Assembly (NCBI GenBank): GCA_028819075.1
Contig: JAPPMM010000049.1
Span: forward strand, 62,001 to 126,000
Reading direction: 5' to 3'
DNA length: 64,000 bases
From: Gammaproteobacteria bacterium
Lineage (GTDB): Bacteria; Gemmatimonadota; Gemmatimonadetes; Longimicrobiales; Gaopeijiaceae
Below, piece after piece: positions 1-64,000 of this stretch (positions are counted from its first letter, which is position 1; the number at the start of each line of letters is the position of its first letter). A program made the translations under genes and the position numbers. The notes beneath the pieces were generated by a model. It saw only the letters and a list, made by a program, of their open reading frames with translations. It had not been told where the DNA came from and ran no database searches.

Positions 1-121
1 TCGGCGGCGAGGGGTTGCCCGGAGCGGTCTCCCGGAGCGCCCCGCGGTCGTGTTCCGCCCGTTTCGGCGGCAGCCACCTCCGGGCGCCATCACCCTGTGG
101 CCGGGGGCGTGCATTCGCGGA
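1..121. other. left-edge stretch, no gene seen
   Basis: These bases lie downstream of the M16 peptidase stop codon. I see no start codon with a ribosome binding site that leads into a recognisable protein, no tRNA-like fold and no clear T-rich hairpin. The long plus-strand frame through this stretch is an antisense shadow of the peptidase genes. Confidence 0.4.
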
Positions 122-1477
122 TCAGAAGTCGTGGTGGACCTCGACCGGGCCGAAGGACTCGAGTTCCGGCGCCACCCGGTCGGCGTCACCTGCCACCACG
201 ACCGTGAGGGCGTCCGGGTGAATCCGACGGCGGGCCGCGCGCACGACGTCGTCGACTCCCACCGCCCGCACCCGCTCGCGATAGTGCGCGAGGTAGTCGG
301 CCGAGAGGCCGTGCACGAACACCCGCGCAATGCCGGACGCGACCTGGGCCGTGGTCTCCATGCGCAGCGGAAAGATGCCCGCCAGGTAGTCGCGCGCACC
401 ACGCAGTTCGGCGGGCGTGGGCCCGCCTGCGACCAGCGCCTCCGTCTCCGCGAGCACCTCCCGGACCGCCGCCGCGGTGACTTCGGTCGCCACCGCCGTG
501 GCGATGCGGAACATCCCGCCGGCGCGCCGGAGGAGGAAGCGCGAGCTCACGCCGTAGGTGAAGCCCTTGTCCTCCCGGAGGTTCAGGTTGAGACGACTGG
601 TGAAGGCGCCTCCGAGCACGGAATTGAGCACGATCAGCGGGAAGAAATCGGGCGTCCTGCGCGGTACGCTGGCATGGCCGATGCGCAGCTCGGACTGAAC
701 CGCGCCCGGGCGATGGACGATCACGATGCGGCGCTCCCCGAAGCGGGCCCCCGCCGTTGCCTCGACGGGAGCAGCCCGGCCCCGCCAGCCGCCGAAACAG
801 TCGGCTGCGAGATCCGTCACTTCCTCCTTCGCGACATCGCCCGCCACCACCAGCGCAGCTCCCTGCGGCCGGTAGCGGCTGGCCGCGTAGTCGGCCACAT
901 GCGCGCGCTCCAGGCCCGCGACCGTCCCTTCCGTGCCCGCCATGGGCCGTCCATACGTGGTGCCTTCGGCGAAGAAGAAGCGCGCGGCGGCGGCAGTGGC
1001 GAGCTGAGCAGGATACATCCGGCGTTGCCGGATCCCGCCAAGCTGCTGCTCGCGGGTGCGCTCCACCTCTTCACCCGGATACCCGGGCGTCAGGACCACT
1101 TCCGACAGCAGCCGGAGCGCCCGCGGAAACCGGTCGGCGGCGCAGGTCAGCGACACCACCGTGGAATCCCAGCCGGTCGAGGTCGCAAGGTGCGTACCCA
1201 TGTCCTCGAGCGCGCAAGCCAGCTCCACCGCCGAGCGGCGGACGGTTCCGCCATGGAGCGCCTTTCCGGACAGCACCGCAAGCCCGGCTCGCGGCCCACC
1301 GACCGTCGCCTCGCCCGCATCCATGACCAACAGAGCGGTCACCAGGGGAACCCCGGGCCGGCGCGCGGTTCGTACCTCCAGCCCGGAATCGAGACGCTCG
1401 CCGTGCACCGCCGGAACCGCGAAGGGTGCAACCGGTCCCGGCCCCGGCGGCGTTGGGGGAAAGCGCTCGGGGCTCAC
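122..1477 (-). CDS. M16 family peptidase-like protein, non-catalytic partner
   Basis: This 451-residue protein has the M16 (insulinase/pitrilysin) fold layout: two homologous halves, with the R/Y-type segment FTYGVSSRF in the second half. The zinc motif HxxEH is missing; the matching stretch near residues 70-90 reads SGKALHGGTVRRSAVELA. It therefore resembles the non-catalytic subunit of two-gene M16 peptidases. It starts with GTG, and that start overlaps the stop of the upstream catalytic M16 gene as GTGA, so the two are probably translationally coupled and form a heterodimer. No signal peptide is evident, so a cytoplasmic location is most likely. Substrate unknown. Confidence 0.85.
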   Translation of the reverse strand: MSPERFPPTPPGPGPVAPFAVPAVHGERLDSGLEVRTARRPGVPLVTALLVMDAGEATVGGPRAGLAVLSGKALHGGTVRRSAVELACALEDMGTHLATSTGWDSTVVSLTCAADRFPRALRLLSEVVLTPGYPGEEVERTREQQLGGIRQRRMYPAQLATAAAARFFFAEGTTYGRPMAGTEGTVAGLERAHVADYAASRYRPQGAALVVAGDVAKEEVTDLAADCFGGWRGRAAPVEATAGARFGERRIVIVHRPGAVQSELRIGHASVPRRTPDFFPLIVLNSVLGGAFTSRLNLNLREDKGFTYGVSSRFLLRRAGGMFRIATAVATEVTAAAVREVLAETEALVAGGPTPAELRGARDYLAGIFPLRMETTAQVASGIARVFVHGLSADYLAHYRERVRAVGVDDVVRAARRRIHPDALTVVVAGDADRVAPELESFGPVEVHHDF

Positions 1478-2745
1478 GCGGATGCCCGCGGCACGTACGT
1501 CAGAATCGCCCGGTTCCCGGGCTCGAGGCGCTCTTCGACCAGGGTCTGCACCGCCTCCGGCGTCACCGCGCGCAGGCGATCGATCTCCGTGGAGATGCGG
1601 GCCGGATCTCCGAACTGGGTCGCAAACATCGAGAGCAGGTCAGCCCGCTGGGCCACGACCTCGAGTTGCCCCAGGATGGCAGTCTCCGCCATGGCCAGGG
1701 CCCTGGCGACTTCCTCGGACGAGATCGCACCAAGTCCCTCGATCTGCTCGACGACGGCCGCCGCCAGCTCCCCGGGATCGACCCCGAGGTTGCCGGTGGC
1801 CTGAACCACCATCATCGCGGCTCCGGTCATCAACGGAAAAACGTGTGCCGCGACATCCTTGGCGAGCCGGCGCTCCAGCACGAGCGAGCGGTGGAGACGC
1901 GACGCCCGCCCGCGTCCCAGAATGTCGCCCGCGACGTCGGCGGCGTAGAAGGCGGGATCGTCGAAGGTGGGCACGCGCATCCCGGCGTAGACCCGCGTGA
2001 GCGGCACATCGGCCTCGACCGTCTGGCCGGCATCGACGTGGTTCTCGCGTTCCGCGTCCGCGTCCCCGGGAATCATCCGCGTCCCGGCTCCCGGAGGAAT
2101 GTCGCCGAAGTAGCGCTTGATCCATTCGAGCGCGCGCCCGGCCTCGAAGCCGCCGCAGAGTGTGAGGACGGCGTTGTCGGGGGCGTAGTAGGCGCGAAAG
2201 AACGACTCGAGATCACCGAGCGTGAACCCGTCGATGTCCTCCAGGGAGCCGATGACCGGATGGCGATAGGGATGCCCCGGTGGATACACCATCGCGAGCA
2301 TGCGCTCATCCCAGTCGCCGTAGGGCTGGTTGTCGTAGCGCTGGCGGCGCTCGTTCTTCACGACGTCGCGCTGGTTCTCGAGCTTCGCGGCGGTGAGTGC
2401 GGGAAGCATCCAGCCCATGCGATCCGCTTCGAGCCACAGCGCCAGCTCGAGATGGTGCGAAGGGAGGGTCTCGTAGTAGTTGGTCCGGTCGAACCAGGTG
2501 GAGGCGTTGGCCGATCCGCCCACGCCCTCAAGCAGCTCGAAGTGCTGGTTGCCGGCCACGTGGCGCGAGCCCTGGAACATCATGTGCTCGAAGAGATGAG
2601 CCAGACCGGTCTGCCCCGGGCCTTCGTTCCGGGAACCCACGTCGTACCAGAGGTTCACCGCGACGATGGGCACGGAGGGCTCCGGGGAAAGGACGATCCG
2701 GAGTCCGTTCTCCAGGCGGTGCTCTTCGCAGGGGATGGAGATCAC
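1474..2745 (-). CDS. M16 family zinc metallopeptidase, catalytic subunit
   Basis: This is the catalytic half of the M16 pair. HLFEH at residues 50-54 is the inverted zinc motif HxxEH, and NERR about 80 residues later supplies the third ligand. I prefer the GTG start at 2745: it follows a GGGAAG-like ribosome site, begins just before the conserved strand (HRLENGLRIV), and leaves 31 bases after the apgM stop. An in-frame ATG at 2856 would add 37 unconserved residues and overlap apgM. The length of about 423 residues is normal for single-domain-pair M16 proteins. The next gene overlaps this one by four bases and encodes its likely partner. Confidence 0.88.
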   Translation of the reverse strand: MISIPCEEHRLENGLRIVLSPEPSVPIVAVNLWYDVGSRNEGPGQTGLAHLFEHMMFQGSRHVAGNQHFELLEGVGGSANASTWFDRTNYYETLPSHHLELALWLEADRMGWMLPALTAAKLENQRDVVKNERRQRYDNQPYGDWDERMLAMVYPPGHPYRHPVIGSLEDIDGFTLGDLESFFRAYYAPDNAVLTLCGGFEAGRALEWIKRYFGDIPPGAGTRMIPGDADAERENHVDAGQTVEADVPLTRVYAGMRVPTFDDPAFYAADVAGDILGRGRASRLHRSLVLERRLAKDVAAHVFPLMTGAAMMVVQATGNLGVDPGELAAAVVEQIEGLGAISSEEVARALAMAETAILGQLEVVAQRADLLSMFATQFGDPARISTEIDRLRAVTPEAVQTLVEERLEPGNRAILTYVPRASA

Positions 2746-2776
2746 AGGTGCTTCCCGGCGGCGGAAGACGACGGTT

Positions 2777-3994
2777 TCAGCTGCCGAACTTCGCCAGCCG
2801 CCCGGCGTGAGCCAAGGCCAGCGACATGATATGCCGCGCGGCGATGGTGCCCACATCGCCCCGCCGGCACGCGTTCTCGGTTAGGCGGCGCCCGGTCGGC
2901 CGGGCGTAGCGCGACCGGATCAGGAGCGGCACCGCGTGCCAGGAATGGCCGGCCATGGTCGCGGGGGTGCTGTGATCACCGGTGACGATCACCACGCCGC
3001 CGTCGTCCAGCCCCGGGAGGAGACGGTCCAGCGCCTCGATGGCGGCGACCTTGCCCTCGAAATCCCCGTCCTCCCCTCGGGAATCCGTGGCCTTGTAGTG
3101 GAAAAAGCGGAAGTCGGCGTGTCCGGCGGTCCCCTGCATCAGTTCCACCGCTTCCTCATCCGAGGCCGGGGTTCCGGCCAGCTCCATCCCGACGAGACCG
3201 GCCGCCCCCCGGTACATGGGATAGCGCGCCACCGCCACCGCCTTGAGCCCATACCGCCGGGAAAAGCCCGCCGGCGCGCGATATTCGGCGAACCCGCGGG
3301 CGAGAAGGCCGTTGGCGACAGGCTCGGTCGCCAGCACCTCCGCCGCCCGCGCGAGAATCTGGTCGGCGATCCGGGCGGTGCGCGCCGACGCCGCGTCCCC
3401 CTCGGGCGCGCGGGGAGGCCGGGGTGGAATGCCGGTCCGCTGCGGGTCGGTGTCGGATACCTCCGCGCCGAGACCGTCGCCGCGCAGCACCATCACGGCG
3501 CGATGCTCCATGACGTGCTGGAAGTGGAGGTCCACCCCTGGAGGCGCGGTCACGCCGTCCTGCAACCGGCGCACCAGCCGCCGGCCGTCCGGGTTGCCGG
3601 GGCGACCCGCGCGGCGGTCGGTCACGCGGCCCCGCCCGTCCAGGGTGGCCAGGTTGAGCCGGGCCGCCACATCCCCCTCGCGCAGGCGAATCCCGACCCC
3701 CAGCGCGGCCAGCACGCCGCGTCCGATCAGGTGGCGGGCGGGGTCGTACCCGAACAGGGCGAGGTGGGCGGGGCCGCTCCCGGGCGTGACCCCGGGCGCG
3801 ACCGGGACGTGCATGCCCAGCGAGCTCTCCGCGGCCATCGCATCCAGGTTGGGCGTGGTCGCCGACTCCAGTTCGGTCAGGCCGGTGGCGGGGTGGGGGA
3901 GCCCGCCGACCCCGTCAACCACGATCAGGGTGATCGCTTCGCTACCCGGCATGCGCTCCACCAGGTCGTCCGGAAACCGCGTCACCCTGCTCAC
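2777..3994 (-). CDS. apgM: 2,3-bisphosphoglycerate-independent phosphoglycerate mutase, archaeal type
   Basis: ApgM interconverts 3- and 2-phosphoglycerate in glycolysis and gluconeogenesis using a metal-dependent alkaline-phosphatase-superfamily fold. Visible motifs are VVDGVGG (25-31), PGSGPAHLALFGYDP (71-85, with the phospho-acceptor Ser73), and GDHSTP followed by GHSWHAVP (from 339), which carry the metal-binding Asp and His residues. The length of 405 residues matches the archaeal-type family and is shorter than the roughly 510-residue bacterial GpmI. The start is GTG, preceded by GGAGGG nine bases upstream. It heads a minus-strand run with the M16 peptidase pair; no functional link between them is known to me. 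Confidence 0.93.
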   Translation of the reverse strand: MSRVTRFPDDLVERMPGSEAITLIVVDGVGGLPHPATGLTELESATTPNLDAMAAESSLGMHVPVAPGVTPGSGPAHLALFGYDPARHLIGRGVLAALGVGIRLREGDVAARLNLATLDGRGRVTDRRAGRPGNPDGRRLVRRLQDGVTAPPGVDLHFQHVMEHRAVMVLRGDGLGAEVSDTDPQRTGIPPRPPRAPEGDAASARTARIADQILARAAEVLATEPVANGLLARGFAEYRAPAGFSRRYGLKAVAVARYPMYRGAAGLVGMELAGTPASDEEAVELMQGTAGHADFRFFHYKATDSRGEDGDFEGKVAAIEALDRLLPGLDDGGVVIVTGDHSTPATMAGHSWHAVPLLIRSRYARPTGRRLTENACRRGDVGTIAARHIMSLALAHAGRLAKFGS

Positions 3995-4192
3995 GCCGCC
4001 CGCCCTCCGTCCGTCATCGGCATCCTGAACCTCGGAGATGATTGACTGACCGTCTGCCCACCGCGCGCGCGCCGTCCAGCCCGTGAACCAGGTTCATCAG
4101 CGAACCGCACGCGGGCAACCCCGTCCCGGGCGCGACGGGGACGGACCCGCTCGCCAGCGCCCGTTTCGGTAGCAAGCGCGCGCCGCTCGCGA

Positions 4193-4198
4193 TACAAT
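4193..4198 (+). promoter_or_regulatory. possible -10 element for the lipoprotein/DsbA operon
   Basis: TACAAT lies 65 bases before the ATG at 4264, in the 269-base divergent gap between apgM and the lipoprotein gene. No convincing -35 hexamer is visible at the right spacing, so this rests on one hexamer only. Confidence 0.25.
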
Positions 4199-4263
4199 GT
4201 ACAAAGGCAGGAACCACGGACCCCCGGCCACCAGCCGGCCCGGTCCCCGCGGGAGGACGCATC

Positions 4264-4635
4264 ATGACGACTCGACCCCTTTTCGCTTTCTGTGTGCTGG
4301 CGACGTTGCTGGCTGCCGGCTGCGCGGGACAGCGACCGCCGCCCGGCATCGGCGGCGAGCCATCGCGGGATATCACCATCTTTGTCGACAACCTCGACTT
4401 CAACGACGCCCGCATCTACATCTCCACCGGCGGCGGACGCACCCGGCTGGGTAACGTTTCCGGCAAGACGCGCCAGCGGTTCACGCGCGAGTGGAGGCTG
4501 CCCACCATCGGCTTCGAAATCGATATGCTGGGAGGCGGCAACTACCGCACCCAGGAGTTGGCGGTCACTGCCGGTGAAATGTTCGATCTCCTGATCCAGG
4601 CCGGCTACGTTCGCCTGATCCCCAGAGGTCGCTGA
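4264..4635 (+). CDS. small exported lipoprotein of unknown function
   Basis: A 123-residue protein with a short N-terminal hydrophobic segment ending in a lipobox, LLAAGC (Cys20), so it is probably lipidated and membrane-anchored. The mature part looks all-beta, with segments such as DITIFVDNLDFNDARIYI and TRLGNVSGKTRQRF, and may be a small beta-sandwich. I do not recognise the family. The start follows a GGGAGGACGC ribosome site. The next gene, a DsbA-like protein, begins three bases after its stop, so the two form an operon and may work together in the envelope. Confidence 0.7.
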   Translation: MTTRPLFAFCVLATLLAAGCAGQRPPPGIGGEPSRDITIFVDNLDFNDARIYISTGGGRTRLGNVSGKTRQRFTREWRLPTIGFEIDMLGGGNYRTQELAVTAGEMFDLLIQAGYVRLIPRGR

Positions 4636-4638
4636 ACC

Positions 4639-5346
4639 ATGAGAAAGGCACATCAGCGTGCCGGGCGGGCGACGATTGCGGCGCTCGCCCTCGCGGCGGC
4701 GATCCCCATGTCCGCCAGCGGGCTGCAGCAGGAGCTTCCCGCCGGGCTCGCGCTCAGCGTGGCGGACGTCGACTTCCTGGAGCGCGCCGACAATTCGCGC
4801 ATCTACATGGTGGACTCCACCTTGGCCCGCATCGACGAGTTCATCGACTTCGGCTGTCCCACCTGCCGGTCCTTCTACATTCTGCGCACCGATTCGCTGA
4901 AGACGAACCTCGTCGACACGGGGAGGGCGAACTTCGTGGTGCGCATGTTTCCGCTGGCCCGTCTCATGCGCGGGTTTCACGCGGCCGAGGCTGCCCTGTG
5001 CGCGGGTGGTCTGAACGACCGGCAGGGCTTCGAGGCGATGCAGCACCGTCTGTACATGAACCAGAGCGTGTGGCAGCCGCTGCAGGACCCGATTCCCGTC
5101 TTCCTCCAGTTCGCGGCCGACATCAACCTCCCGCTGGAGGATTTCCAGGCCTGCCTCATCCGCGACACGGTCGCGCCCCTCATCCTGAGCGACATGAACC
5201 TGGCCCAGGTGCTGTCCGTCGAGGGGACGCCCACGTTCGTGGTCAACCGGGGCGGGGAACTGACCGGAGAGGTCAAGCTCACCGGCGAGGAAGGAATCTC
5301 CTCCTTCGAGGAAGCCGTGACTCGCCTGTCGGGGCCCGGAGATTAG
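4639..5346 (+). CDS. DsbA-like thioredoxin-fold thiol oxidoreductase, exported
   Basis: A 235-residue protein with a Sec signal peptide (about residues 1-28) followed by a thioredoxin-fold domain. The redox motif is CPTC (Cys73-Cys76) in FIDFGCPTCRSF, and the cis-proline loop is EGTPTFVVN near residue 207. The helical insertion between them, with a further Cys in ALCAGG, fits the DsbA/DsbG thioredoxin_4 group. It probably acts in the periplasm as a disulfide oxidase or isomerase. It is transcribed with the small lipoprotein just upstream (three-base gap). CPTC differs from the CPHC of E. coli DsbA, so its redox potential may differ. Confidence 0.82.
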   Translation: MRKAHQRAGRATIAALALAAAIPMSASGLQQELPAGLALSVADVDFLERADNSRIYMVDSTLARIDEFIDFGCPTCRSFYILRTDSLKTNLVDTGRANFVVRMFPLARLMRGFHAAEAALCAGGLNDRQGFEAMQHRLYMNQSVWQPLQDPIPVFLQFAADINLPLEDFQACLIRDTVAPLILSDMNLAQVLSVEGTPTFVVNRGGELTGEVKLTGEEGISSFEEAVTRLSGPGD

Positions 5347-5362
5347 CTTAGTCCAGTTAGTT

Positions 5363-5411
5363 TAGCCAATTCCGGTCTACTTCTTCGGGAAGTACCGCGC
5401 GCAGTTGGCTA
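5363..5411. terminator. hairpin between convergent DsbA-like and fumC genes
   Basis: TAGCCAA (5363-5369) pairs with TTGGCTA (5405-5411). An inner stem, CGGT..ACTTC with GAAGTACCG, closes on a TTCGG loop. It sits between two convergent genes and includes the fumC stop codon. There is no T-run, so intrinsic termination is uncertain. Confidence 0.4.
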
Positions 5412-6830
5412 TTCCTTCGCCGGCAACCCCGGCTCGGTCATTGCGCGCACATCCAGCGCCTCCTCCAGCGTCTCTTCGTCGAGCAACCCCCTCGAGCGCA
5501 CGACGTCGCGCACCGCCCGGCCCTCGCGGGCGGCCTCCTTGGCCACCCCGGCGGCCGCGTCGTAGCCGATGTAGGGGTTGAGCGCGGTCGCGATCGCGGG
5601 GTTCCGGTCGAGCAGTTCGCGCGCCCGCCGTTCGTTGGCCTCGATGCCCGCGACACACCGATCCGCGAAGGCGCGGCTCGCCCCCGCGAGCAGCGTGATC
5701 GACTCGAGCAGGGAGTGGGCGATGACCGGCAGCATGACGTTCAGCTCGAAGTTGCCGCGGCTTCCGGCGATGGTGACCGTAGTGTGGTTCCCGGCGACGC
5801 GCGCCGCGACCATCATCAGCGCCTCCGACATGACCGGGTTCACCTTGCCGGGCATGATGGAACTCCCCGGCTGCACGGCGGGAAGCCGGATCTCGTGAAT
5901 GCCCGAAGTCGGGCCCGATGAGAGCCAGCGGATGTCGTCGGCGATCTTCATCAGGCCGGATGCCGCGGAGTTCAGGGCTCCGGAGGCGCTCACGCAGGCA
6001 TCCTGCGAGCCCTGCGCCGCGAAGTGGTCTTCCGCTTCGCGAAACGCGAGGCCGGTCTCCCGGGAGAGATGCTCGATGGTGAGGCGTGCGAAGTCGGGGT
6101 GGGTATTGATGCCGGTTCCGGTGGCCGTGCCGCCCAGCGCCAGCTCGGCCAGTTCCGTTGAGGCGTGTCGCAGGCGCTCGATGGCGCGCGTGACCTGCAT
6201 CGCGTAGCCGCCGAACTCCTGGCCCAGCCGCACCGGGGTGGCGTCCATCAGGTGGGTGCGGCCGGACTTGAGCACGCCGTCGAAGGCCTCCGCCCTGGCC
6301 GCCAGCAGCTCCCGCAGGTGTTCGAGCGCGGGAATCAGCTCCTCCTCGATCGCGGTGCGCGCCGAGACGTGGATCGCCGTCGGGATGACGTCGTTGGAGG
6401 ACTGGCCGAAGTTGACGTGGTCGTTGGGATGCACGCGGTCGCTGCGATGCACGCCGGAGTCTTCGGAGGTTTCCAGGATGCGGTTGGCCAGCGCCGCAAT
6501 CACCTCGTTGGCGTTCATGTTCGAGGATGTCCCGGAGCCGGTCTGGTAGACGTCGAGCACGAATTCGCCGTCTCGGTCGCCGCGCGCGACCTCGATGGCG
6601 GCCTCGGCGATCGCCCGCGCCGTGTGGCCGTCCAGGTATCCCAGTTCGCGGTTGACCCGCGCGGCGGATTTCTTGATCAGCCCCAGCGCCTGGATGAAGC
6701 GGCGCCCGAACCGTTGGCCGCTGATGGGGAAGTTCTCGAAGGCGCGCTGCGTCTGAGCCCCGTAGAGGGCATCGGCGGGAACGTGAACTTCGCCTAGCGA
6801 ATCACGCTCGACGCGAAACCGGTTGGACAT
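5409..6830 (-). CDS. fumC: class II fumarate hydratase
   Basis: Fumarase C reversibly hydrates fumarate to L-malate in the TCA cycle. The 473-residue product carries the superfamily signature [10 protein letters not shown] (322-331, with the catalytic serine), [10 protein letters not shown] (97-106) and HPNDHVN (134-140), all typical of iron-independent tetrameric fumarase rather than aspartase. I chose the ATG at 6830 because CCGGAGG lies nine bases upstream; an ATG at 6860 would add ten unlikely residues. The gene diverges from panE across about 185 bases. The succinate dehydrogenase that makes its substrate is encoded about 5 kb further on. Confidence 0.95.
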
Positions 6831-7015
6831 GCCGGGAACCTCCGGATGTTGGGGATGCATGGCTTTCCTTTTCGCGCCTCCAAGATAATTGTCCCGGCGC
6901 GGGAAAGGACGGGTGCGCGGGTGTGGCTGCCTGTAGCTTGCGTGGCCACCTTCGCCCGGATGGCGGCGCCCCGCCGCACAACGATGTCTTTCGAGTCTGA
7001 CTCGGAGAGCTGCTG

Positions 7016-7957
7016 ATGCGCATCATCATCTACGGAGCCGGCGCTGTCGGCGGGTACTACGGGGCGCGGCTGGCCCAGGCGGGCGAGGAGGTGGTCTTCG
7101 TCGCGCGTGGACGTCAGTTGGCGGCATTGCGGTCGGACGGCCTGCGCGTGGAGAGCATCTGCGGCGATGCACGTCTGGAGCGCGTCGCCGCCACCAATGA
7201 CCCCGCGTCGCTCGGGCAGGCGGACGCCGTGCTGGTCACCACCAAGACCTGGCAGGTCGGGGCGGCCGGGCGGGCGCTACGGCCGCTGGTGGGGGGCGGC
7301 ACGGTCGTGGTCCCGCTCCAGAACGGCGTGGAGGCGGCCACCCAGCTGGACCGGTCGCTGCCGGCCGAAGCGGTGGCCGGCGGCCTGACCCGCATCCTGT
7401 GCGAGCTGGTCGAGCCCGGCCGCATCCGGCACACCGGCATCGACCCGGTGATCGTGATGGGAGAGCGGGACGGGCGCCGGACCGGCCGCTGCGACCGTCT
7501 GGCGGAAGCGCTGGAGCGAGCTCCCGGGATGTCCGTCGTGGTCTCGGGCGACATCGAGGCCGAGCTCTGGCACAAGCTTCTCCTCATGGCCCCCGTGAGC
7601 GGCGTCTGTTCGGTGGCGCGGATGCCCCTTGGTGCCGTGCGCGCCACCCCGCCCGCCCGTGAACTCCTGCGCCGCGCGATGGAGGAAACCGCCGCGGTGG
7701 CCGCGGCCCGCGGGATACGCCTGCCGGATGGCGTAATTGCGGATGCGCTGGCCTTCTTCGACGGCCTCCCGCCAGACTCGATCCCCTCGATGCATCGCGA
7801 CATCGCGGGCGGCCGGCCCTCCGAGCTGGAGCAGCTGAGCGGCGCAGTGGTCCGGCTGGGTCGCGAGTGCGGGGTGGCCACTCCGATCCACCAGTTCATG
7901 CACGCGGCCCTGCTTCCGTCCGAGCTTGCCGCGCGCGGAGAAGGGACGGGGCGGTAG
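7016..7957 (+). CDS. panE: 2-dehydropantoate 2-reductase (ketopantoate reductase)
   Basis: PanE reduces ketopantoate to pantoate with NADPH in pantothenate/coenzyme A synthesis. The 313-residue protein opens with the Rossmann motif [14 protein letters not shown] (7-20) and has the family segments [14 protein letters not shown] and [17 protein letters not shown]; the Lys in this last segment aligns with the catalytic lysine. A GGAGAG ribosome site precedes the ATG. Other ApbA/PanE-family enzymes act on different 2-oxoacids, so the exact substrate is inferred. The stop lies about 145 bases before the SelD-fusion start. Confidence 0.88.
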
Positions 7958-8102
7958 GCGATCGACCCGCGATGCACGTTTAGCAGCGCCCCCCTCGGGT
8001 CAATCGCGGTCGCCCACTCCCGGTCCGCGCGCATCCCGGAAGACCCGAACCTTGAACGGCGCCTCGCTGAAGCGGCATCTTCAGGCCATGCACAGGGGTG
8101 CC

Positions 8103-10418
8103 ATGGGGTCGCCGTCTCGACCGGTGACCAAGGATCTGGTGCTGGTCGGCGGCGGACACACCCATGTCGCCGTGCTCAAGCACTTCGGCATGAAGCCGAT
8201 GCCCGGAGTTCGGGTCACGCTCATCTCGCGGGAATCGAACGCTCCCTACTCCGGGATGCTTCCGGGGCTGATCGCCGGGCACTACACGTTCGCGGACGCC
8301 CATATCGACCTGGCTCCGCTGGCTCGTTTCGCTCGAGCCCGCTTCCTGCGCGATCGGGTCGTCGGGATCGATCTCGAAAACAAGCGGGTGATGTGCGCGG
8401 GGCGTCCGGCGGTGGCCTTCGACGTGCTCTCGCTGAATACGGGTTCAGCGCCCGGCGTGCGGCGGGTCGAGGGGGCGGAAGGCTCGGTGGTTCCGGTGAA
8501 GCCCATCGACGGCTTCTTTGCCCGCTGGACACGGGTCCGCGAGCGTGTTGCCGGCAGTTCCGGCCCGGTCTCGATCGGAATCGTGGGCGGCGGCGCCGGC
8601 GGCGTGGAACTCGCGCTCTCGATCCGCTACGGGCTCGCCCGGGCCGCGGAAGCCGCCGGTCGGCCGCGCACCAGCGTGCGCATTGAGCTCTTTACCGATT
8701 CCAGCGAGATCCTCCCCGCATACCCGCGGCGCATGCGCGCGCGCTTCGCGCAAATCCTTGAAGAGGACGGCATCGTGGTCCACACCGACCACCGGGTGGT
8801 GCGGGTGGACGGCCCTCGACTGCACTTCGGAAACGGATCCCGCGCCACCTTCGACGAACTGCTCTGGGTCACGACCGCGGGCGCGCCGGACTGGCCGCGG
8901 CAATCCGGTCTTGAAGTCGACGAGCGCGGCTTCATCCGGGTGCGCGACACCCTGCAGACCCTGTCCCATCCCGATGTCTTCGCCGCCGGAGATATCGCCG
9001 CGGTGGAAGGGTATCCGCGTCCCAAGGCCGGCGTCTTCGCGGTTCGTCAGGGCCCGCCGCTCGCCCGCAACCTCGAGCGCCGCCTGCGCGGTGCTGCGCT
9101 TGCCGGCTTCCGGCCCCAGCGCGAATACCTGAGCCTGATCTCGACCGGCCGCCGCCATGCTGTCGCCGCCCGCAACGGGCTGACGGTCGCGGGTCGGTGG
9201 GTCTGGGCCTGGAAGGACCGCATCGACCGGCGCTTCATTCGCGACTACAGCGAGCTGCCATCGATGGATGGGGAAGGGGTCGACGATGAGCCGGCGCCGG
9301 GAGGCGCGCCGAAGGCTGGGCTCCACGGCGTTGGTGGGCAGGTTGCGTCTTCCGGCCCCGGTCCCGCGATGCGCTGCGGAGGATGCGGCTCCAAGGTGGG
9401 CAGCGAGCTGCTCTTCCGGTCGCTGGCCCGGCTGGGCGCCAAGGATGATCCTCGCGTGATGGTCGGCCTGGGCGCCCCCGACGACGCGGCGGTGGTCGAG
9501 GTTCCCGAAGGGCAGGTCGCCGTGCAGAGCGTCGACTTCTTCCGCTCGTTTATCGAGGACCCCTTCGTCTTTGGCCGCATCAGCGCCAATCACGCGCTCG
9601 GCGACGTCTTCGCGATGGGGGCCGAGCCGCTGGCGGCGATGGCGATGGTGACGCTCCCGCTCGCCGCGGAAGACAAGATGGAGGAGGATCTCACCCAGCT
9701 CATGGCAGGGGCGCTCGAGGTTCTGGAGCGCGACGGGGTCGCGCTGGTCGGCGGGCACACGAGCGAGGGGGGCGAACTCGCCATGGGCTTCTCCGTGACC
9801 GGGACGGCGCCGGCAGAGGATCTGCTGCGCAAGGCGGGCATGCGTGCGGGCGACCGGCTGGTGCTCACCCGCCCGGTCGGCACCGGCGTGATCCTCGCCG
9901 CGGAGATGCGGGGCAGGGCGCAGAGCCTGTGGATCGACGCCGCGCTCGCCGCCATGCAGGCGTCCCACCGGGCCGCGGCGCGGATCCTCGGCGAACACGG
10001 AGCCACGGCCGCCACCGACGTGACCGGCTTCGGCCTCGCCGGCCACCTCCTTGAAATGGCGCGCGCCTCGGGGGTGGAGGTGTCGGTCGGCCTCCCCGGC
10101 GTGCCTTTCCTGGACGGTGCGCTCGAGCTGGCCCGGCTCGGCATCTTCTCCTCGCTCCAGGAGCAGAACCTGTGCGCGCTCGATTCGGTGCGCGCCGCCC
10201 CCGAGGTGCTTGAGGACCCCGCCACCCAATTGCTCTTCGACCCGCAGACGGCCGGCGGGCTGCTCGCCAGCGTCCCCGCCGGCCGGGCCGAGGCGTGCGT
10301 GAAGGCCCTGCGCGCCGCCGGCTGCCCGCAGGCGGTCGTGATCGGCACGGTGCTGGCGGAGGACGAAGCCTCGGGGGAGCCGGGCGTGCTGCACCTCCAC
10401 GCTGGACGCAAGCGATGA
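8103..10418 (+). CDS. selD: FAD-dependent oxidoreductase fused to selenide, water dikinase (SelD)
   Basis: This 771-residue fusion has two parts. Residues about 10-380 are an NDH-2-like pyridine-nucleotide-disulfide oxidoreductase, with VLVGGGHTHVAVL at the start, GIVGGGAGGVELA in the middle and DVFAAGDIAA near its end. Residues about 423-771 are SelD, which makes selenophosphate from selenide and ATP. In the SelD part CGGCGSKVG places Cys428 at the catalytic Cys/Sec position and Lys431 at the conserved lysine; later motifs are NHALGDVFAMGA, VGGHT and TDVTGFGLAGH. The ATG at 8103 follows AGGGG; in-frame starts upstream overlap panE and add a low-complexity Arg-rich tail. No selA or selB lies in the window. 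The oxidoreductase may supply reduced selenium, which is an inference. Confidence 0.93.
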   Translation: MGSPSRPVTKDLVLVGGGHTHVAVLKHFGMKPMPGVRVTLISRESNAPYSGMLPGLIAGHYTFADAHIDLAPLARFARARFLRDRVVGIDLENKRVMCAGRPAVAFDVLSLNTGSAPGVRRVEGAEGSVVPVKPIDGFFARWTRVRERVAGSSGPVSIGIVGGGAGGVELALSIRYGLARAAEAAGRPRTSVRIELFTDSSEILPAYPRRMRARFAQILEEDGIVVHTDHRVVRVDGPRLHFGNGSRATFDELLWVTTAGAPDWPRQSGLEVDERGFIRVRDTLQTLSHPDVFAAGDIAAVEGYPRPKAGVFAVRQGPPLARNLERRLRGAALAGFRPQREYLSLISTGRRHAVAARNGLTVAGRWVWAWKDRIDRRFIRDYSELPSMDGEGVDDEPAPGGAPKAGLHGVGGQVASSGPGPAMRCGGCGSKVGSELLFRSLARLGAKDDPRVMVGLGAPDDAAVVEVPEGQVAVQSVDFFRSFIEDPFVFGRISANHALGDVFAMGAEPLAAMAMVTLPLAAEDKMEEDLTQLMAGALEVLERDGVALVGGHTSEGGELAMGFSVTGTAPAEDLLRKAGMRAGDRLVLTRPVGTGVILAAEMRGRAQSLWIDAALAAMQASHRAAARILGEHGATAATDVTGFGLAGHLLEMARASGVEVSVGLPGVPFLDGALELARLGIFSSLQEQNLCALDSVRAAPEVLEDPATQLLFDPQTAGGLLASVPAGRAEACVKALRAAGCPQAVVIGTVLAEDEASGEPGVLHLHAGRKR

Positions 10419-10446
10419 GCCCGAATCACCGCCCCCGCCGCCGATC

Positions 10447-11160
10447 GTGACCCCCACTCATCCCCTCGCCACGCTAGCCACCGAGGTCAGCGCCTGCCGC
10501 CGATGCCCGCGCCTGGTCGAGTGGCGGGAGCGGGTCGCGCGCACGAAGCGGGCGGCCTACGCCACCGAGGAGTACTGGGGCCGGCCGGTGCCCGGATTCG
10601 GAGACCCCGCGGCCCGGCTGGTGGTGGTGGGGCTGGCGCCGGGCGCGCACGGCTCCAACCGGACCGGGCGCATGTTCACCGGCGATGCTTCGGGCAACCT
10701 GCTCTACGGGGCGCTCCACCGGGCCGGCCTCGCCTCGCAGCCGAACTCGGTCTCGCGCGACGACGGCCTCACCCTGAAGGGAACCTGGATCACCGCCGCG
10801 GTACGGTGCGCTCCGCCGAAGAACCGGCCCACGACCGCCGAGCGCGATGCCTGCCGCCTGTTCCTCGAACGCGAATGGGATCTGCTGCCCGATCTGCGCG
10901 TGGTGGTCGCGCTCGGCGCCTTCGCCTTCTCGGTCGTGCTTCGCCTGCTGCGTGACCGAGGCGAGCCCGTCCCCAGACCCGTGCCCCGCTTCGGCCACGC
11001 AGTCGAGGTGCCCATCCGCCCCGGCCTGACGGTGCTGGCCTCCTACCATCCCTCCCAGCAGAACACCTTCACGGGCAAGCTCACCGAGGAGATGTTCGAC
11101 GCCGTCTGGAGCCGGGCCTGCGCAATCGGAGACCGCGGCGAGCCACATCCGGTGCCGTAG
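10447..11160 (+). CDS. family 5 uracil-DNA glycosylase (UdgB type)
   Basis: This enzyme removes uracil, and in this family some other deaminated bases, from DNA at the start of base excision repair. Motif 1 is GLAPGAHGSN (62-71) followed by RTGRMFTGD, which lacks the polar catalytic residue of families 1 and 4 and is the hallmark of family 5. Motif 3 is SYHPSQQNTFTGKLT near the C-terminus. Four cysteines fit a 4Fe-4S cluster: CRRC (17-20), the Cys in VRCAPP and the Cys in ERDAC. The length of 237 residues is typical. The start is GTG with no strong ribosome site, 29 bases after the selD stop. Confidence 0.9.
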   Translation: MTPTHPLATLATEVSACRRCPRLVEWRERVARTKRAAYATEEYWGRPVPGFGDPAARLVVVGLAPGAHGSNRTGRMFTGDASGNLLYGALHRAGLASQPNSVSRDDGLTLKGTWITAAVRCAPPKNRPTTAERDACRLFLEREWDLLPDLRVVVALGAFAFSVVLRLLRDRGEPVPRPVPRFGHAVEVPIRPGLTVLASYHPSQQNTFTGKLTEEMFDAVWSRACAIGDRGEPHPVP

Positions 11161-11346
11161 TCGCGACCCCGGCCCCCGTCGCGTATTGGCGAATGACCGC
11201 CTCGGGGATATTCTTCTGCAGCCGTGCGCCCCGGGCTCCGACGGAGCCGCCGCGGCAAGGCGGAAGGGCGCGCCCGGCAACCACGACCGGCAGGCCCGTC
11301 CACGATCTCACAGAAGCGCCGCACGGGCGCTCGCAGGAGGATAGGA

Positions 11347-12186
11347 ATGGCGTCAGGCACGACCTCGCTTCCGGTCCGAAACCCGACTTCCCTGGCCGCC
11401 CGCAATCCGTTCGGCGGCACCATGCGCCGCGACCGGTGGTGGCTGGAGCCGCTGACGGTCTTCCTGGTCTTCAGCACCTTCATCGTCTACACCACCTGGG
11501 CGATCTTCCAGGGTGAGTACTATTCCTTCGGGAACTACCTCTCGCCCTACTACTCGCCGGAGCTCTTCGGCGACTCCCACCACGCGTGGCTGGGGCCGCG
11601 CCCGGCCTGGTGGGAGGAGTCGTGGCTGGGCTGGCTCCCCTGGTCCCCCGCCTACCTCATCCTGTGGGCCCCGCTGGGCTTCCGCGTGACCTGCTACTAC
11701 TACCGCGGCGCCTACTACAAGGCCTTCTGGGCCGATCCTCCCTCATGCACCGTGGGAGAGCCGCGCAAGGTCTATTTGGGCGAGAACTCCTTCCCGCTGA
11801 TCGTGCAGAACATCCACCGCTATTTCCTCTACATCGCCCTCATCTTCATCGTGATCCTCTCCTACGATGCCTGGAAGGGCTTCTGGTTCGAGGCGCCCGG
11901 CGGCGGCGAATCGTTCGGCGTGGGGGTCGGATCGCTCGTGCTGGCAATCAACGTCGTCCTTCTGGCGGGCTACGTCTTTGGGTGTCACTCGCTGCGCCAC
12001 GTGGTCGGCGGCGGGCTGGACAAGCTCTCCTCGAAGCCGGTGCGCCAGCAGGCGCACAGGTGCGTGAGCTGCTTCAACCGGCGCCACATGCTGTGGGCGT
12101 GGATGAGCCTCATCTGGGTGGGCTTCGCGGACGTCTACGTGCGCCTCTGCTCCATGGGCATCTGGACCGACTGGAGGATCCTCTGA
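11347..12186 (+). CDS. sdhC: succinate dehydrogenase membrane anchor / cytochrome b subunit
   Basis: A 279-residue integral membrane protein with about five hydrophobic segments, encoded just before SdhA and SdhB. His residues suited to heme ligation appear in QNIHRYFLY and FGCHSLRH. It anchors the dehydrogenase and passes electrons to quinone. It is longer than the usual 120-130-residue SdhC, and no separate sdhD is present, which fits a one-subunit (type B-like) anchor. The start is well placed: AGGAGG lies six bases before the ATG at 11347. The stop TGA overlaps the ATG of sdhA as TGATG. The family is assigned mostly from context because anchors diverge strongly. Confidence 0.8.
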   Translation: MASGTTSLPVRNPTSLAARNPFGGTMRRDRWWLEPLTVFLVFSTFIVYTTWAIFQGEYYSFGNYLSPYYSPELFGDSHHAWLGPRPAWWEESWLGWLPWSPAYLILWAPLGFRVTCYYYRGAYYKAFWADPPSCTVGEPRKVYLGENSFPLIVQNIHRYFLYIALIFIVILSYDAWKGFWFEAPGGGESFGVGVGSLVLAINVVLLAGYVFGCHSLRHVVGGGLDKLSSKPVRQQAHRCVSCFNRRHMLWAWMSLIWVGFADVYVRLCSMGIWTDWRIL

Positions 12187-13997
12187 TGGCGGAGTTCGAG
12201 CGGCACGAACACGACGTCCTGATCGTCGGAGCAGGCGGGGCGGGGCTGAGGGCCGCCATCGAGGCCGCCGCCGCAGGCGCCTCCGTGGGCCTGGTGTGCA
12301 AGTCCCTCCTGGGCAAGGCGCACACCGTCATGGCCGAGGGCGGGGTCGCGGCGGCGCTCGCCAACGTGGACGAGCGCGACAGCTGGGAGGTGCACTTCGC
12401 CGACACCATGCGCGGCGGCCAGTACCTGAACGACTGGCGCATGGCCGAGCTGCACGCGCGGGAATCCCCCGACCGGGTGCGGGAGCTCGAGGCCTGGGGG
12501 GCGCTCATGGACCGCACCCCGGACGGGCGCATCCTGCAGCGGAACTTCGGCGGCCACGCCTACCCCCGGCTGGCGCACGTGGGCGACCGCACCGGCCTGG
12601 AGATGATCCGCACTCTGCAGGACCACGGCGTCCACCAGGGCATGGACGTCTTCATGGAGTGCACCGTGACCCGCCTGCTGCTGGACGGCGGGCGAGTGGC
12701 GGGGGCCTTCGCCTACGACCGCGAGCGGGGCCGCTTCCAGGTCTTCGGAGCGAAGGCGGTGGTGCTCGCCACCGGAGGGATCGGCAAGGCCTACCAGATC
12801 ACCTCCAACAGCTGGGAATACACCGGGGACGGGCACGCCCTCGCCTACCACGCGGGGGCCGAGCTGGTGGACATGGAGTTCATCCAGTTCCATCCCACGG
12901 GCATGGTGTGGCCCCCGAGCGTGCGCGGCATCCTGGTCACCGAGGGGGTGCGCGGGGAAGGCGGCGTGCTGCGCAATTCCGAGGGGCGCCGATTCATGTT
13001 CGACGACATCCCGGCCCTCTACAAGGAGCAGACGGCCGACTCGCCCGAGGAGGGGTGGCGCTACGTGGTGGGCGACCGCGACGCGCGCCGTCCCCCGGAG
13101 CTGCTCACCCGCGACCACGTCGCCCGCTGCATCGTGCGCGAGGTGAAGGAGGGACGTGGAAGCCCCCACGGCGGCGCGTTCCTCGACATCGCCTGGATTT
13201 CGGAGAAGATCTCCGACGCCCCGGCGCACATCCGCAGGAAGCTTCCCGGGATGTACCACCAGTTCAAGGCGCTGGCGGACATCGACATCACGAAGGAGCC
13301 CATGGAGGTCGGACCCACCACGCACTACGTGATGGGCGGCGTGCGTGTGGACGCCGACACGCAGATGTCCAACGTGCCCGGCCTGTTCGCCGCCGGGGAG
13401 TGCGCGGCGGGGCTGCACGGCGCCAACCGCCTGGGCGGCAACTCCCTCTCGGACCTCCTGGTCTTCGGCAAGCGGGCCGGCGAGTACGCGGCCCGTTTCG
13501 CGAGCGAGAGCGCCGCCCCCTCGCTCGACCCCGAGCAGGTCGTGGCGGCCGAGCGCCACTCCCTGGCCCCGTTCGCCAACGACGGAGGGGAGGGGCCCTA
13601 TAAGGTGCAGGAAGACCTCCAGGAGCTGATGCAGAACCAGGTCGGGATCGTGCGCACCGAGGACGACCTGGCATCGGCGCTCGAGCAGATCGAGGCACTC
13701 AAGGAGCGGGCCGCGAACGTCGCGGTGACCGGCAACCGGGAGTACAACCCCGGCTGGCACACGGCCCTCGATCTCGACTGTCTGCTCACGGTCTCCGAAG
13801 CCGCAACCCGAGCCGCCATCGGACGCAGGGAGAGCCGCGGCGCCCACTCACGCGTCGACTACCCCGCCAAGGATCCGGACTGGGGACGCTACAACCTCGT
13901 GTTGTGGAAGGACGCGGACGGCAACATGAAGAGTCGCAGGGAACCGGTCCGCGAGCTGCCCGGGCGGCTGACCCGAATCATCGAGGAACAGGGATAA
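12186..13997 (+). CDS. sdhA: succinate dehydrogenase / fumarate reductase flavoprotein subunit
   Basis: SdhA oxidises succinate to fumarate with covalent FAD. The 603-residue protein begins with VLIVGAGGAGLRAA (11-24) for FAD binding. GKAHTVMAEGG holds His46 at the covalent flavin position. IQFHPTGM, LVTEGVRGEGG and THYVMGGVRVD are family motifs; GECAAGLHGANRLGGNSL closes the flavin site. GGAGG lies eight bases before the ATG. It overlaps sdhC upstream (TGATG) and sdhB downstream (TAATG) by one base each, so the three subunits are tightly coupled. Whether it runs as dehydrogenase or fumarate reductase cannot be settled from sequence; the aerobic context favours the former. Confidence 0.95.
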   Translation: MAEFERHEHDVLIVGAGGAGLRAAIEAAAAGASVGLVCKSLLGKAHTVMAEGGVAAALANVDERDSWEVHFADTMRGGQYLNDWRMAELHARESPDRVRELEAWGALMDRTPDGRILQRNFGGHAYPRLAHVGDRTGLEMIRTLQDHGVHQGMDVFMECTVTRLLLDGGRVAGAFAYDRERGRFQVFGAKAVVLATGGIGKAYQITSNSWEYTGDGHALAYHAGAELVDMEFIQFHPTGMVWPPSVRGILVTEGVRGEGGVLRNSEGRRFMFDDIPALYKEQTADSPEEGWRYVVGDRDARRPPELLTRDHVARCIVREVKEGRGSPHGGAFLDIAWISEKISDAPAHIRRKLPGMYHQFKALADIDITKEPMEVGPTTHYVMGGVRVDADTQMSNVPGLFAAGECAAGLHGANRLGGNSLSDLLVFGKRAGEYAARFASESAAPSLDPEQVVAAERHSLAPFANDGGEGPYKVQEDLQELMQNQVGIVRTEDDLASALEQIEALKERAANVAVTGNREYNPGWHTALDLDCLLTVSEAATRAAIGRRESRGAHSRVDYPAKDPDWGRYNLVLWKDADGNMKSRREPVRELPGRLTRIIEEQG

Positions 13998-14752
13998 TGG
14001 CCGAGAGCACGTTCAGGGTCTGGAGAGGGGACGGGGAGACCGGGGGGTTCCAGGACTATACCATCGAGACCACCACGGGGATGGTGGTGCTCGACGCCGT
14101 CCACAGGATCCAGGCCGAGCAGGCGAACGACCTTGCGGTGCGCTGGAACTGCAAGGCGGGCCGCTGCGGGTCGTGTTCCGCCGAGGTGAACGGCATGCCG
14201 AAGCTCATGTGCATGACCCGGCTGAGCGACCTTCCCATGGACGAGCCGGTCACCATCGAGCCCATGAAGGCCTTCCCGCTGGTGCGCGACCTGGTCACCG
14301 ACGTCTCCTGGAACTACCGCGTGAAGGAGAACATCGCCGCCTTCCAGCCCCGCAAGCCCGACAATGAGGACGGCAGCTGGGAGATCTTCCAGGAGGACGT
14401 CGACCGGGTGATGGAATTCCGCAAGTGCATCGAGTGCTTCCTTTGCCAGGACGTATGTCACGTGCTGAGGGACCACCACCTGCACGAGGAGTTCATCGGG
14501 CCGCGCTTCATGGTGCACGTCGCGGCGCTGGAGATGCATCCGCTCGACACCGGAGACCGGCTCGAGGCCCTGCGCAAGGACCAGGGCGTGGGCTACTGCA
14601 ACATCACCAAGTGCTGTACCAAGGTGTGTCCCGAGAGCATCACCATCACCGACAACGCCATCATCCCCCTGAAGGAGCGTGTCGTGGACCGGGCGTACGA
14701 CCCCCTGGCGAAGCTCCTCCGGGTCGTCCGGAGAAAAGGCACGCCGGCCTGA
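13997..14752 (+). CDS. sdhB: succinate dehydrogenase iron-sulfur subunit
   Basis: SdhB carries electrons from the flavin in SdhA through three iron-sulfur clusters to the membrane quinone site. Cysteines for the 2Fe-2S cluster are 52, 57, 60 and 72 (CKAGRCGSC, MCM). The 4Fe-4S and 3Fe-4S groups are CIECFLCQDVC (144-154) and CNITKCCTKVCPE (201-212). The 251 residues are of normal size. It starts at the ATG that overlaps the sdhA stop (TAATG). The MATE transporter begins 21 bases after its stop and could be co-transcribed. Confidence 0.95.
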   Translation: MAESTFRVWRGDGETGGFQDYTIETTTGMVVLDAVHRIQAEQANDLAVRWNCKAGRCGSCSAEVNGMPKLMCMTRLSDLPMDEPVTIEPMKAFPLVRDLVTDVSWNYRVKENIAAFQPRKPDNEDGSWEIFQEDVDRVMEFRKCIECFLCQDVCHVLRDHHLHEEFIGPRFMVHVAALEMHPLDTGDRLEALRKDQGVGYCNITKCCTKVCPESITITDNAIIPLKERVVDRAYDPLAKLLRVVRRKGTPA

Positions 14753-14773
14753 CCCCAGCGGGTCGTTCGCGAC

Positions 14774-16195
14774 ATGTCCCGGCGGGCCGGCGGACGCCCC
14801 TTCGACCGGAGCATCGTAGAAGGGCCGGTCCCGCTGGCGGTATGGATGCTCGCGTGGCCGACCATGCTGCAGAACGTGATCGCCGGCATGCAGGGGGTGG
14901 TCGGCCATGCGATGGTCGGCAACTACGTGGGCTACGCGGGCAACGCCGCCATCGGCGTGTCCTCGCAGATCTACCTCGTCGTCATCACCTTCGTGTCCTC
15001 GCTGTTCACGGGGATGGGCATTCTGGTGGCCCGTTTCGCCGGCGCGGGCGACAGGGACAAGGTCAATCGGACCGTCTACCAGGCCTTCCTCACGGCCGCG
15101 GCTCTGTCCGTAGGCATCGTCGCGCCTCTGGGGTACTTCCTCGCTCCCTCCCTGCTGGGGCTGGTGCGCGCGACCGCAGAAGTCCAGCAGGAGGCACTCC
15201 CCTACCTGCGCATCCTCTTCGTCTTCAGCTTCGGCACCATGATGTTCTTCATGGCCGGAGGGGCATTCCGGGCGGCCGGAGACGCGCGAACGCCCCTCCG
15301 CCTCGGCGTGGCCCTGACCCTCCTCAACATCACCTTCAGCGTGATCCTCATTCGCGGCCTGGGGCCCATCCCGTCCTTCGGCACCGCGGGCGCGGCGATG
15401 GGCAGCGTGATCTCCGGAGTGATCGTGAGCGGGTACGTGCTCTGGCTGCTGCTCTCGCACAGGACGGTGGTTTCCTTCGAACGCGGCATGTCCCTGGCGC
15501 CGGACTGGGCGATCATCCGCCAACTGTTCCGGTTCGGGCTCCCCGCCGGCATCCAGGGCGTGGTCATGAACCTCGGCGGCGTGCTGCTGCTCCGCTTCAT
15601 CGGATCACTCGCCCTGAGCGCGGAGGCGCAGGCCGCCTACGCCGTCGGCTACGTGCAGCTGTTCTCGCTCATTACCTGGACCTCGCTGGGTCTGATGGGC
15701 GCTACGGGGGCGGTGGTCGGACAGAATCTGGGAGCGGGACATCCGGAACGGGCCGTCCAAGGGGTGCGGGTCGCTTCGCGCATCGGCCTGGGGGTCGCCA
15801 TCGCCGTGGGCACAATATTTCTGCTCGTCCCCGAGGCCTTGCTCTCCATCTTCGGCATGGAGGATCCCCGGGTGGCCGGCCTGGGAGTCCAGCTGCTGGC
15901 CTTCCTGAGCATCTCGGGGCTCTTCGTGACCGTCGCGCTTACATACACCGGCGGACTGCAGGGGAGCGGCGACACCCGCAGTCCGCTGTTCATTTCCATC
16001 ATCTCCCAGGTGGTGATTCCGCTCGGCCTGCTGGCGATCCTGCAGCAGATGCGCGGTCTTGAACCCACCGACGTCTGGACCGCGATTCTGCTGGGACACG
16101 CCGCCCGCTGCATCCTGAGCGTGGCGCGCTACCGGCAGGGAAAGTGGCGCGACATCCGGGTGGACATCGGACCCTCGCCGGCGCCCCGGCGTTAG
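14774..16195 (+). CDS. MATE family efflux transporter
   Basis: A 473-residue membrane protein with about twelve hydrophobic helices arranged as two six-helix halves, the MATE layout. Features typical of the family are AWPTMLQNVIAGM in helix 1, RAAGDARTPL before helix 6, and GATGAVVGQNLGAG with QGSGDTRSP in the second half. MATE proteins export organic cations, drugs or metabolites in exchange for Na+ or H+; the substrate here is unknown. It starts 21 bases after sdhB, so it may be read through from that operon without sharing its function. Confidence 0.9.
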   Translation: MSRRAGGRPFDRSIVEGPVPLAVWMLAWPTMLQNVIAGMQGVVGHAMVGNYVGYAGNAAIGVSSQIYLVVITFVSSLFTGMGILVARFAGAGDRDKVNRTVYQAFLTAAALSVGIVAPLGYFLAPSLLGLVRATAEVQQEALPYLRILFVFSFGTMMFFMAGGAFRAAGDARTPLRLGVALTLLNITFSVILIRGLGPIPSFGTAGAAMGSVISGVIVSGYVLWLLLSHRTVVSFERGMSLAPDWAIIRQLFRFGLPAGIQGVVMNLGGVLLLRFIGSLALSAEAQAAYAVGYVQLFSLITWTSLGLMGATGAVVGQNLGAGHPERAVQGVRVASRIGLGVAIAVGTIFLLVPEALLSIFGMEDPRVAGLGVQLLAFLSISGLFVTVALTYTGGLQGSGDTRSPLFISIISQVVIPLGLLAILQQMRGLEPTDVWTAILLGHAARCILSVARYRQGKWRDIRVDIGPSPAPRR

Positions 16196-16315
16196 CGGCG
16201 ACGGTGCGCCAGCGCTAGCTTTGGAGGCATCCCCCGGGCCCAGCCCGGTATCGGAACGCGCCGGATCGGCTCAGGGTATTTTGATCTGGCACGCTTTTCC
16301 CCGACAGGCTCGCGC

Positions 16316-17608
16316 ATGACTTCCCTCCGGCCGGTCCGACCGGCACAAACCGCCGCACATCCGGGACTCTCGGTTGCGGCGCGGCGCGCGCTCGCCAAGT
16401 GTGCCCGCGCGGCCTCGTTCGCAGCCCTGCTGTACGTCCTGACGCTGGTGTCCGTGACCGCAGCCGCCGCCCAGCAAACGGGGACTCTGACCGGCCGCGT
16501 GCTCGAGCATGAGAATTCGCGGCCCATCCCCGATGTCGTCGTGCGCCTCCACGACCTCGGCCTCTCCACCGTGACCGATGCCGACGGGATGTTCCGTTTC
16601 ACGGATGTTCCCGAGGGGGCGCACATCCTGGTGGTGGAGCATCTGGCCTACGGCGACCAGTCGCGGGAAATCGCCGTAAATCCGGGCGAGGATCTGCGTC
16701 TCGATGTGCGCCTTGCGGCGCGAACCATCGAACTCGAGCCCCTGGTCGTGGAGGCGGTCACGGAGCTGGAGCGGAGGCGGATCTCCACCGGCCATTCCAT
16801 CAATGAGGTCGGGCCTGCGCAGCTCAGCGAGGCCGCCCGCCGCGGACTCGGTCTGTCCGAAGTACTCGCGCAGCACCTGCCCGGCCTCCGGGTACGATCG
16901 GGAAGGACCGGCTCGTGCGTCGAATACCGTTCCACGTCGGCGCAAGGTGGGTGCAACGAGGTGTCGGTTTATGTCGATGGAGTCCGCTCGGCGGCGCCCT
17001 CTCTGCTCTACTTCTCGATGCCCCTCGAGGACATCGCGCGCGTGGAGTTGCTGTCGCCCCTGCAGGCGTCGACGCGGTTCGGCATGGCCGCGGGAGGGGG
17101 CGCCCTGCTGGTGGAGACCAAGACCGGTCCGCAGCGCCAGCGCGAGGCCGCTGCCGACAATCTGGTTACCGGCTTCGACTGGTCCCTGGAGGAGGAGCGC
17201 TACGGGTGGGAGCGGGTCTTCGCCAGCTCCTTCGTGGGGAACGCGGTCGGCCTGGCGGTCGGCCTCGGTCTGGCCAACCAATGTCTTGAAATCGATACCG
17301 GCCTCGGGGGCCTGCGCCCGCGCTGCACCGGCATCCTGACGACGGGCACGGGCATCCTGGCGCTCGCGCTGCCCAGCGCGGCCGGAGGCTACTCGGCCGG
17401 GTGGGCCGGCCAGACCGACCGCTCCAAGGGACGCTTTCTCCCCGCCGCGCTCGGAAGCGCCATGGCGGCGACCGCCGGCTACCTCCTGCTCATCGAGGGC
17501 AGGAGCAACGAGGCCCGCTCCGCAGAGACGGCGGGCATCGTCCTGCTGGCGGTGGGCACGCCGCTCATGACAACGCTCGCCGACCGCATCTTCCGCGTAC
17601 TGCGCTGA
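16316..17608 (+). CDS. barrel-less TonB-plug protein with C-terminal hydrophobic segments
   Basis: A 430-residue exported protein with an unusual layout. A signal peptide (about 30-52) is followed by a carboxypeptidase-regulatory-like beta domain (about 55-130; LTGRVLEHENSRPIPDVVVR), then a TonB plug-like domain (about 150-285; VYVDGVRSAAPSL, EDIARVELLSP). Where a receptor would have about 500 residues of barrel there are only 145, with about four hydrophobic, Gly/Ala-rich stretches ending in TLADRIFRVLR. A paralogue lies at 32105-33427 on the other strand, with the same Cys spacing in the plug (CVEYRSTSAQGGC). The function is unknown; it could be an accessory to a SusC-type transporter. The stop is ten bases from the convergent metalloprotease gene. 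Confidence 0.7.
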   Translation: MTSLRPVRPAQTAAHPGLSVAARRALAKCARAASFAALLYVLTLVSVTAAAAQQTGTLTGRVLEHENSRPIPDVVVRLHDLGLSTVTDADGMFRFTDVPEGAHILVVEHLAYGDQSREIAVNPGEDLRLDVRLAARTIELEPLVVEAVTELERRRISTGHSINEVGPAQLSEAARRGLGLSEVLAQHLPGLRVRSGRTGSCVEYRSTSAQGGCNEVSVYVDGVRSAAPSLLYFSMPLEDIARVELLSPLQASTRFGMAAGGGALLVETKTGPQRQREAAADNLVTGFDWSLEEERYGWERVFASSFVGNAVGLAVGLGLANQCLEIDTGLGGLRPRCTGILTTGTGILALALPSAAGGYSAGWAGQTDRSKGRFLPAALGSAMAATAGYLLLIEGRSNEARSAETAGIVLLAVGTPLMTTLADRIFRVLR

Positions 17609-17618
17609 GACGACCCCC

Positions 17619-20267
17619 TCACCACTGCTCGTAGGCGCAGAACGGCACCAGCTTCTCCAGCCAGGTGAGGTCTGCCAGCCCCGCCCGAGCCACGAGGGTG
17701 CCCCCGAGCCCCGTCCCGAATCCGGTCCAGTCCATGGGCGCGCTGCCGATGGGGGCCCCGGGAGGCGCATCGGGCGTCACCAGCGGTGCCCACGGCTCGT
17801 GGGGCCGCTCCTCGAAGCGCCGGATGTCTCGTGCCAGCAGGGCGAAGTGGGCGGCGTTGTGGTCGTCGCCCATCGACCGGCCCTCGGCCGCGTCCCCGAG
17901 CCACCCAAGGTGCTGCGCCGCGACCGCCCTCACCTGGGGCATGGCGGCCGCGCCGGCGAGGCTCATCAGCCCGTCCGCGACCACCCGGCCGATGGCGCGC
18001 CGCACCTCTGCCTCGTAGGGCGAGTCCGCCGCGTTCGGGTCGCCCACCGCCGTGAGCGCGCCGATTACGTCGCCAAGGCCCGGCAGCGACCCGTCGAGCG
18101 CGTTCTGTTCAAGCAGGCGCGCCGCCCTGCTGGGCTCCAGCACCTCGCCCACCACGTGGGCGCTCGCGACCACCGCCGGCGACACCGCGTCGAACATCGA
18201 CCCCGTGTAGCGCGGGAAGAGCTCGCGGGTGCGTCCGTAGCCGGCGGGCCGGGGCGGCAAATCGTCCAGAACCTTCGCCGGGATGGTCAGTTCGGCCGGC
18301 TGCAACGACCGCACCAGCGCGTCCAGCGCCCGCTTCTGCTCGTCCGCCGAGGCCGACCGCACCGGTTCCAGTCCGTCGCCGCGTGTCGCATAGGTGTAGT
18401 GCATCCCGCCCAATACCGAGGCGGCGGCGGTCACCTGGTAGCGATGGTGCATGTAGAGGGGCACCAGCACCTCCTCCATCTGCGCCATCGGCATGCCCTT
18501 GCGGATCACGCGCTCGCCGAAGCGGTCCATGGCCGCGCGCCGCACGTCGAGCATTCGGTCGAGCTCGGCTCCGGCGTCCGTCCCGTTCGACCACTGGTCG
18601 ACCCGCGCGTGCGCCGAGGCGTCCTGGCCGGTCAAATAGCGGACATCCTGCTCCCACGCCTCGTCCAGGATCCGGTTTAGCTCCGCGGTCTCGTCCGTCC
18701 CGGGCGGGAAGTCGGAGTATCCGTACCGGATCGCGACCTTGTCCCACTCGCCGATGTCGGTGTCGTACACCTCCGAGTAGTCGAACTCGCTGCCGTCCCA
18801 GGTGATCAGCGGATGGGGGTAGTCCAGCACCGAGATGCGTCCGACGTCGCTGTCGTAGTAGTTGTGCCCCAGCCCCAGCGTGTGCCCCACCTCGTGGGCC
18901 GACAGCTGACGGATGCGCGCCAGCGCCCACTCCGCGATGTCCTGCACGTCCTCATCGCCGTTCTCATAAGGCGCCAGCAGCCCTTCGGCGATCATGTAGT
19001 CCTGGCGCACCCGCAGCGAGCCCAGGGTCACGTTTCCCTTGAGGATCTCGCCCGTGCGCGGATCGGTGATCGAGCCCCCCGTGCTCCACCCGCGCGTCGA
19101 CCGGTGCACCCAGTTGATGACGTTGTAGCGCACGTCGTGGCTGCTCACGTCTTCGGGCCGGATCTCCACCCGGAAGGCGTCGATGAAGCCGGCCGCCTCG
19201 AAGGCCTGGTTCCACCACCGCGCGCCGTCCAGCAGCGCGGATCGGACGGGTTCCGGCGTCCCGGGATCCAGATAATAGACGAGCGGCTCCACAGGCTCGC
19301 TCATGGCTGCGGTCGGATCGCGCTTCTCCAGGCGGTGCCGGCGGATGAAGCGCTGGGTCATGGGCTCGTCCAGCGCTGCGGAGTAGTCCTGGAAGGACAT
19401 GCCGCCGTAGCCGGAGCGGGAGTCGTGCGCGCGGGGCGTGTATTCGCCCAGCTCGGGCAACTGGATGAAGGAATGGTGCATCCGCACCGTAGCCGCGCCG
19501 GCGTTGGCCGCGACATTGCCGACCCCCTCGAAGGCGCCACCCCCGCCGCCTCCGAAGCGGCCGCCGGCCATCCCTCCGTCCTGGCGCACGAAGGTCAGCG
19601 ACGCCTCCATCTCCGTGTTCTCGGGGAAGTTCATCACCATCGGCAGGTAGACTGCGCTCCGGCTCTGGTCCAGCCGGTAGGTGCCCGGCCGCAGGCGTCC
19701 AGCGAAGCCGGCGATGTCCTGCAGCAGGAAGGGCGTGAAGTCGATCAGCACGCGGTCGCCGGTCTGCGCGGCCGCGTCAAAGCCCCACAGCGTGGAGGGC
19801 GCGAAGGCGTCCTCCACCGCTTTCCGCTCGGCGGCGTTGTCGCTGGATGCGCGGAAGCGGTAGTTGGGCTGGATCATCAGCACCTTCGGGCCCACGCGAT
19901 GGAAGCGCACCACGCGCGAACCGGCCAACTGCCCCCGGTCGATGCCGATGTCGTTCGACCCGAGACCCGCACCGATCCCGGAGGCGTGCAACACGTCGGT
20001 GTCCCACTGGGCGATTTCCAGCCAGATCCTGCCGCCGGCATCATCCCAGTACATGGGCAGGAAGCCGTCCATGAGCTCCATCGAGCCGGTTCTGTCTTCG
20101 ATGGTGGGCAGCGCGTCGTCGCTCTGACGATTCTGCGCAGCCGCCGTGCTCGATACCAACGCGGTCGTGAGCAGGGTCAGCGCAAGCGCAATGCCCAGGT
20201 CTGTCCACTTCCTTGTCATCGCCGAGATCGGCGTGGTCGTCGCTTGTCTCATCCCCTTTCTCCTCAT
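17619..20267 (-). CDS. zinc-dependent metalloprotease, exported (DUF5117/DUF4953 type)
   Basis: An 882-residue secreted protease with a Sec signal peptide (hydrophobic core near 24-40, AAAQ cleavage site). The metzincin-like motif HEVGHTLGLGH places zinc ligands at His458, His462 and His468, with catalytic Glu459. Its layout, with an N-terminal beta-rich region, a central catalytic domain and a helical C-terminus, fits the bacterial family annotated as zinc-dependent metalloprotease with DUF5117 and DUF4953. It is preceded by GGGGAGG eight bases before the ATG at 20267. Its likely role is degradation of proteins outside the cell or in the periplasm. It ends ten bases from the convergent plug protein gene. 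Confidence 0.87.
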   Translation of the reverse strand: MRRKGMRQATTTPISAMTRKWTDLGIALALTLLTTALVSSTAAAQNRQSDDALPTIEDRTGSMELMDGFLPMYWDDAGGRIWLEIAQWDTDVLHASGIGAGLGSNDIGIDRGQLAGSRVVRFHRVGPKVLMIQPNYRFRASSDNAAERKAVEDAFAPSTLWGFDAAAQTGDRVLIDFTPFLLQDIAGFAGRLRPGTYRLDQSRSAVYLPMVMNFPENTEMEASLTFVRQDGGMAGGRFGGGGGGAFEGVGNVAANAGAATVRMHHSFIQLPELGEYTPRAHDSRSGYGGMSFQDYSAALDEPMTQRFIRRHRLEKRDPTAAMSEPVEPLVYYLDPGTPEPVRSALLDGARWWNQAFEAAGFIDAFRVEIRPEDVSSHDVRYNVINWVHRSTRGWSTGGSITDPRTGEILKGNVTLGSLRVRQDYMIAEGLLAPYENGDEDVQDIAEWALARIRQLSAHEVGHTLGLGHNYYDSDVGRISVLDYPHPLITWDGSEFDYSEVYDTDIGEWDKVAIRYGYSDFPPGTDETAELNRILDEAWEQDVRYLTGQDASAHARVDQWSNGTDAGAELDRMLDVRRAAMDRFGERVIRKGMPMAQMEEVLVPLYMHHRYQVTAAASVLGGMHYTYATRGDGLEPVRSASADEQKRALDALVRSLQPAELTIPAKVLDDLPPRPAGYGRTRELFPRYTGSMFDAVSPAVVASAHVVGEVLEPSRAARLLEQNALDGSLPGLGDVIGALTAVGDPNAADSPYEAEVRRAIGRVVADGLMSLAGAAAMPQVRAVAAQHLGWLGDAAEGRSMGDDHNAAHFALLARDIRRFEERPHEPWAPLVTPDAPPGAPIGSAPMDWTGFGTGLGGTLVARAGLADLTWLEKLVPFCAYEQW

Positions 20268-20360
20268 GGTTCGGTCCTCCCCAGGGCTCGTTCGCCCTGC
20301 AGTACTCGTCTTTGCTTCGGTGCTCGTCCCGGCTTCGATGTGCTTCTTCCTGTCCAGGGG

Positions 20361-21512
20361 CTACCTGACGTTCGCGGGGAGCAGCGCGCCCACCGCGTCC
20401 GCCACTCGTCCCATCTCTTCATGGGTGTTGTAAAGATGCGGCGCCACCCGGATGCGCGCCCGCCGGAGCGACGCGACCACGCCGGCCCGCTCGAGTCCGG
20501 CGAGCAGCGTCTCGTTGTCGAGATCGGGGTGGCGGAAGGTCAGAATGTGGCGCCGGCTCCCGGCCTCGGGCGTGGCAACGCAGCCGAGCCGCTCCAGGCG
20601 CTCACCGAGATCGGCAACCAGCGCGCACACGTGCCCGGCGATGGCGGGGATCCCGGCTTCCTCGAGCAGTTCGAGGGCGGCGCCGAAGCCGGCGATAAGC
20701 GGGTACGCGAGGCTTCCCTCCTCGTAGCGCCCCGCGTGGTCCAGAAGCTCGAAGTGGACCCTGTCGAAATTGAAGGCGTCGGTGGTGCTGCGCCAGCCGA
20801 GCAGCGGCGGATGAATCCGTCCGACCACCGAGCGGTCCACGAACACCGCAGCGATGCCCATCATGCCGAGCATCCACTTGTGGCTGTCCGCGGACAGGAA
20901 GTGCACCCCCGCCTCCTTCACGTCAATGGGCAGGGCGCCCACCGTCTGGATGCCGTCCACGCAGAGGAGCACCCCGCGTTCCCGGCACAGCCGCCCCACC
21001 CCGGCCAGGTCGGTGACCGCGCCCGTTGCGTACTGGGCGGAACTGACCGCCAATACACGGCTGCCGGGACCGAGCGCCCGCTCCGCGGCGTCCACCGTCA
21101 CGGTCCCGGCGCCGTCCACGGGGATCACGTCGAGCGCCGCGATGCCTCGCCGGTCCAGGTCCATCCAGGGGTATACGTTGGAGGGGTACTCCACCGATGC
21201 CGCCGCCGCGACCCGGTCTCCGGGCCGCCAGTCCAGCCCGGACGCGAGCAGCGACAGCCCGTGCGAGGTGTTGCGCACGAACGCGACCTCGTCCGCCTCG
21301 CACCCGATCAGGCGCGCGAACCGTTCCCGGCAGCGCTGCGCCACCGACTCCCAGGCGTCGAAGTCGGGCCGGCCCTCGCGCGCGATCGAATCCATGAAGC
21401 GATGCACCGCCCGCACGACGCGCGTCGAGGTGGGCGCCACGCCCGCATGATTCAGGAAGATGTGGGTGCGGGAGACCGGGAACTCGTCGCGGAAGGACGC
21501 AAGAGATGTCAT
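20361..21512 (-). CDS. class V PLP-dependent aminotransferase-like enzyme
   Basis: A 383-residue fold-type I PLP enzyme. Lys212 in SADSHKWMLG is the PLP-binding lysine and Asp186 in CVDGIQTVG contacts the pyridine nitrogen. NHAGVAPTS near residue 21 matches the N-terminal signature of the isopenicillin-N-epimerase/cysteine-desulfurase-like branch. The reaction (transamination, desulfuration or elimination) cannot be told from sequence. Its ATG overlaps the stop of the upstream squalene/phytoene synthase gene by four bases (ATGA), so they are translationally coupled and probably act in one pathway. The gap of 93 bases to the metalloprotease holds that gene's ribosome site. Confidence 0.87.
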   Translation of the reverse strand: MTSLASFRDEFPVSRTHIFLNHAGVAPTSTRVVRAVHRFMDSIAREGRPDFDAWESVAQRCRERFARLIGCEADEVAFVRNTSHGLSLLASGLDWRPGDRVAAAASVEYPSNVYPWMDLDRRGIAALDVIPVDGAGTVTVDAAERALGPGSRVLAVSSAQYATGAVTDLAGVGRLCRERGVLLCVDGIQTVGALPIDVKEAGVHFLSADSHKWMLGMMGIAAVFVDRSVVGRIHPPLLGWRSTTDAFNFDRVHFELLDHAGRYEEGSLAYPLIAGFGAALELLEEAGIPAIAGHVCALVADLGERLERLGCVATPEAGSRRHILTFRHPDLDNETLLAGLERAGVVASLRRARIRVAPHLYNTHEEMGRVADAVGALLPANVR

Positions 21513-22486
21513 GGGGTCGGGGCGGTTGCGAGTTGCGTGCAGTAACGTTCGATCCACCCATTCGAGAAACCCAGCACCACGGCCCGGCGTGTGATGGCCT
21601 TCACCTCCCGCCGCGTCATCTTGGTCTCCCGCCTGAGAACGTCCGGGTTGGCCCGGCTGATGGCCAGCGTGCGTACCGCGAAGAGCAGCGGCAGCAGGCA
21701 GAACAGCCGAACCCGGTGGTAGCGTCTCGGGATGAGCCGGATGTAGGCCCGGGCCGCGGCCAGGTGCCCGTCGGCCTTCGTGACCAGCCGCGCGAGGACG
21801 GCCATGGCCGCGTCCAGGTTCGCCGGGTCGAAGAGCTGGCTCGGGTGAATGCGCGGATCGGGAACAAATGCGGCAGGCACATAGACCCACCCGCGATCCC
21901 GGTCTTCGTGCAGCCCGCGGATGACGTTCACCGTTTGCAGCGCCAGCCCGAACTCGCGCCCGAGCGGCATCATCCGCTTGCGTGCGTTCCGCGTCCCCGG
22001 AAGCCGCAACGTGAACAGCTCGGTAAGGAGATGACCCACGCGTCCGGCCACCTCGTGCATGTAGTCGTCGAGATCGGCCTCGGTCTCGAAGCGGGATCCG
22101 CGCTCCGTCCAGCGCGCCATCCCGGCGCTCGATTCGCCCACGCGGCGGATGAGGATTTCCCTGGCGGGCGCGGCGAGCCGTTCGAGTCCGGCGAGGACCG
22201 TCGCCGCGTGACGCGCCACGAGCGCGTCCGGAGTGTCGTCGCGGGCCTCCCGCAGGCGCTCGACCAATGCTCGTCGCTCGCCGTCTCCCGCGAGGACACG
22301 CCGCCAGTTCTGAAGCAGGGCGACCTTTTCGTTCGTACGCAGCTCGCGGTTGTCTTCCAGGTAGTCGGAAACCCGCAGCAGGAGATAGGCAACGGTGACT
22401 TCGGTCCTCAGCGGCTCGGGAAGGATCCGGATGCCAACGGCGAAGGTGCGGCTGGAGGCGACGAGGAGTTCCTGGAGCGAGGCCAT
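21509..22486 (-). CDS. squalene/phytoene synthase family protein
   Basis: A 325-residue all-helical trans-isoprenyl diphosphate synthase-like protein, the family that joins two prenyl diphosphates head to head. The first Asp-rich motif is DYLED (41-45). The second region, LQTVNVIRGLHEDRDRG (183-199), keeps the Glu-Asp pair, but Gly191 stands where many members have Asp. DDYMHEVAG at 140-148 is also typical. It could make squalene, dehydrosqualene or phytoene; no desaturase or cyclase lies nearby to decide. It overlaps the downstream PLP enzyme gene by four bases. The upstream gap of about 128 bases is a divergent promoter region shared with a lipoprotein gene. Confidence 0.85.
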   Translation of the reverse strand: MASLQELLVASSRTFAVGIRILPEPLRTEVTVAYLLLRVSDYLEDNRELRTNEKVALLQNWRRVLAGDGERRALVERLREARDDTPDALVARHAATVLAGLERLAAPAREILIRRVGESSAGMARWTERGSRFETEADLDDYMHEVAGRVGHLLTELFTLRLPGTRNARKRMMPLGREFGLALQTVNVIRGLHEDRDRGWVYVPAAFVPDPRIHPSQLFDPANLDAAMAVLARLVTKADGHLAAARAYIRLIPRRYHRVRLFCLLPLLFAVRTLAISRANPDVLRRETKMTRREVKAITRRAVVLGFSNGWIERYCTQLATAPTP

Positions 22487-22614
22487 GGTGGATTGTCGGC
22501 GCCCCGGTCGCGGGCGTCAACGCCGGTCGCGCGGCGCTGCAGTGGCCGATCCATCGTTGCCGGCCCAACGGTGACAGGATTAATGTTGTGGGAACCTCAA
22601 TCAGCCCGCTGCCG

Positions 22615-23130
22615 ATGAAGCCGAATCACTACTTTCGACACCTCGCCGCCGTCCTGGTGCTCTCCACCACCACCGGCTGCTTCAACTACGTGCCCACCGA
22701 GATCGGAGCGGTGCCGCCCGGCGAATCGGTGCGGCTGTTCCTGACGCGGGCGGGCGTGGACGCGATAAACGAGGCCGGCAACGAGGATGCGCTGAACACT
22801 TTGTTCGAGCCCGTGCTCTCCGGTGAGTTCGTGCGCCGGACCGACGCCGACTTTTATGTGCGCATCCCCACGGTTCGGCGGCAGGTGGGCTTCCACAGCT
22901 CGCAGTTGGGGCAGGATATCCGGGTTCCCGCGGGCGAGATCGTGCAGATCGAACGCCAGGAGCTCAGCCGGGCGAAGACGGGCGCGCTGGTCGGGGGTAC
23001 CGCGGCCGTCATCACCGGGCTCATCGTCTTCATCCTGAACGATGCCCGTCAGCCCGACGCGATCAACCCACCCGTTGACACGGTGGAGGATCGCGGCCGC
23101 CGCGTCTTCACCATCCGCTTCGGAGGCTGA
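22615..23130 (+). CDS. SusC/D-associated lipoprotein of unknown function, copy 1
   Basis: A protein of about 171 residues with a lipoprotein signal (LSTTTGC, Cys22 from the ATG at 22615; a GTG at 22588 is an alternative start). The mature part has VPPGESVRLFLTRAGV, a beta-rich middle and IVQIERQELSRAKTGALVGG. A hydrophobic Gly-rich segment (VGGTAAVITGLIVFIL) follows near the C-terminus. The protein at 33540-34019 shares this plan and several motifs, and it also lies next to a SusC/SusD pair. Here it directly precedes SusC, with a 206-base gap that contains a candidate promoter. I do not recognise a named family. Confidence 0.68.
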   Translation: MKPNHYFRHLAAVLVLSTTTGCFNYVPTEIGAVPPGESVRLFLTRAGVDAINEAGNEDALNTLFEPVLSGEFVRRTDADFYVRIPTVRRQVGFHSSQLGQDIRVPAGEIVQIERQELSRAKTGALVGGTAAVITGLIVFILNDARQPDAINPPVDTVEDRGRRVFTIRFGG

Positions 23131-23193
23131 CGAGCGCCGAATCCCACCTTTCGGCCCGCCAGTTCGATGGCTGTACCAAGGCGGCCTTGTAGC

Positions 23194-23223
23194 TTGACGG
23201 CAGGGGCTGCTGTCGCCTACTCT
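23194..23223 (+). promoter_or_regulatory. candidate sigma-70 promoter for the SusC/SusD operon
   Basis: TTGACG (23194-23199) and TACTCT (23218-23223) are separated by 18 bases, close to the consensus -35/-10 arrangement. The ATG of SusC follows about 110 bases later, with CGGAGG just before it. Confidence 0.45.
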
Positions 23224-23336
23224 GCTAGGTTGTAGCTGATTGTGTCATCGCAAGGCCGCGCCAGTACGGCGTGGCGGGTTGCGGAGGCATGCCAGAACAC
23301 GACAACACTTGTGTGTTTCCCTCAACGGAGGATGTC

Positions 23337-26303
23337 ATGAGCAATCGAAGGTTCGTACTCACAACCACCGCGCGAACCAAGGGGTGGCGGCGCGCCCTGG
23401 TCGTGCTTCCGGCGCTCCTCCTCGCGGCGGCACTGCCCGCGGCGGCACAGGAGCCCGGACGGGTTACCGGCCAGGTAACGATGGAGGGCTCTGGAGCACC
23501 GCTCGGTGAGGTCCAGATCTTCCTGACCGACACCGGCGTCGGAAGCCTCACCCGGCAAAACGGGCGCTACGTGCTGCTCAACGTCCCCCCGGGCAGCTAC
23601 GAGATGCGTGCCGAGCGCATCGGCCTGGGCTCGTCCACGGCGCAGATCACCGTGGCCGCCGGCGAGACCGTGGTGCAGGACTTCACACTCACCGAAGAGG
23701 CGCTCGGCCTCGACGAGATCGTCGTGACCGGCACGGCCGGCGCGGCCCGCCAGCGCGAGATCGGCAACACCATCGCGCAGATCAACGTGGCCGAGGTGCC
23801 CGACCGTCCGGTGCTCGTATCCGACATCCTGCAATCGCAGGCACCGGGACTGGAGGTATACGGGGGCGGCGGCGTCGGCCAGGCGAAGATCATTCGCCTG
23901 CGGGGCGCGAGCAGCGTGGAGCTCTCCAACCACCCGCTCATCTACATCGACGGGGTGCGCATGCGCAGCGACCCGCTGCCGGATGCGAACCCGCCGGATC
24001 GTCGTGGCGGCCGGAGCGGCAACATCGCTGTGAGTCCGCTCGACAACATCAATCCCAACGACATCGAGCGCATCGAGGTCATCAAGGGATCGGCGGCGAC
24101 CACCCTGTACGGCACCGAGGCCTCCGCGGGCGTCATCCAGGTCTTCACGAAGCGTGGCTCGGTCGGAGCTCCCGTGTGGACGGCCGAGGTCAAGGCCGGA
24201 AGTGCCTGGAGCCGCAAGTTCGGCGTGGACACTCCCGGCGCCGACCCGTACATCAACATGGGTCCTTGGATCTGCACCGGGCCGTTCAGCTGCGGCGAGT
24301 ATCATCCGGGCTCGCCCTTCACGCTGGACTACTCGCTCTCCGTCAGGGGCGGTAGGCAGGACCTCCAGTATTTCATCTCGGGCGGCTTCCTGGATGAACA
24401 GGGCTACATGACGAATGACAGCCAGAAGAAGTACCATACTCGCGCGAACTTCACGATTACGCCCGCAAACAATCTGACCATCCAGTGGAACACGGCGTAC
24501 GCGGCCAACGCCCTCACGATGACCAACGGGCAGAACAACGCCCAGGGCATCACCCTCAACGCCTTCCGGGCGGAGAGGAACTACTTCGGTACCGGCGATC
24601 CCGCGGTCCTCAACGAGCTGATGGACCAGCAGCTCAACCAGGATGTCGAGCGGCTCACCACTGGCGCCACAATCACCTATGCGCCCTTGGAGAGCCTCAC
24701 CAACCGCTTCACGGTCGGGTACGACTTCTCGACTCAGGAGCACCGCAACCTGCGCCCCTACGCGTGGAGGCAGGTACCACAGGGAGCGTTGCTCAACAAC
24801 ACCTTCCAGAACCGCGTCCTTTCCTTCGACTACGTCGGGACCTACAGCTTCGACCTGACGTCCTCGATCAGTTCGAACTTCTCCTGGGGCGGCCAGGCCA
24901 CCGGCGACGATGACCGCCTGGTTGAAGGCTTCGGTGAGAACTTCCCCGGCGCCGCCGACCCCACCCTCGAATCCGCCGCCCTCACCCAGGCCCACGAGGC
25001 GCGCTCCAAGATCTGGAATGCCGGCTTCTTCTTCCAGAACGTCTTTGACGTTGCAGACCGCTATTTCATTACGGTGGGAACGCGCGTCGACGGCAACAGC
25101 GCCTTCGGCAAGGGCTTCGGGCTCCAGGTGTACCCCAAGGCGAGCGCGTCCTGGATCATCTCCGACGAAGGGTTCTGGCCGGATCTGGGCGAGTTCAAGC
25201 TGCGCGCCGCCTACGGCCAGTCCGGCCGTGCGCCCGGCGCCTTCGACGCCGTGCGTACCTGGACCCCGGCCGGTCTGGCCGGCGTACCGGCGTTCGTACC
25301 CGCGAACGTGGGTAACGACGAGGTCGGTCCGGAGGTCACCGAAGAGATCGAGGCCGGATTCGACGCGTCGTGGCTGGGCGACCGGCTCACCACCACCTTC
25401 ACGGCCTATCGTCAGACCACCAACGACGCGCTCCTCGATGTCCCCCAGATTCCTTCCACGGGCTTCACCAATAGCCAGCTCACCAACATCGGCAGGATCC
25501 AGAACCAGGGGATCGAGGTTGAAATGGGCTTGACGGTGTTGGAATCGGCCAACTGGGGAGTGGACATTGGCGGGTCGTTGACCACCAATCACTCCAAGGT
25601 GCTGGAGCTCGGCATTCCGCCGACCAGTTCCCTGCGTATGGACTGCGGACCGAACGGTGACGAAGGATGCCCGCTGAGCAACCGGCGGGACCTGATGGTC
25701 AGAAACCCGGATGAAATCGCGGCGCCCAACTACTGCCTCGACCGGGTCTGCACCGAGTCTCAGGCGATCTTCAACGAAGATGCGGTGAACTATGGCCCCA
25801 ACCTGCCGACCACGTTCATCGGCGGGAACATGACGGTCCGCGCGCCGGGCAACATCACCCTCTCCGCCAACGGCGAGTTCAAGGGCGGCTTCTACATGAA
25901 CGAGGCCGTCTGGTCCATCAGCCGGAGCGTCCGCTCCCACCTCTGCTTCCCGTGGTACGTGAACCCGCAGAGCTCGATCGAGTTGAAGCCGGACACGCCG
26001 GCCCTCTTCCGCGCCCGCTGTAATCCGCGTGAGGGCGAGGGCTACATGTGGAAGGGCGACTTCTTCAAGCTGCGCAGCGTGAGCGCTACCATTCCGGTGG
26101 ACGCCGTGTTCCCGGAGAGAGTGAGCAACGCGACCTTCACGCTCGCCCTGCGCAACTCGTACCTGTGGCGGAAGGAGATGCCGTTCATGGATCCGGAGTT
26201 GACCGGTGATCCCACGGGCGGTCAGAGGCAGTTGGGGTATAACTTCGAGGAGTCCGTGCCGGCGCCGATCACGCTGCACGCATCCCTCCGGATCACGTTC
26301 TAG
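23337..26303 (+). CDS. SusC/RagA-type TonB-linked outer-membrane transporter, copy 1
   Basis: A 988-residue TonB-dependent transporter of the SusC type. After a signal peptide (about 1-38) comes a carboxypeptidase-regulatory-like domain (GRVTGQVTMEGSGAPLGEVQ; NGRYVLLNVPPG). EIVVTGTAG is the TonB-box-like segment; the plug follows (IDGVRM, NPNDIERIEVIKG, TLYGTEASAGVIQVFTKRG) and then a 22-strand-type barrel ending in LHASLRITF. It imports large nutrients across the outer membrane with the SusD lipoprotein, encoded 12 bases downstream. The start at 23337 follows CGGAGG. The substrate cannot be told; no glycan-degrading enzyme lies beside it. A lipoprotein gene upstream is the likely third member. 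Confidence 0.93.
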   Translation: MSNRRFVLTTTARTKGWRRALVVLPALLLAAALPAAAQEPGRVTGQVTMEGSGAPLGEVQIFLTDTGVGSLTRQNGRYVLLNVPPGSYEMRAERIGLGSSTAQITVAAGETVVQDFTLTEEALGLDEIVVTGTAGAARQREIGNTIAQINVAEVPDRPVLVSDILQSQAPGLEVYGGGGVGQAKIIRLRGASSVELSNHPLIYIDGVRMRSDPLPDANPPDRRGGRSGNIAVSPLDNINPNDIERIEVIKGSAATTLYGTEASAGVIQVFTKRGSVGAPVWTAEVKAGSAWSRKFGVDTPGADPYINMGPWICTGPFSCGEYHPGSPFTLDYSLSVRGGRQDLQYFISGGFLDEQGYMTNDSQKKYHTRANFTITPANNLTIQWNTAYAANALTMTNGQNNAQGITLNAFRAERNYFGTGDPAVLNELMDQQLNQDVERLTTGATITYAPLESLTNRFTVGYDFSTQEHRNLRPYAWRQVPQGALLNNTFQNRVLSFDYVGTYSFDLTSSISSNFSWGGQATGDDDRLVEGFGENFPGAADPTLESAALTQAHEARSKIWNAGFFFQNVFDVADRYFITVGTRVDGNSAFGKGFGLQVYPKASASWIISDEGFWPDLGEFKLRAAYGQSGRAPGAFDAVRTWTPAGLAGVPAFVPANVGNDEVGPEVTEEIEAGFDASWLGDRLTTTFTAYRQTTNDALLDVPQIPSTGFTNSQLTNIGRIQNQGIEVEMGLTVLESANWGVDIGGSLTTNHSKVLELGIPPTSSLRMDCGPNGDEGCPLSNRRDLMVRNPDEIAAPNYCLDRVCTESQAIFNEDAVNYGPNLPTTFIGGNMTVRAPGNITLSANGEFKGGFYMNEAVWSISRSVRSHLCFPWYVNPQSSIELKPDTPALFRARCNPREGEGYMWKGDFFKLRSVSATIPVDAVFPERVSNATFTLALRNSYLWRKEMPFMDPELTGDPTGGQRQLGYNFEESVPAPITLHASLRITF

Positions 26304-26315
26304 GGGAAGGACACA

Positions 26316-27686
26316 ATGAACATCAAGAAAGCATTCCGGAGTGCTGCCCTCCTGGTCACCGTCTTCGCACTCTCGGCGTGCGAAGTCATCAACCCCGGTC
26401 CCATCCAAGACGAGTTCCTGGTCCGCGAGGAATCGCGCGAAGGGCTGGTCAACGGGTCCCAGCGCAGGCTGAACGAAGGCATCGGCTGGATCGGATACAC
26501 GGGGGCGCTCGTAACCCGACAGATCATGCCCGGAGGCCAGACCGGCGCCTATGGGCATAACGTACTGGAGCAGGGAGGCTTCCTTCAGCCCGGTGGGAGA
26601 GGCGGCCAATTCAACGACGCCCAGCAGGGCCGCTTCATCGCCGAGACGGCTCTCAAGCTGTTCGCAGAATCGGAAGATCCCGTTGACTCGGAGATCGTCG
26701 CGCAGGCGAACGTCTGGGCTGGATTCTCCAACCGGCTGCTCGGAGAGAACTGGTGCGAGGCGGTCATCGATGGATCGGAGTTGCTCCCCGGATCGGACTA
26801 TCTGAGGCGGGCCGAAGAGCAGTTCAGCGCGGCGTTGGCCCTGAATCCCGGCGAAACCCTGAGGATGGCGGCCACTGCGGGCCGTGCCTCAGTGCGCGCC
26901 TTCCTGGGTGACTGGGGTGGTGCGGCGTCGGACGCCGGAGCCGTCCCCAACAGCTTCGACTACTATGTGGCGTCGGACGCAAACGTGGCCGCCACGCGCA
27001 ACACCATAATGTGGGCCAACGGCAGGCAGCCATATCTCGCCTTCACCATGTGGAACACCTACTACGGACCGCAGCCCGACATGGCGGCCGGCGGGGCGCC
27101 CATCCGCGCGTCCGGCTACTATCAGGAAACCGGGGATCCGCGCGCGGAGTGGTTCGAGGATCCCAACTTCCCTTGGTCGAACGCCTCGCTCCTGGGATAC
27201 GGACAGACTCCCTGGTTCAACCAGACCAAGTACGACGATCCCAACGACGGCTTCCGGGTGGCAAGCGGCCGCGAGATGCGCCTCATCGAAGCCGAGGCCC
27301 AGTTGTCGAACGGCAACTGGCAGGCGGCGATGACCACCATCAACAACCTGCGCGCCACCTACACCACCAACGAGACCATGCTGCATCCGGGTGGCATGCC
27401 GCTGGAGCCGCGGGATGCGATGAGCCTGGAAGGGGCCTGGACGTACCTCAAGCGGGAGCGGGCGATCGAACTCTTCCTGGAGGCGCGCACGCTGGGTGAC
27501 CAGAGGCGCTGGGAGGAGAACAACACGCCCGGCGACCTGGAGCTGCCCGACTTCGAGCGTATCTCCGAGATTTTCAGCGACAACGAGCGCGGCACCCTCA
27601 TCAACAATCAGGCGCGCCTCTGCTTCGACGTCCCCAACTCGGAGCGCGAACGCAACCCCAACATCCCGGAGCTCGGCGGCACCTGA
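26316..27686 (+). CDS. SusD/RagB-type substrate-binding lipoprotein, copy 1
   Basis: A 456-residue surface lipoprotein: the signal ends in ALSAC (Cys22), followed by EVINPGPIQDEF, a motif also found after the lipid Cys of the second SusD in this window. The rest is helical with TPR-like pairs and carries the conserved C-terminal segment SLEGAWTYLKRERAIELFLEARTLGDQRRW typical of RagB/SusD proteins, reported here as a long conserved block near residues 370-400. It caps the SusC channel and captures substrate. It starts 12 bases after the SusC stop and is followed by a strong hairpin, so it ends the operon. Confidence 0.9.
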   Translation: MNIKKAFRSAALLVTVFALSACEVINPGPIQDEFLVREESREGLVNGSQRRLNEGIGWIGYTGALVTRQIMPGGQTGAYGHNVLEQGGFLQPGGRGGQFNDAQQGRFIAETALKLFAESEDPVDSEIVAQANVWAGFSNRLLGENWCEAVIDGSELLPGSDYLRRAEEQFSAALALNPGETLRMAATAGRASVRAFLGDWGGAASDAGAVPNSFDYYVASDANVAATRNTIMWANGRQPYLAFTMWNTYYGPQPDMAAGGAPIRASGYYQETGDPRAEWFEDPNFPWSNASLLGYGQTPWFNQTKYDDPNDGFRVASGREMRLIEAEAQLSNGNWQAAMTTINNLRATYTTNETMLHPGGMPLEPRDAMSLEGAWTYLKRERAIELFLEARTLGDQRRWEENNTPGDLELPDFERISEIFSDNERGTLINNQARLCFDVPNSERERNPNIPELGGT

Positions 27687-27714
27687 TCGACAGCTTCGGA
27701 CGAGGTAGTCGCGG

Positions 27715-27751
27715 CGGCTGCCGGGGGCCTGCGGGCTCCCGGCAGCCGTTT
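27715..27751 (+). terminator. rho-independent-type terminator after SusC/SusD operon
   Basis: CGGCTGCCGGG (27715-27725) pairs perfectly with CCCGGCAGCCG (27738-27748) over 11 bases and is followed by TTTC. It lies 29 bases after the SusD stop. The T-run is short but the stem is very stable. Confidence 0.65.
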
Positions 27752-27836
27752 CGCGTATATTGCCCGGGTGTCGAGCCTTAGAGGGAACGGGTGACGCGGT
27801 GATCATGGGCGCCGCAACGGACTCGGGAGGTGAACA

Positions 27837-29201
27837 ATGCGCGATCCAACCAAACCCGAGGAGCATCCGAAGGCGAAAGGACCATGCCGCGCGTCTCCGC
27901 TCCTTCAGTTCGCCTGCACCGAAGGCGGAGATCCGGCGGCAATGACGGGAGCATTCGAAGCGTCGCCGCTCCGTCCGCCGAGGTCCAACACAACCCGCCG
28001 CCAGTTCGTCGCCGGCGCCGCGAGCGCTGGCCTTGTCCTGGCGCTGCCGTTCCCGCTGCGCCCGTGGCAGGAACGCCAGTTCGACACGGTGGTGGTCGGC
28101 GGCCGGCTGATCGATCCGGCCGAGGGGATCGACGGACGCCGCGACATCGGCATCACCGGCGGGCGGGTGGCGCGCGTCGCCGAACGCATCGCCGAGACCG
28201 AGGGCCGCCAAGTGGTGCGCGCGCATGGCATGATCGTCACCCCGGGCCTCATCGACGTTCACGTGCACGTCTACGACGGCGTTTCGGGTGTTTCCATCGA
28301 GCCGGACGTGGTGGGGATCGCCAGGGGGGTCACCACCGTCGTCGACGCCGGCTCGTCGGGCGCCACCACCTTCCCGGGCTTCAGGACCTATGTGGCGGCG
28401 CCCGCGCGAACGCGCGTGTACGCCCTCCTCAACGTGTCCAGCCCGGGCATGACCATCTCCAACGAGCTGGCCGACCTGGCGTACATCGACCCGGACGCCA
28501 TCGTCGCAACCGTGGAGGCCAACCGGGACGTGATCGTGGGCCTCAAGGTGCGTATGCTGGCCGGCATCCCGGGCGGCAACGACCTGGAGGTCATGCGCCT
28601 CACCCGCCTGGCCGCGGAGGGCGCCGGCGTGCCCATCATGGTGCACATCGGCGGACAAACCTCTCCCCTCCCGCGCATCCTGGAGCTGCTCCGCCCCGGT
28701 GACGTGGTGACCCATGCCCTGCGGCGCAGCGGAAGCATCCTCGACGATGCCGGCAACGTCTACCCGGAGGTGCTGGAGGCGGTGGAGCGAGGCATCCACC
28801 TCGACATCGGCCACGGCCGCGGCAACCTGGACTTCGACGTCGCCGAGCGCGCCCTTGGCCAGGGCATCCGGCTCGCGGCCATCTCCAGCGACGTGCACCG
28901 CGGCAACGCGCTCGGCCCGGTGTTCGGCCTGCCCACCACCCTGACCAAGTTCCTGCACATGGGCATGTCCCTGGAGGAGGTGATCCGCTGCGCCACCTCC
29001 ACCCCCGCGGGCATCTTCGACTTCGGGGAAGAGCTGGGCACCCTGCGAGAGGGCGCCGTGGCGGATCTCTCCGTCTTCCAGATGGTGGAGGGCGACTACG
29101 AACTGGTGGACTCCGGAGGCAAGCGCCGGACGGCTGCGCGGCGCCTGGTGCCGTACGCGGCCATGCGGGCCGGACGGCCCTACGGGGCGATCACGCGATG
29201 A
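27837..29201 (+). CDS. Tat-exported amidohydrolase/deacetylase family metallohydrolase
   Basis: A 454-residue amidohydrolase-superfamily protein. The metal site shows DVHVHVY (the HxH after strand 1), a candidate carbamylated Lys in VGLKVRML, His in MVHIGG and the catalytic Asp in SSDVHRG. The sequence most resembles the dihydroorotase/deacetylase-like branch. A Tat signal lies at about residues 53-72 (TTRRQFVAGA plus a hydrophobic stretch). The start is marked by a near-perfect GGGAGGTGA four bases before the ATG at 27837; the extra 50 residues before the twin arginines are unusual, and the ATG at 27942 is an alternative. Its stop overlaps the start of the next gene (ATGA). Substrate unknown. 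Confidence 0.83.
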   Translation: MRDPTKPEEHPKAKGPCRASPLLQFACTEGGDPAAMTGAFEASPLRPPRSNTTRRQFVAGAASAGLVLALPFPLRPWQERQFDTVVVGGRLIDPAEGIDGRRDIGITGGRVARVAERIAETEGRQVVRAHGMIVTPGLIDVHVHVYDGVSGVSIEPDVVGIARGVTTVVDAGSSGATTFPGFRTYVAAPARTRVYALLNVSSPGMTISNELADLAYIDPDAIVATVEANRDVIVGLKVRMLAGIPGGNDLEVMRLTRLAAEGAGVPIMVHIGGQTSPLPRILELLRPGDVVTHALRRSGSILDDAGNVYPEVLEAVERGIHLDIGHGRGNLDFDVAERALGQGIRLAAISSDVHRGNALGPVFGLPTTLTKFLHMGMSLEEVIRCATSTPAGIFDFGEELGTLREGAVADLSVFQMVEGDYELVDSGGKRRTAARRLVPYAAMRAGRPYGAITR

Positions 29202-30511
29202 GGTCCGTCCGCTCCCTGGCCACGGTTGCGATCCTGCTCGCCCTCGCCATCCCGATGGGCACCTCCGCCGCCCCCCTTCCCATCCTCACCACCCCGCAGC
29301 TCCCCTACGACACCCAATACCCCACCATCCCCTACGCAACCGGCGAGACCACCGACCCGGTGGCCGTCCTCGCCCGCGGCCTGGAGAGCGGGGAAGTGAC
29401 CCTCGACCGCGAGGGCCCGAGCGCCTATCTGGCCGCCGTCCTGCGCGAACTCCGCATCCCCGTCTCTTCCCAGATGCTGGTCTTCTCCAAGACCAGCCTG
29501 CTGGCGCGGCTCATCTGGCCCGAGACCCCGCGCGCCATCTACTTCAACGACCGCGTCTACGTCGCCTGGACGCCGGGGGCGGACGGCCTTGAAATCTCCG
29601 CGCAGGACCCGGAGCTGGGACCGGTCTTCTACAACCTGGAGCCGGACGGGGAGGACGGGCCCCGCATCCGCCGCCAGACCGGCCTTTGCCTCCAGTGCCA
29701 CGATTCCTACTCGCTCACCGGGGGCGGGGTGCCCCGGCACATCATGGGCTCCGGGCCGACCGACGAGAACGGCCAGCTGGCCTCCCACGAGCTGTGGCAG
29801 GTCACCACCGACACCACCCCCATCAGGGAACGCTGGGGCGGATGGTACGTCACCGGCACGCACGGCGACCAGCTCCACATGGGGAACGTCGCCCTCGGCC
29901 GCAGAGGCGACTCCCTGACCGCGGGCGGCAATCTCACGGATCTCAGCGAGTTCATCGACCTCACGCCCTACCTCGGCGCCCACAGCGACATCGTTGCCCT
30001 GCTGGTGGCCGAGCACCAGACTACCGTGCAAAACCTCATCACCCTGGTGGGATACCGCGTCCGCACCCGCCTTCACGACGACGAGCAGGAGGGCCTGCCC
30101 CCCGGCGAGATGTCTCCACGCACCACCCGCCTGGTCGAGGGCCTTGGCGAGTCGCTCGTGCGCGCTCTGTTCTTCGTGGGCACCCCGCGTCTGGAGGACC
30201 CCATCGAGGGCACCTCTGCCTTCGCCGCCGACTTCACGGTCGGCGGCCGCAGGGACGCGCAGGGCCGCTCCCTCCGCGACCTGGATCTGCGCACCCGCCT
30301 CTTCCGCCACCCGCTGAGCTACCTGACCCACTCGCCCGAATACGACGCCCTCCCGGCCCAGGCGCGCGCTTACGTCGACGGGCGCATCCTCAGCATCCTC
30401 CGCGGCGAGGAGGGCGGCCGGGATTTCGCGCATCTCTCCGCGGGCGACCGCGACGCCATCCTCTCGATCCTGCGCGACACCAAGCCTGAGATCTTCGGGC
30501 AGCCAGGGTAG
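29198..30511 (+). CDS. exported CxxCH (mono-heme) protein of unknown function
   Basis: A 437-residue exported protein with a signal peptide (1-24) and one heme c motif, CLQCH (Cys164, Cys167, His168), in TGLCLQCHDSYSLTGGG. The remainder has no other heme site and does not look like a standard cytochrome c fold, so the CxxCH is embedded in a larger domain. Its ATG overlaps the amidohydrolase stop by four bases, so both proteins are made together and probably meet in the periplasm. I cannot name the family with certainty; similar large single-CxxCH proteins are common in Planctomycetes-like genomes. Confidence 0.7.
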   Translation: MRSVRSLATVAILLALAIPMGTSAAPLPILTTPQLPYDTQYPTIPYATGETTDPVAVLARGLESGEVTLDREGPSAYLAAVLRELRIPVSSQMLVFSKTSLLARLIWPETPRAIYFNDRVYVAWTPGADGLEISAQDPELGPVFYNLEPDGEDGPRIRRQTGLCLQCHDSYSLTGGGVPRHIMGSGPTDENGQLASHELWQVTTDTTPIRERWGGWYVTGTHGDQLHMGNVALGRRGDSLTAGGNLTDLSEFIDLTPYLGAHSDIVALLVAEHQTTVQNLITLVGYRVRTRLHDDEQEGLPPGEMSPRTTRLVEGLGESLVRALFFVGTPRLEDPIEGTSAFAADFTVGGRRDAQGRSLRDLDLRTRLFRHPLSYLTHSPEYDALPAQARAYVDGRILSILRGEEGGRDFAHLSAGDRDAILSILRDTKPEIFGQPG

Positions 30512-30532
30512 GGCAACCGCGCGACGTCACAG

Positions 30533-30559
30533 AGCGCCCGGTTTTTCTGAACGGGCGCT
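30533..30559 (+). terminator. weak hairpin after the CxxCH gene
   Basis: AGCGCCCG (30533-30540) pairs with CGGGCGCT (30552-30559) around an 11-base loop that itself contains five T. Only TGAT follows, so termination strength is doubtful. Confidence 0.4.
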
Positions 30560-30591
30560 TGATCCTTGTGTCCCAAGACGGTCCAACGTAG

Positions 30592-30691
30592 GTTTCACCA
30601 TGGTGATAATAGCATTTTCACCAGATTTCTAATCACATTTTCACCAAGTTGACAACCGGTTTTTCACCGGATCCCAACCGGCATTCCCACC
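30592..30691. repeat. five-unit, 23-bp-period direct repeat (TTTTCACC core) upstream of DUF4143 gene
   Basis: The core TTTTCACC recurs at exact 23-base steps: GTTTCACC at 30592, TTTTCACC at 30615, 30638 and 30661, and a decayed TTCCCACC at 30684. The 15 bases between cores differ, so only the core is conserved. The tract ends about 40 bases before the DUF4143 ATPase start, where a promoter or operator would sit. The first unit also contains the palindrome CACCATGGTG. It looks like an array of protein-binding sites rather than a CRISPR. Confidence 0.7.
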
Positions 30692-30730
30692 TGGGCCGCA
30701 GCCCTCCTCTCGCCAGTGACGACGGATTTC

Positions 30731-32011
30731 ATGTCTCCCGAGCACAGGATTCTGCCAAGACATCTCACCGCCGAACTGGAGGACGCGCTGACCTGCTCGC
30801 GCGTGGTGAACATCACGGGTGCCCGTCAGACCGGAAAAACAACGCTCGTTCGGGACATCATGCGCGCCGGAAGATTCATCACGCTCGACGACGCCACGAC
30901 GCTCGAGGCAATCGAGAACGATCCCTGGGAAGAGCTGCGAGCCTTGCGCGCCGACCTCGAGGATGCGCCGCTGATCATCGACGAAGCCCAACGCTCCACC
31001 CAACTCCCGCTGGCCATCAAGCGAATCGTGGACCTCAGTGACCTTCCGGGGCAGTTCGTCATCACCGGGTCATCCAACATCTTCACCACGTCCCACGTAA
31101 CGGACTCGCTTGCCGGCCGGCTCCTGACGCTGCGGTTGTGGCCGATGACCGTGGCCGAAACGATGTCGCGCGGCCCCTCGACGATCCTCGACTGGGCGAT
31201 CTCGAGAGCGCCGGACCTGGGAGAACTGCCGGCCCCGCGAGTCCTCAGCCGACAGGCCTACATCGATATGATCCTGCGGGGCGGCTACCCCGGAATCCGG
31301 AATCTCAAACGCCGCGGGCGGCAGAAGATCTACCGCGACTACGTCCATACGATCGTGGACCGCGATGTCGCCGACATCGTTCGGGTCCGCAAGACGGACG
31401 CCTTGAGGCGTCTGATCGACCAGTTGGCCATCCGCACCGCATCGGAACTCAACATCGCGGAGCTGTGCTCGCTCATCGGAGTGCGGCGAGGCACGGTCAA
31501 CCAATACCTTGACGTGCTCCTGCGGCTGTCGCTGATCGTAAAGCTGGGTGCTTGGACCTCCGGAGAGTCCGGCCGCGAGATCAAGAACGCCAAGTATCAC
31601 TTCGTCGATACCGGGATGGCGGCGGCTCTCAGACATCTCACCACACGTTCGTTCGGGATCGATGGCCACCCCGCCGCGCTCGGCGGCCTGGCGGAGAGCT
31701 TCGTCTTCGCGGAGATCATCCGCTCGGCGGCGCATCAGGAAAACGACTTCCGATTCCACCACTGGCGCGACCAGCGTGGGCGCGAGATCGACATACTCGC
31801 GGAGAGTGCGTTTAACATCGTCGCCATGGAGGTCAAGGCATCGTCCGCGGCGCGCCGGGCCGACTTCAAGCATCTGGATTGGTTCGCTACCCAGGGCCCA
31901 GGCAGGACGCGAACGTTGACGTCGATTCTCTTCTATTTCGGCGAACGAAAACTATCCTTCGGCAACCGCCGGTATGCATTGCCCGTGAGCTGCCTCTGGG
32001 GTGCTTTCTGA
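30731..32011 (+). CDS. AAA+ ATPase with DUF4143 domain
   Basis: A 426-residue cytoplasmic ATPase. Walker A is GARQTGKTT (30-38), Walker B LIIDEAQ (81-87), and ITGSSN supplies the sensor. The C-terminal DUF4143 half has a helix-turn-helix-like middle (NIAELCSLIGVRRGTVNQYL) and a nuclease-like stretch with EIDIL and AMEVKAS, the spacing of a PD-(D/E)xK core. The family is widespread and accessory, and its function is unsettled. Neither start has a good ribosome site; ATG 30731 is chosen over GTG 30716. The five-fold repeat just upstream suggests autoregulation by this protein. Confidence 0.85.
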   Translation: MSPEHRILPRHLTAELEDALTCSRVVNITGARQTGKTTLVRDIMRAGRFITLDDATTLEAIENDPWEELRALRADLEDAPLIIDEAQRSTQLPLAIKRIVDLSDLPGQFVITGSSNIFTTSHVTDSLAGRLLTLRLWPMTVAETMSRGPSTILDWAISRAPDLGELPAPRVLSRQAYIDMILRGGYPGIRNLKRRGRQKIYRDYVHTIVDRDVADIVRVRKTDALRRLIDQLAIRTASELNIAELCSLIGVRRGTVNQYLDVLLRLSLIVKLGAWTSGESGREIKNAKYHFVDTGMAAALRHLTTRSFGIDGHPAALGGLAESFVFAEIIRSAAHQENDFRFHHWRDQRGREIDILAESAFNIVAMEVKASSAARRADFKHLDWFATQGPGRTRTLTSILFYFGERKLSFGNRRYALPVSCLWGAF

Positions 32012-32104
32012 GGCCCGGTTAGCCGCAGTCTGCGTCCTCGACGACCCATCGCGGCAGGGCGGACGGCTCCATCGCCGAATCGGCGTTTTGGATAGGCAAC
32101 CTGC

Positions 32105-33427
32105 TCAGCGCAGCGCCCTGAAAACGCGGTCCGAGACCGTGGTCAATAGTGGTGTGCCCACCGTCAGCAGCACCACACCTGCCACCTGGGACGAGGTGGA
32201 GGCGTCCCTCTCGGCCCCGACGACGAGGAGGTAGCCCGCGACGACCGAGAGCCCACCCATGAAGGCCGCCGGTAAGAGCCTCCCCCGAGACCGTTCGGTT
32301 GCCCCAGCCCACCTGGCGGCAAACCCGCCGACGAGGCTTGGAAGCCCGAGAGCGAGGAAGCTCGAACCGTACGTCGTGAGGCCATTACACCTCGTGTCGA
32401 CCTCGAGCAGGCCGGACTCCTTCAGCTGCAGGCATCGGTTCACCGCGATCAGACCTAATCCCAGCCCTGCCGAACTCCCCACCAGCGAGCTGGTGAAGAC
32501 CCGCTTCCAGGGGTACGGCTTCGATTCTTCCGACCAATCGGCTGCCGGCTGTGCCGCTCGGGCCGCAGTCATCTGACGTTTCCCGGAGCGGGTCTCGACG
32601 AGCAGGACTCCCCATCCACCAGAGAGGCCGTAACGGGCTCCGGCCTCCGCCGCGGAAAGCATCTCGAGACGCTCGATATCACTGAGCGGCATGGTGGGGA
32701 ACAGGAGACTGGGGCTCGATACCTGGACTCCATCGACATAGACCGCGACTTCACGGCAGATCATGCCGCTCGCGACTGCACGGTACGCCACGCAGTCCCC
32801 CGAGGCGCCCCCACCGCGCACCACGGTGCCCAGCATACCCTGTCTCAGCAGATCCGTGAGGCTCAGGCCCCGCCTGGAGGCTTCGTCGATCTCCTCTCTC
32901 GAGATCTCATTCATGGAGTGGCCCGTGCTCTGTCGCCGCTCTTCGAGCTCGCTCCGTCCCTCGACGAGGAGGGGGTCCAGTGGAATAGCCGTTGTCTTCA
33001 GCCGAAGGTTGAGACGAAGTTCGATCCCGTCCTCCACGACGACAGCGTGCAGGTACTGCCCGTAGGCCACATGCTCGACGAGCACGACCTGGGGACCTGC
33101 CGGGACGTCAGATAACTGGTAGCGTCCTTGCTCATCGCTCAGCGCCGCCGCTCCCGACGCCCGGAGCTGGACGACCGCGTCAGCCACTGGAACACGCGTC
33201 TCGACGTCGACCACCCGTCCCGAGATCGAGCCGGTCTCCTGGGAGCTGAGTTGCAGGGGGAGCGCTGATAGCAGGATGGACAAGACACAGGCGGCGTTGG
33301 TGCGCACGCGCCCCGTTCGAGGCCGACGGTTCGGCGCGATTGTCCCAGAGCGAGACCGCCCCAGGGGGCGTCGCGAAACGAGGGCCCACGTCCTCATCAG
33401 GGGACAATCGCTTGCAAGACAGTCCAT
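32105..33427 (-). CDS. barrel-less TonB-plug protein, copy 2
   Basis: A 440-residue paralogue of the protein at 16316-17608. The order is signal peptide (about 42-62), carboxypeptidase-regulatory-like domain (SISGRVVDVETRVPVADAVVQ), plug-like domain with STGHSMNE, a Cys pair (CVAYRAVASGMIC) and VYVDGVQVSSPSL, then about four hydrophobic stretches ending in TVSDRVFRALR. No barrel follows. It lies 112 bases downstream of the SusC-SusD-lipoprotein run on the same strand and is probably the last gene of that cluster. The start is uncertain: ATG 33427 and ATG 33397 both lack a good ribosome site. Function unknown. Confidence 0.68.
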   Translation of the reverse strand: MDCLASDCPLMRTWALVSRRPLGRSRSGTIAPNRRPRTGRVRTNAACVLSILLSALPLQLSSQETGSISGRVVDVETRVPVADAVVQLRASGAAALSDEQGRYQLSDVPAGPQVVLVEHVAYGQYLHAVVVEDGIELRLNLRLKTTAIPLDPLLVEGRSELEERRQSTGHSMNEISREEIDEASRRGLSLTDLLRQGMLGTVVRGGGASGDCVAYRAVASGMICREVAVYVDGVQVSSPSLLFPTMPLSDIERLEMLSAAEAGARYGLSGGWGVLLVETRSGKRQMTAARAAQPAADWSEESKPYPWKRVFTSSLVGSSAGLGLGLIAVNRCLQLKESGLLEVDTRCNGLTTYGSSFLALGLPSLVGGFAARWAGATERSRGRLLPAAFMGGLSVVAGYLLVVGAERDASTSSQVAGVVLLTVGTPLLTTVSDRVFRALR

Positions 33428-33539
33428 TACTAAATCATAACATAGCTCGTCACGGGCCAGCCAGAAGCCGGAATACCCTTCGCAGGAAGGGTACCTGCGC
33501 GCGGAAGAGGTTGTCGGGGAGGTAGCTCTAAGGCACGAT

Positions 33540-34019
33540 CTAGTATATCACCTCGTCACCTGTTTCATCGAGTATTCCTCCCTTGCTGTCGCCCCACATG
33601 AAGTGCACGAACAAACCGGTGAGCGCTCCAACGAGGACAGTCGTCACGGCTGCGGTCTTCCTCCGGTCGAGGACCCGTTCCTCTATGCCTTGGATCTCAT
33701 CCCGTCCGATGATGATCCGCTGTTGTAGGTACGGCGATCCCAAGCCGTTCTCAAACCGATTCGTCGACTCGTGCCGCGAGAGCAGGTGTAACTGCCTCCC
33801 TGCGGCTTCGACCACTTGTCCCTCGACGGTGCTTCGAGCATCGCCCAGGCTGACCGTAAGGCGCGCCACTCCGGGAGGGGTCAGGTGTGCGCGAACCGTA
33901 GTGCCAGGTGAAGCCGCGTCAGGGGCGATCGCCCGATAAGAGTGACAGCCCGAACTCGCCGCAAAGCAACCCACCGCGAGTATAACCGAGACCAGCTTTG
34001 AGCCGATCCTTGCAGCCAT
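33540..34019 (-). CDS. SusC/D-associated lipoprotein, copy 2
   Basis: A 159-residue lipoprotein (lipobox AASSGC, Cys25) with the same plan as the protein at 22615-23130. A GTTVRAHLTPPGVARL segment near the N-terminus is followed by DEIQGIEERVLDRRKTAAV and then a hydrophobic Gly-containing stretch (VLVGALTGLFVHFM). It starts 12 bases after the SusD stop with AAGGTAGG upstream, so it belongs to the SusC-SusD operon. Finding it with both SusC/SusD pairs argues for a role in assembly or gating of that transporter. This is an inference from position and similarity. Confidence 0.7.
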   Translation of the reverse strand: MAARIGSKLVSVILAVGCFAASSGCHSYRAIAPDAASPGTTVRAHLTPPGVARLTVSLGDARSTVEGQVVEAAGRQLHLLSRHESTNRFENGLGSPYLQQRIIIGRDEIQGIEERVLDRRKTAAVTTVLVGALTGLFVHFMWGDSKGGILDETGDEVIY

Positions 34020-34031
34020 CGTCGCCTACCT

Positions 34032-35459
34032 TCAGCCGCGGAAGTTATCGGCAATATTGTTATTCGTTTCAATCTCACGCTGCGGAATCGGGATGCAAAC
34101 GTCCTGCTCCCGACTCACGCCGTGCCGTTGCGCGACCTCCTCCGGGATAAACTCCAGGGGGTGTAGCTCGCCCGGCGTGCCCTGCTCCCTCCAGCGGCGC
34201 AGATCCCCGATGCGTCTCCCCTCCATCCACATCTCTATGGCCCGCTCTCGCTTGAGCCACTTCCAGGCCGACTCCAGATCGGTAATCGGGAAGGGTTCGA
34301 GCGGCGTGCCACCCTCGTGGCCGCCACCGTGTACGCTCGTGTTCTCGGTGATCAGCTCGGCCCTGCGGCTGTTGATGATGTCCCTCGCGGTCTGCCAGTC
34401 ACTCCTAAGTTCAAGGCCCACCTCCGCGATGATGAGCTGCATCTCACGGTAGCTCGTCACAGGGATCGTGAGATTGCGCATCGCCGTCCCGTCCCGGGAG
34501 TCGAAGTCCGTGTAGGCCGCCGGCGTTCTGGGCACGAAGAACTTCAGCGGATACTGGAAGGGGACGTCCCCCCAGGTCAGAGGCCTGGGCGTCTCGCCGG
34601 TGGGGTAGTTGGGGTCGAAGCCCCACGCGGCGCGCGGATCGCCGGTGTCCAGGTAGTACTCGTCGAAGAGAGTCATCCAAGTGGTGATGCCTCGCACGGC
34701 GGCACCGGATATCTGCGTGACCCAATACCAGCTCGGAGAGTTCTCGCTGTAGTAGTGGACGCCCCACTCGAAGCCCATGGGAATCCGCTGCGCGTCCGCC
34801 TCCGCCTCCGCGTAGTTCTGGAGGTGCAGGTGCGTGGACGCCCTCCCGCCGTACGCAGCCATCTGCACATCGCTGCCCGCGGTCGCGATATTCGCCGCCG
34901 AGGTAAACTGGCCGATGGCGCGAGTCAAATGCGTCTTGTAGTCCTCCGGTGGTCCACCGTTAAAGACGGCGTGGCACATGTACTCGCCCAGGATCCGGTT
35001 CGCGTAACCGGTCCAGAGGTACATCTGGGCCAGCAGCTCGTTGGAGGACGCCGCAGAGCCGAGAACGGCCTCCACACGCTCGATGGCCTGCTCGCCCACC
35101 CAACGAGCCTGTTGCAGCTCCCCGAATCCGGCTTCCTGGTCCCCAATGTCGACCGGGGATCCAGGCGAACCGGCGCTGCCGATCTCGTACTCGTGATTGA
35201 GATTCGTGTCGCCCGCAGGCTGGATCTGACGGGCCCGCGCGTCGCCGCTCTCGGCGAAATCCTCGAACCCGTTTGCGAGCGCGCGCTCGATGCCGTTCAC
35301 CAGTGCCAGCCAAGCTCCGGGGTCGTCCGTAGCACTGTCCTGCAGGGGCCCGGGATTGATCACGTCGAAGTCGCATCCTGACAGGCCCAGACAGACCAAC
35401 AACGTCGCCGCGGCCACGCAGCCGGGAAGCGAAACCCCCCTGTGATTTCTCGTAGTCAT
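34032..35459 (-). CDS. SusD/RagB-type lipoprotein, copy 2
   Basis: A 475-residue surface lipoprotein with a lipid Cys in LGLSGC followed by DFDVINPGPLQD, matching the first SusD. The C-terminal segment DLESAWKWLKRERAIEMW and EGRRIGDLRRWREQG is the RagB/SusD signature. It begins 15 bases after the SusC stop and ends 12 bases before the lipoprotein start. It is the substrate-capturing partner of the adjacent SusC. If the SusC frameshift is real, this protein may lack a working channel. Confidence 0.88.
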   Translation of the reverse strand: MTTRNHRGVSLPGCVAAATLLVCLGLSGCDFDVINPGPLQDSATDDPGAWLALVNGIERALANGFEDFAESGDARARQIQPAGDTNLNHEYEIGSAGSPGSPVDIGDQEAGFGELQQARWVGEQAIERVEAVLGSAASSNELLAQMYLWTGYANRILGEYMCHAVFNGGPPEDYKTHLTRAIGQFTSAANIATAGSDVQMAAYGGRASTHLHLQNYAEAEADAQRIPMGFEWGVHYYSENSPSWYWVTQISGAAVRGITTWMTLFDEYYLDTGDPRAAWGFDPNYPTGETPRPLTWGDVPFQYPLKFFVPRTPAAYTDFDSRDGTAMRNLTIPVTSYREMQLIIAEVGLELRSDWQTARDIINSRRAELITENTSVHGGGHEGGTPLEPFPITDLESAWKWLKRERAIEMWMEGRRIGDLRRWREQGTPGELHPLEFIPEEVAQRHGVSREQDVCIPIPQREIETNNNIADNFRG

Positions 35460-35474
35460 GGGATCGCTCCCCGC

Positions 35475-38319
35475 TTAGAAGGTTGCTCGGAGTGAGATCA
35501 CGAAGCTCGACGACGGTGGGAGTTGCTCCCCAATCTGCCTGATGATGGGGCTGCCGTTGATCTGGACCTCGAGGCTTTCCGGGTGACCGGTCCTGAGCTC
35601 CCTCTTCGTCCAGTACCAGAGGTTGCGGCTGGACACTGTGAGCATCGCCGAGCTGGTCCCCGGGACGAAGCGGCCGACGGGTACAGTGAGGCTGATGTCA
35701 CGCAGCTCGAAGTAATCGCCGGGGTTGACGAACTTGCCGTACACGCCGCTCTCGATGCACTTGGCCCATTCCCAGGCGTAAAGCTCCTCCTCCTGGCCCG
35801 AGTCGAACTTATCGTGCGCGTCCCAGCACATCACCATGTCCAGCCCTCTCCCCAGAGCCGCCGTCTCCGCGATGTTGTTGATCCAGAAGCCACCCTGGTA
35901 TTCACCTCGCCCCGAGAGCAGAATGTCCCCCGGGAGCCTGAGCGTCATGTTCGGCGATAGGCTGAGCGTGGGCCAGTGCGGACCCATGATCGTGTCGTCT
36001 GCGTAGATCGGCTTGGCCTTCTCCCAGTAATTCGTGACCCAATTGGTTCTGATCACGGGCACGGGTTGGCCCTCCTCGATCCACGCCTGGTAGCGAACCG
36101 TGCTGGCTGGAGCGAAACGAGGTGAGCCTCCCAGGCTCAAGACTTCGCTGTGGTTCGTCGAGGCCATCAGGCCTACGTTCCAACCGAACGTCTGGTAGTT
36201 CAGCACCTCGGCGTCTATCAGCAGCTCATGACCCCAGTTCTTCATCTTGCCCACGTTCTTGAGCTGGGGGCTCCAGTCGCCGTTGGACAAGGGTTCCTGA
36301 ACCGCGAAGAGCGCGTCCGAAGTCGTCTGGCTGTAGTAGGTGTAGTCGAACCTCAGCCGCCCGTTCAGGAACGCGGCATCGAACCCGAGCTCGATCTCAG
36401 CAGTGCGCTCGGGGCCCAGATCAGCGTTCCCGAGATTCTCCGGAAGGAGTGCCGGACGGTTGAGGCCGTAGCCGACCGGATCCCACGTACGCACGGCGTC
36501 AAAAGCCCCGGGAGCACGACCCGCGTGCCCGTATGCCGCACGCAGCTTCACGTCAGCGAAGTCGCTTGGCCAGAAGTCCTCGTCCGATAGGACATAGGAA
36601 AGGCTGGCCTTCGGGTATGGCTGTAGCCCGAACGACTGGCCGAACGCGCTGTTGCCGTCGACGCGTAGACCCAACGTCAAGAAGTAGCGGTCCCGAAAGT
36701 CCAAGAGGTTTTGTAGGAAGAACCCCCCCGTGATGACGCGTAGCCTGCTCTCTGCCGCGCTGCGACGGGCCGTGCTCGACACCGTGAATTCGCCCGGCCC
36801 AGGGAAGTCGAACCCTTCGGCCCTGACGTCCTGCTCGTCGGTTTCCACGCCCTGCGCGCCCACCGACATTGTGGACCGCCACTCCGAGGCCAGGTCCCAC
36901 GTCAGCGAGCTGACGAAGTCGAAGCTCTTAGTGACGGTTTGGTTGACCTGTCGCTCCCGGCTGCCCTTCTCGGCGTCCGCGAAGCGCCAGCCGTAGGGTA
37001 TCTCGAACTCCCCTCGTAGGTCGGCAAGGTCGTAGCCGACGGTCAGGCGGTTGGACCAGTTGGGAATAGGATCGTACTGGGCGGTCAGTCCGCTGATGAA
37101 GCGACGAGTGCTCCGAGGAGCGATTCGGTCGAGCATCGTCCGAAGTGTCGCTTCATCCCGCGATGTGGGGCCCCAGTACTCCTGGTTGGTGACCATGACG
37201 GTACCGGTGACGTTGTTCCCTTGCCGGGTGTTCACAACGTCCTGGGACATCATCGAGCTGTTGAACTGAAGGATCAGATTCTCCAGAGGCCTGAAGCTCG
37301 CATTGCCCCGTACACTCCACGACTCCTCCTTGTCGGTCTCGATCCCCCCGTCACTGTCGAGCATCGAGGCGGAGAGGAAATACCCGAGCTGACCCTGACC
37401 CCCCTGCACGGAGGCCGAGTAGCGCTGACGCCAGCCGTTGCGCAGCACGGGCTCGTGGAAGTTGAACGGCTCCCTGTCGCCCTTGTTCCAAGGGCGGAAA
37501 TAGTTGAAGCCCTGGTCCATCTGGGCCGCCCAGACGGGGGCACCTGTCGAGCCCCTCTTGGTGAATATCTGAATCACTCCCGCGGCCGCCTCGGTGCCGT
37601 ACAACGTCGTCGCCGCGGCCCCCTTGATGATCTCGATCCGCTCGATGTCTGCCGGGTTGATGTCGTTGAGGGGGCTACCCGAGGTGGCCGGACGGTTCTG
37701 CCGACTCCTGGCCCCCAGGGAGTACGGCTCACTCTTGATGCGCACGTTGTCGACATAGATGAGGGGATTGTTGCTCAGCGCGACGCTGACGTTGCCCCTC
37801 AGACGGATCTGCGAGCCCGAACCCGATGAACCCGACTGTCCCGCGATGAGGACGCCGGGGGCACGGGCCTGGATAAGGTTGTCGACATTCGCCACTGGTT
37901 CAGCGACCTCGGCGATGTTGATTTGAGCGACGGTGTTGCCCACCTCGCGCCGCCGCGCCTGCCCGGCGGTGCCTGTGACGATGATCTCGTCCAGTGCCAG
38001 GGCGTCCTCATCCAAGATGAAGTTCGCCTCGACCGCCTGGCCGGCCACCACCGTGACTTCCTGTTCGACTGGCCGAAATCCGATGCGCTCGGTTCTCAGG
38101 ACGTGCGTCCCGGCCGGGACATTCACGAGCAGATAGCGGCCGTTCTCTTGGGCGAGAGCTCCCACCTGAAGCGTGGGGATATACACCTGTACTGCGTTCA
38201 CCGGCCTCCAGCGTGCGCGAGCTGGTGACGAGTCCCGTGATGCTACCCACGGTCTGCGCTGCTGCCGACGTGGCGACCAGGATGGAGACAAGCGAGACGA
38301 ATACGAATAGCGCCCTCAT
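35475..38319 (-). CDS. SusC/RagA-type TonB-linked outer-membrane transporter, copy 2, with a one-base frameshift
   Basis: The main frame encodes the carboxypeptidase-regulatory-like end (NGRYLLVNVPAGTHVLRTERIGF), DEIIVTGTAG, the plug (IYVDNVRI, NPADIERIEIIKG, TEAAAGVIQIFTKRG) and a full barrel ending in SLRATF. The N-terminus lies in another frame: ATG at 38319 gives a signal peptide (RALFVFVSLVSILVATSAAAQ) and GSITGLVTSSRTLE. The frames join if one of the C bases at 38205-38206 is removed, giving TLEPVNAVQVYIP. In the main frame alone the N-terminus is Arg-rich and has no signal. So this is a recent disruption or a sequencing error in an otherwise intact gene of about 947 residues. It heads a SusC-SusD-lipoprotein operon. 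Confidence 0.82.
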
Positions 38320-38487
38320 GGGTGCCTCCTTATCCTCAGGAATCCCAAATAACTGAAGCGCTGTCAGGGGAGATTAGCAGCCGATTCACAGCAACGCAAG
38401 CGGACTGCCCCCGCCAAGCCTCCGACGGCAACACACGTTGGGATCAGTGTGCTGTGTCAAGCCCTAGCCTGCTTGCGCAATGGGCAG

Positions 38488-38502
38488 CTAGTGTAGTGCC
38501 GC
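38488..38502 (+). repeat. left terminal inverted repeat of IS630-type element
   Basis: CTAGTGTAGTGCCGC; a perfect inverted copy lies at 39127-39141. The transposase remnant's final stop codon sits inside it. Confidence 0.75.
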
Positions 38503-39114
38503 TAAAGCGGTGTTGGCACGAGTGACCTTTGCCAGGATGTCTTTCACGGTGGCGGTCCAGACGAAGGGTTTCGGGGCACGGTTGCGGTCGTTGATATAGC
38601 TGGTGATCGCGTGCACGAGCTGGCCGAGGCTGTGGACCGCGAGGCGCTTGAGCTAGCGCTGCGTGAGGTCGGAAAAGAAGCGCTCGACGAGGTTCAGCCA
38701 CGATGCCGAGGTGGGCACGAAGTGGAAGTGCACGCGGGGGTGCCCCACATCCGTCCCATCTGGCTGTGGTGCAGCCCCATGCACCAGTGCGTCCCGCGCG
38801 ACGGCTTCTCCTCGAGCGTGCGGCGCACGACCTCGGCCTCCAGTTCGGCCGTGATCCTGCTTCGCGGCCGGCCGGGGGGCCCGGTCTTCGAGCCCCGGGA
38901 GACCCTCCTCGTCATACCGGTCCAGCCATCGCTGCACCGTCGGCAGCGAGACGCCGATCTGGCGGGCCAGAGCTCGGCCCGACAACCCGCCGGTCGAGCC
39001 CAGGACGATCCGAGCGCGCTCCACGCGCCGCTGCGGGGTCGTGCGGGCTCGAACCCAGCCCTCGAGCTCCTTGCGGTCCCCGGGTCGCAATCGAATCCTT
39101 AGCAGTGCAGGCAT
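38488..39114 (-). pseudogene. IS630-family transposase remnant
   Basis: The N-terminal helix-turn-helix part is clear (PQRRVERARIVLGSTGG, GVSLPTVQRWLDRYDEEGL). The frame then shifts (ITAELEAEVVRRTLEEKP in another frame) and the middle is deleted. The last part, HPRVHFHFVPTSASWLNL then VERFFSDLTQR, is the conserved end of the DDE domain. A TAG follows in frame at about 38653, after which readable C-terminal sequence continues (LVHAITSYINDRN, FVWTATVKDIL) to the stop at 38488. A frameshift, a deletion and an internal stop together rule out activity. Confidence 0.8.
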
Positions 39115-39126
39115 GCATGGACTTAT

Positions 39127-39141
39127 GCGGCACTACACTAG
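39127..39141 (-). repeat. right terminal inverted repeat of IS630-type element
   Basis: Exact inverted copy of 38488-38502, twelve bases outside the transposase start codon. Confidence 0.75.
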
Positions 39142-39188
39142 GCTTGGCGACTCTCGTTTCCAGTTGTTGTCCGTAGGTTCAAGGGAGT

Positions 39189-39788
39189 CTAGTTCGGCCG
39201 AACCAGGTTCACGGCGCTCATCACGTCGCGAACATCGGCTACGACCCCGTGGCGGAAGACGATGATGGCACGCCAGGGCGGCTCTGCACCCGCGCGGCCG
39301 ATGGGCTCCAGCCTGACCCGGTCGATCCAGCGAACCCGTTCGAGCGCGTCCTCCATCGCGGTGAGTTCGAGCTCCGTACGCGGACCACGGTCCATGTAAT
39401 AGTTGATGGGCTCGGGGTCGAACGGATGGTTGAGCCTCCACCGGTTCAGGGCCTGATTCACGTCCAGCCAGTTCGCTCCTGTATCGATCAGGTGCTGCGC
39501 ATGGAAGCGCAGCATCATGTTGTCGTGCTTGGGATCCTTTGCCAGTGCTTCCTGGAGGAGCCGCTCGAACCCATCCAGGTCTCCGCCCCAAAGCGCCTGC
39601 ATGCTTTCCAGGAACTCCGTGTCGGACTCGCGAGGATTGACTCGCGCGATGACCTCCGTGAGCTCGCGCCCCTCCTCGCTGAACCAGCCCGGCGGGGCGG
39701 TGCCGCGCGAGATCAGGTACTCGCGGACGCCCACGACGAGGCAAATCCCGTATATGACGAGCAACAGGCGGTATCGCTGGTACCACAT
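39189..39788 (-). CDS. membrane-anchored TPR-like protein of unknown function
   Basis: A 199-residue protein with one N-terminal hydrophobic helix (about 7-25) and a helical body. Residues about 60-130 look like one or two TPR units (MQALWGGDLDGFERLLQEAL, AKDPKHDNMMLRFHAQHL). It starts three bases after the stop of the upstream histidine-rich membrane protein, so the two are co-translated. It ends shortly before the IS630-type remnant. I cannot name a family; the context suggests a partner of the membrane protein. Confidence 0.6.
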   Translation of the reverse strand: MWYQRYRLLLVIYGICLVVGVREYLISRGTAPPGWFSEEGRELTEVIARVNPRESDTEFLESMQALWGGDLDGFERLLQEALAKDPKHDNMMLRFHAQHLIDTGANWLDVNQALNRWRLNHPFDPEPINYYMDRGPRTELELTAMEDALERVRWIDRVRLEPIGRAGAEPPWRAIIVFRHGVVADVRDVMSAVNLVRPN

Positions 39789-39790
39789 GG

Positions 39791-40873
39791 CTACAGCCCC
39801 TTCTGAACGTTCTTGTCCCGCACCTTCCAGATGAAGGAATCCACGTAATAATGGGTCAGCGCGAAGGCGGCGATCATCGTTTCGGCGAAGAGCGCGTACC
39901 CGGCCGAGTAGTCCAGCCCGGCGATATTGAACTGCTCGATGGCCGGATAGGCGGCGAAGTTCACGACACCGAATCCAAACTCGTCCAACGGGCGGTTGAT
40001 GAGCAGCTGAACGATGAGTGCGTATGCGCCCCCCCCCAGCAGAAACCACTTCAGTCTCCCCTGTCCCACCACGCGACTCCAGAACCCCGGCTGTGAGGTG
40101 CCGTGCTCGGACTTCCTTCGAAGGAAGAAATACACGATCACCATGTACTGGACGCCGTGCATGATCCGGTGCGCCACGGCGTACAGGAGGATCGAATTCG
40201 TGTGCCAGGCGGCAAAATACCAGAGGAAATAGCTGGACCCGATGAAGGCGTACTTGATGGGGTTGACCTGGTGGCCAGCGGCCGCGGTCCTCCAGACGTG
40301 CCAAGCGTAGAAAGCGAGGTAGGTCCCGAACACGACCCAGCTGACCTTCAGGAGAATCTCAACGAAATCGACGGACACCGGGAGCTGCATCCGGTGCAGC
40401 TCGCGGATCCACAAGTGCCTGAACATCGGCGCGTTGAGGAACATGGTGGAGTACAGGACCCAGTGCAGCGTCAGGTCCCATCGTCCGGTGGACGGCATGC
40501 CGGCCCCGGCCTTGAAGTCGTAGATGCGGCTGAAGCCATGCTGCTGCATGATGCTGTGCTGGTGGTCCCACGCCGTGACCAGCAGAAGCATCGTGATCGG
40601 GGCCCAGGTGAGCCCGACGGCCGTGAAGGCGACGATCACCATCGGACCGATGATGAGGCGGTCCTTGAAGCGCGCCAGCTCTTCTGGCACACCGTACGCG
40701 CGCACCCACCCGGCGTAGTGGTGAGGAATCGTGATCCACAGGTTGATGGATGCTACCGCCACATACGGGAGCCAGGCCTGGAAGCCCAACGCGATCAAGA
40801 CGGCGATGAATGGTAAGCCCAAGAACCAGAGCATATCGCCGCGCGGGCTCACGATGTAGCCGGTCTTGAACAT
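39791..40873 (-). CDS. polytopic membrane protein with conserved-looking His motifs, unknown function
   Basis: A 360-residue integral membrane protein with about eight hydrophobic helices. Histidines cluster at membrane borders: TIPHHYAGW, AWDHQHSIMQQHGF, FAAWHTNS, AHRIMHGVQY and LTHYYVDSFIWKVRD. That pattern recalls membrane enzymes with metal-binding His boxes, such as desaturase/hydroxylase-like or Brp/Blh-like proteins, but no family signature is complete. The ATG at 40873 begins the hydrophobic part; about 95 residues readable upstream in the same frame look non-coding and lack a good start. It is followed three bases later by the TPR-like gene. The 281 bases upstream hold no visible gene. 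Confidence 0.6.
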   Translation of the reverse strand: MFKTGYIVSPRGDMLWFLGLPFIAVLIALGFQAWLPYVAVASINLWITIPHHYAGWVRAYGVPEELARFKDRLIIGPMVIVAFTAVGLTWAPITMLLLVTAWDHQHSIMQQHGFSRIYDFKAGAGMPSTGRWDLTLHWVLYSTMFLNAPMFRHLWIRELHRMQLPVSVDFVEILLKVSWVVFGTYLAFYAWHVWRTAAAGHQVNPIKYAFIGSSYFLWYFAAWHTNSILLYAVAHRIMHGVQYMVIVYFFLRRKSEHGTSQPGFWSRVVGQGRLKWFLLGGGAYALIVQLLINRPLDEFGFGVVNFAAYPAIEQFNIAGLDYSAGYALFAETMIAAFALTHYYVDSFIWKVRDKNVQKGL

Positions 40874-41154
40874 GTGTCGGCTCGAACCAGCTGTACGTTG
40901 GACGGGTCGATTCCTGACCGACGGTCCAGATAGACAACGCCCGGCAGACGAGGCCGGGCGAGACATGATTCGGGGATGCGGCCGCCGCCCGATCGCGACG
41001 CTCCCTCGCCGCCGACCTGTCAGTCTAGTCGATTGCTCGAGGCCGCAGGCACCAGCCGGGCTCAGGGCTTCCGGGACCGAAGACCTCCTCGCTTCGAGCG
41101 TCGGCTGGGCAGACGAGGCGTTGACACTCATCAAGTTTAGCCGAGGTCCACGAG

Positions 41155-41601
41155 TCAAGCAATAATCTGCCGAGCCGTGCGCGAAGCGACGCGCCCACCT
41201 GGTGGATCACGTCTCCCCCCAACGTCCCGGTGCGCCAGTTCGTGCTCTCGGTGCCCAAGCGCCTCAGACGCTTCCTCCACCACCAGCCCCGGAGTGCCGG
41301 TGCTGGCCTCCACATCCTCCTCCGGGCTCTGCGGGCCACCTCGAGCTTCACGAGCGCAGTCGTTCCGGAGAACGCGGCGAGCCTCAGAGTGGCCGTGAAG
41401 GCGGGCTTTGCCGGCGCGGGACAAGCCGAAGTGGTAGCGAAACCGGACCAGGGTGCGCTCGATGAACGCGTAGGCCTGCTGGCGGTCGTGTAGGGTGATG
41501 TCGGTCGCCTCATTTCCTTCCAGGAAGGCGCGGACCTCGTCGAGGGTGCGAATCCGGTTGGTGCGAAATGTCATGATCATGCTCCCATGATCTGCCCGCA
41601 C
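41155..41601 (-). pseudogene. degraded integrase/transposase N-terminal fragment
   Basis: The first half of this frame (TLDEVRAFLEGNEATD, DRQQAYAFIERTLVRFRYH) resembles the start of DDE integrases that carry a segment like RAFLxGxxxVDF...RAYxxVERTLVRFRY. After about residue 75 the similarity stops and the rest is Arg/Glu-rich with no recognisable domain. The catalytic core is absent. With no strong ribosome site, this is most likely a dead remnant. The flanks 40874-41154 and 41602-41816 hold no gene that I can see, so nothing intact lies between 40874 and 41816. Confidence 0.45.
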
Positions 41602-41607
41602 CCCGCT

Positions 41608-41659
41608 TCATGCTCACTTGTCGTTGGAAATCAATCGCACGCTCATGCTCACTTGTCGT
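41608..41659 (+). repeat. 17-base direct repeat, two copies
   Basis: TCATGCTCACTTGTCGT occurs at 41608-41624 and again at 41643-41659, 35 bases apart. It lies between the integrase fragment and the next gene and may be a duplication scar or a binding site. Confidence 0.5.
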
Positions 41660-41816
41660 CGGACAACGCTCTTGCTTGCCTGTCAACGCCGGGACATGCA
41701 ATTTCTCTGCAGGTGTCTCCGGCGACGGGAATCGTCGGGGAAAGCCGCCGGTTTCAGGAAGTCTTGCACAGGTTCACCAGAAGATTCATCCCCTTCATTC
41801 TTCACGGAGGTACTCC

Positions 41817-42470
41817 ATGCGCGCACACCCATTCACCATCGCCCTGATGGCGCTCGCCGTGGTCGGTTTCGCGACTGACGCGGCCGCCCAGGACAGCCCA
41901 GCACACGCTCACATGGGACACGTCGCGGACGGGTTCCGCGGCACCCCCGACGGGATGGGACTGCTTCCCGCCGCCATCGCCGAGGCCGAGGTCGCGGCCA
42001 TGCACGCGGGCCTGGCCGCGCGTGACCTGACCAGCCTCGACGCCATGAAGCGTCACACCGGCCACGTCCAGCATGCCGTCGATCCCACCGTCGTGGAGAA
42101 CGGCCCGGGCGCCGGCTATGGCGTGAAGCAGGCTGCGACGGGAGCGGCCCGCCACATCTCCATGGCCGCCGACTCCGAAGGCGCGACCGACAACATCCGC
42201 ACCCACTCGAACCACGTCGCCACGTCGGCCAACAATACGGTCGCGAGGGCGGACCGCATTCTCGAACTGGCTGCCCAGATCCAGGAAGCCGAGTCCGCCG
42301 ATGCCGCCGCGCCTCTGGTCGAGGAGATGGCGGAAGTGGCCGGTCAGCTCGTCTCCGGGCTCGACGCCAACGGCGACGGTCGCGTGGGCTGGCAGGAAGG
42401 CGAGGGCGGCCTCGAGCAGGCCAACGCTCACATGGGCTTCATGAAGCGCGGCGAGGGCATGGGGCGCTGA
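41817..42470 (+). CDS. exported protein with an EF-hand-like motif
   Basis: A 217-residue protein with a Sec signal peptide (about 1-24, DAAAQ cleavage site). The mature part is rich in His and Ala and largely helical. Near the C-terminus LDANGDGRVGWQEGE matches a calcium-binding EF-hand loop (DxNxDGxVxxxE). GGAGG precedes the ATG at 41817 by five bases, a strong site. No family is recognised. It is followed by a strong two-way terminator, so it is monocistronic unless an upstream gene has been missed. Confidence 0.7.
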   Translation: MRAHPFTIALMALAVVGFATDAAAQDSPAHAHMGHVADGFRGTPDGMGLLPAAIAEAEVAAMHAGLAARDLTSLDAMKRHTGHVQHAVDPTVVENGPGAGYGVKQAATGAARHISMAADSEGATDNIRTHSNHVATSANNTVARADRILELAAQIQEAESADAAAPLVEEMAEVAGQLVSGLDANGDGRVGWQEGEGGLEQANAHMGFMKRGEGMGR

Positions 42471-42537
42471 CCCCGACCCTCACTCGCTGAAACACGCGCC
42501 CTGCGGGTGACGCAGGTCACGCGCCGGGCAACAGAGA

Positions 42538-42580
42538 AGGCCCGCCGCCCCTTCCAGGCTGAAGAGGCGGCGGGCCTTTC
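42538..42580. terminator. bidirectional intrinsic terminator
   Basis: AGGCCCGCCGCC (42538-42549) pairs perfectly with GGCGGCGGGCCT (42566-42577) and is followed by TTC; on the other strand TTCTCT follows. It sits between the convergent EF-hand protein and cytochrome c genes. Confidence 0.75.
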
Positions 42581-42619
42581 TAATTCGTGCGGGTCGCGTG
42601 TGTACCCGCAGGGTGTGGT

Positions 42620-43021
42620 CTAGCTTCCGTTCGCCAGCGTCCAGACGAACGCCGCGACGGCCCGGACCTGCTCGTCGTTGATGGGGCTGCCCGCCCGCGG
42701 CACCATGGGGATCATGTGCTCCTTGGGCATCGGGACACCCGTGTTGATCAGTTCCACAAACTGGTCGTAGGAAGTGGGATCCTCGATGTTGAGCCAGGTG
42801 TCGTCGGTCAGGTTGGGTCCCAGGTTCGGGACTCCCTCGCCAGTCGCGTGGCAGGTGAAGCACAGCGCGTCGCTCGCAAAGAGCGCCCTGCCTTCTTCCA
42901 CCATCTCTTCAGTCACGCCTTCCGGCAGAGCCTGCGGAATGCCGGACTCGGTAGCCGGCACGGCAGCGGCCATCACCAGCATGCCCGCGGCGACGAGGCC
43001 CCATTTTCCATTCGCGATCAT
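42620..43021 (-). CDS. small periplasmic c-type cytochrome
   Basis: A 133-residue exported class I-type cytochrome c. Signal peptide about 1-22; heme motif CFTCH (Cys54, Cys57, His58); the likely axial Met is in HMIPMVPRAGSP. It carries electrons in the periplasm. The ATG at 43021 follows GAGGAG, which I prefer to the ATG at 43042. It shares a direction with the FmdB-like gene 66 bases upstream. A sugar dehydrogenase that could donate electrons lies about 1 kb away on the other strand; this link is speculative. Confidence 0.85.
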   Translation of the reverse strand: MIANGKWGLVAAGMLVMAAAVPATESGIPQALPEGVTEEMVEEGRALFASDALCFTCHATGEGVPNLGPNLTDDTWLNIEDPTSYDQFVELINTGVPMPKEHMIPMVPRAGSPINDEQVRAVAAFVWTLANGS

Positions 43022-43087
43022 CTCTACTCCTCTTCGGTTCACGGTAACTCTCGTGGGGCCTTGGCTCGCGCCCCGGACCGGGCAGGT

Positions 43088-43339
43088 TCAGCCGTGCCGG
43101 TCGTGACTCTCCTCGTATTTGCGCTGTTCGTTAACCCGCTCCCAGGCCTGGGCCTGGTCACGCTTCTTCGCGGCGCGCATCGCCAACTCATGTGTCGAAG
43201 AAGACTTGACCTTGGGTACGGACAGAAGCCGCTTCAGGTCGGCGCTCTCGCATGAGGGGCAGGCCGCGGTCTCCTGCCTCAGCAGCAGAACCTCGAACTG
43301 CCGCCCGCAATCGTTGCAAACGTACTCGTAGACGGGCAT
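43088..43339 (-). CDS. FmdB-family zinc ribbon protein
   Basis: An 83-residue protein with a zinc ribbon: CNDC (8-11) and CPSC (27-30), inside the typical opening MPVYEYVC. FmdB-like proteins are small putative regulators. The tail is charged and helical (residues 50-83). The gene precedes the cytochrome c gene on the same strand. A direct role is not known. Confidence 0.85.
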   Translation of the reverse strand: MPVYEYVCNDCGRQFEVLLLRQETAACPSCESADLKRLLSVPKVKSSSTHELAMRAAKKRDQAQAWERVNEQRKYEESHDRHG

Positions 43340-43577
43340 GGCCTCACTCCAATCGCGGCCTCATCGCTGGCATCGCCGTCCATGCACGGAACGGTTCGGC
43401 CCCAAGATCATCATCCGCCGCAGTCAACGCAACCGGGGCTTGTTTCCGGACAAGTCCAGACAAGATAATATAGTACGTCGGTCGCGTCGGCAGGGGCATG
43501 AAAGCCTTGTCGCCTCGTACCCCGTTCGACATGTATCCGTGCCTGAAAAAAGGCGTAGCCGGAAGGAGAGTATCGCG

Positions 43578-43961
43578 ATGAGAACGGCCCCGAGACTCAC
43601 GGTTCCGGGTGGTCTGCTGGCGCTTGCCTCTCTGTTCATCCTCGGGCCCTCGACGCTCCACGCTCAACAGGAGGAGGAAGCGCCGGCGCCCGCTGCGAGC
43701 GACGAACGGTTCCTGCTCTTCGTTCAGGTCCATATCGAGGTGGTTGAAGCCCGCGAGGAGTTCAACCAGGCAATTGCCGTGGTCCACGACGATCCCGGCA
43801 AGGAGGAGCTGCGCTCAGAGATGGACCGGAGGCTCGCGGAGATCTACGAGAGCCACGGGATGTCCGAGGAGGAGTACCAGCTCTTCACCCTCGAGGTCAG
43901 CCTGGACCAGGAGCGGCGCGAGGAGTTCGAGCGGTTGCTGGAGGAGATGGGCGGGGCCTGA
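43578..43961 (+). CDS. exported DUF4168-like helical protein
   Basis: A 127-residue exported protein with a signal peptide (about 1-29, LHAQ). The mature part is one acidic helical domain with the spacing of DUF4168: FLLFVQVHIEVVEAREEF, then HGMSEEEYQLFTLEV and a charged end. Function of that family is unknown. A GGAAGGAGAG site precedes the ATG at 43578. The next gene, the sugar dehydrogenase, starts 44 bases after its stop and may be co-transcribed. Confidence 0.65.
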   Translation: MRTAPRLTVPGGLLALASLFILGPSTLHAQQEEEAPAPAASDERFLLFVQVHIEVVEAREEFNQAIAVVHDDPGKEELRSEMDRRLAEIYESHGMSEEEYQLFTLEVSLDQERREEFERLLEEMGGA

Positions 43962-44005
43962 TCGGCAGGACATCATCGGGTACCCCGGAGGGGAGGGTTC
44001 AAGGG

Positions 44006-45412
44006 ATGAGCGCGCTCGGGAAGGTGATCGCGGCCGCGCTCGTCGCTGCGCCGGCGGCGGCCCAGGGTACCAACGACCCTTTCCCCCGCCCGATCGAGAC
44101 CACCGAGGGCGTGATCGTGGTGGACTTCGTGGAGTTCGCGCGGCTGCCCGATGTCGACGGGGCGCCCGCCAGGATGATGCTCCTCGTCGACGAGCCCGGC
44201 ACGGGTCGCATGTTCGTAAACGACATGCGCGGCCCGCTCTACGCGGTTGGCTACGGCGGCGAAGCGGTTCGGCAATACCTGGACATCAACGATCCGCGTT
44301 GGGGGATCGGCGTCCACTCGCGCGGGGGCGAGAGGGGGTTCCAGAGCTTCGCCTTCCATCCGCAGTTCGGAGAGCCGGGAAGCCCGGGATTCGGCCGCTT
44401 CTACACTTGGACCGACACCGAGAACACGGATCCCCCTCCCGACTTCACGCCCGCGGGCGGCAACGACTCCCACGACACGGTCCTGCATGAATGGGTCACG
44501 CGCGACCCCGGAGCGGCGACCTACGACGGTGGCGCGCCCCGCGAACTCCTCCGGCAGCAGCAGCCTTTCGGCAACCACAACGGCGGCCAACTCGCCTTCA
44601 ATCCGACCGCGTCGGTCGGAGACCCCGACTTCGGGATGCTGTACGTCGGGTCTGCGGACGGCGGGAGCGGCGGCGACCCGTTGAACCTCTCACAGGACCT
44701 GGGCTCGGCGTTCGGGAAGATCCTGCGGATCGATCCCCTCGGGTCGAACAGCGCCAACGGGCAATACGGCATCCCCGCCGACAATCCCTTCGCCGGCGAC
44801 GGATCCGACGACACCCTCGGTGAGATCTACGCGTACGGCGCCCGCAATCCACAGCGCTTCGCCTGGGATCCGGAGACCGGCAACATGTTCATGGCCGACA
44901 TCGGCCAGAACATCGTGGAGGAGCTGAGCCTGGTGGAAGCGGGCGACAACCTGGGGTGGAACGTCTGGGAGGGCAGCTTCAGGTTCGTGAGCCGCCAAGA
45001 AGTCCGCCTCGAGAATCCGCGCGGCGACCCGGCGTTCCGGTATCCGGTCGCGGAATACGGCCAGCTGGATCCGCTGCTCCAGAGGCAGTCGGCCGCAACC
45101 GGCGTCCACGTCTACCGCTACGGGGCGATCCCCCAGCTCACCGGTCTCGTCCTGTTCGGCGACAACCCGAGCGGCGAGATCTTCTACATCAGCGCCGATG
45201 AGCTTCCGGACGGGGGGCAGGAGCCGATCCGGAGAGTCCTGCTCAACGACGGCGGCCAGACGAAGACGCTGCTTCAGGTGATCCGAGAGACGAACGCCTC
45301 ACAGGGGCGCGAGGCCGCGACCCGGGCGGACCTGCGCTTCGGTTCAGGGCCCGACGGTCAGGCGCTGCTGCTCAACAAGCGGGACGGCGTCATTCGCCTG
45401 CTGGTGCCCTGA
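44006..45412 (+). CDS. PQQ-dependent glucose/sorbosone dehydrogenase-like protein
   Basis: A 468-residue exported protein with a six-bladed propeller of the soluble aldose sugar dehydrogenase type. Family motifs include GFQSFAFHPQFG, GNHNGGQLAFNP, SAFGKILRIDP, YAYGARNPQRFAWDP and ADIGQNIVEELSLV. Such enzymes oxidise sugars or other alcohols in the periplasm with PQQ and pass electrons to an acceptor. A short signal ends at AAAQG. A GGAGGG site precedes the ATG. It converges with the ankyrin gene, 15 bases away. The exact substrate is unknown; some family members lack PQQ. Confidence 0.88.
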   Translation: MSALGKVIAAALVAAPAAAQGTNDPFPRPIETTEGVIVVDFVEFARLPDVDGAPARMMLLVDEPGTGRMFVNDMRGPLYAVGYGGEAVRQYLDINDPRWGIGVHSRGGERGFQSFAFHPQFGEPGSPGFGRFYTWTDTENTDPPPDFTPAGGNDSHDTVLHEWVTRDPGAATYDGGAPRELLRQQQPFGNHNGGQLAFNPTASVGDPDFGMLYVGSADGGSGGDPLNLSQDLGSAFGKILRIDPLGSNSANGQYGIPADNPFAGDGSDDTLGEIYAYGARNPQRFAWDPETGNMFMADIGQNIVEELSLVEAGDNLGWNVWEGSFRFVSRQEVRLENPRGDPAFRYPVAEYGQLDPLLQRQSAATGVHVYRYGAIPQLTGLVLFGDNPSGEIFYISADELPDGGQEPIRRVLLNDGGQTKTLLQVIRETNASQGREAATRADLRFGSGPDGQALLLNKRDGVIRLLVP

Positions 45413-45427
45413 CGCCTGACTTGATCC

Positions 45428-47221
45428 TCAGCAGGACAGGCAGTTGTCGTTGTTGTGCGCGCCCAGGCTCTCCAGCAGTGCCAGCGCCTCGGGGAAGGGC
45501 TGGATGCGCTGCACCGGGCCGTTCGCCATGTCCGCGGTGGTCTGACCCCGGCGGCTGACCGCCATCACGTCGGCTCCCCGGTCCGCGAGATAGCGGATCA
45601 ACTCCACGTCCCCTCTCGCGGCGGCGTGATGGAGGGCGTTGTAACCGTTGTGGTCGCGGGCGTTCACATCGACCCCCAGTTCCTCGACCAGGTATCTGAC
45701 GGAGGGCAGCCAGCCGTTCGGGGCGTGCCGGTGCGAGTTGCCCGCGTAGCCCTCCCCGTAGCCCACGCCCGAGGCGGCGTGAATCGGGTACACCCCGGGG
45801 CCTCCCACCGGGGCCGGCGGCAGCCCGGAGGGATCCTCGGTGTCCGCACCGCGCCTGCGCCGCTCGGGGGGCTTCATGGTAGGGATCGACGGATCGGCGC
45901 CGTACGACACGAGCAGCTTCATGGCCTCCACGTCGGTCCCGTAGGCGGCCCGCCAGAAGGGGGTGGCGCCCTGGGTGTCCACCCGCAACAGGTCGAAGGT
46001 GTAGGACATGTACCACAGGTGCCGGGTCAGGCGCGCGTTGGGATCGGCACCGGCTTCGAGCAGCGCCTCCATCAGCTCCAGGTAGGTGATCTGCTGCTGC
46101 TGATAGGCCTGTTGCTGAGGATAGCGCGACTTCGGGACCCAGTAGGCGTTGATGGTGGCGAACAACGGTGTCGCCCCGGCGTCGCTGGCGGTGCGTGGAT
46201 CGGCTCCCCGGCCGAGGAGAGTCATGGCCAGGTCGAAGTGACCGTTGATGGTCGCCATGAGCAGCGGGCTGGTGTGGTCGCCGCCGCTCGCGCCGTTGAT
46301 GTCCGCGCCCGCGTCCAGCAGCGCCCGGGCCGTCTCCACGTGCCCCTCGCGAACCGCGTGCAGGAGCGCCGTCATCCCGCCCTGGGCACCCACCAGCCCC
46401 GTGTATCCGGGAAAGGCGTCCGGGGCTACTTCCGCCTCTTCCTGTTCGGATGCGGCCTGGGACCTCGAGGTCTGCACCTCGTGGCCGGCCCGCACCGCGG
46501 CCTGCACCTGCTCGGGCGTGGGCCGCCAGGAGCGCGGGTCCTCGGTCTGCGCCCGGAACCCCTCCAGCACTTCGTCCCGCGCCTCCCCCGCCTCCCGGTC
46601 GACGGCCGCGAGGTCCACGATGTCCACGACCCGGGTGCGGAGCGTGAGGTCGGCCCCCAGCGCCAACAACGCCCGCACCGCCTCAACCCGGTCGTTGGCC
46701 GCGGCGAACATGAGCGGCGTCTGTGCCCGCTCCGACTCTCGGGCATCGACTTCGGCGCCGTGGCGGGCGAGGGCGGCCACCGCATCCGCGCTGCCGGCTC
46801 CGGCCGCGAAGTGCATGGCCGTCACGGCGCCGGTCGCGGTCACCGCAAGGGGGTCGCTCCCCGCTTCCAGCAGCGCCTCCACGGCGCCGGCGCTCCCCGC
46901 TTTGGCGGCGAGGTGCAGCGGGGTGTAGTCACCGATACGGGTGACGGCGTCGACGGTGGCCCCGGCGTCCAACAGGACGCGCAGCAGGGCGGCGTCGGCC
47001 CGCTCCGAGGCCCAGTGCAGCGCGGTCATGCCGTCGCCCTGGGGGAGGTTCACGTCGGCGCCCCGGGCGATCAGTGCCTCCACGGCGTCCGCGTCTCCCC
47101 GCATGGCCGCGTCCGCCACCGGCGAGTCGGCGGCGGGGGCGGCCCACAGCAGAAGCGCGACAACTCCTGCGCTCAGCCGGAACCCCCGTCTCCGCAGCGG
47201 GGCAATCTGCGGTGCGCGCAC
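45428..47221 (-). CDS. secreted ankyrin-repeat protein with C-terminal CxxC tail, cassette A
   Basis: A 597-residue exported ankyrin protein and the third gene of cassette A. After a signal peptide (about 12-32) come ADSPVADAAMRGD and about ten ankyrin repeats in two blocks (about 37-190 and 270-560), split by a charged linker near 210-265. A conserved insert, GVGYGEGYAGNSHRHAP, precedes the last repeats. The chain ends in HNNDNCLSC. The protein at 51260-52975 has the same plan and the same type of tail. It starts with GTG overlapping the DUF1552 stop as TAGTG, so it is coupled to it. Ankyrin repeats bind proteins; here they would act outside the cytoplasm. Confidence 0.85.
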   Translation of the reverse strand: MRAPQIAPLRRRGFRLSAGVVALLLWAAPAADSPVADAAMRGDADAVEALIARGADVNLPQGDGMTALHWASERADAALLRVLLDAGATVDAVTRIGDYTPLHLAAKAGSAGAVEALLEAGSDPLAVTATGAVTAMHFAAGAGSADAVAALARHGAEVDARESERAQTPLMFAAANDRVEAVRALLALGADLTLRTRVVDIVDLAAVDREAGEARDEVLEGFRAQTEDPRSWRPTPEQVQAAVRAGHEVQTSRSQAASEQEEAEVAPDAFPGYTGLVGAQGGMTALLHAVREGHVETARALLDAGADINGASGGDHTSPLLMATINGHFDLAMTLLGRGADPRTASDAGATPLFATINAYWVPKSRYPQQQAYQQQQITYLELMEALLEAGADPNARLTRHLWYMSYTFDLLRVDTQGATPFWRAAYGTDVEAMKLLVSYGADPSIPTMKPPERRRRGADTEDPSGLPPAPVGGPGVYPIHAASGVGYGEGYAGNSHRHAPNGWLPSVRYLVEELGVDVNARDHNGYNALHHAAARGDVELIRYLADRGADVMAVSRRGQTTADMANGPVQRIQPFPEALALLESLGAHNNDNCLSC

Positions 47222-48654
47222 TACCGGCTCCCGCCGGAGGGACCGGCAGCGTCGGTCGCCACCGCCGGGTAGCTCAACCGGAACTCGCCCGTGCTGTCGC
47301 CGAAGCTGTCCCTGTCGTCGTGCCCCAGGGCGTGCAGCATGCTCAACATCACGTTGGCCATCGGGGTGCCGTCCGGAGCCTTCAGGTGCAGCCCGCCTTC
47401 ATGGCGCCCGTTCGCGCCGCCCAGCACGATGAGCGGACAGCGGCGATGGTTGTGCAGGTTCCCGTCCGCCATCGGCGAGCCGTAGATGACCATGGTCTTG
47501 TCGAGCAGCGTGGCGTCGCCCTCCGTCGTCTCCTCCAGCTTCTGCAGGAGATACGGAAGCTGCCCCGCCTGGAAGGTGTTGATGCGGGCGAAGTCGAGAA
47601 TCGCCTCCTCGTTGCCCCCGTGATGCGAGGCCGGGTGGAAGGCCTTGTCGATGCCGCTCTCGGTGTAGACCCGCGAAGACGCGTCACGGCCCGTCTTGAA
47701 GGAGAACACGCGCGTGACGTCGGACGCGAAGGCCAGCACCTGGATGTCGAACATGAGCTGCATGTGCTCGGTGAAGGAGTCCGGGACTCCGGCCGGCGCC
47801 TCGGGCAACTCGCGCGGCTCTCCGCTGGTGTTGCGGTTCTCGATGCCCTCGATTCTCCGCTCCAGCTCGCGGACGTTCTCCAGGTAGCGATCCAGGCGCT
47901 GCTGGTCGTCCTGCGCAAGCGCTCGCCTGAGATACGCGACCTCCCCGGCGATCCAGTCGAGAATGCTCCCGTCGGTCCGTCTGCGCGCGGCGCGCTCCTC
48001 GGGCGTGCCTCCGGCCCCGAACAGCATCTCGAACGCCACCCGCGGGTCACGGATCATGGGAAGCGGCTCGGTGGACGAGGCCCAGCTGATGGTGTCGGTA
48101 TAGACGCACGAGTACCCGTACGCGCACCCCCCCGACTGGTCCACGTTCTCGATGCAGAGCTGCATCGAGGGGATCGGCGTGTCCTGCCCGAAGCGCTGCG
48201 CGTGGATCTGGTCCATCGACGTGCCGACATAGACGTCCGAGCCCCGCGTCTGCCGTGGATGGGCCTGCGTCAGGAAGACGGCGCTCGAACGGAAGTGGTC
48301 GCCGCCGATCTCGTGGGGCATCCTGGCCTCGGCCATCCGCACGTCGGTGTTGCTGATGATGGTGAGGCGGTCGCGGTAGGGCTCCAGCGGAAGCAGCGAA
48401 CTGGAGGAGAGGTCGAAGTTGCGGCCGGTCGCCTCGGGAGACCACAGGTACTGGGTGGCGCCCCACTCGTTGCAGCCCGCCGCTCCGTGCACCATCTCGA
48501 TGGCGACCAGGCGGGTGGCGGGTTCGGCCGCCGCGCGCCGTGACCAGACGCCCCCGGCGGGGATCATGGCGTCCAGGAAGGGCAGGGCGACGGTCGCGCC
48601 GGCTCCGCGCAGGAAGGTACGACGGGGGATGTGTGTCCCGGTGATGAAGTGCAT
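47221..48654 (-). CDS. Tat-exported DUF1552 protein, cassette A
   Basis: A 477-residue DUF1552 protein. It opens with a Tat signal (PRRTFLRGAGATVALPFLDA). The body carries the conserved segments MVHGAAGCNEWG, SNTDVRMAE, FLTQAHPRQT, VGTSMDQ, SMQLCIENVDQSGGC and FHPASHHGG. The fold resembles the alkaline-phosphatase/sulfatase-like DUF1501/1552 group of unknown activity. The ATG at 48654 is preceded by GAGGAG; a GTG at 48660 is too close to that site. It follows the DUF1592 gene by 84 bases and overlaps the ankyrin gene by one base. Such proteins are nearly always found beside DUF1592 cytochromes, so they likely work together. Confidence 0.93.
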   Translation of the reverse strand: MHFITGTHIPRRTFLRGAGATVALPFLDAMIPAGGVWSRRAAAEPATRLVAIEMVHGAAGCNEWGATQYLWSPEATGRNFDLSSSSLLPLEPYRDRLTIISNTDVRMAEARMPHEIGGDHFRSSAVFLTQAHPRQTRGSDVYVGTSMDQIHAQRFGQDTPIPSMQLCIENVDQSGGCAYGYSCVYTDTISWASSTEPLPMIRDPRVAFEMLFGAGGTPEERAARRRTDGSILDWIAGEVAYLRRALAQDDQQRLDRYLENVRELERRIEGIENRNTSGEPRELPEAPAGVPDSFTEHMQLMFDIQVLAFASDVTRVFSFKTGRDASSRVYTESGIDKAFHPASHHGGNEEAILDFARINTFQAGQLPYLLQKLEETTEGDATLLDKTMVIYGSPMADGNLHNHRRCPLIVLGGANGRHEGGLHLKAPDGTPMANVMLSMLHALGHDDRDSFGDSTGEFRLSYPAVATDAAGPSGGSR

Positions 48655-48738
48655 CTCCACTCTCCTCGGATGGTTCGTCGCCGCTCGGGGGTGGGCAGGG
48701 CAGCCGGGTGCGTCTTCCGCCTCCGGCTGCCGGCGCGC

Positions 48739-51228
48739 CTACCGGTCGGGCGGCTGCGGGGCGCTCTCCGCCAGCGCCTCGGGTACCCTCTTGGATCTGA
48801 AGGCGTCGCTCTTCACCACGCCCGCAATGAAGGACGACATCCTGTATTCCTCTTCCGCCGCCTCCGCCACGATGGCGCGGATGGCGGGCTGATCGTAGTA
48901 CTCGGTCCGGCGGCCCAGCGCGTACGTCATCAGGTTCGCCGTAAACGTACGGATGAGCGGTTCCGGCCGCCGCAGGAGCGCCTCGCGCAGGTCGTCGGGG
49001 CTCGCGACCGTGCTGCCGTCGTAGAAGGTGCCCCGCGTGTCGAGCGGCATGCCGTGCTCGCGGATGCGCCACTTCCCGGTCACGTCGTAGTTGTCCAGCG
49101 CCAGCCCGATGGGATCCATGAACTGGTGGCAGGCGTTGCACGCCGGGTTGGCACGGTGCTTCTCCATGCGCTCCCGGGTGGTGAGCATGCGTCCGCCTTC
49201 CGAGTCCTCGGTCTCCTCGAGGTCCGGGATGCCCGGCGGCGGAGGGGGCGGAGGCGTCCCCAGAAGGACCTCCATGACCCACTTCCCGCGCAGCACCGGC
49301 GAGGTGCGGTTCGCCACCGAGGTCAGGGTGAGGATGCTCCCGTGACCCAGCACGCCCCGCCGCTCGGCGCCGGGATACGCCACCTGCCGGAACTGGCTGC
49401 CCAGCACCCTGGGGATGCCGTAGTGCCGCGCCAGGCGCTCGTTCACGAAGGTGTAGTCGGCGTCGTACAGATCGAGAACGCTCCTGTCTGCCTCGACCAG
49501 GTGGTTGAAGAACAGCTCGGTCTCGCGCAGCATGGCGTCGGCGAGCTGCTGGTCGTAGTCGGGGAACCAGAACTGGTCGGGGCGAACCAGCTCCAGATCC
49601 TGCAGGCGCAGCCACTGGCCCGCGAACCGGGGTCCCAGGGAAGCCGCGCGCGGATCGGCCAGCATGCGCCGCACCTGTGCTTCCAGGACCTGGTCCCGTG
49701 AAAGCGCGCCTTCCCGCGCCAGCGCCATCAGCTCGTCGTCCGGGGGCGTGCCCCAGAGGAAGAAGGACAGCCGCGAAGCCAGATCCACGTCGCCGATCCG
49801 GAAGGTCTCGCCCGGCTGGATGTCGGCCGGCGCCTCCTCCATGCGGAACACGAAGTGCGGGCTCGCCAGGATGGCCGTCAGCGCGGCGCCGATGCCCGCC
49901 TCGAAGCCGCCCTCCGCCTCGCCGGTGCGGTAGAAGGCCATGAGCGGCGCGATGTCGCGCTCGAGCAGGGGCCGGCGGTACGCCTTGCCGGCAAGCTCCG
50001 TCAGGATGCTGCGCGCGCAGCTCTCGCTCTCCTGCGCCAACTCGGGGCGGCAGGTGAAGATCCGTTGACGGCTCGGGGTCTCCGAGACGCCGGACGCGTC
50101 GATGGGCCCGCCGATCACCAGGTCCCGAAGGTGTGGAAGCAGCGTCAACCCGTAGCCGCTGATGCCCGTGTGCCGGTCCGCCAGCGACCATTCGTGGGGC
50201 GACATGAGGTCTTCCACCGGTCCCTCCGTGCGCTTGACGAACGCCGCGGTCACCCGCTGCGGCCCGGCGCGCACGAAGACCGGATCCGTGCGCATGGAGA
50301 TGCCTTCCGGATCGGAAATGTGCATCCACTGGTCCACGTCCAGCAGCGCCACCCGCTCGCCGTTGATCGAGACCTCGAGCTGCTCGAAGCGGGCGATCTG
50401 GCCGAAGAAGCCCTCGCCCGTGGTGGTGTGCTCGAAGACGATGCGGAACTGGTAGGTGCCGTCAGCGGGGAAGTGGTGAACCACGCTCACGCCGCCGCGC
50501 GTGCCGTAGGGCGCCCCGGGCACCCGCTCGCTCTGGGAGACGTAGCCGGAGACCGTGTAGGTCCGCTCGGCGGGCTGGGCGCCGGGGTTGCCGATGGCCA
50601 GGCGGCTGATCTGGTTGGCCGCGTTCATGTACGCGTCGAGGAGCGTGGGCGAGAGCAGCTGCGCCTCGGAGATGTTGTCGAAGTTCGCGCTCTTGGTGTC
50701 GGGCGGCAGATAGTCACCGGCGTCGATGCGCAGGTTCAGGAGGTCCTCGATCGACCTTGCGTACTCGGCCTGGTTGAGCCGTTGGAAGGTGCGTCCGCCG
50801 GGGTTGGGCGCCTCGCGCGCGGCCGCGTCCATCCTCGCCTCCAGCTCCTCCACCAGCGCCACGAGGGTGTCGCCCGCGGGCCGGGGCATCCCGGGGGGAG
50901 GCATCATCCCCGCACGCAGCTTGAGGATCATCTTCTCCGCGGTCTCGGGCCGCGACGGCGCCTGCTCCACGTCGAACCCGGCGAGCGAAAGATTGCCCGT
51001 CAGGAGCGCGTCGTTGTGGCACACCTGGCAGTAGCGCTGCACCACGGCGGTAAGGGTGGCTGGCGCGATGGAGGTGTGGGCGAAGTCCGCAACCGGCGCG
51101 TGGGAAGCTCCGTCCAACGCGGCCCGGCCCGGGGACACACCGGTGTCGGTGACCGTGTCGAGGTCTCCGAAGGTTCCCAGTACAACCGATATCAGGCCCA
51201 GCAGTCCGACAGTCGTGACGTTTTTCAC
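48739..51228 (-). CDS. DUF1587/1595/1592/1588/1585 cytochrome-like protein, cassette A
   Basis: An 829-residue exported protein. An N-terminal heme site CQVCH (Cys67, Cys70, His71) in a cytochrome c-like domain is followed by DUF1587 (LNQAEYARSIEDLL), a carbohydrate-binding-like beta domain (about 225-345), then DUF1595 and DUF1592 (YRRPLLERDIAPL, LASRLSFFLWGTPPDDEL). DUF1588 (ADYTFVNERLARHYGIP, TSPVLRGKWVMEVLL) comes next, with a second heme site CNACH (Cys697, Cys700, His701), then DUF1585 at the end. Likely a periplasmic redox enzyme of unknown substrate. It starts with GTG, 31 bases after the ankyrin gene of cassette B. Confidence 0.93.
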   Translation of the reverse strand: MKNVTTVGLLGLISVVLGTFGDLDTVTDTGVSPGRAALDGASHAPVADFAHTSIAPATLTAVVQRYCQVCHNDALLTGNLSLAGFDVEQAPSRPETAEKMILKLRAGMMPPPGMPRPAGDTLVALVEELEARMDAAAREAPNPGGRTFQRLNQAEYARSIEDLLNLRIDAGDYLPPDTKSANFDNISEAQLLSPTLLDAYMNAANQISRLAIGNPGAQPAERTYTVSGYVSQSERVPGAPYGTRGGVSVVHHFPADGTYQFRIVFEHTTTGEGFFGQIARFEQLEVSINGERVALLDVDQWMHISDPEGISMRTDPVFVRAGPQRVTAAFVKRTEGPVEDLMSPHEWSLADRHTGISGYGLTLLPHLRDLVIGGPIDASGVSETPSRQRIFTCRPELAQESESCARSILTELAGKAYRRPLLERDIAPLMAFYRTGEAEGGFEAGIGAALTAILASPHFVFRMEEAPADIQPGETFRIGDVDLASRLSFFLWGTPPDDELMALAREGALSRDQVLEAQVRRMLADPRAASLGPRFAGQWLRLQDLELVRPDQFWFPDYDQQLADAMLRETELFFNHLVEADRSVLDLYDADYTFVNERLARHYGIPRVLGSQFRQVAYPGAERRGVLGHGSILTLTSVANRTSPVLRGKWVMEVLLGTPPPPPPPGIPDLEETEDSEGGRMLTTRERMEKHRANPACNACHQFMDPIGLALDNYDVTGKWRIREHGMPLDTRGTFYDGSTVASPDDLREALLRRPEPLIRTFTANLMTYALGRRTEYYDQPAIRAIVAEAAEEEYRMSSFIAGVVKSDAFRSKRVPEALAESAPQPPDR

Positions 51229-51259
51229 CGTGCTTCGCCCGTTGGATGCCGCTGCGTCT

Positions 51260-52975
51260 TCAGCAGGACTGGCAGTTGTTGTTGTTCAGGGAACCGAACG
51301 ACTCCAGCAGCGCGATCGCGTCCGGATAGGGCGTGGTGCGCTGGTAGGGCCCGTTAGCCATGTCGGCGGTCGTCTGGCCGATGCGGCTGATCGCCATCAC
51401 GTCCGCGCCGCGTTCCACCAGGAAGCGGATCATCTCGGTGTCTCCGCGGGAAGCCGCGTGATGCAGCGCGTTGTAGGCGTCGTGATCACGCACGTTCACG
51501 TCCGCCCCCAACTCATCCACCAGGTAGCGCATCGCGGGCATCCAGCCGTCGGGCGCGTGGCGGTGGGCGTTGGCCGCGAACCCCTGCCCGTAGCCGACAC
51601 CGGAAGCCGCGTGAATGGGATAGATGCCCGGGCCGCCGACCGGCACTGCGGGAATCCCCGACTTGTCCGCGCCCGGATCCTCGTCCCAGGCGATGCGGCG
51701 GCGCGGAGGCGGTCGCTGCGTCGGCACGCGGTGGTCGGCCCCGTACGCGACCAGCAGCCGCATCGCTGCGACGTCGGCCGCGTAGGAGGCGCGCCAGAAG
51801 GGCGTTGCGCCGATCATGTTGACGCTCAGGATGCTCCCGCCGTACTGGGTGAACCAGAGCCGCTTGGAGAGCCGCGTGTTCGGGTCGGCCCCCGCCCGCA
51901 GGAGCGCCTCCATGACCTCCATGTGGGTGGCGTGCTGCTGGAGGTGAACGTTGGGCTGGGCGTACCCGGTCTTGGGGATCCACTGCTGGTTGATGGTGGC
52001 GAAGAGGGGCGTGCCGCCCGCGTGGTTGGCCAGGTTCGGGTCGGCGCCGCGCTCCAGCAGCGCGAGGGCCATGTCGAAGTGGCCGTTCAGGGCGGCGATG
52101 AAGATGGGCGTGGTCCCGTCCGCGCTGACCTGATCGATGTCGCTGCCTGCGTCGAGAAGCGCCTCGACGGCCCCGGCGTGACCCTGGCGCGCCGCGTGCA
52201 GCAGGGCGGTCATGCCGCCCATGTGCCCGACCTGCTGCCCCATGGAGAGGGGCTTGGGCGCCTCGGCCGGCTTCTCTTCCTCTTCGCCCTCTTCCTTCTG
52301 TTCCTGCGCCGCCCTGGCGGCGAGCTGGGCGTTGATCTGCTGGCGCACTCGGTCCTGTTCGCCGCCGCGGAGCGACTCCTCCAGCTCGACCATATCCACC
52401 ACCGTGGTGGCGAGCGACGGGTCGGCCCCTCCCGCGATCAGCGCCCGGATCGCCTCCACCCGGTTCTGCGCCGCGGCGAAGATGAGCGGCGTCTGCTCGG
52501 CCCGCTGCTCGCGCGCGTCCACGTCGGCCCCGTGCTCGATGAGCGCGGCGACCGCTTCCGCATCACCCGCGGCGGCCGCCAGGTGCAGCGCGGTGGCGCC
52601 GCCGCTGCCGGTAGGCGCCGCCGGGTCGCTCCCCGCCTCGAGCAGGGCGCGCACCACCGCCCCGTGGCCCGCCCGGCTGGCCAGGTGCAGTGGCGTGTAC
52701 TCGGCCATGCGGGTCACCGCCTCCAGGCCGGCGCCCGCGTAGACGAGCATGCGGGCCATTTCGAGGTCGCCGCGGTCGGCCGCCCAGTGGAGCGCGGTCA
52801 TGCCGTCGCCCTGGGCGGCGTTGACGTCGGCCCCCTGCTGGAGCAGCGCGCGCACCGACCCTTGATCGCCGCGCATGGCCGCGTCTGCGACCGGCGAGTC
52901 CGGCGGCGTCGCCGCCGAAACCAGGAGGGCCAGGACCAGGGCGGCCACGAGCGCCCCGGGCCTTCGCGTATCCAT
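51260..52975 (-). CDS. secreted ankyrin-repeat protein with C-terminal CxxC tail, cassette B
   Basis: A 571-residue exported ankyrin protein, paralogue of cassette A's third gene. Signal peptide about 7-22, then PDSPVADAAMRGD, two blocks of ankyrin repeats split by an acidic linker (KEEGEEEEKPAEAPKP near 225), the insert GVGYGQGFAANAHRHAP, and the end LNNNNCQSC. The start is chosen at ATG 52975 because GGGAG lies eight bases upstream; in-frame ATGs at 52996 and 53011 would add short Lys/Arg-rich extensions. It lies 113 bases after its DUF1552 gene and 31 bases before the next cassette. The readable frame further upstream is an antisense-like artefact over the DUF1552 gene. Confidence 0.85.
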   Translation of the reverse strand: MDTRRPGALVAALVLALLVSAATPPDSPVADAAMRGDQGSVRALLQQGADVNAAQGDGMTALHWAADRGDLEMARMLVYAGAGLEAVTRMAEYTPLHLASRAGHGAVVRALLEAGSDPAAPTGSGGATALHLAAAAGDAEAVAALIEHGADVDAREQRAEQTPLIFAAAQNRVEAIRALIAGGADPSLATTVVDMVELEESLRGGEQDRVRQQINAQLAARAAQEQKEEGEEEEKPAEAPKPLSMGQQVGHMGGMTALLHAARQGHAGAVEALLDAGSDIDQVSADGTTPIFIAALNGHFDMALALLERGADPNLANHAGGTPLFATINQQWIPKTGYAQPNVHLQQHATHMEVMEALLRAGADPNTRLSKRLWFTQYGGSILSVNMIGATPFWRASYAADVAAMRLLVAYGADHRVPTQRPPPRRRIAWDEDPGADKSGIPAVPVGGPGIYPIHAASGVGYGQGFAANAHRHAPDGWMPAMRYLVDELGADVNVRDHDAYNALHHAASRGDTEMIRFLVERGADVMAISRIGQTTADMANGPYQRTTPYPDAIALLESFGSLNNNNCQSC

Positions 52976-53088
52976 TCTCCCCGCTCCCGCTTTCATTCCC
53001 TTTTCGCGCATCCTCTCTCTCATCTGCTCTCCAGTGTGCGCGTCATATCCTCGAATACGTGAGTCTCGACGGTCGCCCTCGCGTCCGC

Positions 53089-54516
53089 CTATCTGCTGGA
53101 GCTGCTTGCGTCGGCGGCCGCCACCGCTGGCAGCGACAGTGCGAATTCGCCGGTGCTGTCCCCGAAGTCCTCCAGGTCGTCCAGCCCAAGCTTGTGCAGC
53201 ATGGTGAGCATCACGTTGGCCATGGGCGTGTCGTCGGGGGCGTGCAGGTGCAGGTTGCCCTCGAGCTGGCCGTTGGCCTTGCCGGCGAGGAACATGGGCA
53301 CCCGCCGGTGGTTGTGGACGTTGGGGTCGCCCATGGGCGATCCGTACAGCACCATGCTGCGGTCGAGCAGGCTCGCGTCCCCGTCCATCGACTCGTCCAT
53401 CTTCTCCAGCAGGTACAGCATCTGACCCGTGAAGAACTCGTTGAACTGCTGGAACTTGAGGATCTCCTCGTGGTTGTTGCCGTGGTGCGACGTGGGATGG
53501 AACGGCAGATCCAGGCCGCTCTCCGGATACACCCGGTTGGTGGCGTCGCGCGAGAGCTTCAGGGTGAAGACCCGGGTCATGTCGGTCTGGAAGGCCAGCA
53601 CCTGCAGGTCGAACATGAGCTGCAGATGCTCGGTGAAGGAGTCGGGGACGCCCGCCGGGGCTTCCGGCAGCGCCCGCTCCTGGCCGCTCGCGTTCTGCTC
53701 CTCGATCATCTGAATGCGGCGCTCGAGTTCGCGCACGTTGTCCAGGTACTGCTCCAGCCGCACCCGGTCCTCGCCGGCCAGCACCATCCTCAGCTCGGCC
53801 ACCTCGCCCGCGATCCAGTCCAGGATGCTGCGGTTGGCCTGCCGCCGCTCGGCGCGCGCCTCGGGGGTTCCGCCCGCTCCGAAGAGCATGTCGAAGGCCA
53901 CCCGCGGGTCGCGGATCATCGGCAGCGGCTCGGTGGGGGAGGCCCAGCTCAGGGTGTCGGTGTATACGCAGGCGTAGCCGTAGGCGCATCCGCCCGCCTG
54001 ATCCACGTTCTCGATGCAGAGTTGCATCGATGGAATGGGCGTCTCCTGGCCGAAGCGCTGCGCGAACAACTGGTCCATCGACGTTCCCACGAAGACGTCC
54101 GATCCCTCGGTCTGTTTCGCGTGCGCCTGGGTGAGGAAGGTCGCGCTCGAGCGGAAGTGATCCCCGCCGATCTCGGGCGAGGTGTAGGCGTCCGCCATGC
54201 GCACGTCCGTGTTGCTCACGATGGTGAGGTAGTCCTGGAAGGGGGCGAGCGACTTCATGGCCGTGGGGCTCAGGTCGAAGTCGCGGCCGGTCTTCGCGGG
54301 CGACCACAGGTTCTGGGTCGCTCCCCACTCCGTGCACCCGGAGGCGCCGTGCACGATCTCGACGGCGATGAAGCGGGTCTTCTCCAGGTTGGCCGAAGCC
54401 CGGGCCCATCCCGCGCCCGCGGGCACCATGGCGTCCAGGAGCGGGAGCGCGAGGGATCCGCCCATCCCGCGCAGGAAGGTACGCCGGTGGATGTGTTTGC
54501 CGGTGAGGAAGTTCAT
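53089..54516 (-). CDS. Tat-exported DUF1552 protein, cassette B
   Basis: A 475-residue DUF1552 protein, closely similar to the cassette A copy. Tat signal HRRTFLRGMGGSLALPLLDA; body motifs IVHGASGCTEWG, SNTDVRMAD, FLTQAHAKQT, VGTSMDQ, SMQLCIENVDQAGGC and FHPTSHHGNN. The ATG at 54516 follows GGGAGGCAAACTG, a strong site; an earlier ATG at 54582 would overlap the upstream gene and precede the Tat motif by 30 residues. It lies 31 bases after the DUF1592 stop. Activity unknown. Confidence 0.93.
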   Translation of the reverse strand: MNFLTGKHIHRRTFLRGMGGSLALPLLDAMVPAGAGWARASANLEKTRFIAVEIVHGASGCTEWGATQNLWSPAKTGRDFDLSPTAMKSLAPFQDYLTIVSNTDVRMADAYTSPEIGGDHFRSSATFLTQAHAKQTEGSDVFVGTSMDQLFAQRFGQETPIPSMQLCIENVDQAGGCAYGYACVYTDTLSWASPTEPLPMIRDPRVAFDMLFGAGGTPEARAERRQANRSILDWIAGEVAELRMVLAGEDRVRLEQYLDNVRELERRIQMIEEQNASGQERALPEAPAGVPDSFTEHLQLMFDLQVLAFQTDMTRVFTLKLSRDATNRVYPESGLDLPFHPTSHHGNNHEEILKFQQFNEFFTGQMLYLLEKMDESMDGDASLLDRSMVLYGSPMGDPNVHNHRRVPMFLAGKANGQLEGNLHLHAPDDTPMANVMLTMLHKLGLDDLEDFGDSTGEFALSLPAVAAADASSSSR

Positions 54517-54547
54517 CAGTTTGCCTCCCAGGACGTTCAGCCCTTCT

Positions 54548-56974
54548 TCAGTTGGATGACGTCTCCTCCGTGAGGAGCGCATCCGTACGCTTCATGGAGA
54601 ATGCGTCGCTCTGGACCACGCCCAGTATGAACGACGACATCCGGTAGTCGTTGGCCTCCGCCTCGCGCGTGATCTCGCGGATCGCAGGCTGGTCGTAATG
54701 CATGACGCGGCGCCCGAGCGCGTACGCCATCAGGTTCTTGGCAAAGGCGCGCACGATCGGAATGGGGCGTTTGAGGAGCACGTCGCGCAGGTCGCCCGGG
54801 CTCGCCACGGTGGTTCCGTCGTAGAAGGTGCCGCGGGTGTCGAGCGGCATCCCGTACTCGCGCACCCGCCACTCCCCGGTCACGTCGAAGTTGTCGAGCG
54901 CCAGCCCGATGGGATCCATGAACTGGTGGCAGGCCTGGCACACCGGGCTGGCCCGATGCTTCTCCATGCGCTCGCGCGTGGTCAGGACCTTGCCCTCCTC
55001 GGTGCCTTCGGTGGCCTCGAGCGCCGGAACGTCGGGCGGAGGAGGCGGAGGCGGGGAGTCCAGAAGCACTTCCATGACCCACTTGCCGCGCAGCACGGGC
55101 GACGTGCGGTTCGCCATCGAGGTGAGCATGAGGATGCTGCCCTGCCCGAGGAGCCCGCTGCGGCGGTCGTCCGGGTACGCGACGCGCCGGAAGCTGTTGC
55201 CTGCGACATCGGGGATGCCGTAGTGGGCGGCGAGCCGCTCGTTCACGAAGGTGTAGTCCGCGGTGAGGATTTCGAGCAGGCTGCGGTCCTCCTGCACCAG
55301 ATTCTGGAAGAAGAGTTCCGTCTCGCGCCTCATCGCGTCCGACAGCGTCAGATCGAAGTATGGGAAGGTGTAGATGTCCGGCGCCACCTTGTCCAGGTCC
55401 TGCAGGCGCAGCCACTGCGATGCGAAGCGGGTCGAGAGCGCTTCGGAGCGGGGATCCGCCAGCATGCGCTGCACCTGTCGCTCGAGTTCATCCTCGTCGT
55501 CGAGCCTCCCGCGGCGCGCCGCCTCCATCAGCTCGTCATCCGGAGGAGAGCCCCAGAGGAAGAAGGACAGCCGCGAGGCGACGGCGGCCCCGTCGAGCTC
55601 GTATTGCTCGCCGGCGCGCGTGCCCGAGGGCGGCTCCTCGAAGCGGAAGACGAAGTGCGGGCTGGCCAGCAGCGCCTGAAGCGCGAAGCGAATGCCGCGT
55701 TCGAAACCTCCCTCATCGGCTCCGATCTCGTAGAAGGCCATCAGGTCGGCGATGTCGCTCTCGGTGGCGGGACGCCGGTAGGCGTCGGTGGCCAGGCGCG
55801 AGAAGATGCTGCGGGCGCACGTGGGCGCCTCTTCCGGAGAGGTTGGACGGCAACTGAAGATCTTCTGCCGGCTCGGCGTCTCCGATACGCCCGTAACGTT
55901 GTTGGGGCCACGCACCGCGAACTCGCGCAGGTGCGGCACCGTGGTGAGCGCCAGGTCGGGCCAGCCGCTGTTGACGGCGCGGCCGAGAGGCGCGCGCACT
56001 TCCTCCACCGGCCCCTCGAAGGTCCTGACGAACGAGGCGGAAACGCTGCGGGGACCGGCGCGCACGAAGATGGGGTCGGTGACCATCTCCCGGCCCTGCT
56101 GCTCGTTCTCCGTTCCTCCGCGCAGGTTCACGTCCAGGAGGGCCACCCGCTCGCCGTCGAAGGAGACCTCGATCTTCTCGCCGGTCGCCCTGCCGCCCAC
56201 GCCGTGGAACTGCATCCAGAACACGTATTCCCCGTCCGCCGGGAAGGTGTGGTTGATGGCGATGCCGCCACGCGACCCGTATGGCGTGCCCTCCACGTGG
56301 ACGAGCTGCGATGCGCGCTTCTCGACCTTGTAGGCCACCTCCCGCGGCGAGGCCTCGCGGTCTCCGATCGCCAGCCGGCTGATCTCGCTGGCCGCGTTGA
56401 GGTACGCTTCGAGCAGCGTCGGCGAGAGCATCTGCACGTCGGCGATGTTGTCGAAGTTGGCGCTCTTGGTGTCCAGAGGAAGGTACTCGCCGGCGTCGAT
56501 GTCGAGGCCGAGCAGGTCCTTCACCGACTGCGCGTATTCCGCCCGGTTGAGGCGCTGGAAGGTGCGCCCCCCGGGGTTGGGGTTGCGGCGCGCGGCATCG
56601 TCTATGGTGTTTTCGAGCGTCTCGGCCAGGGCCAGCAGGGTGTCGCCGGCGGGACGGGGCATGCCGGGCGGGGGCATCATGCCGGCACGCAGCTTGCGGA
56701 TCATGCGCTCGGCCGTCTCGGCCCTCTGCGCGGCCGCCTCAACCTGGAAGCCGGACAGGGTCATGTTGCCGGTCAGGAGCGCGTCGTTATGGCAGACCTG
56801 GCAGTACCGGGCCACAACCTCGGTGAGGGTGGCGGCGGGGAGGTCGGAGTCGGCGGCCGCGTGGTCCGCGGGTGGTGCCGGAGCGGGAGGGGCGTCCGTG
56901 AACAAGCCGCTTCCGCTCGCCCCGATCATCAGGGCGACGCCCAGGACGGCCGTGGCGCCAGAGAGTGCATTCAT
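54548..56974 (-). CDS. DUF1587/1595/1592/1588/1585 cytochrome-like protein, cassette B
   Basis: An 808-residue paralogue of the cassette A protein with the same domain order. Signal peptide about 1-24; heme motifs CQVCH (Cys58, Cys61, His62) and CQACH (Cys679, Cys682, His683). DUF1587 shows LNRAEYAQSVKDLLGL; DUF1588 shows ADYTFVNERLAAHYGIP and LRGKWVMEVLL. The start at ATG 56974 is supported by GGAGG seven bases upstream. It is the first gene of the six-gene minus-strand run (cassettes B then A). The 184 bases to the divergent PKD-like gene should hold both promoters. Confidence 0.93.
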   Translation of the reverse strand: MNALSGATAVLGVALMIGASGSGLFTDAPPAPAPPADHAAADSDLPAATLTEVVARYCQVCHNDALLTGNMTLSGFQVEAAAQRAETAERMIRKLRAGMMPPPGMPRPAGDTLLALAETLENTIDDAARRNPNPGGRTFQRLNRAEYAQSVKDLLGLDIDAGEYLPLDTKSANFDNIADVQMLSPTLLEAYLNAASEISRLAIGDREASPREVAYKVEKRASQLVHVEGTPYGSRGGIAINHTFPADGEYVFWMQFHGVGGRATGEKIEVSFDGERVALLDVNLRGGTENEQQGREMVTDPIFVRAGPRSVSASFVRTFEGPVEEVRAPLGRAVNSGWPDLALTTVPHLREFAVRGPNNVTGVSETPSRQKIFSCRPTSPEEAPTCARSIFSRLATDAYRRPATESDIADLMAFYEIGADEGGFERGIRFALQALLASPHFVFRFEEPPSGTRAGEQYELDGAAVASRLSFFLWGSPPDDELMEAARRGRLDDEDELERQVQRMLADPRSEALSTRFASQWLRLQDLDKVAPDIYTFPYFDLTLSDAMRRETELFFQNLVQEDRSLLEILTADYTFVNERLAAHYGIPDVAGNSFRRVAYPDDRRSGLLGQGSILMLTSMANRTSPVLRGKWVMEVLLDSPPPPPPPDVPALEATEGTEEGKVLTTRERMEKHRASPVCQACHQFMDPIGLALDNFDVTGEWRVREYGMPLDTRGTFYDGTTVASPGDLRDVLLKRPIPIVRAFAKNLMAYALGRRVMHYDQPAIREITREAEANDYRMSSFILGVVQSDAFSMKRTDALLTEETSSN

Positions 56975-57158
56975 TCCGTGGCCTCCGGATCGCGGACATG
57001 CGCCACCAGGCCGGCCCGCCCGGACGACGCAAACCACCCAGTCGGACCGGCCTGATCTCGCAGGTCGGAGATGCAGACAATTTCCTACGACTAACATAGG
57101 TTTCCACAGACGGGTTCGCCACCATGCGCGGGCCGGAAAACAGAGAGGCGGGTGCAGG

Positions 57159-57539
57159 ATGTTCAACCAATTCGTTCGCAGGTCGTGCGCGTGTGCGCTT
57201 CTCCTCGTTTCGTGCCTCAACCCGCCCCTGGAGCCCCAGCCGTTGACGGTCACCCTCACCGCGAGCCAGGAGAGCGCGGCCGTGGGCCAGGAGATCCGTT
57301 TCCGCTACGAGTCGCGGGGCACCAACCTGTCGCAGACCGTGGTCGAATACGGCACGGGCGACACGGAGACCATCCCGTTCATCTACACCGGCGGCGCGCC
57401 CGTCAACATCAACTCGCAGGCCGGCCACTTCGACTACGCCTACGAGGAGCCGGGCACCTACGTAGCGCGCGCGACGGTGTCCACGGTCGCGGGAGACTCG
57501 CAATCAGCCACGGTGACGGTTCAGATCAGCGGCCCGTGA
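57159..57539 (+). CDS. PKD-like domain lipoprotein
   Basis: A 126-residue lipoprotein (lipobox ALLLVSC, Cys19) with one immunoglobulin-like/PKD-type beta domain: VTLTASQESAAVGQEIRF, a Tyr-Gly-rich middle, and FDYAYEEPGTYVARATVST, the strand pair typical of PKD folds. It is probably anchored in the outer membrane. Its stop overlaps the GTG start of the first barrel gene (GTGA), so it is likely made with that protein. Confidence 0.7.
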   Translation: MFNQFVRRSCACALLLVSCLNPPLEPQPLTVTLTASQESAAVGQEIRFRYESRGTNLSQTVVEYGTGDTETIPFIYTGGAPVNINSQAGHFDYAYEEPGTYVARATVSTVAGDSQSATVTVQISGP

Positions 57540-58441
57540 CGCGCAGCCGCCCTCATACGTCCCCTGGCCCGCGCTGCCGGGCCCGGGGGGACTTGCTCGT
57601 CGCGGCCTTCGTGACGGCCATGGCCCTGTCGGGAAGCGCCGCGGAGGCGGTCGCCCAGTGGGTCGAGCCGCCCGGCCGAGGCTGGATGGACGTCTCGGTG
57701 TTTCACCTGGACACGCGAGACGCCTTCCACTCCGACGGCGATATTCGGGCCTTCGACCCCTTCACCCAGGGGCACGCCGTGAGCACGTCCGCGTTCGCCA
57801 CGGTCGCGATGGGGCTGGTTCCCGGCGTCGACGCATGGGTGCAGGTGCCCTTCCAGCGTCTGCGGTTCGACGACCTGGGCGGCGACCGGCTGCGCACGGG
57901 CATTGGCGACACGCGCTTCTACCTGCGCATACAGCCAGGCCGCTACTTGGGCAGCGGGTTCCCCCTGGCGATCCGGGGTGGCGCGAAGGTGCCCGTGGGC
58001 GATTTCGCCGTGGACGCCGAGATCATTCCGCTCGGGGACGGTCAGCGAGACTGGGAGCTGGTCCTCGAGCTGGGCCACTCGTTCTATCCCGTGCCCGCGT
58101 ATGTGAGCGCCTGGATCGGCCACCGCTGGCGGGAACAGAACCTGGAGTCGCGGAGGGACTTCGGCGACGAAGTGTTCTTTCTGCTTTCCGGGGGAATCGA
58201 ATTCGGACGCCTGGGGACGAGCCTCATCGCCGAGGGCTGGGACGGAGGGGTCCCGGTCATCGAAGGGCTCTCGATCGCGACGGCATCCCGCTCCATGGTG
58301 CGCCTCACGCCCGCCCTGAGCTACCGGCTGGGAGCTGGCTCGGCGAAGGCCGGAGTCCAGATTCCTCTGCGCGGCACCAACCTGCCGGCTGGCAACACGC
58401 TGGTGATCGGCTATTTTGTGAGGTTGCGGGCGGAGACCTGA
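57536..58441 (+). CDS. outer-membrane beta-barrel-like protein, paralogue 1
   Basis: A 301-residue exported protein with a long N-terminal basic region and signal (AEAVAQ at its end). The mature part alternates aromatic and Gly residues in strands of about 10, as in small outer-membrane barrels: GWMDVSVFHLDTRD, GIGDTRFYLR and VIGYFVRLR at the C-terminus, ending near the usual aromatic strand. It starts with GTG in the GTGA overlap with the lipoprotein gene. The next gene, 44 bases on, is its paralogue; the two share IPLGDGQRDWE and QWxEPxGxGW. Confidence 0.72.
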   Translation: MTRSRPHTSPGPRCRARGDLLVAAFVTAMALSGSAAEAVAQWVEPPGRGWMDVSVFHLDTRDAFHSDGDIRAFDPFTQGHAVSTSAFATVAMGLVPGVDAWVQVPFQRLRFDDLGGDRLRTGIGDTRFYLRIQPGRYLGSGFPLAIRGGAKVPVGDFAVDAEIIPLGDGQRDWELVLELGHSFYPVPAYVSAWIGHRWREQNLESRRDFGDEVFFLLSGGIEFGRLGTSLIAEGWDGGVPVIEGLSIATASRSMVRLTPALSYRLGAGSAKAGVQIPLRGTNLPAGNTLVIGYFVRLRAET

Positions 58442-58485
58442 CCCCGTCGAGCCCTTACTCCTGACATAGCGCGGCACGATACGCC

Positions 58486-59343
58486 ATGAACCAATCGAGA
58501 CAAGCCCCGGTCCTCCATCGCGGACTCGCTCTGACGGTCCTCACGCTCTCGCTCCTGGCTTCGCCGGGATACGGGCAGTGGATCGAACCCGAGGGCCAGG
58601 GGTGGGCCTCGTTCGCCATGTACTATCTCGACACCCGGGAACAGTTCAGCCCCACGGGCGAGGTCCGCAACTTCCTTCTGGATGGTCACGCGCAGACCGC
58701 TTCCTCTTTCCTGACGGTCGCGATGGGAATCGCCCCCGGCGTGGACATCTGGGTGCAGCCGTCCTACCACCGCCTCGAGTACGCCGACCTTGTAGGCACC
58801 CGTATTTCGTGGGGGTTTGGCGATACCCGCGTGTACGTGCGCACGGCTCCGCTGCGGCTTCTGGGCAGCGACTTCCCGTTTGCGATCCGCGCGGGCACCA
58901 AGCTGCCCACCGACTTCGAGTCGGGCACCGAGCTCATCCCGCTGGGTGACGGCCAGCGCGACTGGGAAGTGCTGGCGGAGGTGGGGCATTCCTTCTGGCC
59001 CCGGTCCTTCTACCTGCAGGCGTGGGCCGGATACCGGTGGCGCGAGGTGAAGGAGGACGGAGGCGACTTCGGTGACGAGCGTTTCTTCAACGTGAGCCTG
59101 GGCGGTGGCGGCGAGCCGCTCGGCTTCAAGATCCAGTTCGAGGGGTGGTACGGCGGGGTTCCCAGCTTCGGAGGACTCACGGGGGAGGGACAGGAGCGCC
59201 AGATGGTGCGGCTCTACCCCTCGCTGCTGGTGACCGCGGGTCCCGGGCAGGTGGAACTGGGTTCACGGCTGCCGCTGTCGGGCCAGAACCTCGCCACCGG
59301 CCCCGAGATCGTGGTCGGCTACTTCACCCGCCTCTCCCTGTAG
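58486..59343 (+). CDS. outer-membrane beta-barrel-like protein, paralogue 2
   Basis: A 285-residue paralogue of the preceding protein. Signal peptide about 1-30 (SPGYGQ), then QWIEPEGQGWASFAMYYLDT, GFGDTRVYVR, LIPLGDGQRDWEVLAEVG and a final strand VVGYFTRLSL. The C-terminal aromatic strand fits insertion in the outer membrane. Function unknown; the family resembles transporters annotated as hypothetical barrels. The 75 bases to the convergent msrP gene show no clear terminator. Confidence 0.7.
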   Translation: MNQSRQAPVLHRGLALTVLTLSLLASPGYGQWIEPEGQGWASFAMYYLDTREQFSPTGEVRNFLLDGHAQTASSFLTVAMGIAPGVDIWVQPSYHRLEYADLVGTRISWGFGDTRVYVRTAPLRLLGSDFPFAIRAGTKLPTDFESGTELIPLGDGQRDWEVLAEVGHSFWPRSFYLQAWAGYRWREVKEDGGDFGDERFFNVSLGGGGEPLGFKIQFEGWYGGVPSFGGLTGEGQERQMVRLYPSLLVTAGPGQVELGSRLPLSGQNLATGPEIVVGYFTRLSL

Positions 59344-59418
59344 GGCATCCGTTTCTTCGCGGAGAGCCGGTTCGCGCGGATCCCGAGGATCTGGCCGGAG
59401 TCCAGGGTTTGAGTTGAA

Positions 59419-60516
59419 CTAGCTCACGCGAGTCAGCAACTCCGGGTCATAGAGATCCGCCACAAACTCCCCGTACCCGTTGAAGAGCTCCGTCGGCTGG
59501 GGTGTGTTGCTGGGCAGATGCCGCTCCGTCGCCTGTGACCACGGGGTTCCGACGTCCGGATTGACGTTGGAGTAGAAGCCGTACTGGTTCGGCGCGTAGT
59601 CCGACCAGAACGTCGCCGGTTGCGTCTCCGTGAACTCCACCTCCAGGAAGGCCTTCGCGCTCTTGTAGCCGTACTTCCAGGGAAGCGCGAGCCTGAGCGG
59701 GGCCCCGTTCTGCTTGGGCAGGGGCTCCTCGTAGGCGCCCGTCACCACGAAGGCGAGGTCGTTCATGGCCTCATCGAGCCGCAACGCCTCGTAGTACGGC
59801 CACGGCCAATGTGAACCGCTTTCCTGTCCGACCGCCTCTTCGGGCCGGTGGAAGCTCCGGAAGGCGACGTAGTTGGCCGATGACTGGGGCTCGGCGAGTT
59901 CGATCAGCTTGCGCAGGGGATAACCGCTCCAGGGGACGGCGATCGACCAGGTCTCGACGCAGCGCAGGCGATAGAGCCGCTCCTCGATGCCGAACATGCG
60001 CTCGAGCGCGTCGATGTCCCAGGTGGCGGGAGCATTGCACAGTCCGGAGAAGGTCACCGTCCAAGGACGGACCCGGAACGGGCCGGTCAGCCTCCACATG
60101 TTTCCGGCCCTTTGCAGGAACTCGTAGTAGTTGTTGTACGTGGACGCGACGCCGCGGTCGGTGATCGCTCGCGAGCCCAGCGTATAGGTGATATTGCGCT
60201 CCGCCGGATACAGGTCGGCATTGGGGGATGCGCAGATGGTGTGCAACGGGTCTCTCGGCGGATCGTCGTCGCACGTGGGCGGGTTGGCATCCGGCGGGGT
60301 TACGGGCTGAGTGGGATCCGCGGGATCCGGCGGCGGATCCGGCTCGACGGGATCTTCTTCGTTCGCGATGAACTTGGAACCGCACGCCGCCGACCCGAGC
60401 GCGGCCATCCCGAGACCCAGTGCGCGCACGAATTCGCGACGCCGGAGATACACCCCGTGGGGTGTCGCCTCGGATTCCGGGATTCGCCACCCGGGCGGAA
60501 TAATGATGTTCGCCAT
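59419..60516 (-). CDS. msrP: MsrP/YedY-like molybdopterin oxidoreductase, Tat lipoprotein-like
   Basis: A 365-residue sulfite-oxidase-fold enzyme. MsrP repairs oxidised methionine in periplasmic proteins. Cys186 in YRLRCVETWSIAVPW is the molybdenum ligand; WSGYPLRKLIE follows as in MsrP. The N-terminus has LRRREFVRALG (Tat, Arg25-27) and ends in LGSAAC, so Cys45 may be lipidated. A 50-residue linker rich in Pro and Asp (about 52-100) with Cys82 and Cys95 follows; ordinary MsrP lacks it. No msrQ heme partner lies next to it. It is about 70 residues from the DUF4249 gene's stop on the same strand. Confidence 0.85.
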   Translation of the reverse strand: MANIIIPPGWRIPESEATPHGVYLRRREFVRALGLGMAALGSAACGSKFIANEEDPVEPDPPPDPADPTQPVTPPDANPPTCDDDPPRDPLHTICASPNADLYPAERNITYTLGSRAITDRGVASTYNNYYEFLQRAGNMWRLTGPFRVRPWTVTFSGLCNAPATWDIDALERMFGIEERLYRLRCVETWSIAVPWSGYPLRKLIELAEPQSSANYVAFRSFHRPEEAVGQESGSHWPWPYYEALRLDEAMNDLAFVVTGAYEEPLPKQNGAPLRLALPWKYGYKSAKAFLEVEFTETQPATFWSDYAPNQYGFYSNVNPDVGTPWSQATERHLPSNTPQPTELFNGYGEFVADLYDPELLTRVS

Positions 60517-60588
60517 GGCTTTTTCTCGTACCTCTTGTTGCGGACAGGGCCGCGGGATGTATGGGGATACCCCGCCCCCGTCACCGTT

Positions 60589-61539
60589 CTACGGCTCCGC
60601 GGGTTGGCAAGGTCCCGGTGTCGGAATCTGCAAGCCGGCGTCCACCGTGAAGCGCTGGCGCACGACCGACCCGAAGACACCCGTACCGTCCCCGTGGAGA
60701 CTGGGAACGCGAACGATGCCCGACGGGTTGAAGGCGCCGCGCCGCACCCAGTTGATGTAGTTGCGGTCGGCGGCCGCGATCACGACTTCCGCCTGGGTTC
60801 CGAAAGGTAGTCCCTCCTGCAGGACCAGAGCCAGATCACGCCCGAGGTTGGGGCGATCGAAAAGGCCGAATTCCGAAGGGAACACGATGGTGGTATCCGC
60901 TTCCGATACGGACAGTCCCACCAGGAGCAATGGGTCTTCCTCCACTTCGATGTTCGAGTCCTCGAGCGCCGCGGTGAGGTTGATGATCTGCGTCTCGGAA
61001 ATGTAGGCCCACGCGCCCTCGGCGCGGGTCCATTCCACGGTGAGGCGTTGGGCCGGTTCCAGCGAGCACATCCGGCGCCGATTGGTGCGGGGGTTCCGGA
61101 GTTCGTAGGGGCCCGGGACGCGCGTCTGTCCCGTAATGCGACCTCCGTCGGGCAGGCGAATGATCGCTTCCACGAAGGAACCCGGCCCGAAGTAGCGTGG
61201 ATCCAGCGGTTGCGCGAAATAGCACGATCCCCGGAAGTCCTCCGGGATTTCGTCGCCGGCACAGAAGGAAGGGTCGGTCAGACGGAGACGAACGGTGGAG
61301 ACGCGGGATTCCGCGCGCAGGAAGACATCCGCGGAGGACAGCTCCTGCGACGAGCCTCCACTCCCCAGTGTCCGATGGATCCACGCGCTGCCGGAGACAC
61401 CGTCGACATCGTAGGAAAGGTAGACCTCGGCGACGACCACGTCCTCGGACTGCGCCACGGTGATCTCCTGAAGTTCGCACGCGGAGACCGACGCCAGGAG
61501 TGCCGTCAGTGCGCAGGTGGTGCCGAAGCCGCGACTCAT
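60589..61539 (-). CDS. DUF4249-type lipoprotein
   Basis: A 316-residue exported lipoprotein (lipobox ASVSAC, Cys21) of mostly beta structure. The pattern of a small N-terminal beta-sandwich with strands like VVVAEVYLSYDVDG and long loops, encoded right after a TonB receptor, matches DUF4249 proteins, which are common partners of such receptors in Bacteroidota and related phyla. Its ATG overlaps the receptor stop as TGATG, so translation is coupled. Its role in uptake is inferred. The family match rests on length, lipobox and position more than on clear motifs. Confidence 0.7.
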   Translation of the reverse strand: MSRGFGTTCALTALLASVSACELQEITVAQSEDVVVAEVYLSYDVDGVSGSAWIHRTLGSGGSSQELSSADVFLRAESRVSTVRLRLTDPSFCAGDEIPEDFRGSCYFAQPLDPRYFGPGSFVEAIIRLPDGGRITGQTRVPGPYELRNPRTNRRRMCSLEPAQRLTVEWTRAEGAWAYISETQIINLTAALEDSNIEVEEDPLLLVGLSVSEADTTIVFPSEFGLFDRPNLGRDLALVLQEGLPFGTQAEVVIAAADRNYINWVRRGAFNPSGIVRVPSLHGDGTGVFGSVVRQRFTVDAGLQIPTPGPCQPAEP

Positions 61540-63962
61540 CAGAACGTCACCTCCACGCCCACCGTGGGCAGAATCGGGAACATCGACAGGCCGGAGCGGG
61601 TCGCCGTTTCCGCGGAATAGTCGAAGAAATAGAAGAGCACGTTCCTGCGGTTGTAGACGTTGAGCACGTCCAGATGGGGCGTCAGCGTGCCCCAGCCGAG
61701 GGTGAAGGTTCGGCGCATGCTCAGGTCGAGGCGGTGATACGCCGGGTAGCGGTTTCCGTTGCGGGAGCCCAGCAACATGGCGTTGGCTTCGTCTTCCTGC
61801 ATGGTGAGGCGCCCGCCCGACACGTTCTGCGGCGAGAAGTACACGAATGAGGCCAGCGGTCGGGTGTAGGGCAACCCGGTCCCCAGGTTCCACCGCACCC
61901 CGCCGCGCAGGCCCGCGGGCATGGGAATGCGCAGGACTACGTCCAGGTCAAGCCGGCGGTCGAAGATCGGTGGATAGGTATGGTCGGGCGGAGGAGTCCG
62001 GCCGCTCAGGAAGTTCGGGAAGGTGCGGGTGGCGCGCAGCCACGAAGCGGACACCCATCCGGTCACGCCCTCACCGGTCTTGCGCACGAAGAAATCGATC
62101 CCGCGCGAGCGGCCGCTGCCGGGCAACAGGTCGTCGTCGCCGCGGTTCGGGTCGTCGACCGGATTGAAGGTGGTGACGCCGTCGAACAACCGCTCGTAGG
62201 TCTCCAGCGACGCAAACCACCCTCCCGGGAAGTATGCGTCGACTCCCACCTGGACCTGGTCGGAGGCGATGTGGGGCGCCAGGTGCCCGGTGAGCACCCA
62301 TACATCGATGCCGATGGGCACCTCGTCGTCGCGTGCCGAGTGCAGAAACTGGGTGAAGCGCCCCGCTGCGGCCTTCACGGCGAGGTCGCCACCCCGGAAG
62401 AACCGCTTCACGGCCAGCCTGGGGGCCAGCTGGTTGATGGGATCCTCCACGGCGGGCGCCCAACGGTCTGCCCGCAGCCCGGCTTCGACCAGCCAGTTCA
62501 ACCCGCCCCTCCACTCGGCATGCGCGAAGATGCCGCCGAGCCATCCCTCGCCCGAGTTGTCCGTGAATTGGGTGCCCCCCGCCCGGACCAGGTTGAGGTG
62601 CGTCATCCGGTCCGCCGAAACTCCGCTCTTGAGCGTCCAACGCCGACCCAGGGCATGTTCCAGTTCGGCGCCCAGCGACAGCTGCGAGATGCCGCTGCTG
62701 AACTCCGTGTCCGAGAAATCGGGAAAAGCCAGGGCGGAGTTGAAGCGGGTGTAGCCTGCTCGCACATCGAGGGCGCCCCCGTCGCGGCGAGGCATGGTCC
62801 AGCGCATGCCGATGAGGTCGTTGCCCCATTCCCAGGCCGCGCGCAGGGGAAAGCCGTCTTCGTCGTCCTCATCGACCTCGGTCAGGTTGAAGACGTCGTC
62901 GCCGGTGTAGGCCGTGATCAGGATGCGGCTGCCGCCGGGCGTCCAGCCCTCCACCACGCCCTGGAAGTCCGTGAGGTGGTAGGGGACCGACCTCGGCAGC
63001 TGGTCGAACCAGGAGCGCCGGCCGGAGGCCCGCCACTTGAGACGCTGGAGCCCGAGCGTCCGCTCCATCACCGCGGGCGCCCTGCCTCCGAGAGCCGCGC
63101 GCGCGGCGAGCAGCGACACGCCGCCGCGAACGCTGAAGTCGTCGGTCCCGGGATCACTTTCGACGAGCAGCAGCGACGACACGCGGCCGCCGTGCTCGGC
63201 CGGAAAGCCACCGGAGCTCAGCTCGACCCGTCCGACCATGTCGGCGTTGAAGACCGAGAAGATGCCGCCCAGGTGGAACGGGTTGAAGATGGGCACGCCG
63301 TCCAGCAGGATCAGGTTCTGATCCGCGGAGCCGCCGCGCACGTTGAAGGACGCCGTGAAGTCGGAGGTGGACACCACTCCGGGCAGAACCTCGACCGCCC
63401 GGATGGGATCCGCTTCCGCGAGCCCGGGCACGAGACGGAGTTCCGCCTGCGAGATCTCGCGGACGGTCACGCCCGCGGTCTCCAGGAAGCGGCGGCGCTC
63501 GCGGGTTTCCGCCGTACTGACGGAGACGCCCTCGAGCACCACGGGGGTGGCGGTCAGCGTGACGTCGACCTCGATGCGCCGATCGGCGACGATCTCGACG
63601 GGTCGTACGATTTCGCCATACCCGATTCGCTGGACGCGCAGCAGATAGCGCCCGGGGAGCAGGCTCTCGATCCGGTAGTAGCCGAAGCGATCCGACTCCG
63701 CGATGCGGTCGATCTGGTCCGGCGTTTCAGGGATGGCGAGCAGGATGTTGGCGGCGAAGACCGGGGGACCATCGGAATCGACGACCCGGCCTTCCACTCC
63801 GCCGGTCTGGGCGGTGAGGACGGCGGGCAGGAGGCAGAGGACCGCCGGCAGTCCGTGGATGAATCCTCGCGAGCACCGAGAGCGGCGAGGCGCCGGACCG
63901 GCAAGGCAACGGAAATGCGCCGCCGAGTCGCAGATGCCGGTCGGAGTCTGTCGCTTCAACAA
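61539..63962 (-). CDS. TonB-dependent receptor with carboxypeptidase-like N-terminus
   Basis: A TonB-dependent outer-membrane receptor of about 807 residues. Order: signal peptide (about 34-51, LTAQ), carboxypeptidase-regulatory-like domain (GVEGRVVDSDGPPVFAANI, YYRIESLLPGRYLLRVQRIG), plug (NVRGGSADQNLILLDGVPI, AEHGGRVSSLL) and barrel ending in LPTVGVEVTF. The start shown is a TTG; the frame stays open to the window edge, so the true start could lie outside or at a later codon. It is coupled to the DUF4249 lipoprotein gene by TGATG. The ligand is unknown. Confidence 0.88.
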   Translation of the reverse strand: MLKRQTPTGICDSAAHFRCLAGPAPRRSRCSRGFIHGLPAVLCLLPAVLTAQTGGVEGRVVDSDGPPVFAANILLAIPETPDQIDRIAESDRFGYYRIESLLPGRYLLRVQRIGYGEIVRPVEIVADRRIEVDVTLTATPVVLEGVSVSTAETRERRRFLETAGVTVREISQAELRLVPGLAEADPIRAVEVLPGVVSTSDFTASFNVRGGSADQNLILLDGVPIFNPFHLGGIFSVFNADMVGRVELSSGGFPAEHGGRVSSLLLVESDPGTDDFSVRGGVSLLAARAALGGRAPAVMERTLGLQRLKWRASGRRSWFDQLPRSVPYHLTDFQGVVEGWTPGGSRILITAYTGDDVFNLTEVDEDDEDGFPLRAAWEWGNDLIGMRWTMPRRDGGALDVRAGYTRFNSALAFPDFSDTEFSSGISQLSLGAELEHALGRRWTLKSGVSADRMTHLNLVRAGGTQFTDNSGEGWLGGIFAHAEWRGGLNWLVEAGLRADRWAPAVEDPINQLAPRLAVKRFFRGGDLAVKAAAGRFTQFLHSARDDEVPIGIDVWVLTGHLAPHIASDQVQVGVDAYFPGGWFASLETYERLFDGVTTFNPVDDPNRGDDDLLPGSGRSRGIDFFVRKTGEGVTGWVSASWLRATRTFPNFLSGRTPPPDHTYPPIFDRRLDLDVVLRIPMPAGLRGGVRWNLGTGLPYTRPLASFVYFSPQNVSGGRLTMQEDEANAMLLGSRNGNRYPAYHRLDLSMRRTFTLGWGTLTPHLDVLNVYNRRNVLFYFFDYSAETATRSGLSMFPILPTVGVEVTF

Positions 63963-64000
63963 GGTGTCCCCGTGTTCGGGCGCCCGGCACTCCGGAAACC

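Follow-up and report, generated by a model that had tools for sequence, protein, structure and literature searches.

A plug domain without a barrel: P1 and a family of proteins with a common four-stretch C-terminus

Introduction

What does a plug domain do in a protein that has no barrel? The question is raised by P1, a protein encoded in the stretch of 64,000 nucleotides that we analysed (hereafter the window), in which a carboxypeptidase-like domain and a plug are followed by four hydrophobic stretches. It bears on SusCD transporters. For Bt1762-63, the passages of a cryo-EM study that deal with gating describe closed, empty transporters without a plug, propose that the SusD lid acts as the seal, and call the reset unclear (PMC7782687); the same passages describe the SusC N-terminal extension as having no known function. 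A natural protein in which the N-terminal extension and the plug come without a barrel, and which is often encoded near SusCD, offers a handle both on pore sealing and on the function of the extension.

Results

Architecture of P1 and its paralogue P2

P1 is organized as follows:

16316..17608, + strand: P1 (signal-like segment, CarboxypepD_reg, Plug and four-segment C-terminal module), 430 aa, ATG start
16316..16477, + strand: export-signal-like N-terminus, residues 1-54, with a near-neutral dN/dS of 0.5-0.97
16484..16750, + strand: carboxypeptidase regulatory-like domain, residues 57-145 (Pfam)
16787..17104, + strand: Plug domain, residues 158-263, with invariant Cys201 and Cys213 (Pfam and family alignment)
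17174..17605, + strand: C-terminal module, residues 287-430, with four hydrophobic stretches, Cys323 and Cys337, a G-x-T-x-x-S-x-G loop and a DRxFRxLR tail

Because the first 54 residues evolve near-neutrally, the true start may lie downstream of the annotated one. P1 shows homology to SusC-type receptors over their first ~270 residues. Three Pfam matches exceed the cut-offs: CarbopepD_reg_2 (residues 58-145, E 1.2e-14), CarboxypepD_reg (residues 57-133, 2.2e-14) and Plug (residues 158-263, 3.1e-07). The first corresponds to the carboxypeptidase-like N-terminal extension of SusC/TonB-dependent receptors, and the plug domain of these receptors is likewise detected by Pfam (E 3.1e-07 for P1, and 7.3e-09), while no model of the C-terminal β-barrel (PF00593) matched in P1. 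The VYVDGV and ARVELL motifs are residues 218-223 and 241-246, respectively; a degenerate DNA pattern for VYVDGV has two matches in the window, one per paralogue, with 0 expected from shuffles. Past the plug, hydrophobicity reaches maxima at residues 301-319, 337-355, 375-393 and 408-426. Two of the cysteines (201/213) are located in the plug, and two (323/337) lie around the loop that joins stretches 1 and 2.

The paralogue P2 closes a same-strand run in the order SusC, SusD, lipoprotein, P2:

35475..38291, - strand: SusC-like TonB-dependent receptor that has both plug and barrel; the run begins with it (Pfam)
34032..35459, - strand: SusD-like gene (PF07980, 3.7e-08)
33540..34019, - strand: small lipoprotein-like gene, oriented like P2 and immediately upstream of it; no Pfam or NCBIfam match
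32105..33427, - strand: P2, a paralogue of the same plan, 440 aa (Pfam and alignment)

P1 and P2 are 44% identical over the full length and 48% in the C-terminal part. The earlier note had described a plug without a barrel joined to four hydrophobic segments, with Cys pairs kept in the paralogue at 32105; Pfam, hydrophobicity and the presence of both motifs confirm this plan in P1, P2 shares it, and both Cys pairs align between them. A third copy in the genome has the same ending (G000:C17:20803-21984).

P1 starts 120 bp past a gene for a MATE exporter, which is found upstream of P1 orthologues in 5/5 genus loci scanned. The nearest receptor is 5.7 kb away, and no SusD lies within 5 kb. A DUF5117/DUF4953 met-zincin protease gene (window 17619-20267) converges on P1 and is also kept beside it in the five genus loci; an AAA_14/DUF4143 ATPase gene (30716-32011) converges on P2. 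Between P1 and P2 (window 22588-27686) lies a second SusC-SusD pair (23271-26303 and 26316-27686), immediately preceded by a small lipoprotein-like gene; the receptor of this pair groups in a clade of receptors that adjoin plug-TM genes elsewhere, plug-TM being our name for the family of P1.

One family with a common ending

Nine sequences were used to build a profile covering ~150 C-terminal residues. It matched in 47/116 genomes of the window's family-level group, covering 20 of 40 genera, and in 31/298 genomes sampled from the phylum Gemmatimonadota, one of which is outside that family. With a 46-row C-terminal profile and up to 9 candidates scored per genome, matches were obtained in at least 42 of 395 phylum genomes: 39 from the same family, 1 from another family of the class and 2, both weak, from another family of the order. 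In the loci collected, the search with the C-terminus alone that the earlier note had proposed yields 71 distinct frames. In all of them the module is the last domain, followed by 0-24 residues; in 70 the carboxypeptidase/plug part ends 6-28 residues upstream of the module, and in none of the 71 is there a barrel between the two. Some members have long open frames, in which the extra length precedes the carboxypeptidase part and does not separate the plug from the module. In some divergent members the plug falls below Pfam detection (L117, L129). The genome profile searches returned no full-length barrel homologue bearing the C-terminal module, which the earlier note had named as a finding that would overturn its reading.

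A tree was built from 45 carboxypeptidase/plug regions, 14 of them from family members. One branch, with a support of 100/99, separates these 14 from the other 31 plug rows, which come from receptors and other barrel-less plugs. The plug-TM proteins have a single origin. When P1 is compared with six orthologues, dN/dS is 0.08-0.11 in the carboxypeptidase/plug part and 0.08-0.20 in residues 287-430; both halves of the mature protein are under purifying selection. The claim that P1 is not a simple truncated receptor is borne out by the ending common to 71 matches, the single clade and these ratios.

Orthologues 91-99% identical to P1 occur in the MAG records L001, L003, L004 and L009, which are labelled Gammaproteobacteria. 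Other relatives are MAGs labelled Gemmatimonadetes or BD2-11 clade, and the Gammaproteobacteria labels are probably mistaken.

Changes in the plug

For conservation, 68 of the 71 matches were aligned over the module and 63 over the full length, the rows left out being incomplete. The mature protein has exactly four cysteines, at P1 positions 201, 213, 323 and 337, in all 63 full-length members. By comparison, 0/27 receptor rows have a cysteine at position 201 or 213 (L027, L140, L141 and L145 are counted as receptors that are cut by locus ends), and one of the four barrel-less rows outside the family has a cysteine at position 201. The plug Cys pair brackets the loop that links the strand with R205 at its end to the YVDG strand; this loop measures 10-24 residues, a variation in length such as a recognition loop might show. 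Arg205, Asp221, Gly256 and Gly262 each reach 100% of the weighted family alignment.

The Ton box of Bt1763 reads DEVVVTG, and in the passages on this element its mutants are described as growing on levan as poorly as a SusD deletion (PMC7782687). A VTG-type Ton box is present in 27/27 receptor rows and in 0/63 plug-TM members; in the latter the corresponding stretch contains Pro in 57/63 and Glu in 54/63. The canonical Ton box has been lost throughout the family, and for this reason canonical engagement of TonB by plug-TM is doubtful.

The C-terminal module

Modeled alone by AlphaFold from 11 input sequences, the C-terminus folds into four helices at a weak pLDDT of 58.6. The full-length model from the same input (pLDDT 46.7) is unusable and draws strands between residues 372 and 412. 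A search for solved folds like the C-terminal model gave no match with E <0.001, the model being too weak for such a search to mean anything. The hydrophobicity of stretch 1 has a helical periodicity (p 0.017); that of stretch 4 reaches p 0.07, stretches 2 and 3 are not significant, and strand periodicity is significant in none of the four. Periodicity of conservation does not separate helix from strand. Gly, Ala or Ser make up half of the residues in stretches 1 and 2, and the mean best KD of the four stretches in the 68 aligned members is 1.4-1.6, whereas the neighbouring MATE has TM segments with a mean KD of 1.9. Positive charge prevails in loop 2-3 in 59/68 members and in the tail in 65/68; loop 1-2 is negative in 35/68, loop 3-4 in 49/68, and the segment preceding stretch 1 in 48/68. 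The last residue of the family consensus is Arg.

No Pfam family accounts for the module: the 46 members scanned gave weak matches to varied, mostly helical membrane or glycine-zipper families, none of which drew more than 5 members. A search of PDB sequences with the C-terminus returned a designed repeat protein as its sole match (E 0.0084), which gives no family. Two stand-alone secreted proteins, L177 and L178, from two genomes of the same order, match the module profile with E values of 2e-8 and 8e-7. One of them scores 23.7 bits, compared with a maximum of 10.4 over 2000 composition shuffles (1621 of which reported a score); since it outscores all shuffles, the module may also occur independently. 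When this protein was used to search the phylum, four weak matches were obtained in frames that looked unrelated.

Gene neighbourhoods

Context was sampled in 40 stretches with 43 members, drawn from the 71 distinct matches; those left out are mostly same-genus copies and short contigs. Within 5 kb, 19 of the 43 members have a SusD-like gene, 20 a receptor and 18 both, and several contexts end at contig ends. About 1.15 members with SusD would be expected at 2.1 PF07980 hits per Mb, a comparison in which the members are related and the observed and background counts come from different searches, so that a binomial value calculated from them is no true probability. The other 24 members, including P1, have no SusD within this distance.

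Three arrangements recur. In the first (L103-L107, L112), SusC, SusD and plug-TM share one strand, and a small gene begins no more than 47 bases downstream of plug-TM or overlaps its frame. Exceptions are L105, near which neither SusC nor SusD is seen, and L103, whose contig ends early and shows only SusC; at L104 plug-TM comes first, followed by the small gene, SusC and SusD. In the second, a 12-locus cluster (3 loci checked by Pfam), plug-TM is accompanied by a di-haem oxidoreductase gene and in most cases lies next to SusC-SusD. The third is an 8-locus subfamily without SusCD; it has a DinB-like gene (checked in 2 loci), joined in most loci by a large beta-propeller protein (checked in 1). 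As both P1 and this subfamily are without SusCD nearby, the SusCD association belongs to part of the family only.

SusC-SusD loci that hold plug-TM together with a di-haem oxidoreductase are L114, L116, L117, L120, L124, L108, L123 and L126; the first five add an erythromycin-esterase-like or PepSY_TM gene (checked by Pfam in L117 and L120), and loci of their type are perhaps concerned with iron or redox-linked uptake. Across the window's own genome, a plug lies just upstream of at least 45 of 47 barrel hits (the PF07715 list misses P1 and P2). Both hits without a detectable upstream plug fall in one gene, G000:C45:141245-142978, the only such gene found in the genome.

Discussion

We are highly confident that plug-TM is a real family of barrel-less plugs whose ending has no Pfam model and looks like a helical anchor. 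As to its role, we put forward tentatively that a SusC-derived plug has taken on a new role as a periplasmic binding domain stapled by a disulfide, an outer-membrane accessory to SusCD-like uptake; within this explanation, and just as tentatively, plug-TM would be a lineage-specific family with a SusC-type receptor's N-terminal half as its ancestor. After export, the carboxypeptidase-like and plug domains would fold in the periplasm, where a Cys201-Cys213 disulfide would staple the receptor-type loop between the Arg205-ending strand and the YVDG strand. The C-terminus would form a Gly/Ala-rich four-helix bundle and probably serve as an outer-membrane anchor; if that placement is right, a helical anchor would be unusual there. 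The plug-TM protein may then bind SusC/SusD or a substrate. We consider it rather improbable that the plug held by the helical outer-membrane module is a spare one, independent of TonB, that docks below the SusC barrel or inside it once TonB has pulled the barrel's own plug out; the spare plug would seal or reset the pore, or check what leaves, and a second gate of this kind for SusCD transporters is no less speculative.

The export signal and the conserved cysteines suggest that the plug is periplasmic. Unlikely, though the strongest of the alternatives, is an anchor of four helices in the cytoplasmic membrane that holds the periplasmic plug as a sensor or signalling domain for a transporter or regulator. 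It is consistent with four hydrophobic stretches with a mean best KD of 1.4-1.6 in the 68 aligned members and with the MATE gene kept upstream of P1 orthologues. The standard topology, if the plug is periplasmic, would make the invariant cysteines of loop 1-2 cytoplasmic and place loop 2-3 and the tail, both positive, outside, contrary to the positive-inside rule; the stretches are also less hydrophobic than the MATE TM segments. The outer membrane fits better than the inner one because of the charge pattern, the low hydrophobicity and the second invariant Cys pair, and it, or another non-cytoplasmic setting, avoids both conflicts, which is an argument from rules of thumb. A short β-barrel or β-hairpin in the outer membrane, which the earlier note had set against its own reading, is disfavoured and in our view quite improbable. 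The strands of the very poor full-length model point to it; the four helices of the C-terminal model and the helical periodicity of stretch 1, with strand periodicity in no stretch, point the other way, so that the evidence is mostly helical if weak. A barrel-type C-terminus is also expected to end in an aromatic residue, and the consensus ends in Arg.

The remaining alternatives return to the receptor itself. Were plug-TM to supply its plug in trans to a plug-less barrel, retention of the plug fold and of the four fully conserved residues Arg205, Asp221, Gly256 and Gly262 would be understandable. We rejected this split receptor as very improbable: each of the 11 neighbouring receptors in the tree set is equipped with a carboxypeptidase and plug part of its own, nearly all barrels of the genome bring their own plug, and plug-TM is devoid of the canonical Ton box. 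A truncated or decaying receptor gene would account for the homology of P1 to the first part of SusC-type receptors and is scarcely credible in the face of a single clade with dN/dS of 0.08-0.21; the C-terminal module common to 71 matches refutes it.

Comparison with known systems

No Pfam model names the plug-TM architecture, and no paper on barrel-less plug proteins was found in the literature searched, which was mostly open-access. The small-residue-rich helices recall glycine-zipper outer-membrane proteins (PF13488, PF05433) such as SlyB, which are also exported; matches to the two models are few and weak, in 3 and 1 of the 46 members scanned, respectively. The stand-alone proteins L177 and L178 resemble the module in a signal-like start, Gly-rich hydrophobic stretches, a Cys pair and an HDSKG loop, and differ from plug-TM in having no plug; their homology to the module is suggestive only.

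Since several barrel-less plug domains occur in the same genome, such domains are not new as such. These proteins (for example C52:96706-96990, C49:138743-139009 and C52:76568-76828) share the carboxypeptidase-like and plug part with plug-TM. In contrast to it, they end just past the last plug strand, none has the C-terminal module, and some are smaller and lipoprotein-like; in the tree, the barrel-less plugs L029, L142, L028 and L147 fall outside the plug-TM clade. Further examples from the genome are L140:1173-2156, L142:874-1683, L144:905-1762, L145:1324-2058, L149:507-1697, L141:1176-1787 and L143:1196-1690, and one of 327 aa repeats the second half of the plug.

The closest known system is the SusC/RagA receptor (TIGR04056, PF07715, PF13715), with which P1 shares the N-terminal extension and the plug, the best NCBIfam hit (3.4e-17) spanning residues 57-275. 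At 62 bits against a cut-off of 368, P1 differs from these receptors in having neither a barrel nor a canonical Ton box, and in carrying instead a putatively stapled plug loop and a four-segment C-terminus.

Follow-up and report, generated by a model that had tools for sequence, protein, structure and literature searches.

The locus lies in a 64,000-nucleotide stretch of DNA (hereafter the window) from a sponge-associated Gemmatimonadota genome and comprises six minus-strand genes. Briefly, these genes form two three-gene units (named cassettes A and B), each running DUF1592–DUF1552–ankyrin, and the open reading frames and Pfam domains claimed for them in the first-pass annotation were all recovered (Table 1). 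The domains DUF1587, DUF1595, DUF1592, DUF1588, and DUF1585 score above the Pfam cut-off in this order in both DUF1592 proteins, and the two CxxCH sites per protein (C60-H64 and C681-H685 in copy B) are invariant across the alignment. The DUF1552 proteins begin with the Tat-type start RRTFLRG, and both ankyrins, which share 60% identity, carry a Sec-type signal sequence, as read from the sequence; the periplasmic or surface location suggested earlier would agree with these signals. For DUF1552-B, the ATG at 54516 is the likelier start, though the reading frame is open to 54582.

Table 1 Genes of the two cassettes, with positions given in the window.
Gene	Product	Position	Strand	Basis
Ankyrin A	Exported ankyrin-repeat protein, 597 aa, ends NNDNCLSC	45428..47221	-	Ank_2/Ank Pfam matches
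DUF1552-A	Tat-type exported DUF1552 (HXXSHH) protein	47221..48660	-	PF07586, E 2.4e-85
DUF1592-A	Diheme c-type protein, DUF1587-1595-1592-1588-1585	48739..51228	-	Pfam; two CxxCH sites
Ankyrin B	Exported ankyrin-repeat protein, ends NNNNCQSC	51260..52975	-	Pfam; start ATG at 52975
DUF1552-B	Tat-type exported DUF1552 protein	53089..54516	-	PF07586, E 1.1e-84
DUF1592-B	Diheme c-type protein with CBM35/6-like beta-sandwich	54548..56974	-	Pfam; AlphaFold2 model; Foldseek

All the gaps are short, and two joints, the one between cassettes A and B and the one between DUF1592-B and DUF1552-B, measure 31 bases each. The earlier claim that the gaps are kept in both cassettes holds for their shortness and not for their lengths: the DUF1592–DUF1552 gap is 78 bases in A versus 31 in B, and the DUF1552–ankyrin gap is -1 versus 113. 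The reported overlap of ankyrin A with DUF1552-A was confirmed as 1 base between the stop of the one and the start of the other (TAGTG). Transcription of the six genes as a single message is plausible. Upstream of cassette B, at 59419-60516, the window also encodes an oxidoreductase of the molybdopterin-binding type (PF00174) whose N-terminus starts like an RR signal, and such a protein was seen again upstream of DUF1592 in five loci.

Profile searches of the source genome identified 12 DUF1552 proteins, 12 DUF1592 proteins, and 12 ankyrins of the cassette family, with an ankyrin directly after DUF1552 in 12/12 cases. Ten three-gene cassettes are complete, and the window's own contig holds five cassettes. 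Contig C24 has SusC-SusD followed by DUF1552-ankyrin, with a DUF1592 gene after the ankyrin; on contig C19, SusC-SusD is likewise followed by DUF1552-ankyrin with no DUF1592 at that place, and a DUF1592 gene on contig C59 completes the total of 12. A Pfam Ank_2 search gave around 16 ankyrin genes in this genome, 12 of them in the cassette family.

Searches with the ankyrin as query yielded 78 loci from named genomes, belonging mainly to Gemmatimonadota and also to Acidobacteriota, Woeseiaceae, and one deltaproteobacterial MAG; some records are labelled Gammaproteobacteria or Euryarchaeota, probably in error. The closest ankyrins are 100% identical (RHO2_bin_50) and 89% identical (a BD2-11 clade bin), Candidatus Palauibacter is among the more distant records, and the titles of some cassette-bearing genomes indicate groundwater, soil, and a hot-spring-type bin. 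Wherever the contig suffices, the order DUF1592–DUF1552–ankyrin is found at nearly all 78 loci; at one locus (L080), the ankyrin occurs without DUF1552. Since these loci were derived from the ankyrin, DUF1552 was resampled independently of it. It is present in 112 of 298 Gemmatimonadota genomes, in 23 of 149 genomes from the phylum of a Vicinamibacterales MAG, and in 6 of 299 from the phylum of a Woeseiaceae MAG. One Vicinamibacterales genome (G298, locus L066) carries 43 DUF1552 genes, an extreme expansion of the family, and another genome from the same phylum search (G380) has 38 candidates.

We read the regions around selected DUF1552 places, mostly one per genome, together with plasmid records, and sorted the DUF1552 proteins into classes A, B, and C by their scores against a profile of the window-type family, class A being window-like. 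The sampling drew on the better-scoring of the listed DUF1552 matches, and the class proportions are therefore not population frequencies. An ankyrin lies directly downstream in 41/41 class-A places with room, with one further case at a contig end, and adjacent, either downstream or upstream, in 21 of the 27 class-B places with room. Five class-B places with room showed no ankyrin nearby, and at L150, scored as lacking one, an ankyrin lies 1.9 kb downstream. Among the distant DUF1552 proteins of class C, which include those of Planctomyces SH-PL62 and Sphingobium, an ankyrin was found in 0/11. Pairs mostly lacking the ankyrin were thus encountered in class C only and not in classes A and B, and the proposal of an exported ankyrin as a fixed third member of the cassette is strongly supported by the counts in the source genome and in these classes. 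The class-B ankyrin stands either downstream or divergently upstream, which indicates that the association outlasts changes in gene order. Following almost every close relative of the partner genes in other genomes, the ankyrin resembles a fixed working part of a previously undescribed redox module. Two loci (L091 and L099) hold DUF1592-DUF1552-DUF1592-DUF1552-ankyrin arrays in which one ankyrin is common to two pairs. A class-B DUF1592-DUF1552-ankyrin set was also seen on a nearly unannotated plasmid record of Novosphingobium sp. KACC 22771 (L184), possibly a cultivable host.

Three gene trees built from 84 complete cassettes allowed the history of the units to be compared. The pairwise correlation among the trees is r 0.71 to 0.82, and 31 to 36 well-supported splits are common to tree pairs while 6 to 10 are contradicted. 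For the ten complete cassettes of the source genome, the correlations are r 0.62 for DUF1592/DUF1552 (p 0.0005), 0.62 for DUF1552/ankyrin (p 0.008), and 0.36 for DUF1592/ankyrin (p 0.05); since these ten share one genome, their agreement is not attributable to species history. The trees are therefore largely concordant, bearing out the idea that the cassette genes share a history: they have mostly moved as units, with some gene exchange.

The tandem duplication assumed in the first-pass annotation did not survive this comparison. Cassettes A and B do stand on the same strand, in the same order and 31 bases apart, and the adjacent pair is retained in the close relatives L047-L049, as would be expected if one cassette had recently been copied to give the other. 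However, they are not sisters for any of the three genes, their common ancestor spans 71 to 84 of the 84 sequences, and copy A has, depending on the gene, 31 to 59 other sequences that stand nearer to it than does copy B. Outside the immediate relatives, the nearest cassettes to DUF1592-A and ankyrin A are those in L072, L063, L065, and L059, and those nearest to cassette B are L050 and L051, all in other genomes; DUF1552-A groups with another cassette of the window's contig. Because A and B are non-sister, the adjacent pair is not a recent tandem duplication, an origin that we regard as extremely improbable. On these phylogenies, the window cassettes are old paralogues standing side by side, and what the three trees refute is recent duplication; the pair may still go back to an ancient duplication, with long divergence since.

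The ankyrins themselves are conserved along their length. The alignment of 106 sequences opens with a mature N-terminus resembling SPVADAAMRGD, runs to the C-terminal end, and includes conserved non-repeat motifs such as GDGMTALHW and TPFWRA; a hydrophobic N-terminal stretch is present in 88 of the sequences. A C-x-x-C lies within the last residues in 102/106, and 83/106 have no cysteine apart from the N-terminus and this tail. The tail is missing from the class-B ankyrins and from a few of class A; in class B, a GDGxTxLHWA-like motif is found in 17/23 and TxFWxA in 5/23. Two of the twelve source-genome ankyrins (L044 and L045) end in a Pro/Gly/Arg-rich stretch without CxxC, and their DUF1552 partners lack C189. 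CxxCH is absent from all 106 aligned ankyrins, which rules out the terminal CxxC as an ordinary c-type heme attachment site. At L128 (8955-11729), one polypeptide joins an ankyrin of class B to a domain that bears a CVSCH c-heme site and looks like squalene-hopene cyclase; stand-alone relatives of the fused domain were seen in 14 further Gemmatimonadota genomes of the sample.

The L128 fusion raises the question of whether the tail is a functionless leftover of an ankyrin–cytochrome fusion, the repeats alone counting, as a scaffold. The class-A tails indeed resemble CVSC minus the His, but a functionless remnant would not persist in 102/106 sequences, and the domain fused in L128, which begins around 60 residues beyond the repeats, stands alone elsewhere. 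With a single fusion at hand, such a stump is not established, and we consider the leftover reading improbable. C189 of DUF1552 is found in 88/93 pairs with a tailed ankyrin versus 0/30 class-B DUF1552 proteins, whose ankyrins are tailless, in counts uncorrected for kinship. This covariation between C189 and the ankyrin tail, to which exceptions exist, is suggestive. The ankyrin might be a thiol-bearing arm, for docking or cofactor delivery, of a new periplasmic enzyme class, and its CxxC would contact C189 of DUF1552 (with C199/C205) or the apo-heme site of DUF1592; we offer this as a tentative and rather unlikely possibility. If true, c-type cytochrome enzymes would have in the ankyrin a dedicated factor for maturation or relay, present twelve-fold in one genome.

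For the partner proteins, a sequence search of solved structures gave no convincing homologue of DUF1552 or DUF1592, and their folds were predicted. The AlphaFold2 model of DUF1552-B has a pTM of 0.77 and a mean pLDDT of 69, being weak at residues 131-165 and 190-215. Its top Foldseek matches are sulfatases, LtaS/LtaP, and alkaline phosphatases (probability around 1, TM around 0.3, from a model that is partly weak). H142, D170, H362, H366, and H423 are retained in nearly all classes of DUF1552, with H362 and H366 scored invariant, and C199/C205 are retained solely in the ankyrin-associated classes. The model of DUF1592-B (pTM 0.80) includes a beta-sandwich that matches CBM35/CBM6 in Foldseek. 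With a predicted fold like that of sulfatases and alkaline phosphatases, DUF1552 is more likely a metal-dependent protein of a hydrolase fold. The earlier description of the locus as a redox system accordingly fits the diheme DUF1592 protein but sits less well with DUF1552.

SusC and SusD are the commonest clusters in the flanks of the cassettes, which also contain peptidase, creatininase-like, and amidohydrolase genes. Of the 17 SusD genes, 7 lie within 10 kb of a cassette versus 1.0 expected (p 3e-5, a value that ignores gene clustering and islands), and SusC-SusD stands directly before DUF1552-ankyrin in two of the twelve sets only (C19 and C24). No CAZyme family or glycoside hydrolase was found among the annotated flanking clusters; with peptidases and amidohydrolases there instead, a carbohydrate substrate is uncertain. 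The sugar dehydrogenase at 44006-45412, which had been suggested to feed the same electron route, is found next to the orthologous locus only in a small number of near relatives, and it is therefore not part of the module.

We propose that the cassette encodes an exported module of a diheme cytochrome and a hydrolase-fold protein, which has its own dedicated ankyrin partner in the periplasm and is probably linked to TonB-dependent uptake, a reading for which we judge the chances to be even. The DUF1592 protein, a c-type diheme cytochrome with a modelled CBM-like beta-sandwich, would probably bind the substrate and pass electrons. The Tat-exported DUF1552 protein, with its predicted sulfatase/alkaline-phosphatase-like fold, would probably act on the same substrate. 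The Sec-exported ankyrin solenoid may serve both as a dedicated binding partner, most likely a periplasmic scaffold or a maturation chaperone for cofactor-bearing proteins, comparable to AnkB for the catalase KatB and Cj1386 for the catalase KatA, and in class A its C-terminal Cys-x-x-Cys would probably provide a thiol, disulfide, or metal contact. In this scheme, imported organic matter would be the target of DUF1592 and DUF1552, with the ankyrin holding, stabilising, or maturing the two. Twelve divergent sets, several of them near SusC/SusD-type TonB receptors, look like a substrate-specialised periplasmic oxidation family rather than one duplicated operon.

Two other explanations place the ankyrin or the substrate differently. 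The module could be an electron-transfer or stress-response unit without any imported substrate, its SusCD neighbours reflecting gene-rich islands. PSCyt/PSD and DUF1552 genes of R. baltica respond to stress and regulation (PMC2754498), and the SusD clustering statistic takes no account of island structure; however, the SusC-SusD pairs that immediately precede DUF1552-ankyrin in two of the twelve sets and the predicted sugar-binding-like sandwich on DUF1592 argue for a substrate, and we regard the unit without one as unlikely. Alternatively, the ankyrin may be a eukaryote-like effector or surface protein directed at the sponge host, its co-transcription with the cytochrome/DUF1552 pair being incidental. 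Its export signal would suit this role, and sponge-associated MAGs, including Gemmatimonadota, are enriched in ankyrins interpreted as symbiosis factors (PMC8163846). Yet the same ankyrin occupies the same place in genomes titled groundwater, soil, and hot-spring-type bin, it follows DUF1552 in every class-A place with room, and its conservation over the full length to the last residue seems untypical of host-facing effectors; a host effector is thus very unlikely in our view. The cassette ankyrins also bear on the 'eukaryote-like' ankyrin count of sponge Gemmatimonadota, which has been interpreted as host manipulation (PMC8163846). With 12 of the roughly 16 source-genome ankyrins in the cassette family, such proteins may form much of this count, although they are also present in genomes titled groundwater, soil, and hot springs.

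A literature search that covered few subscription journals returned no paper connecting ankyrins with DUF1552/DUF1592. Ever since the first planctomycete genome, cytochrome systems of the DUF1592/DUF1552 type have stood without a function, a question that a fixed third partner narrows. Verrucomicrobia and Planctomycetes both have PSCyt3-type genes that keep a fixed neighbour and have no assigned function (PMC5615132, PMC2754498), and those of Verrucomicrobia usually adjoin one family of unknown genes (PMC5615132). The planctomycete-specific PSCyt3/PSD type has the same cytochrome domain order and the same DUF1552 neighbour as the cassette, whereas the cassette has an exported ankyrin as its fixed third gene. 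The plasmid pair of Planctomyces SH-PL62, unlike the cassette, has DUF1080 downstream and no ankyrin. The plasmid pMSHV of Sphingobium herbicidovorans (L186) also bears a DUF1592-DUF1552 pair near a TonB receptor, but its DUF1552 is a distant one of class C, after which cytochrome c and cytochrome b genes stand in place of an ankyrin. SDR, VOC, flavin monooxygenase, and Rieske genes come next there, and this gene set hints that the substrate of class C may be aromatic or steroid. SusCD polysaccharide-utilisation loci resemble the cassettes in the SusC/SusD-type genes enriched near the latter, whose annotated flanks differ in showing peptidases and amidohydrolases and no glycoside hydrolases. 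Periplasmic bacterial ankyrins that serve neighbouring heme enzymes are known from the catalase systems AnkB-KatB of Pseudomonas, Cj1386-KatA of Campylobacter, and AnkB-CatB of Xanthomonas (PMC10294975). In these systems, as in the cassette, a bacterial ankyrin is encoded beside a heme protein, a likeness of gene arrangement. In contrast, the cassette ankyrins have no catalase for a partner but a diheme c-type cytochrome together with DUF1552, and they are longer than the catalase partners and end in CxxC.
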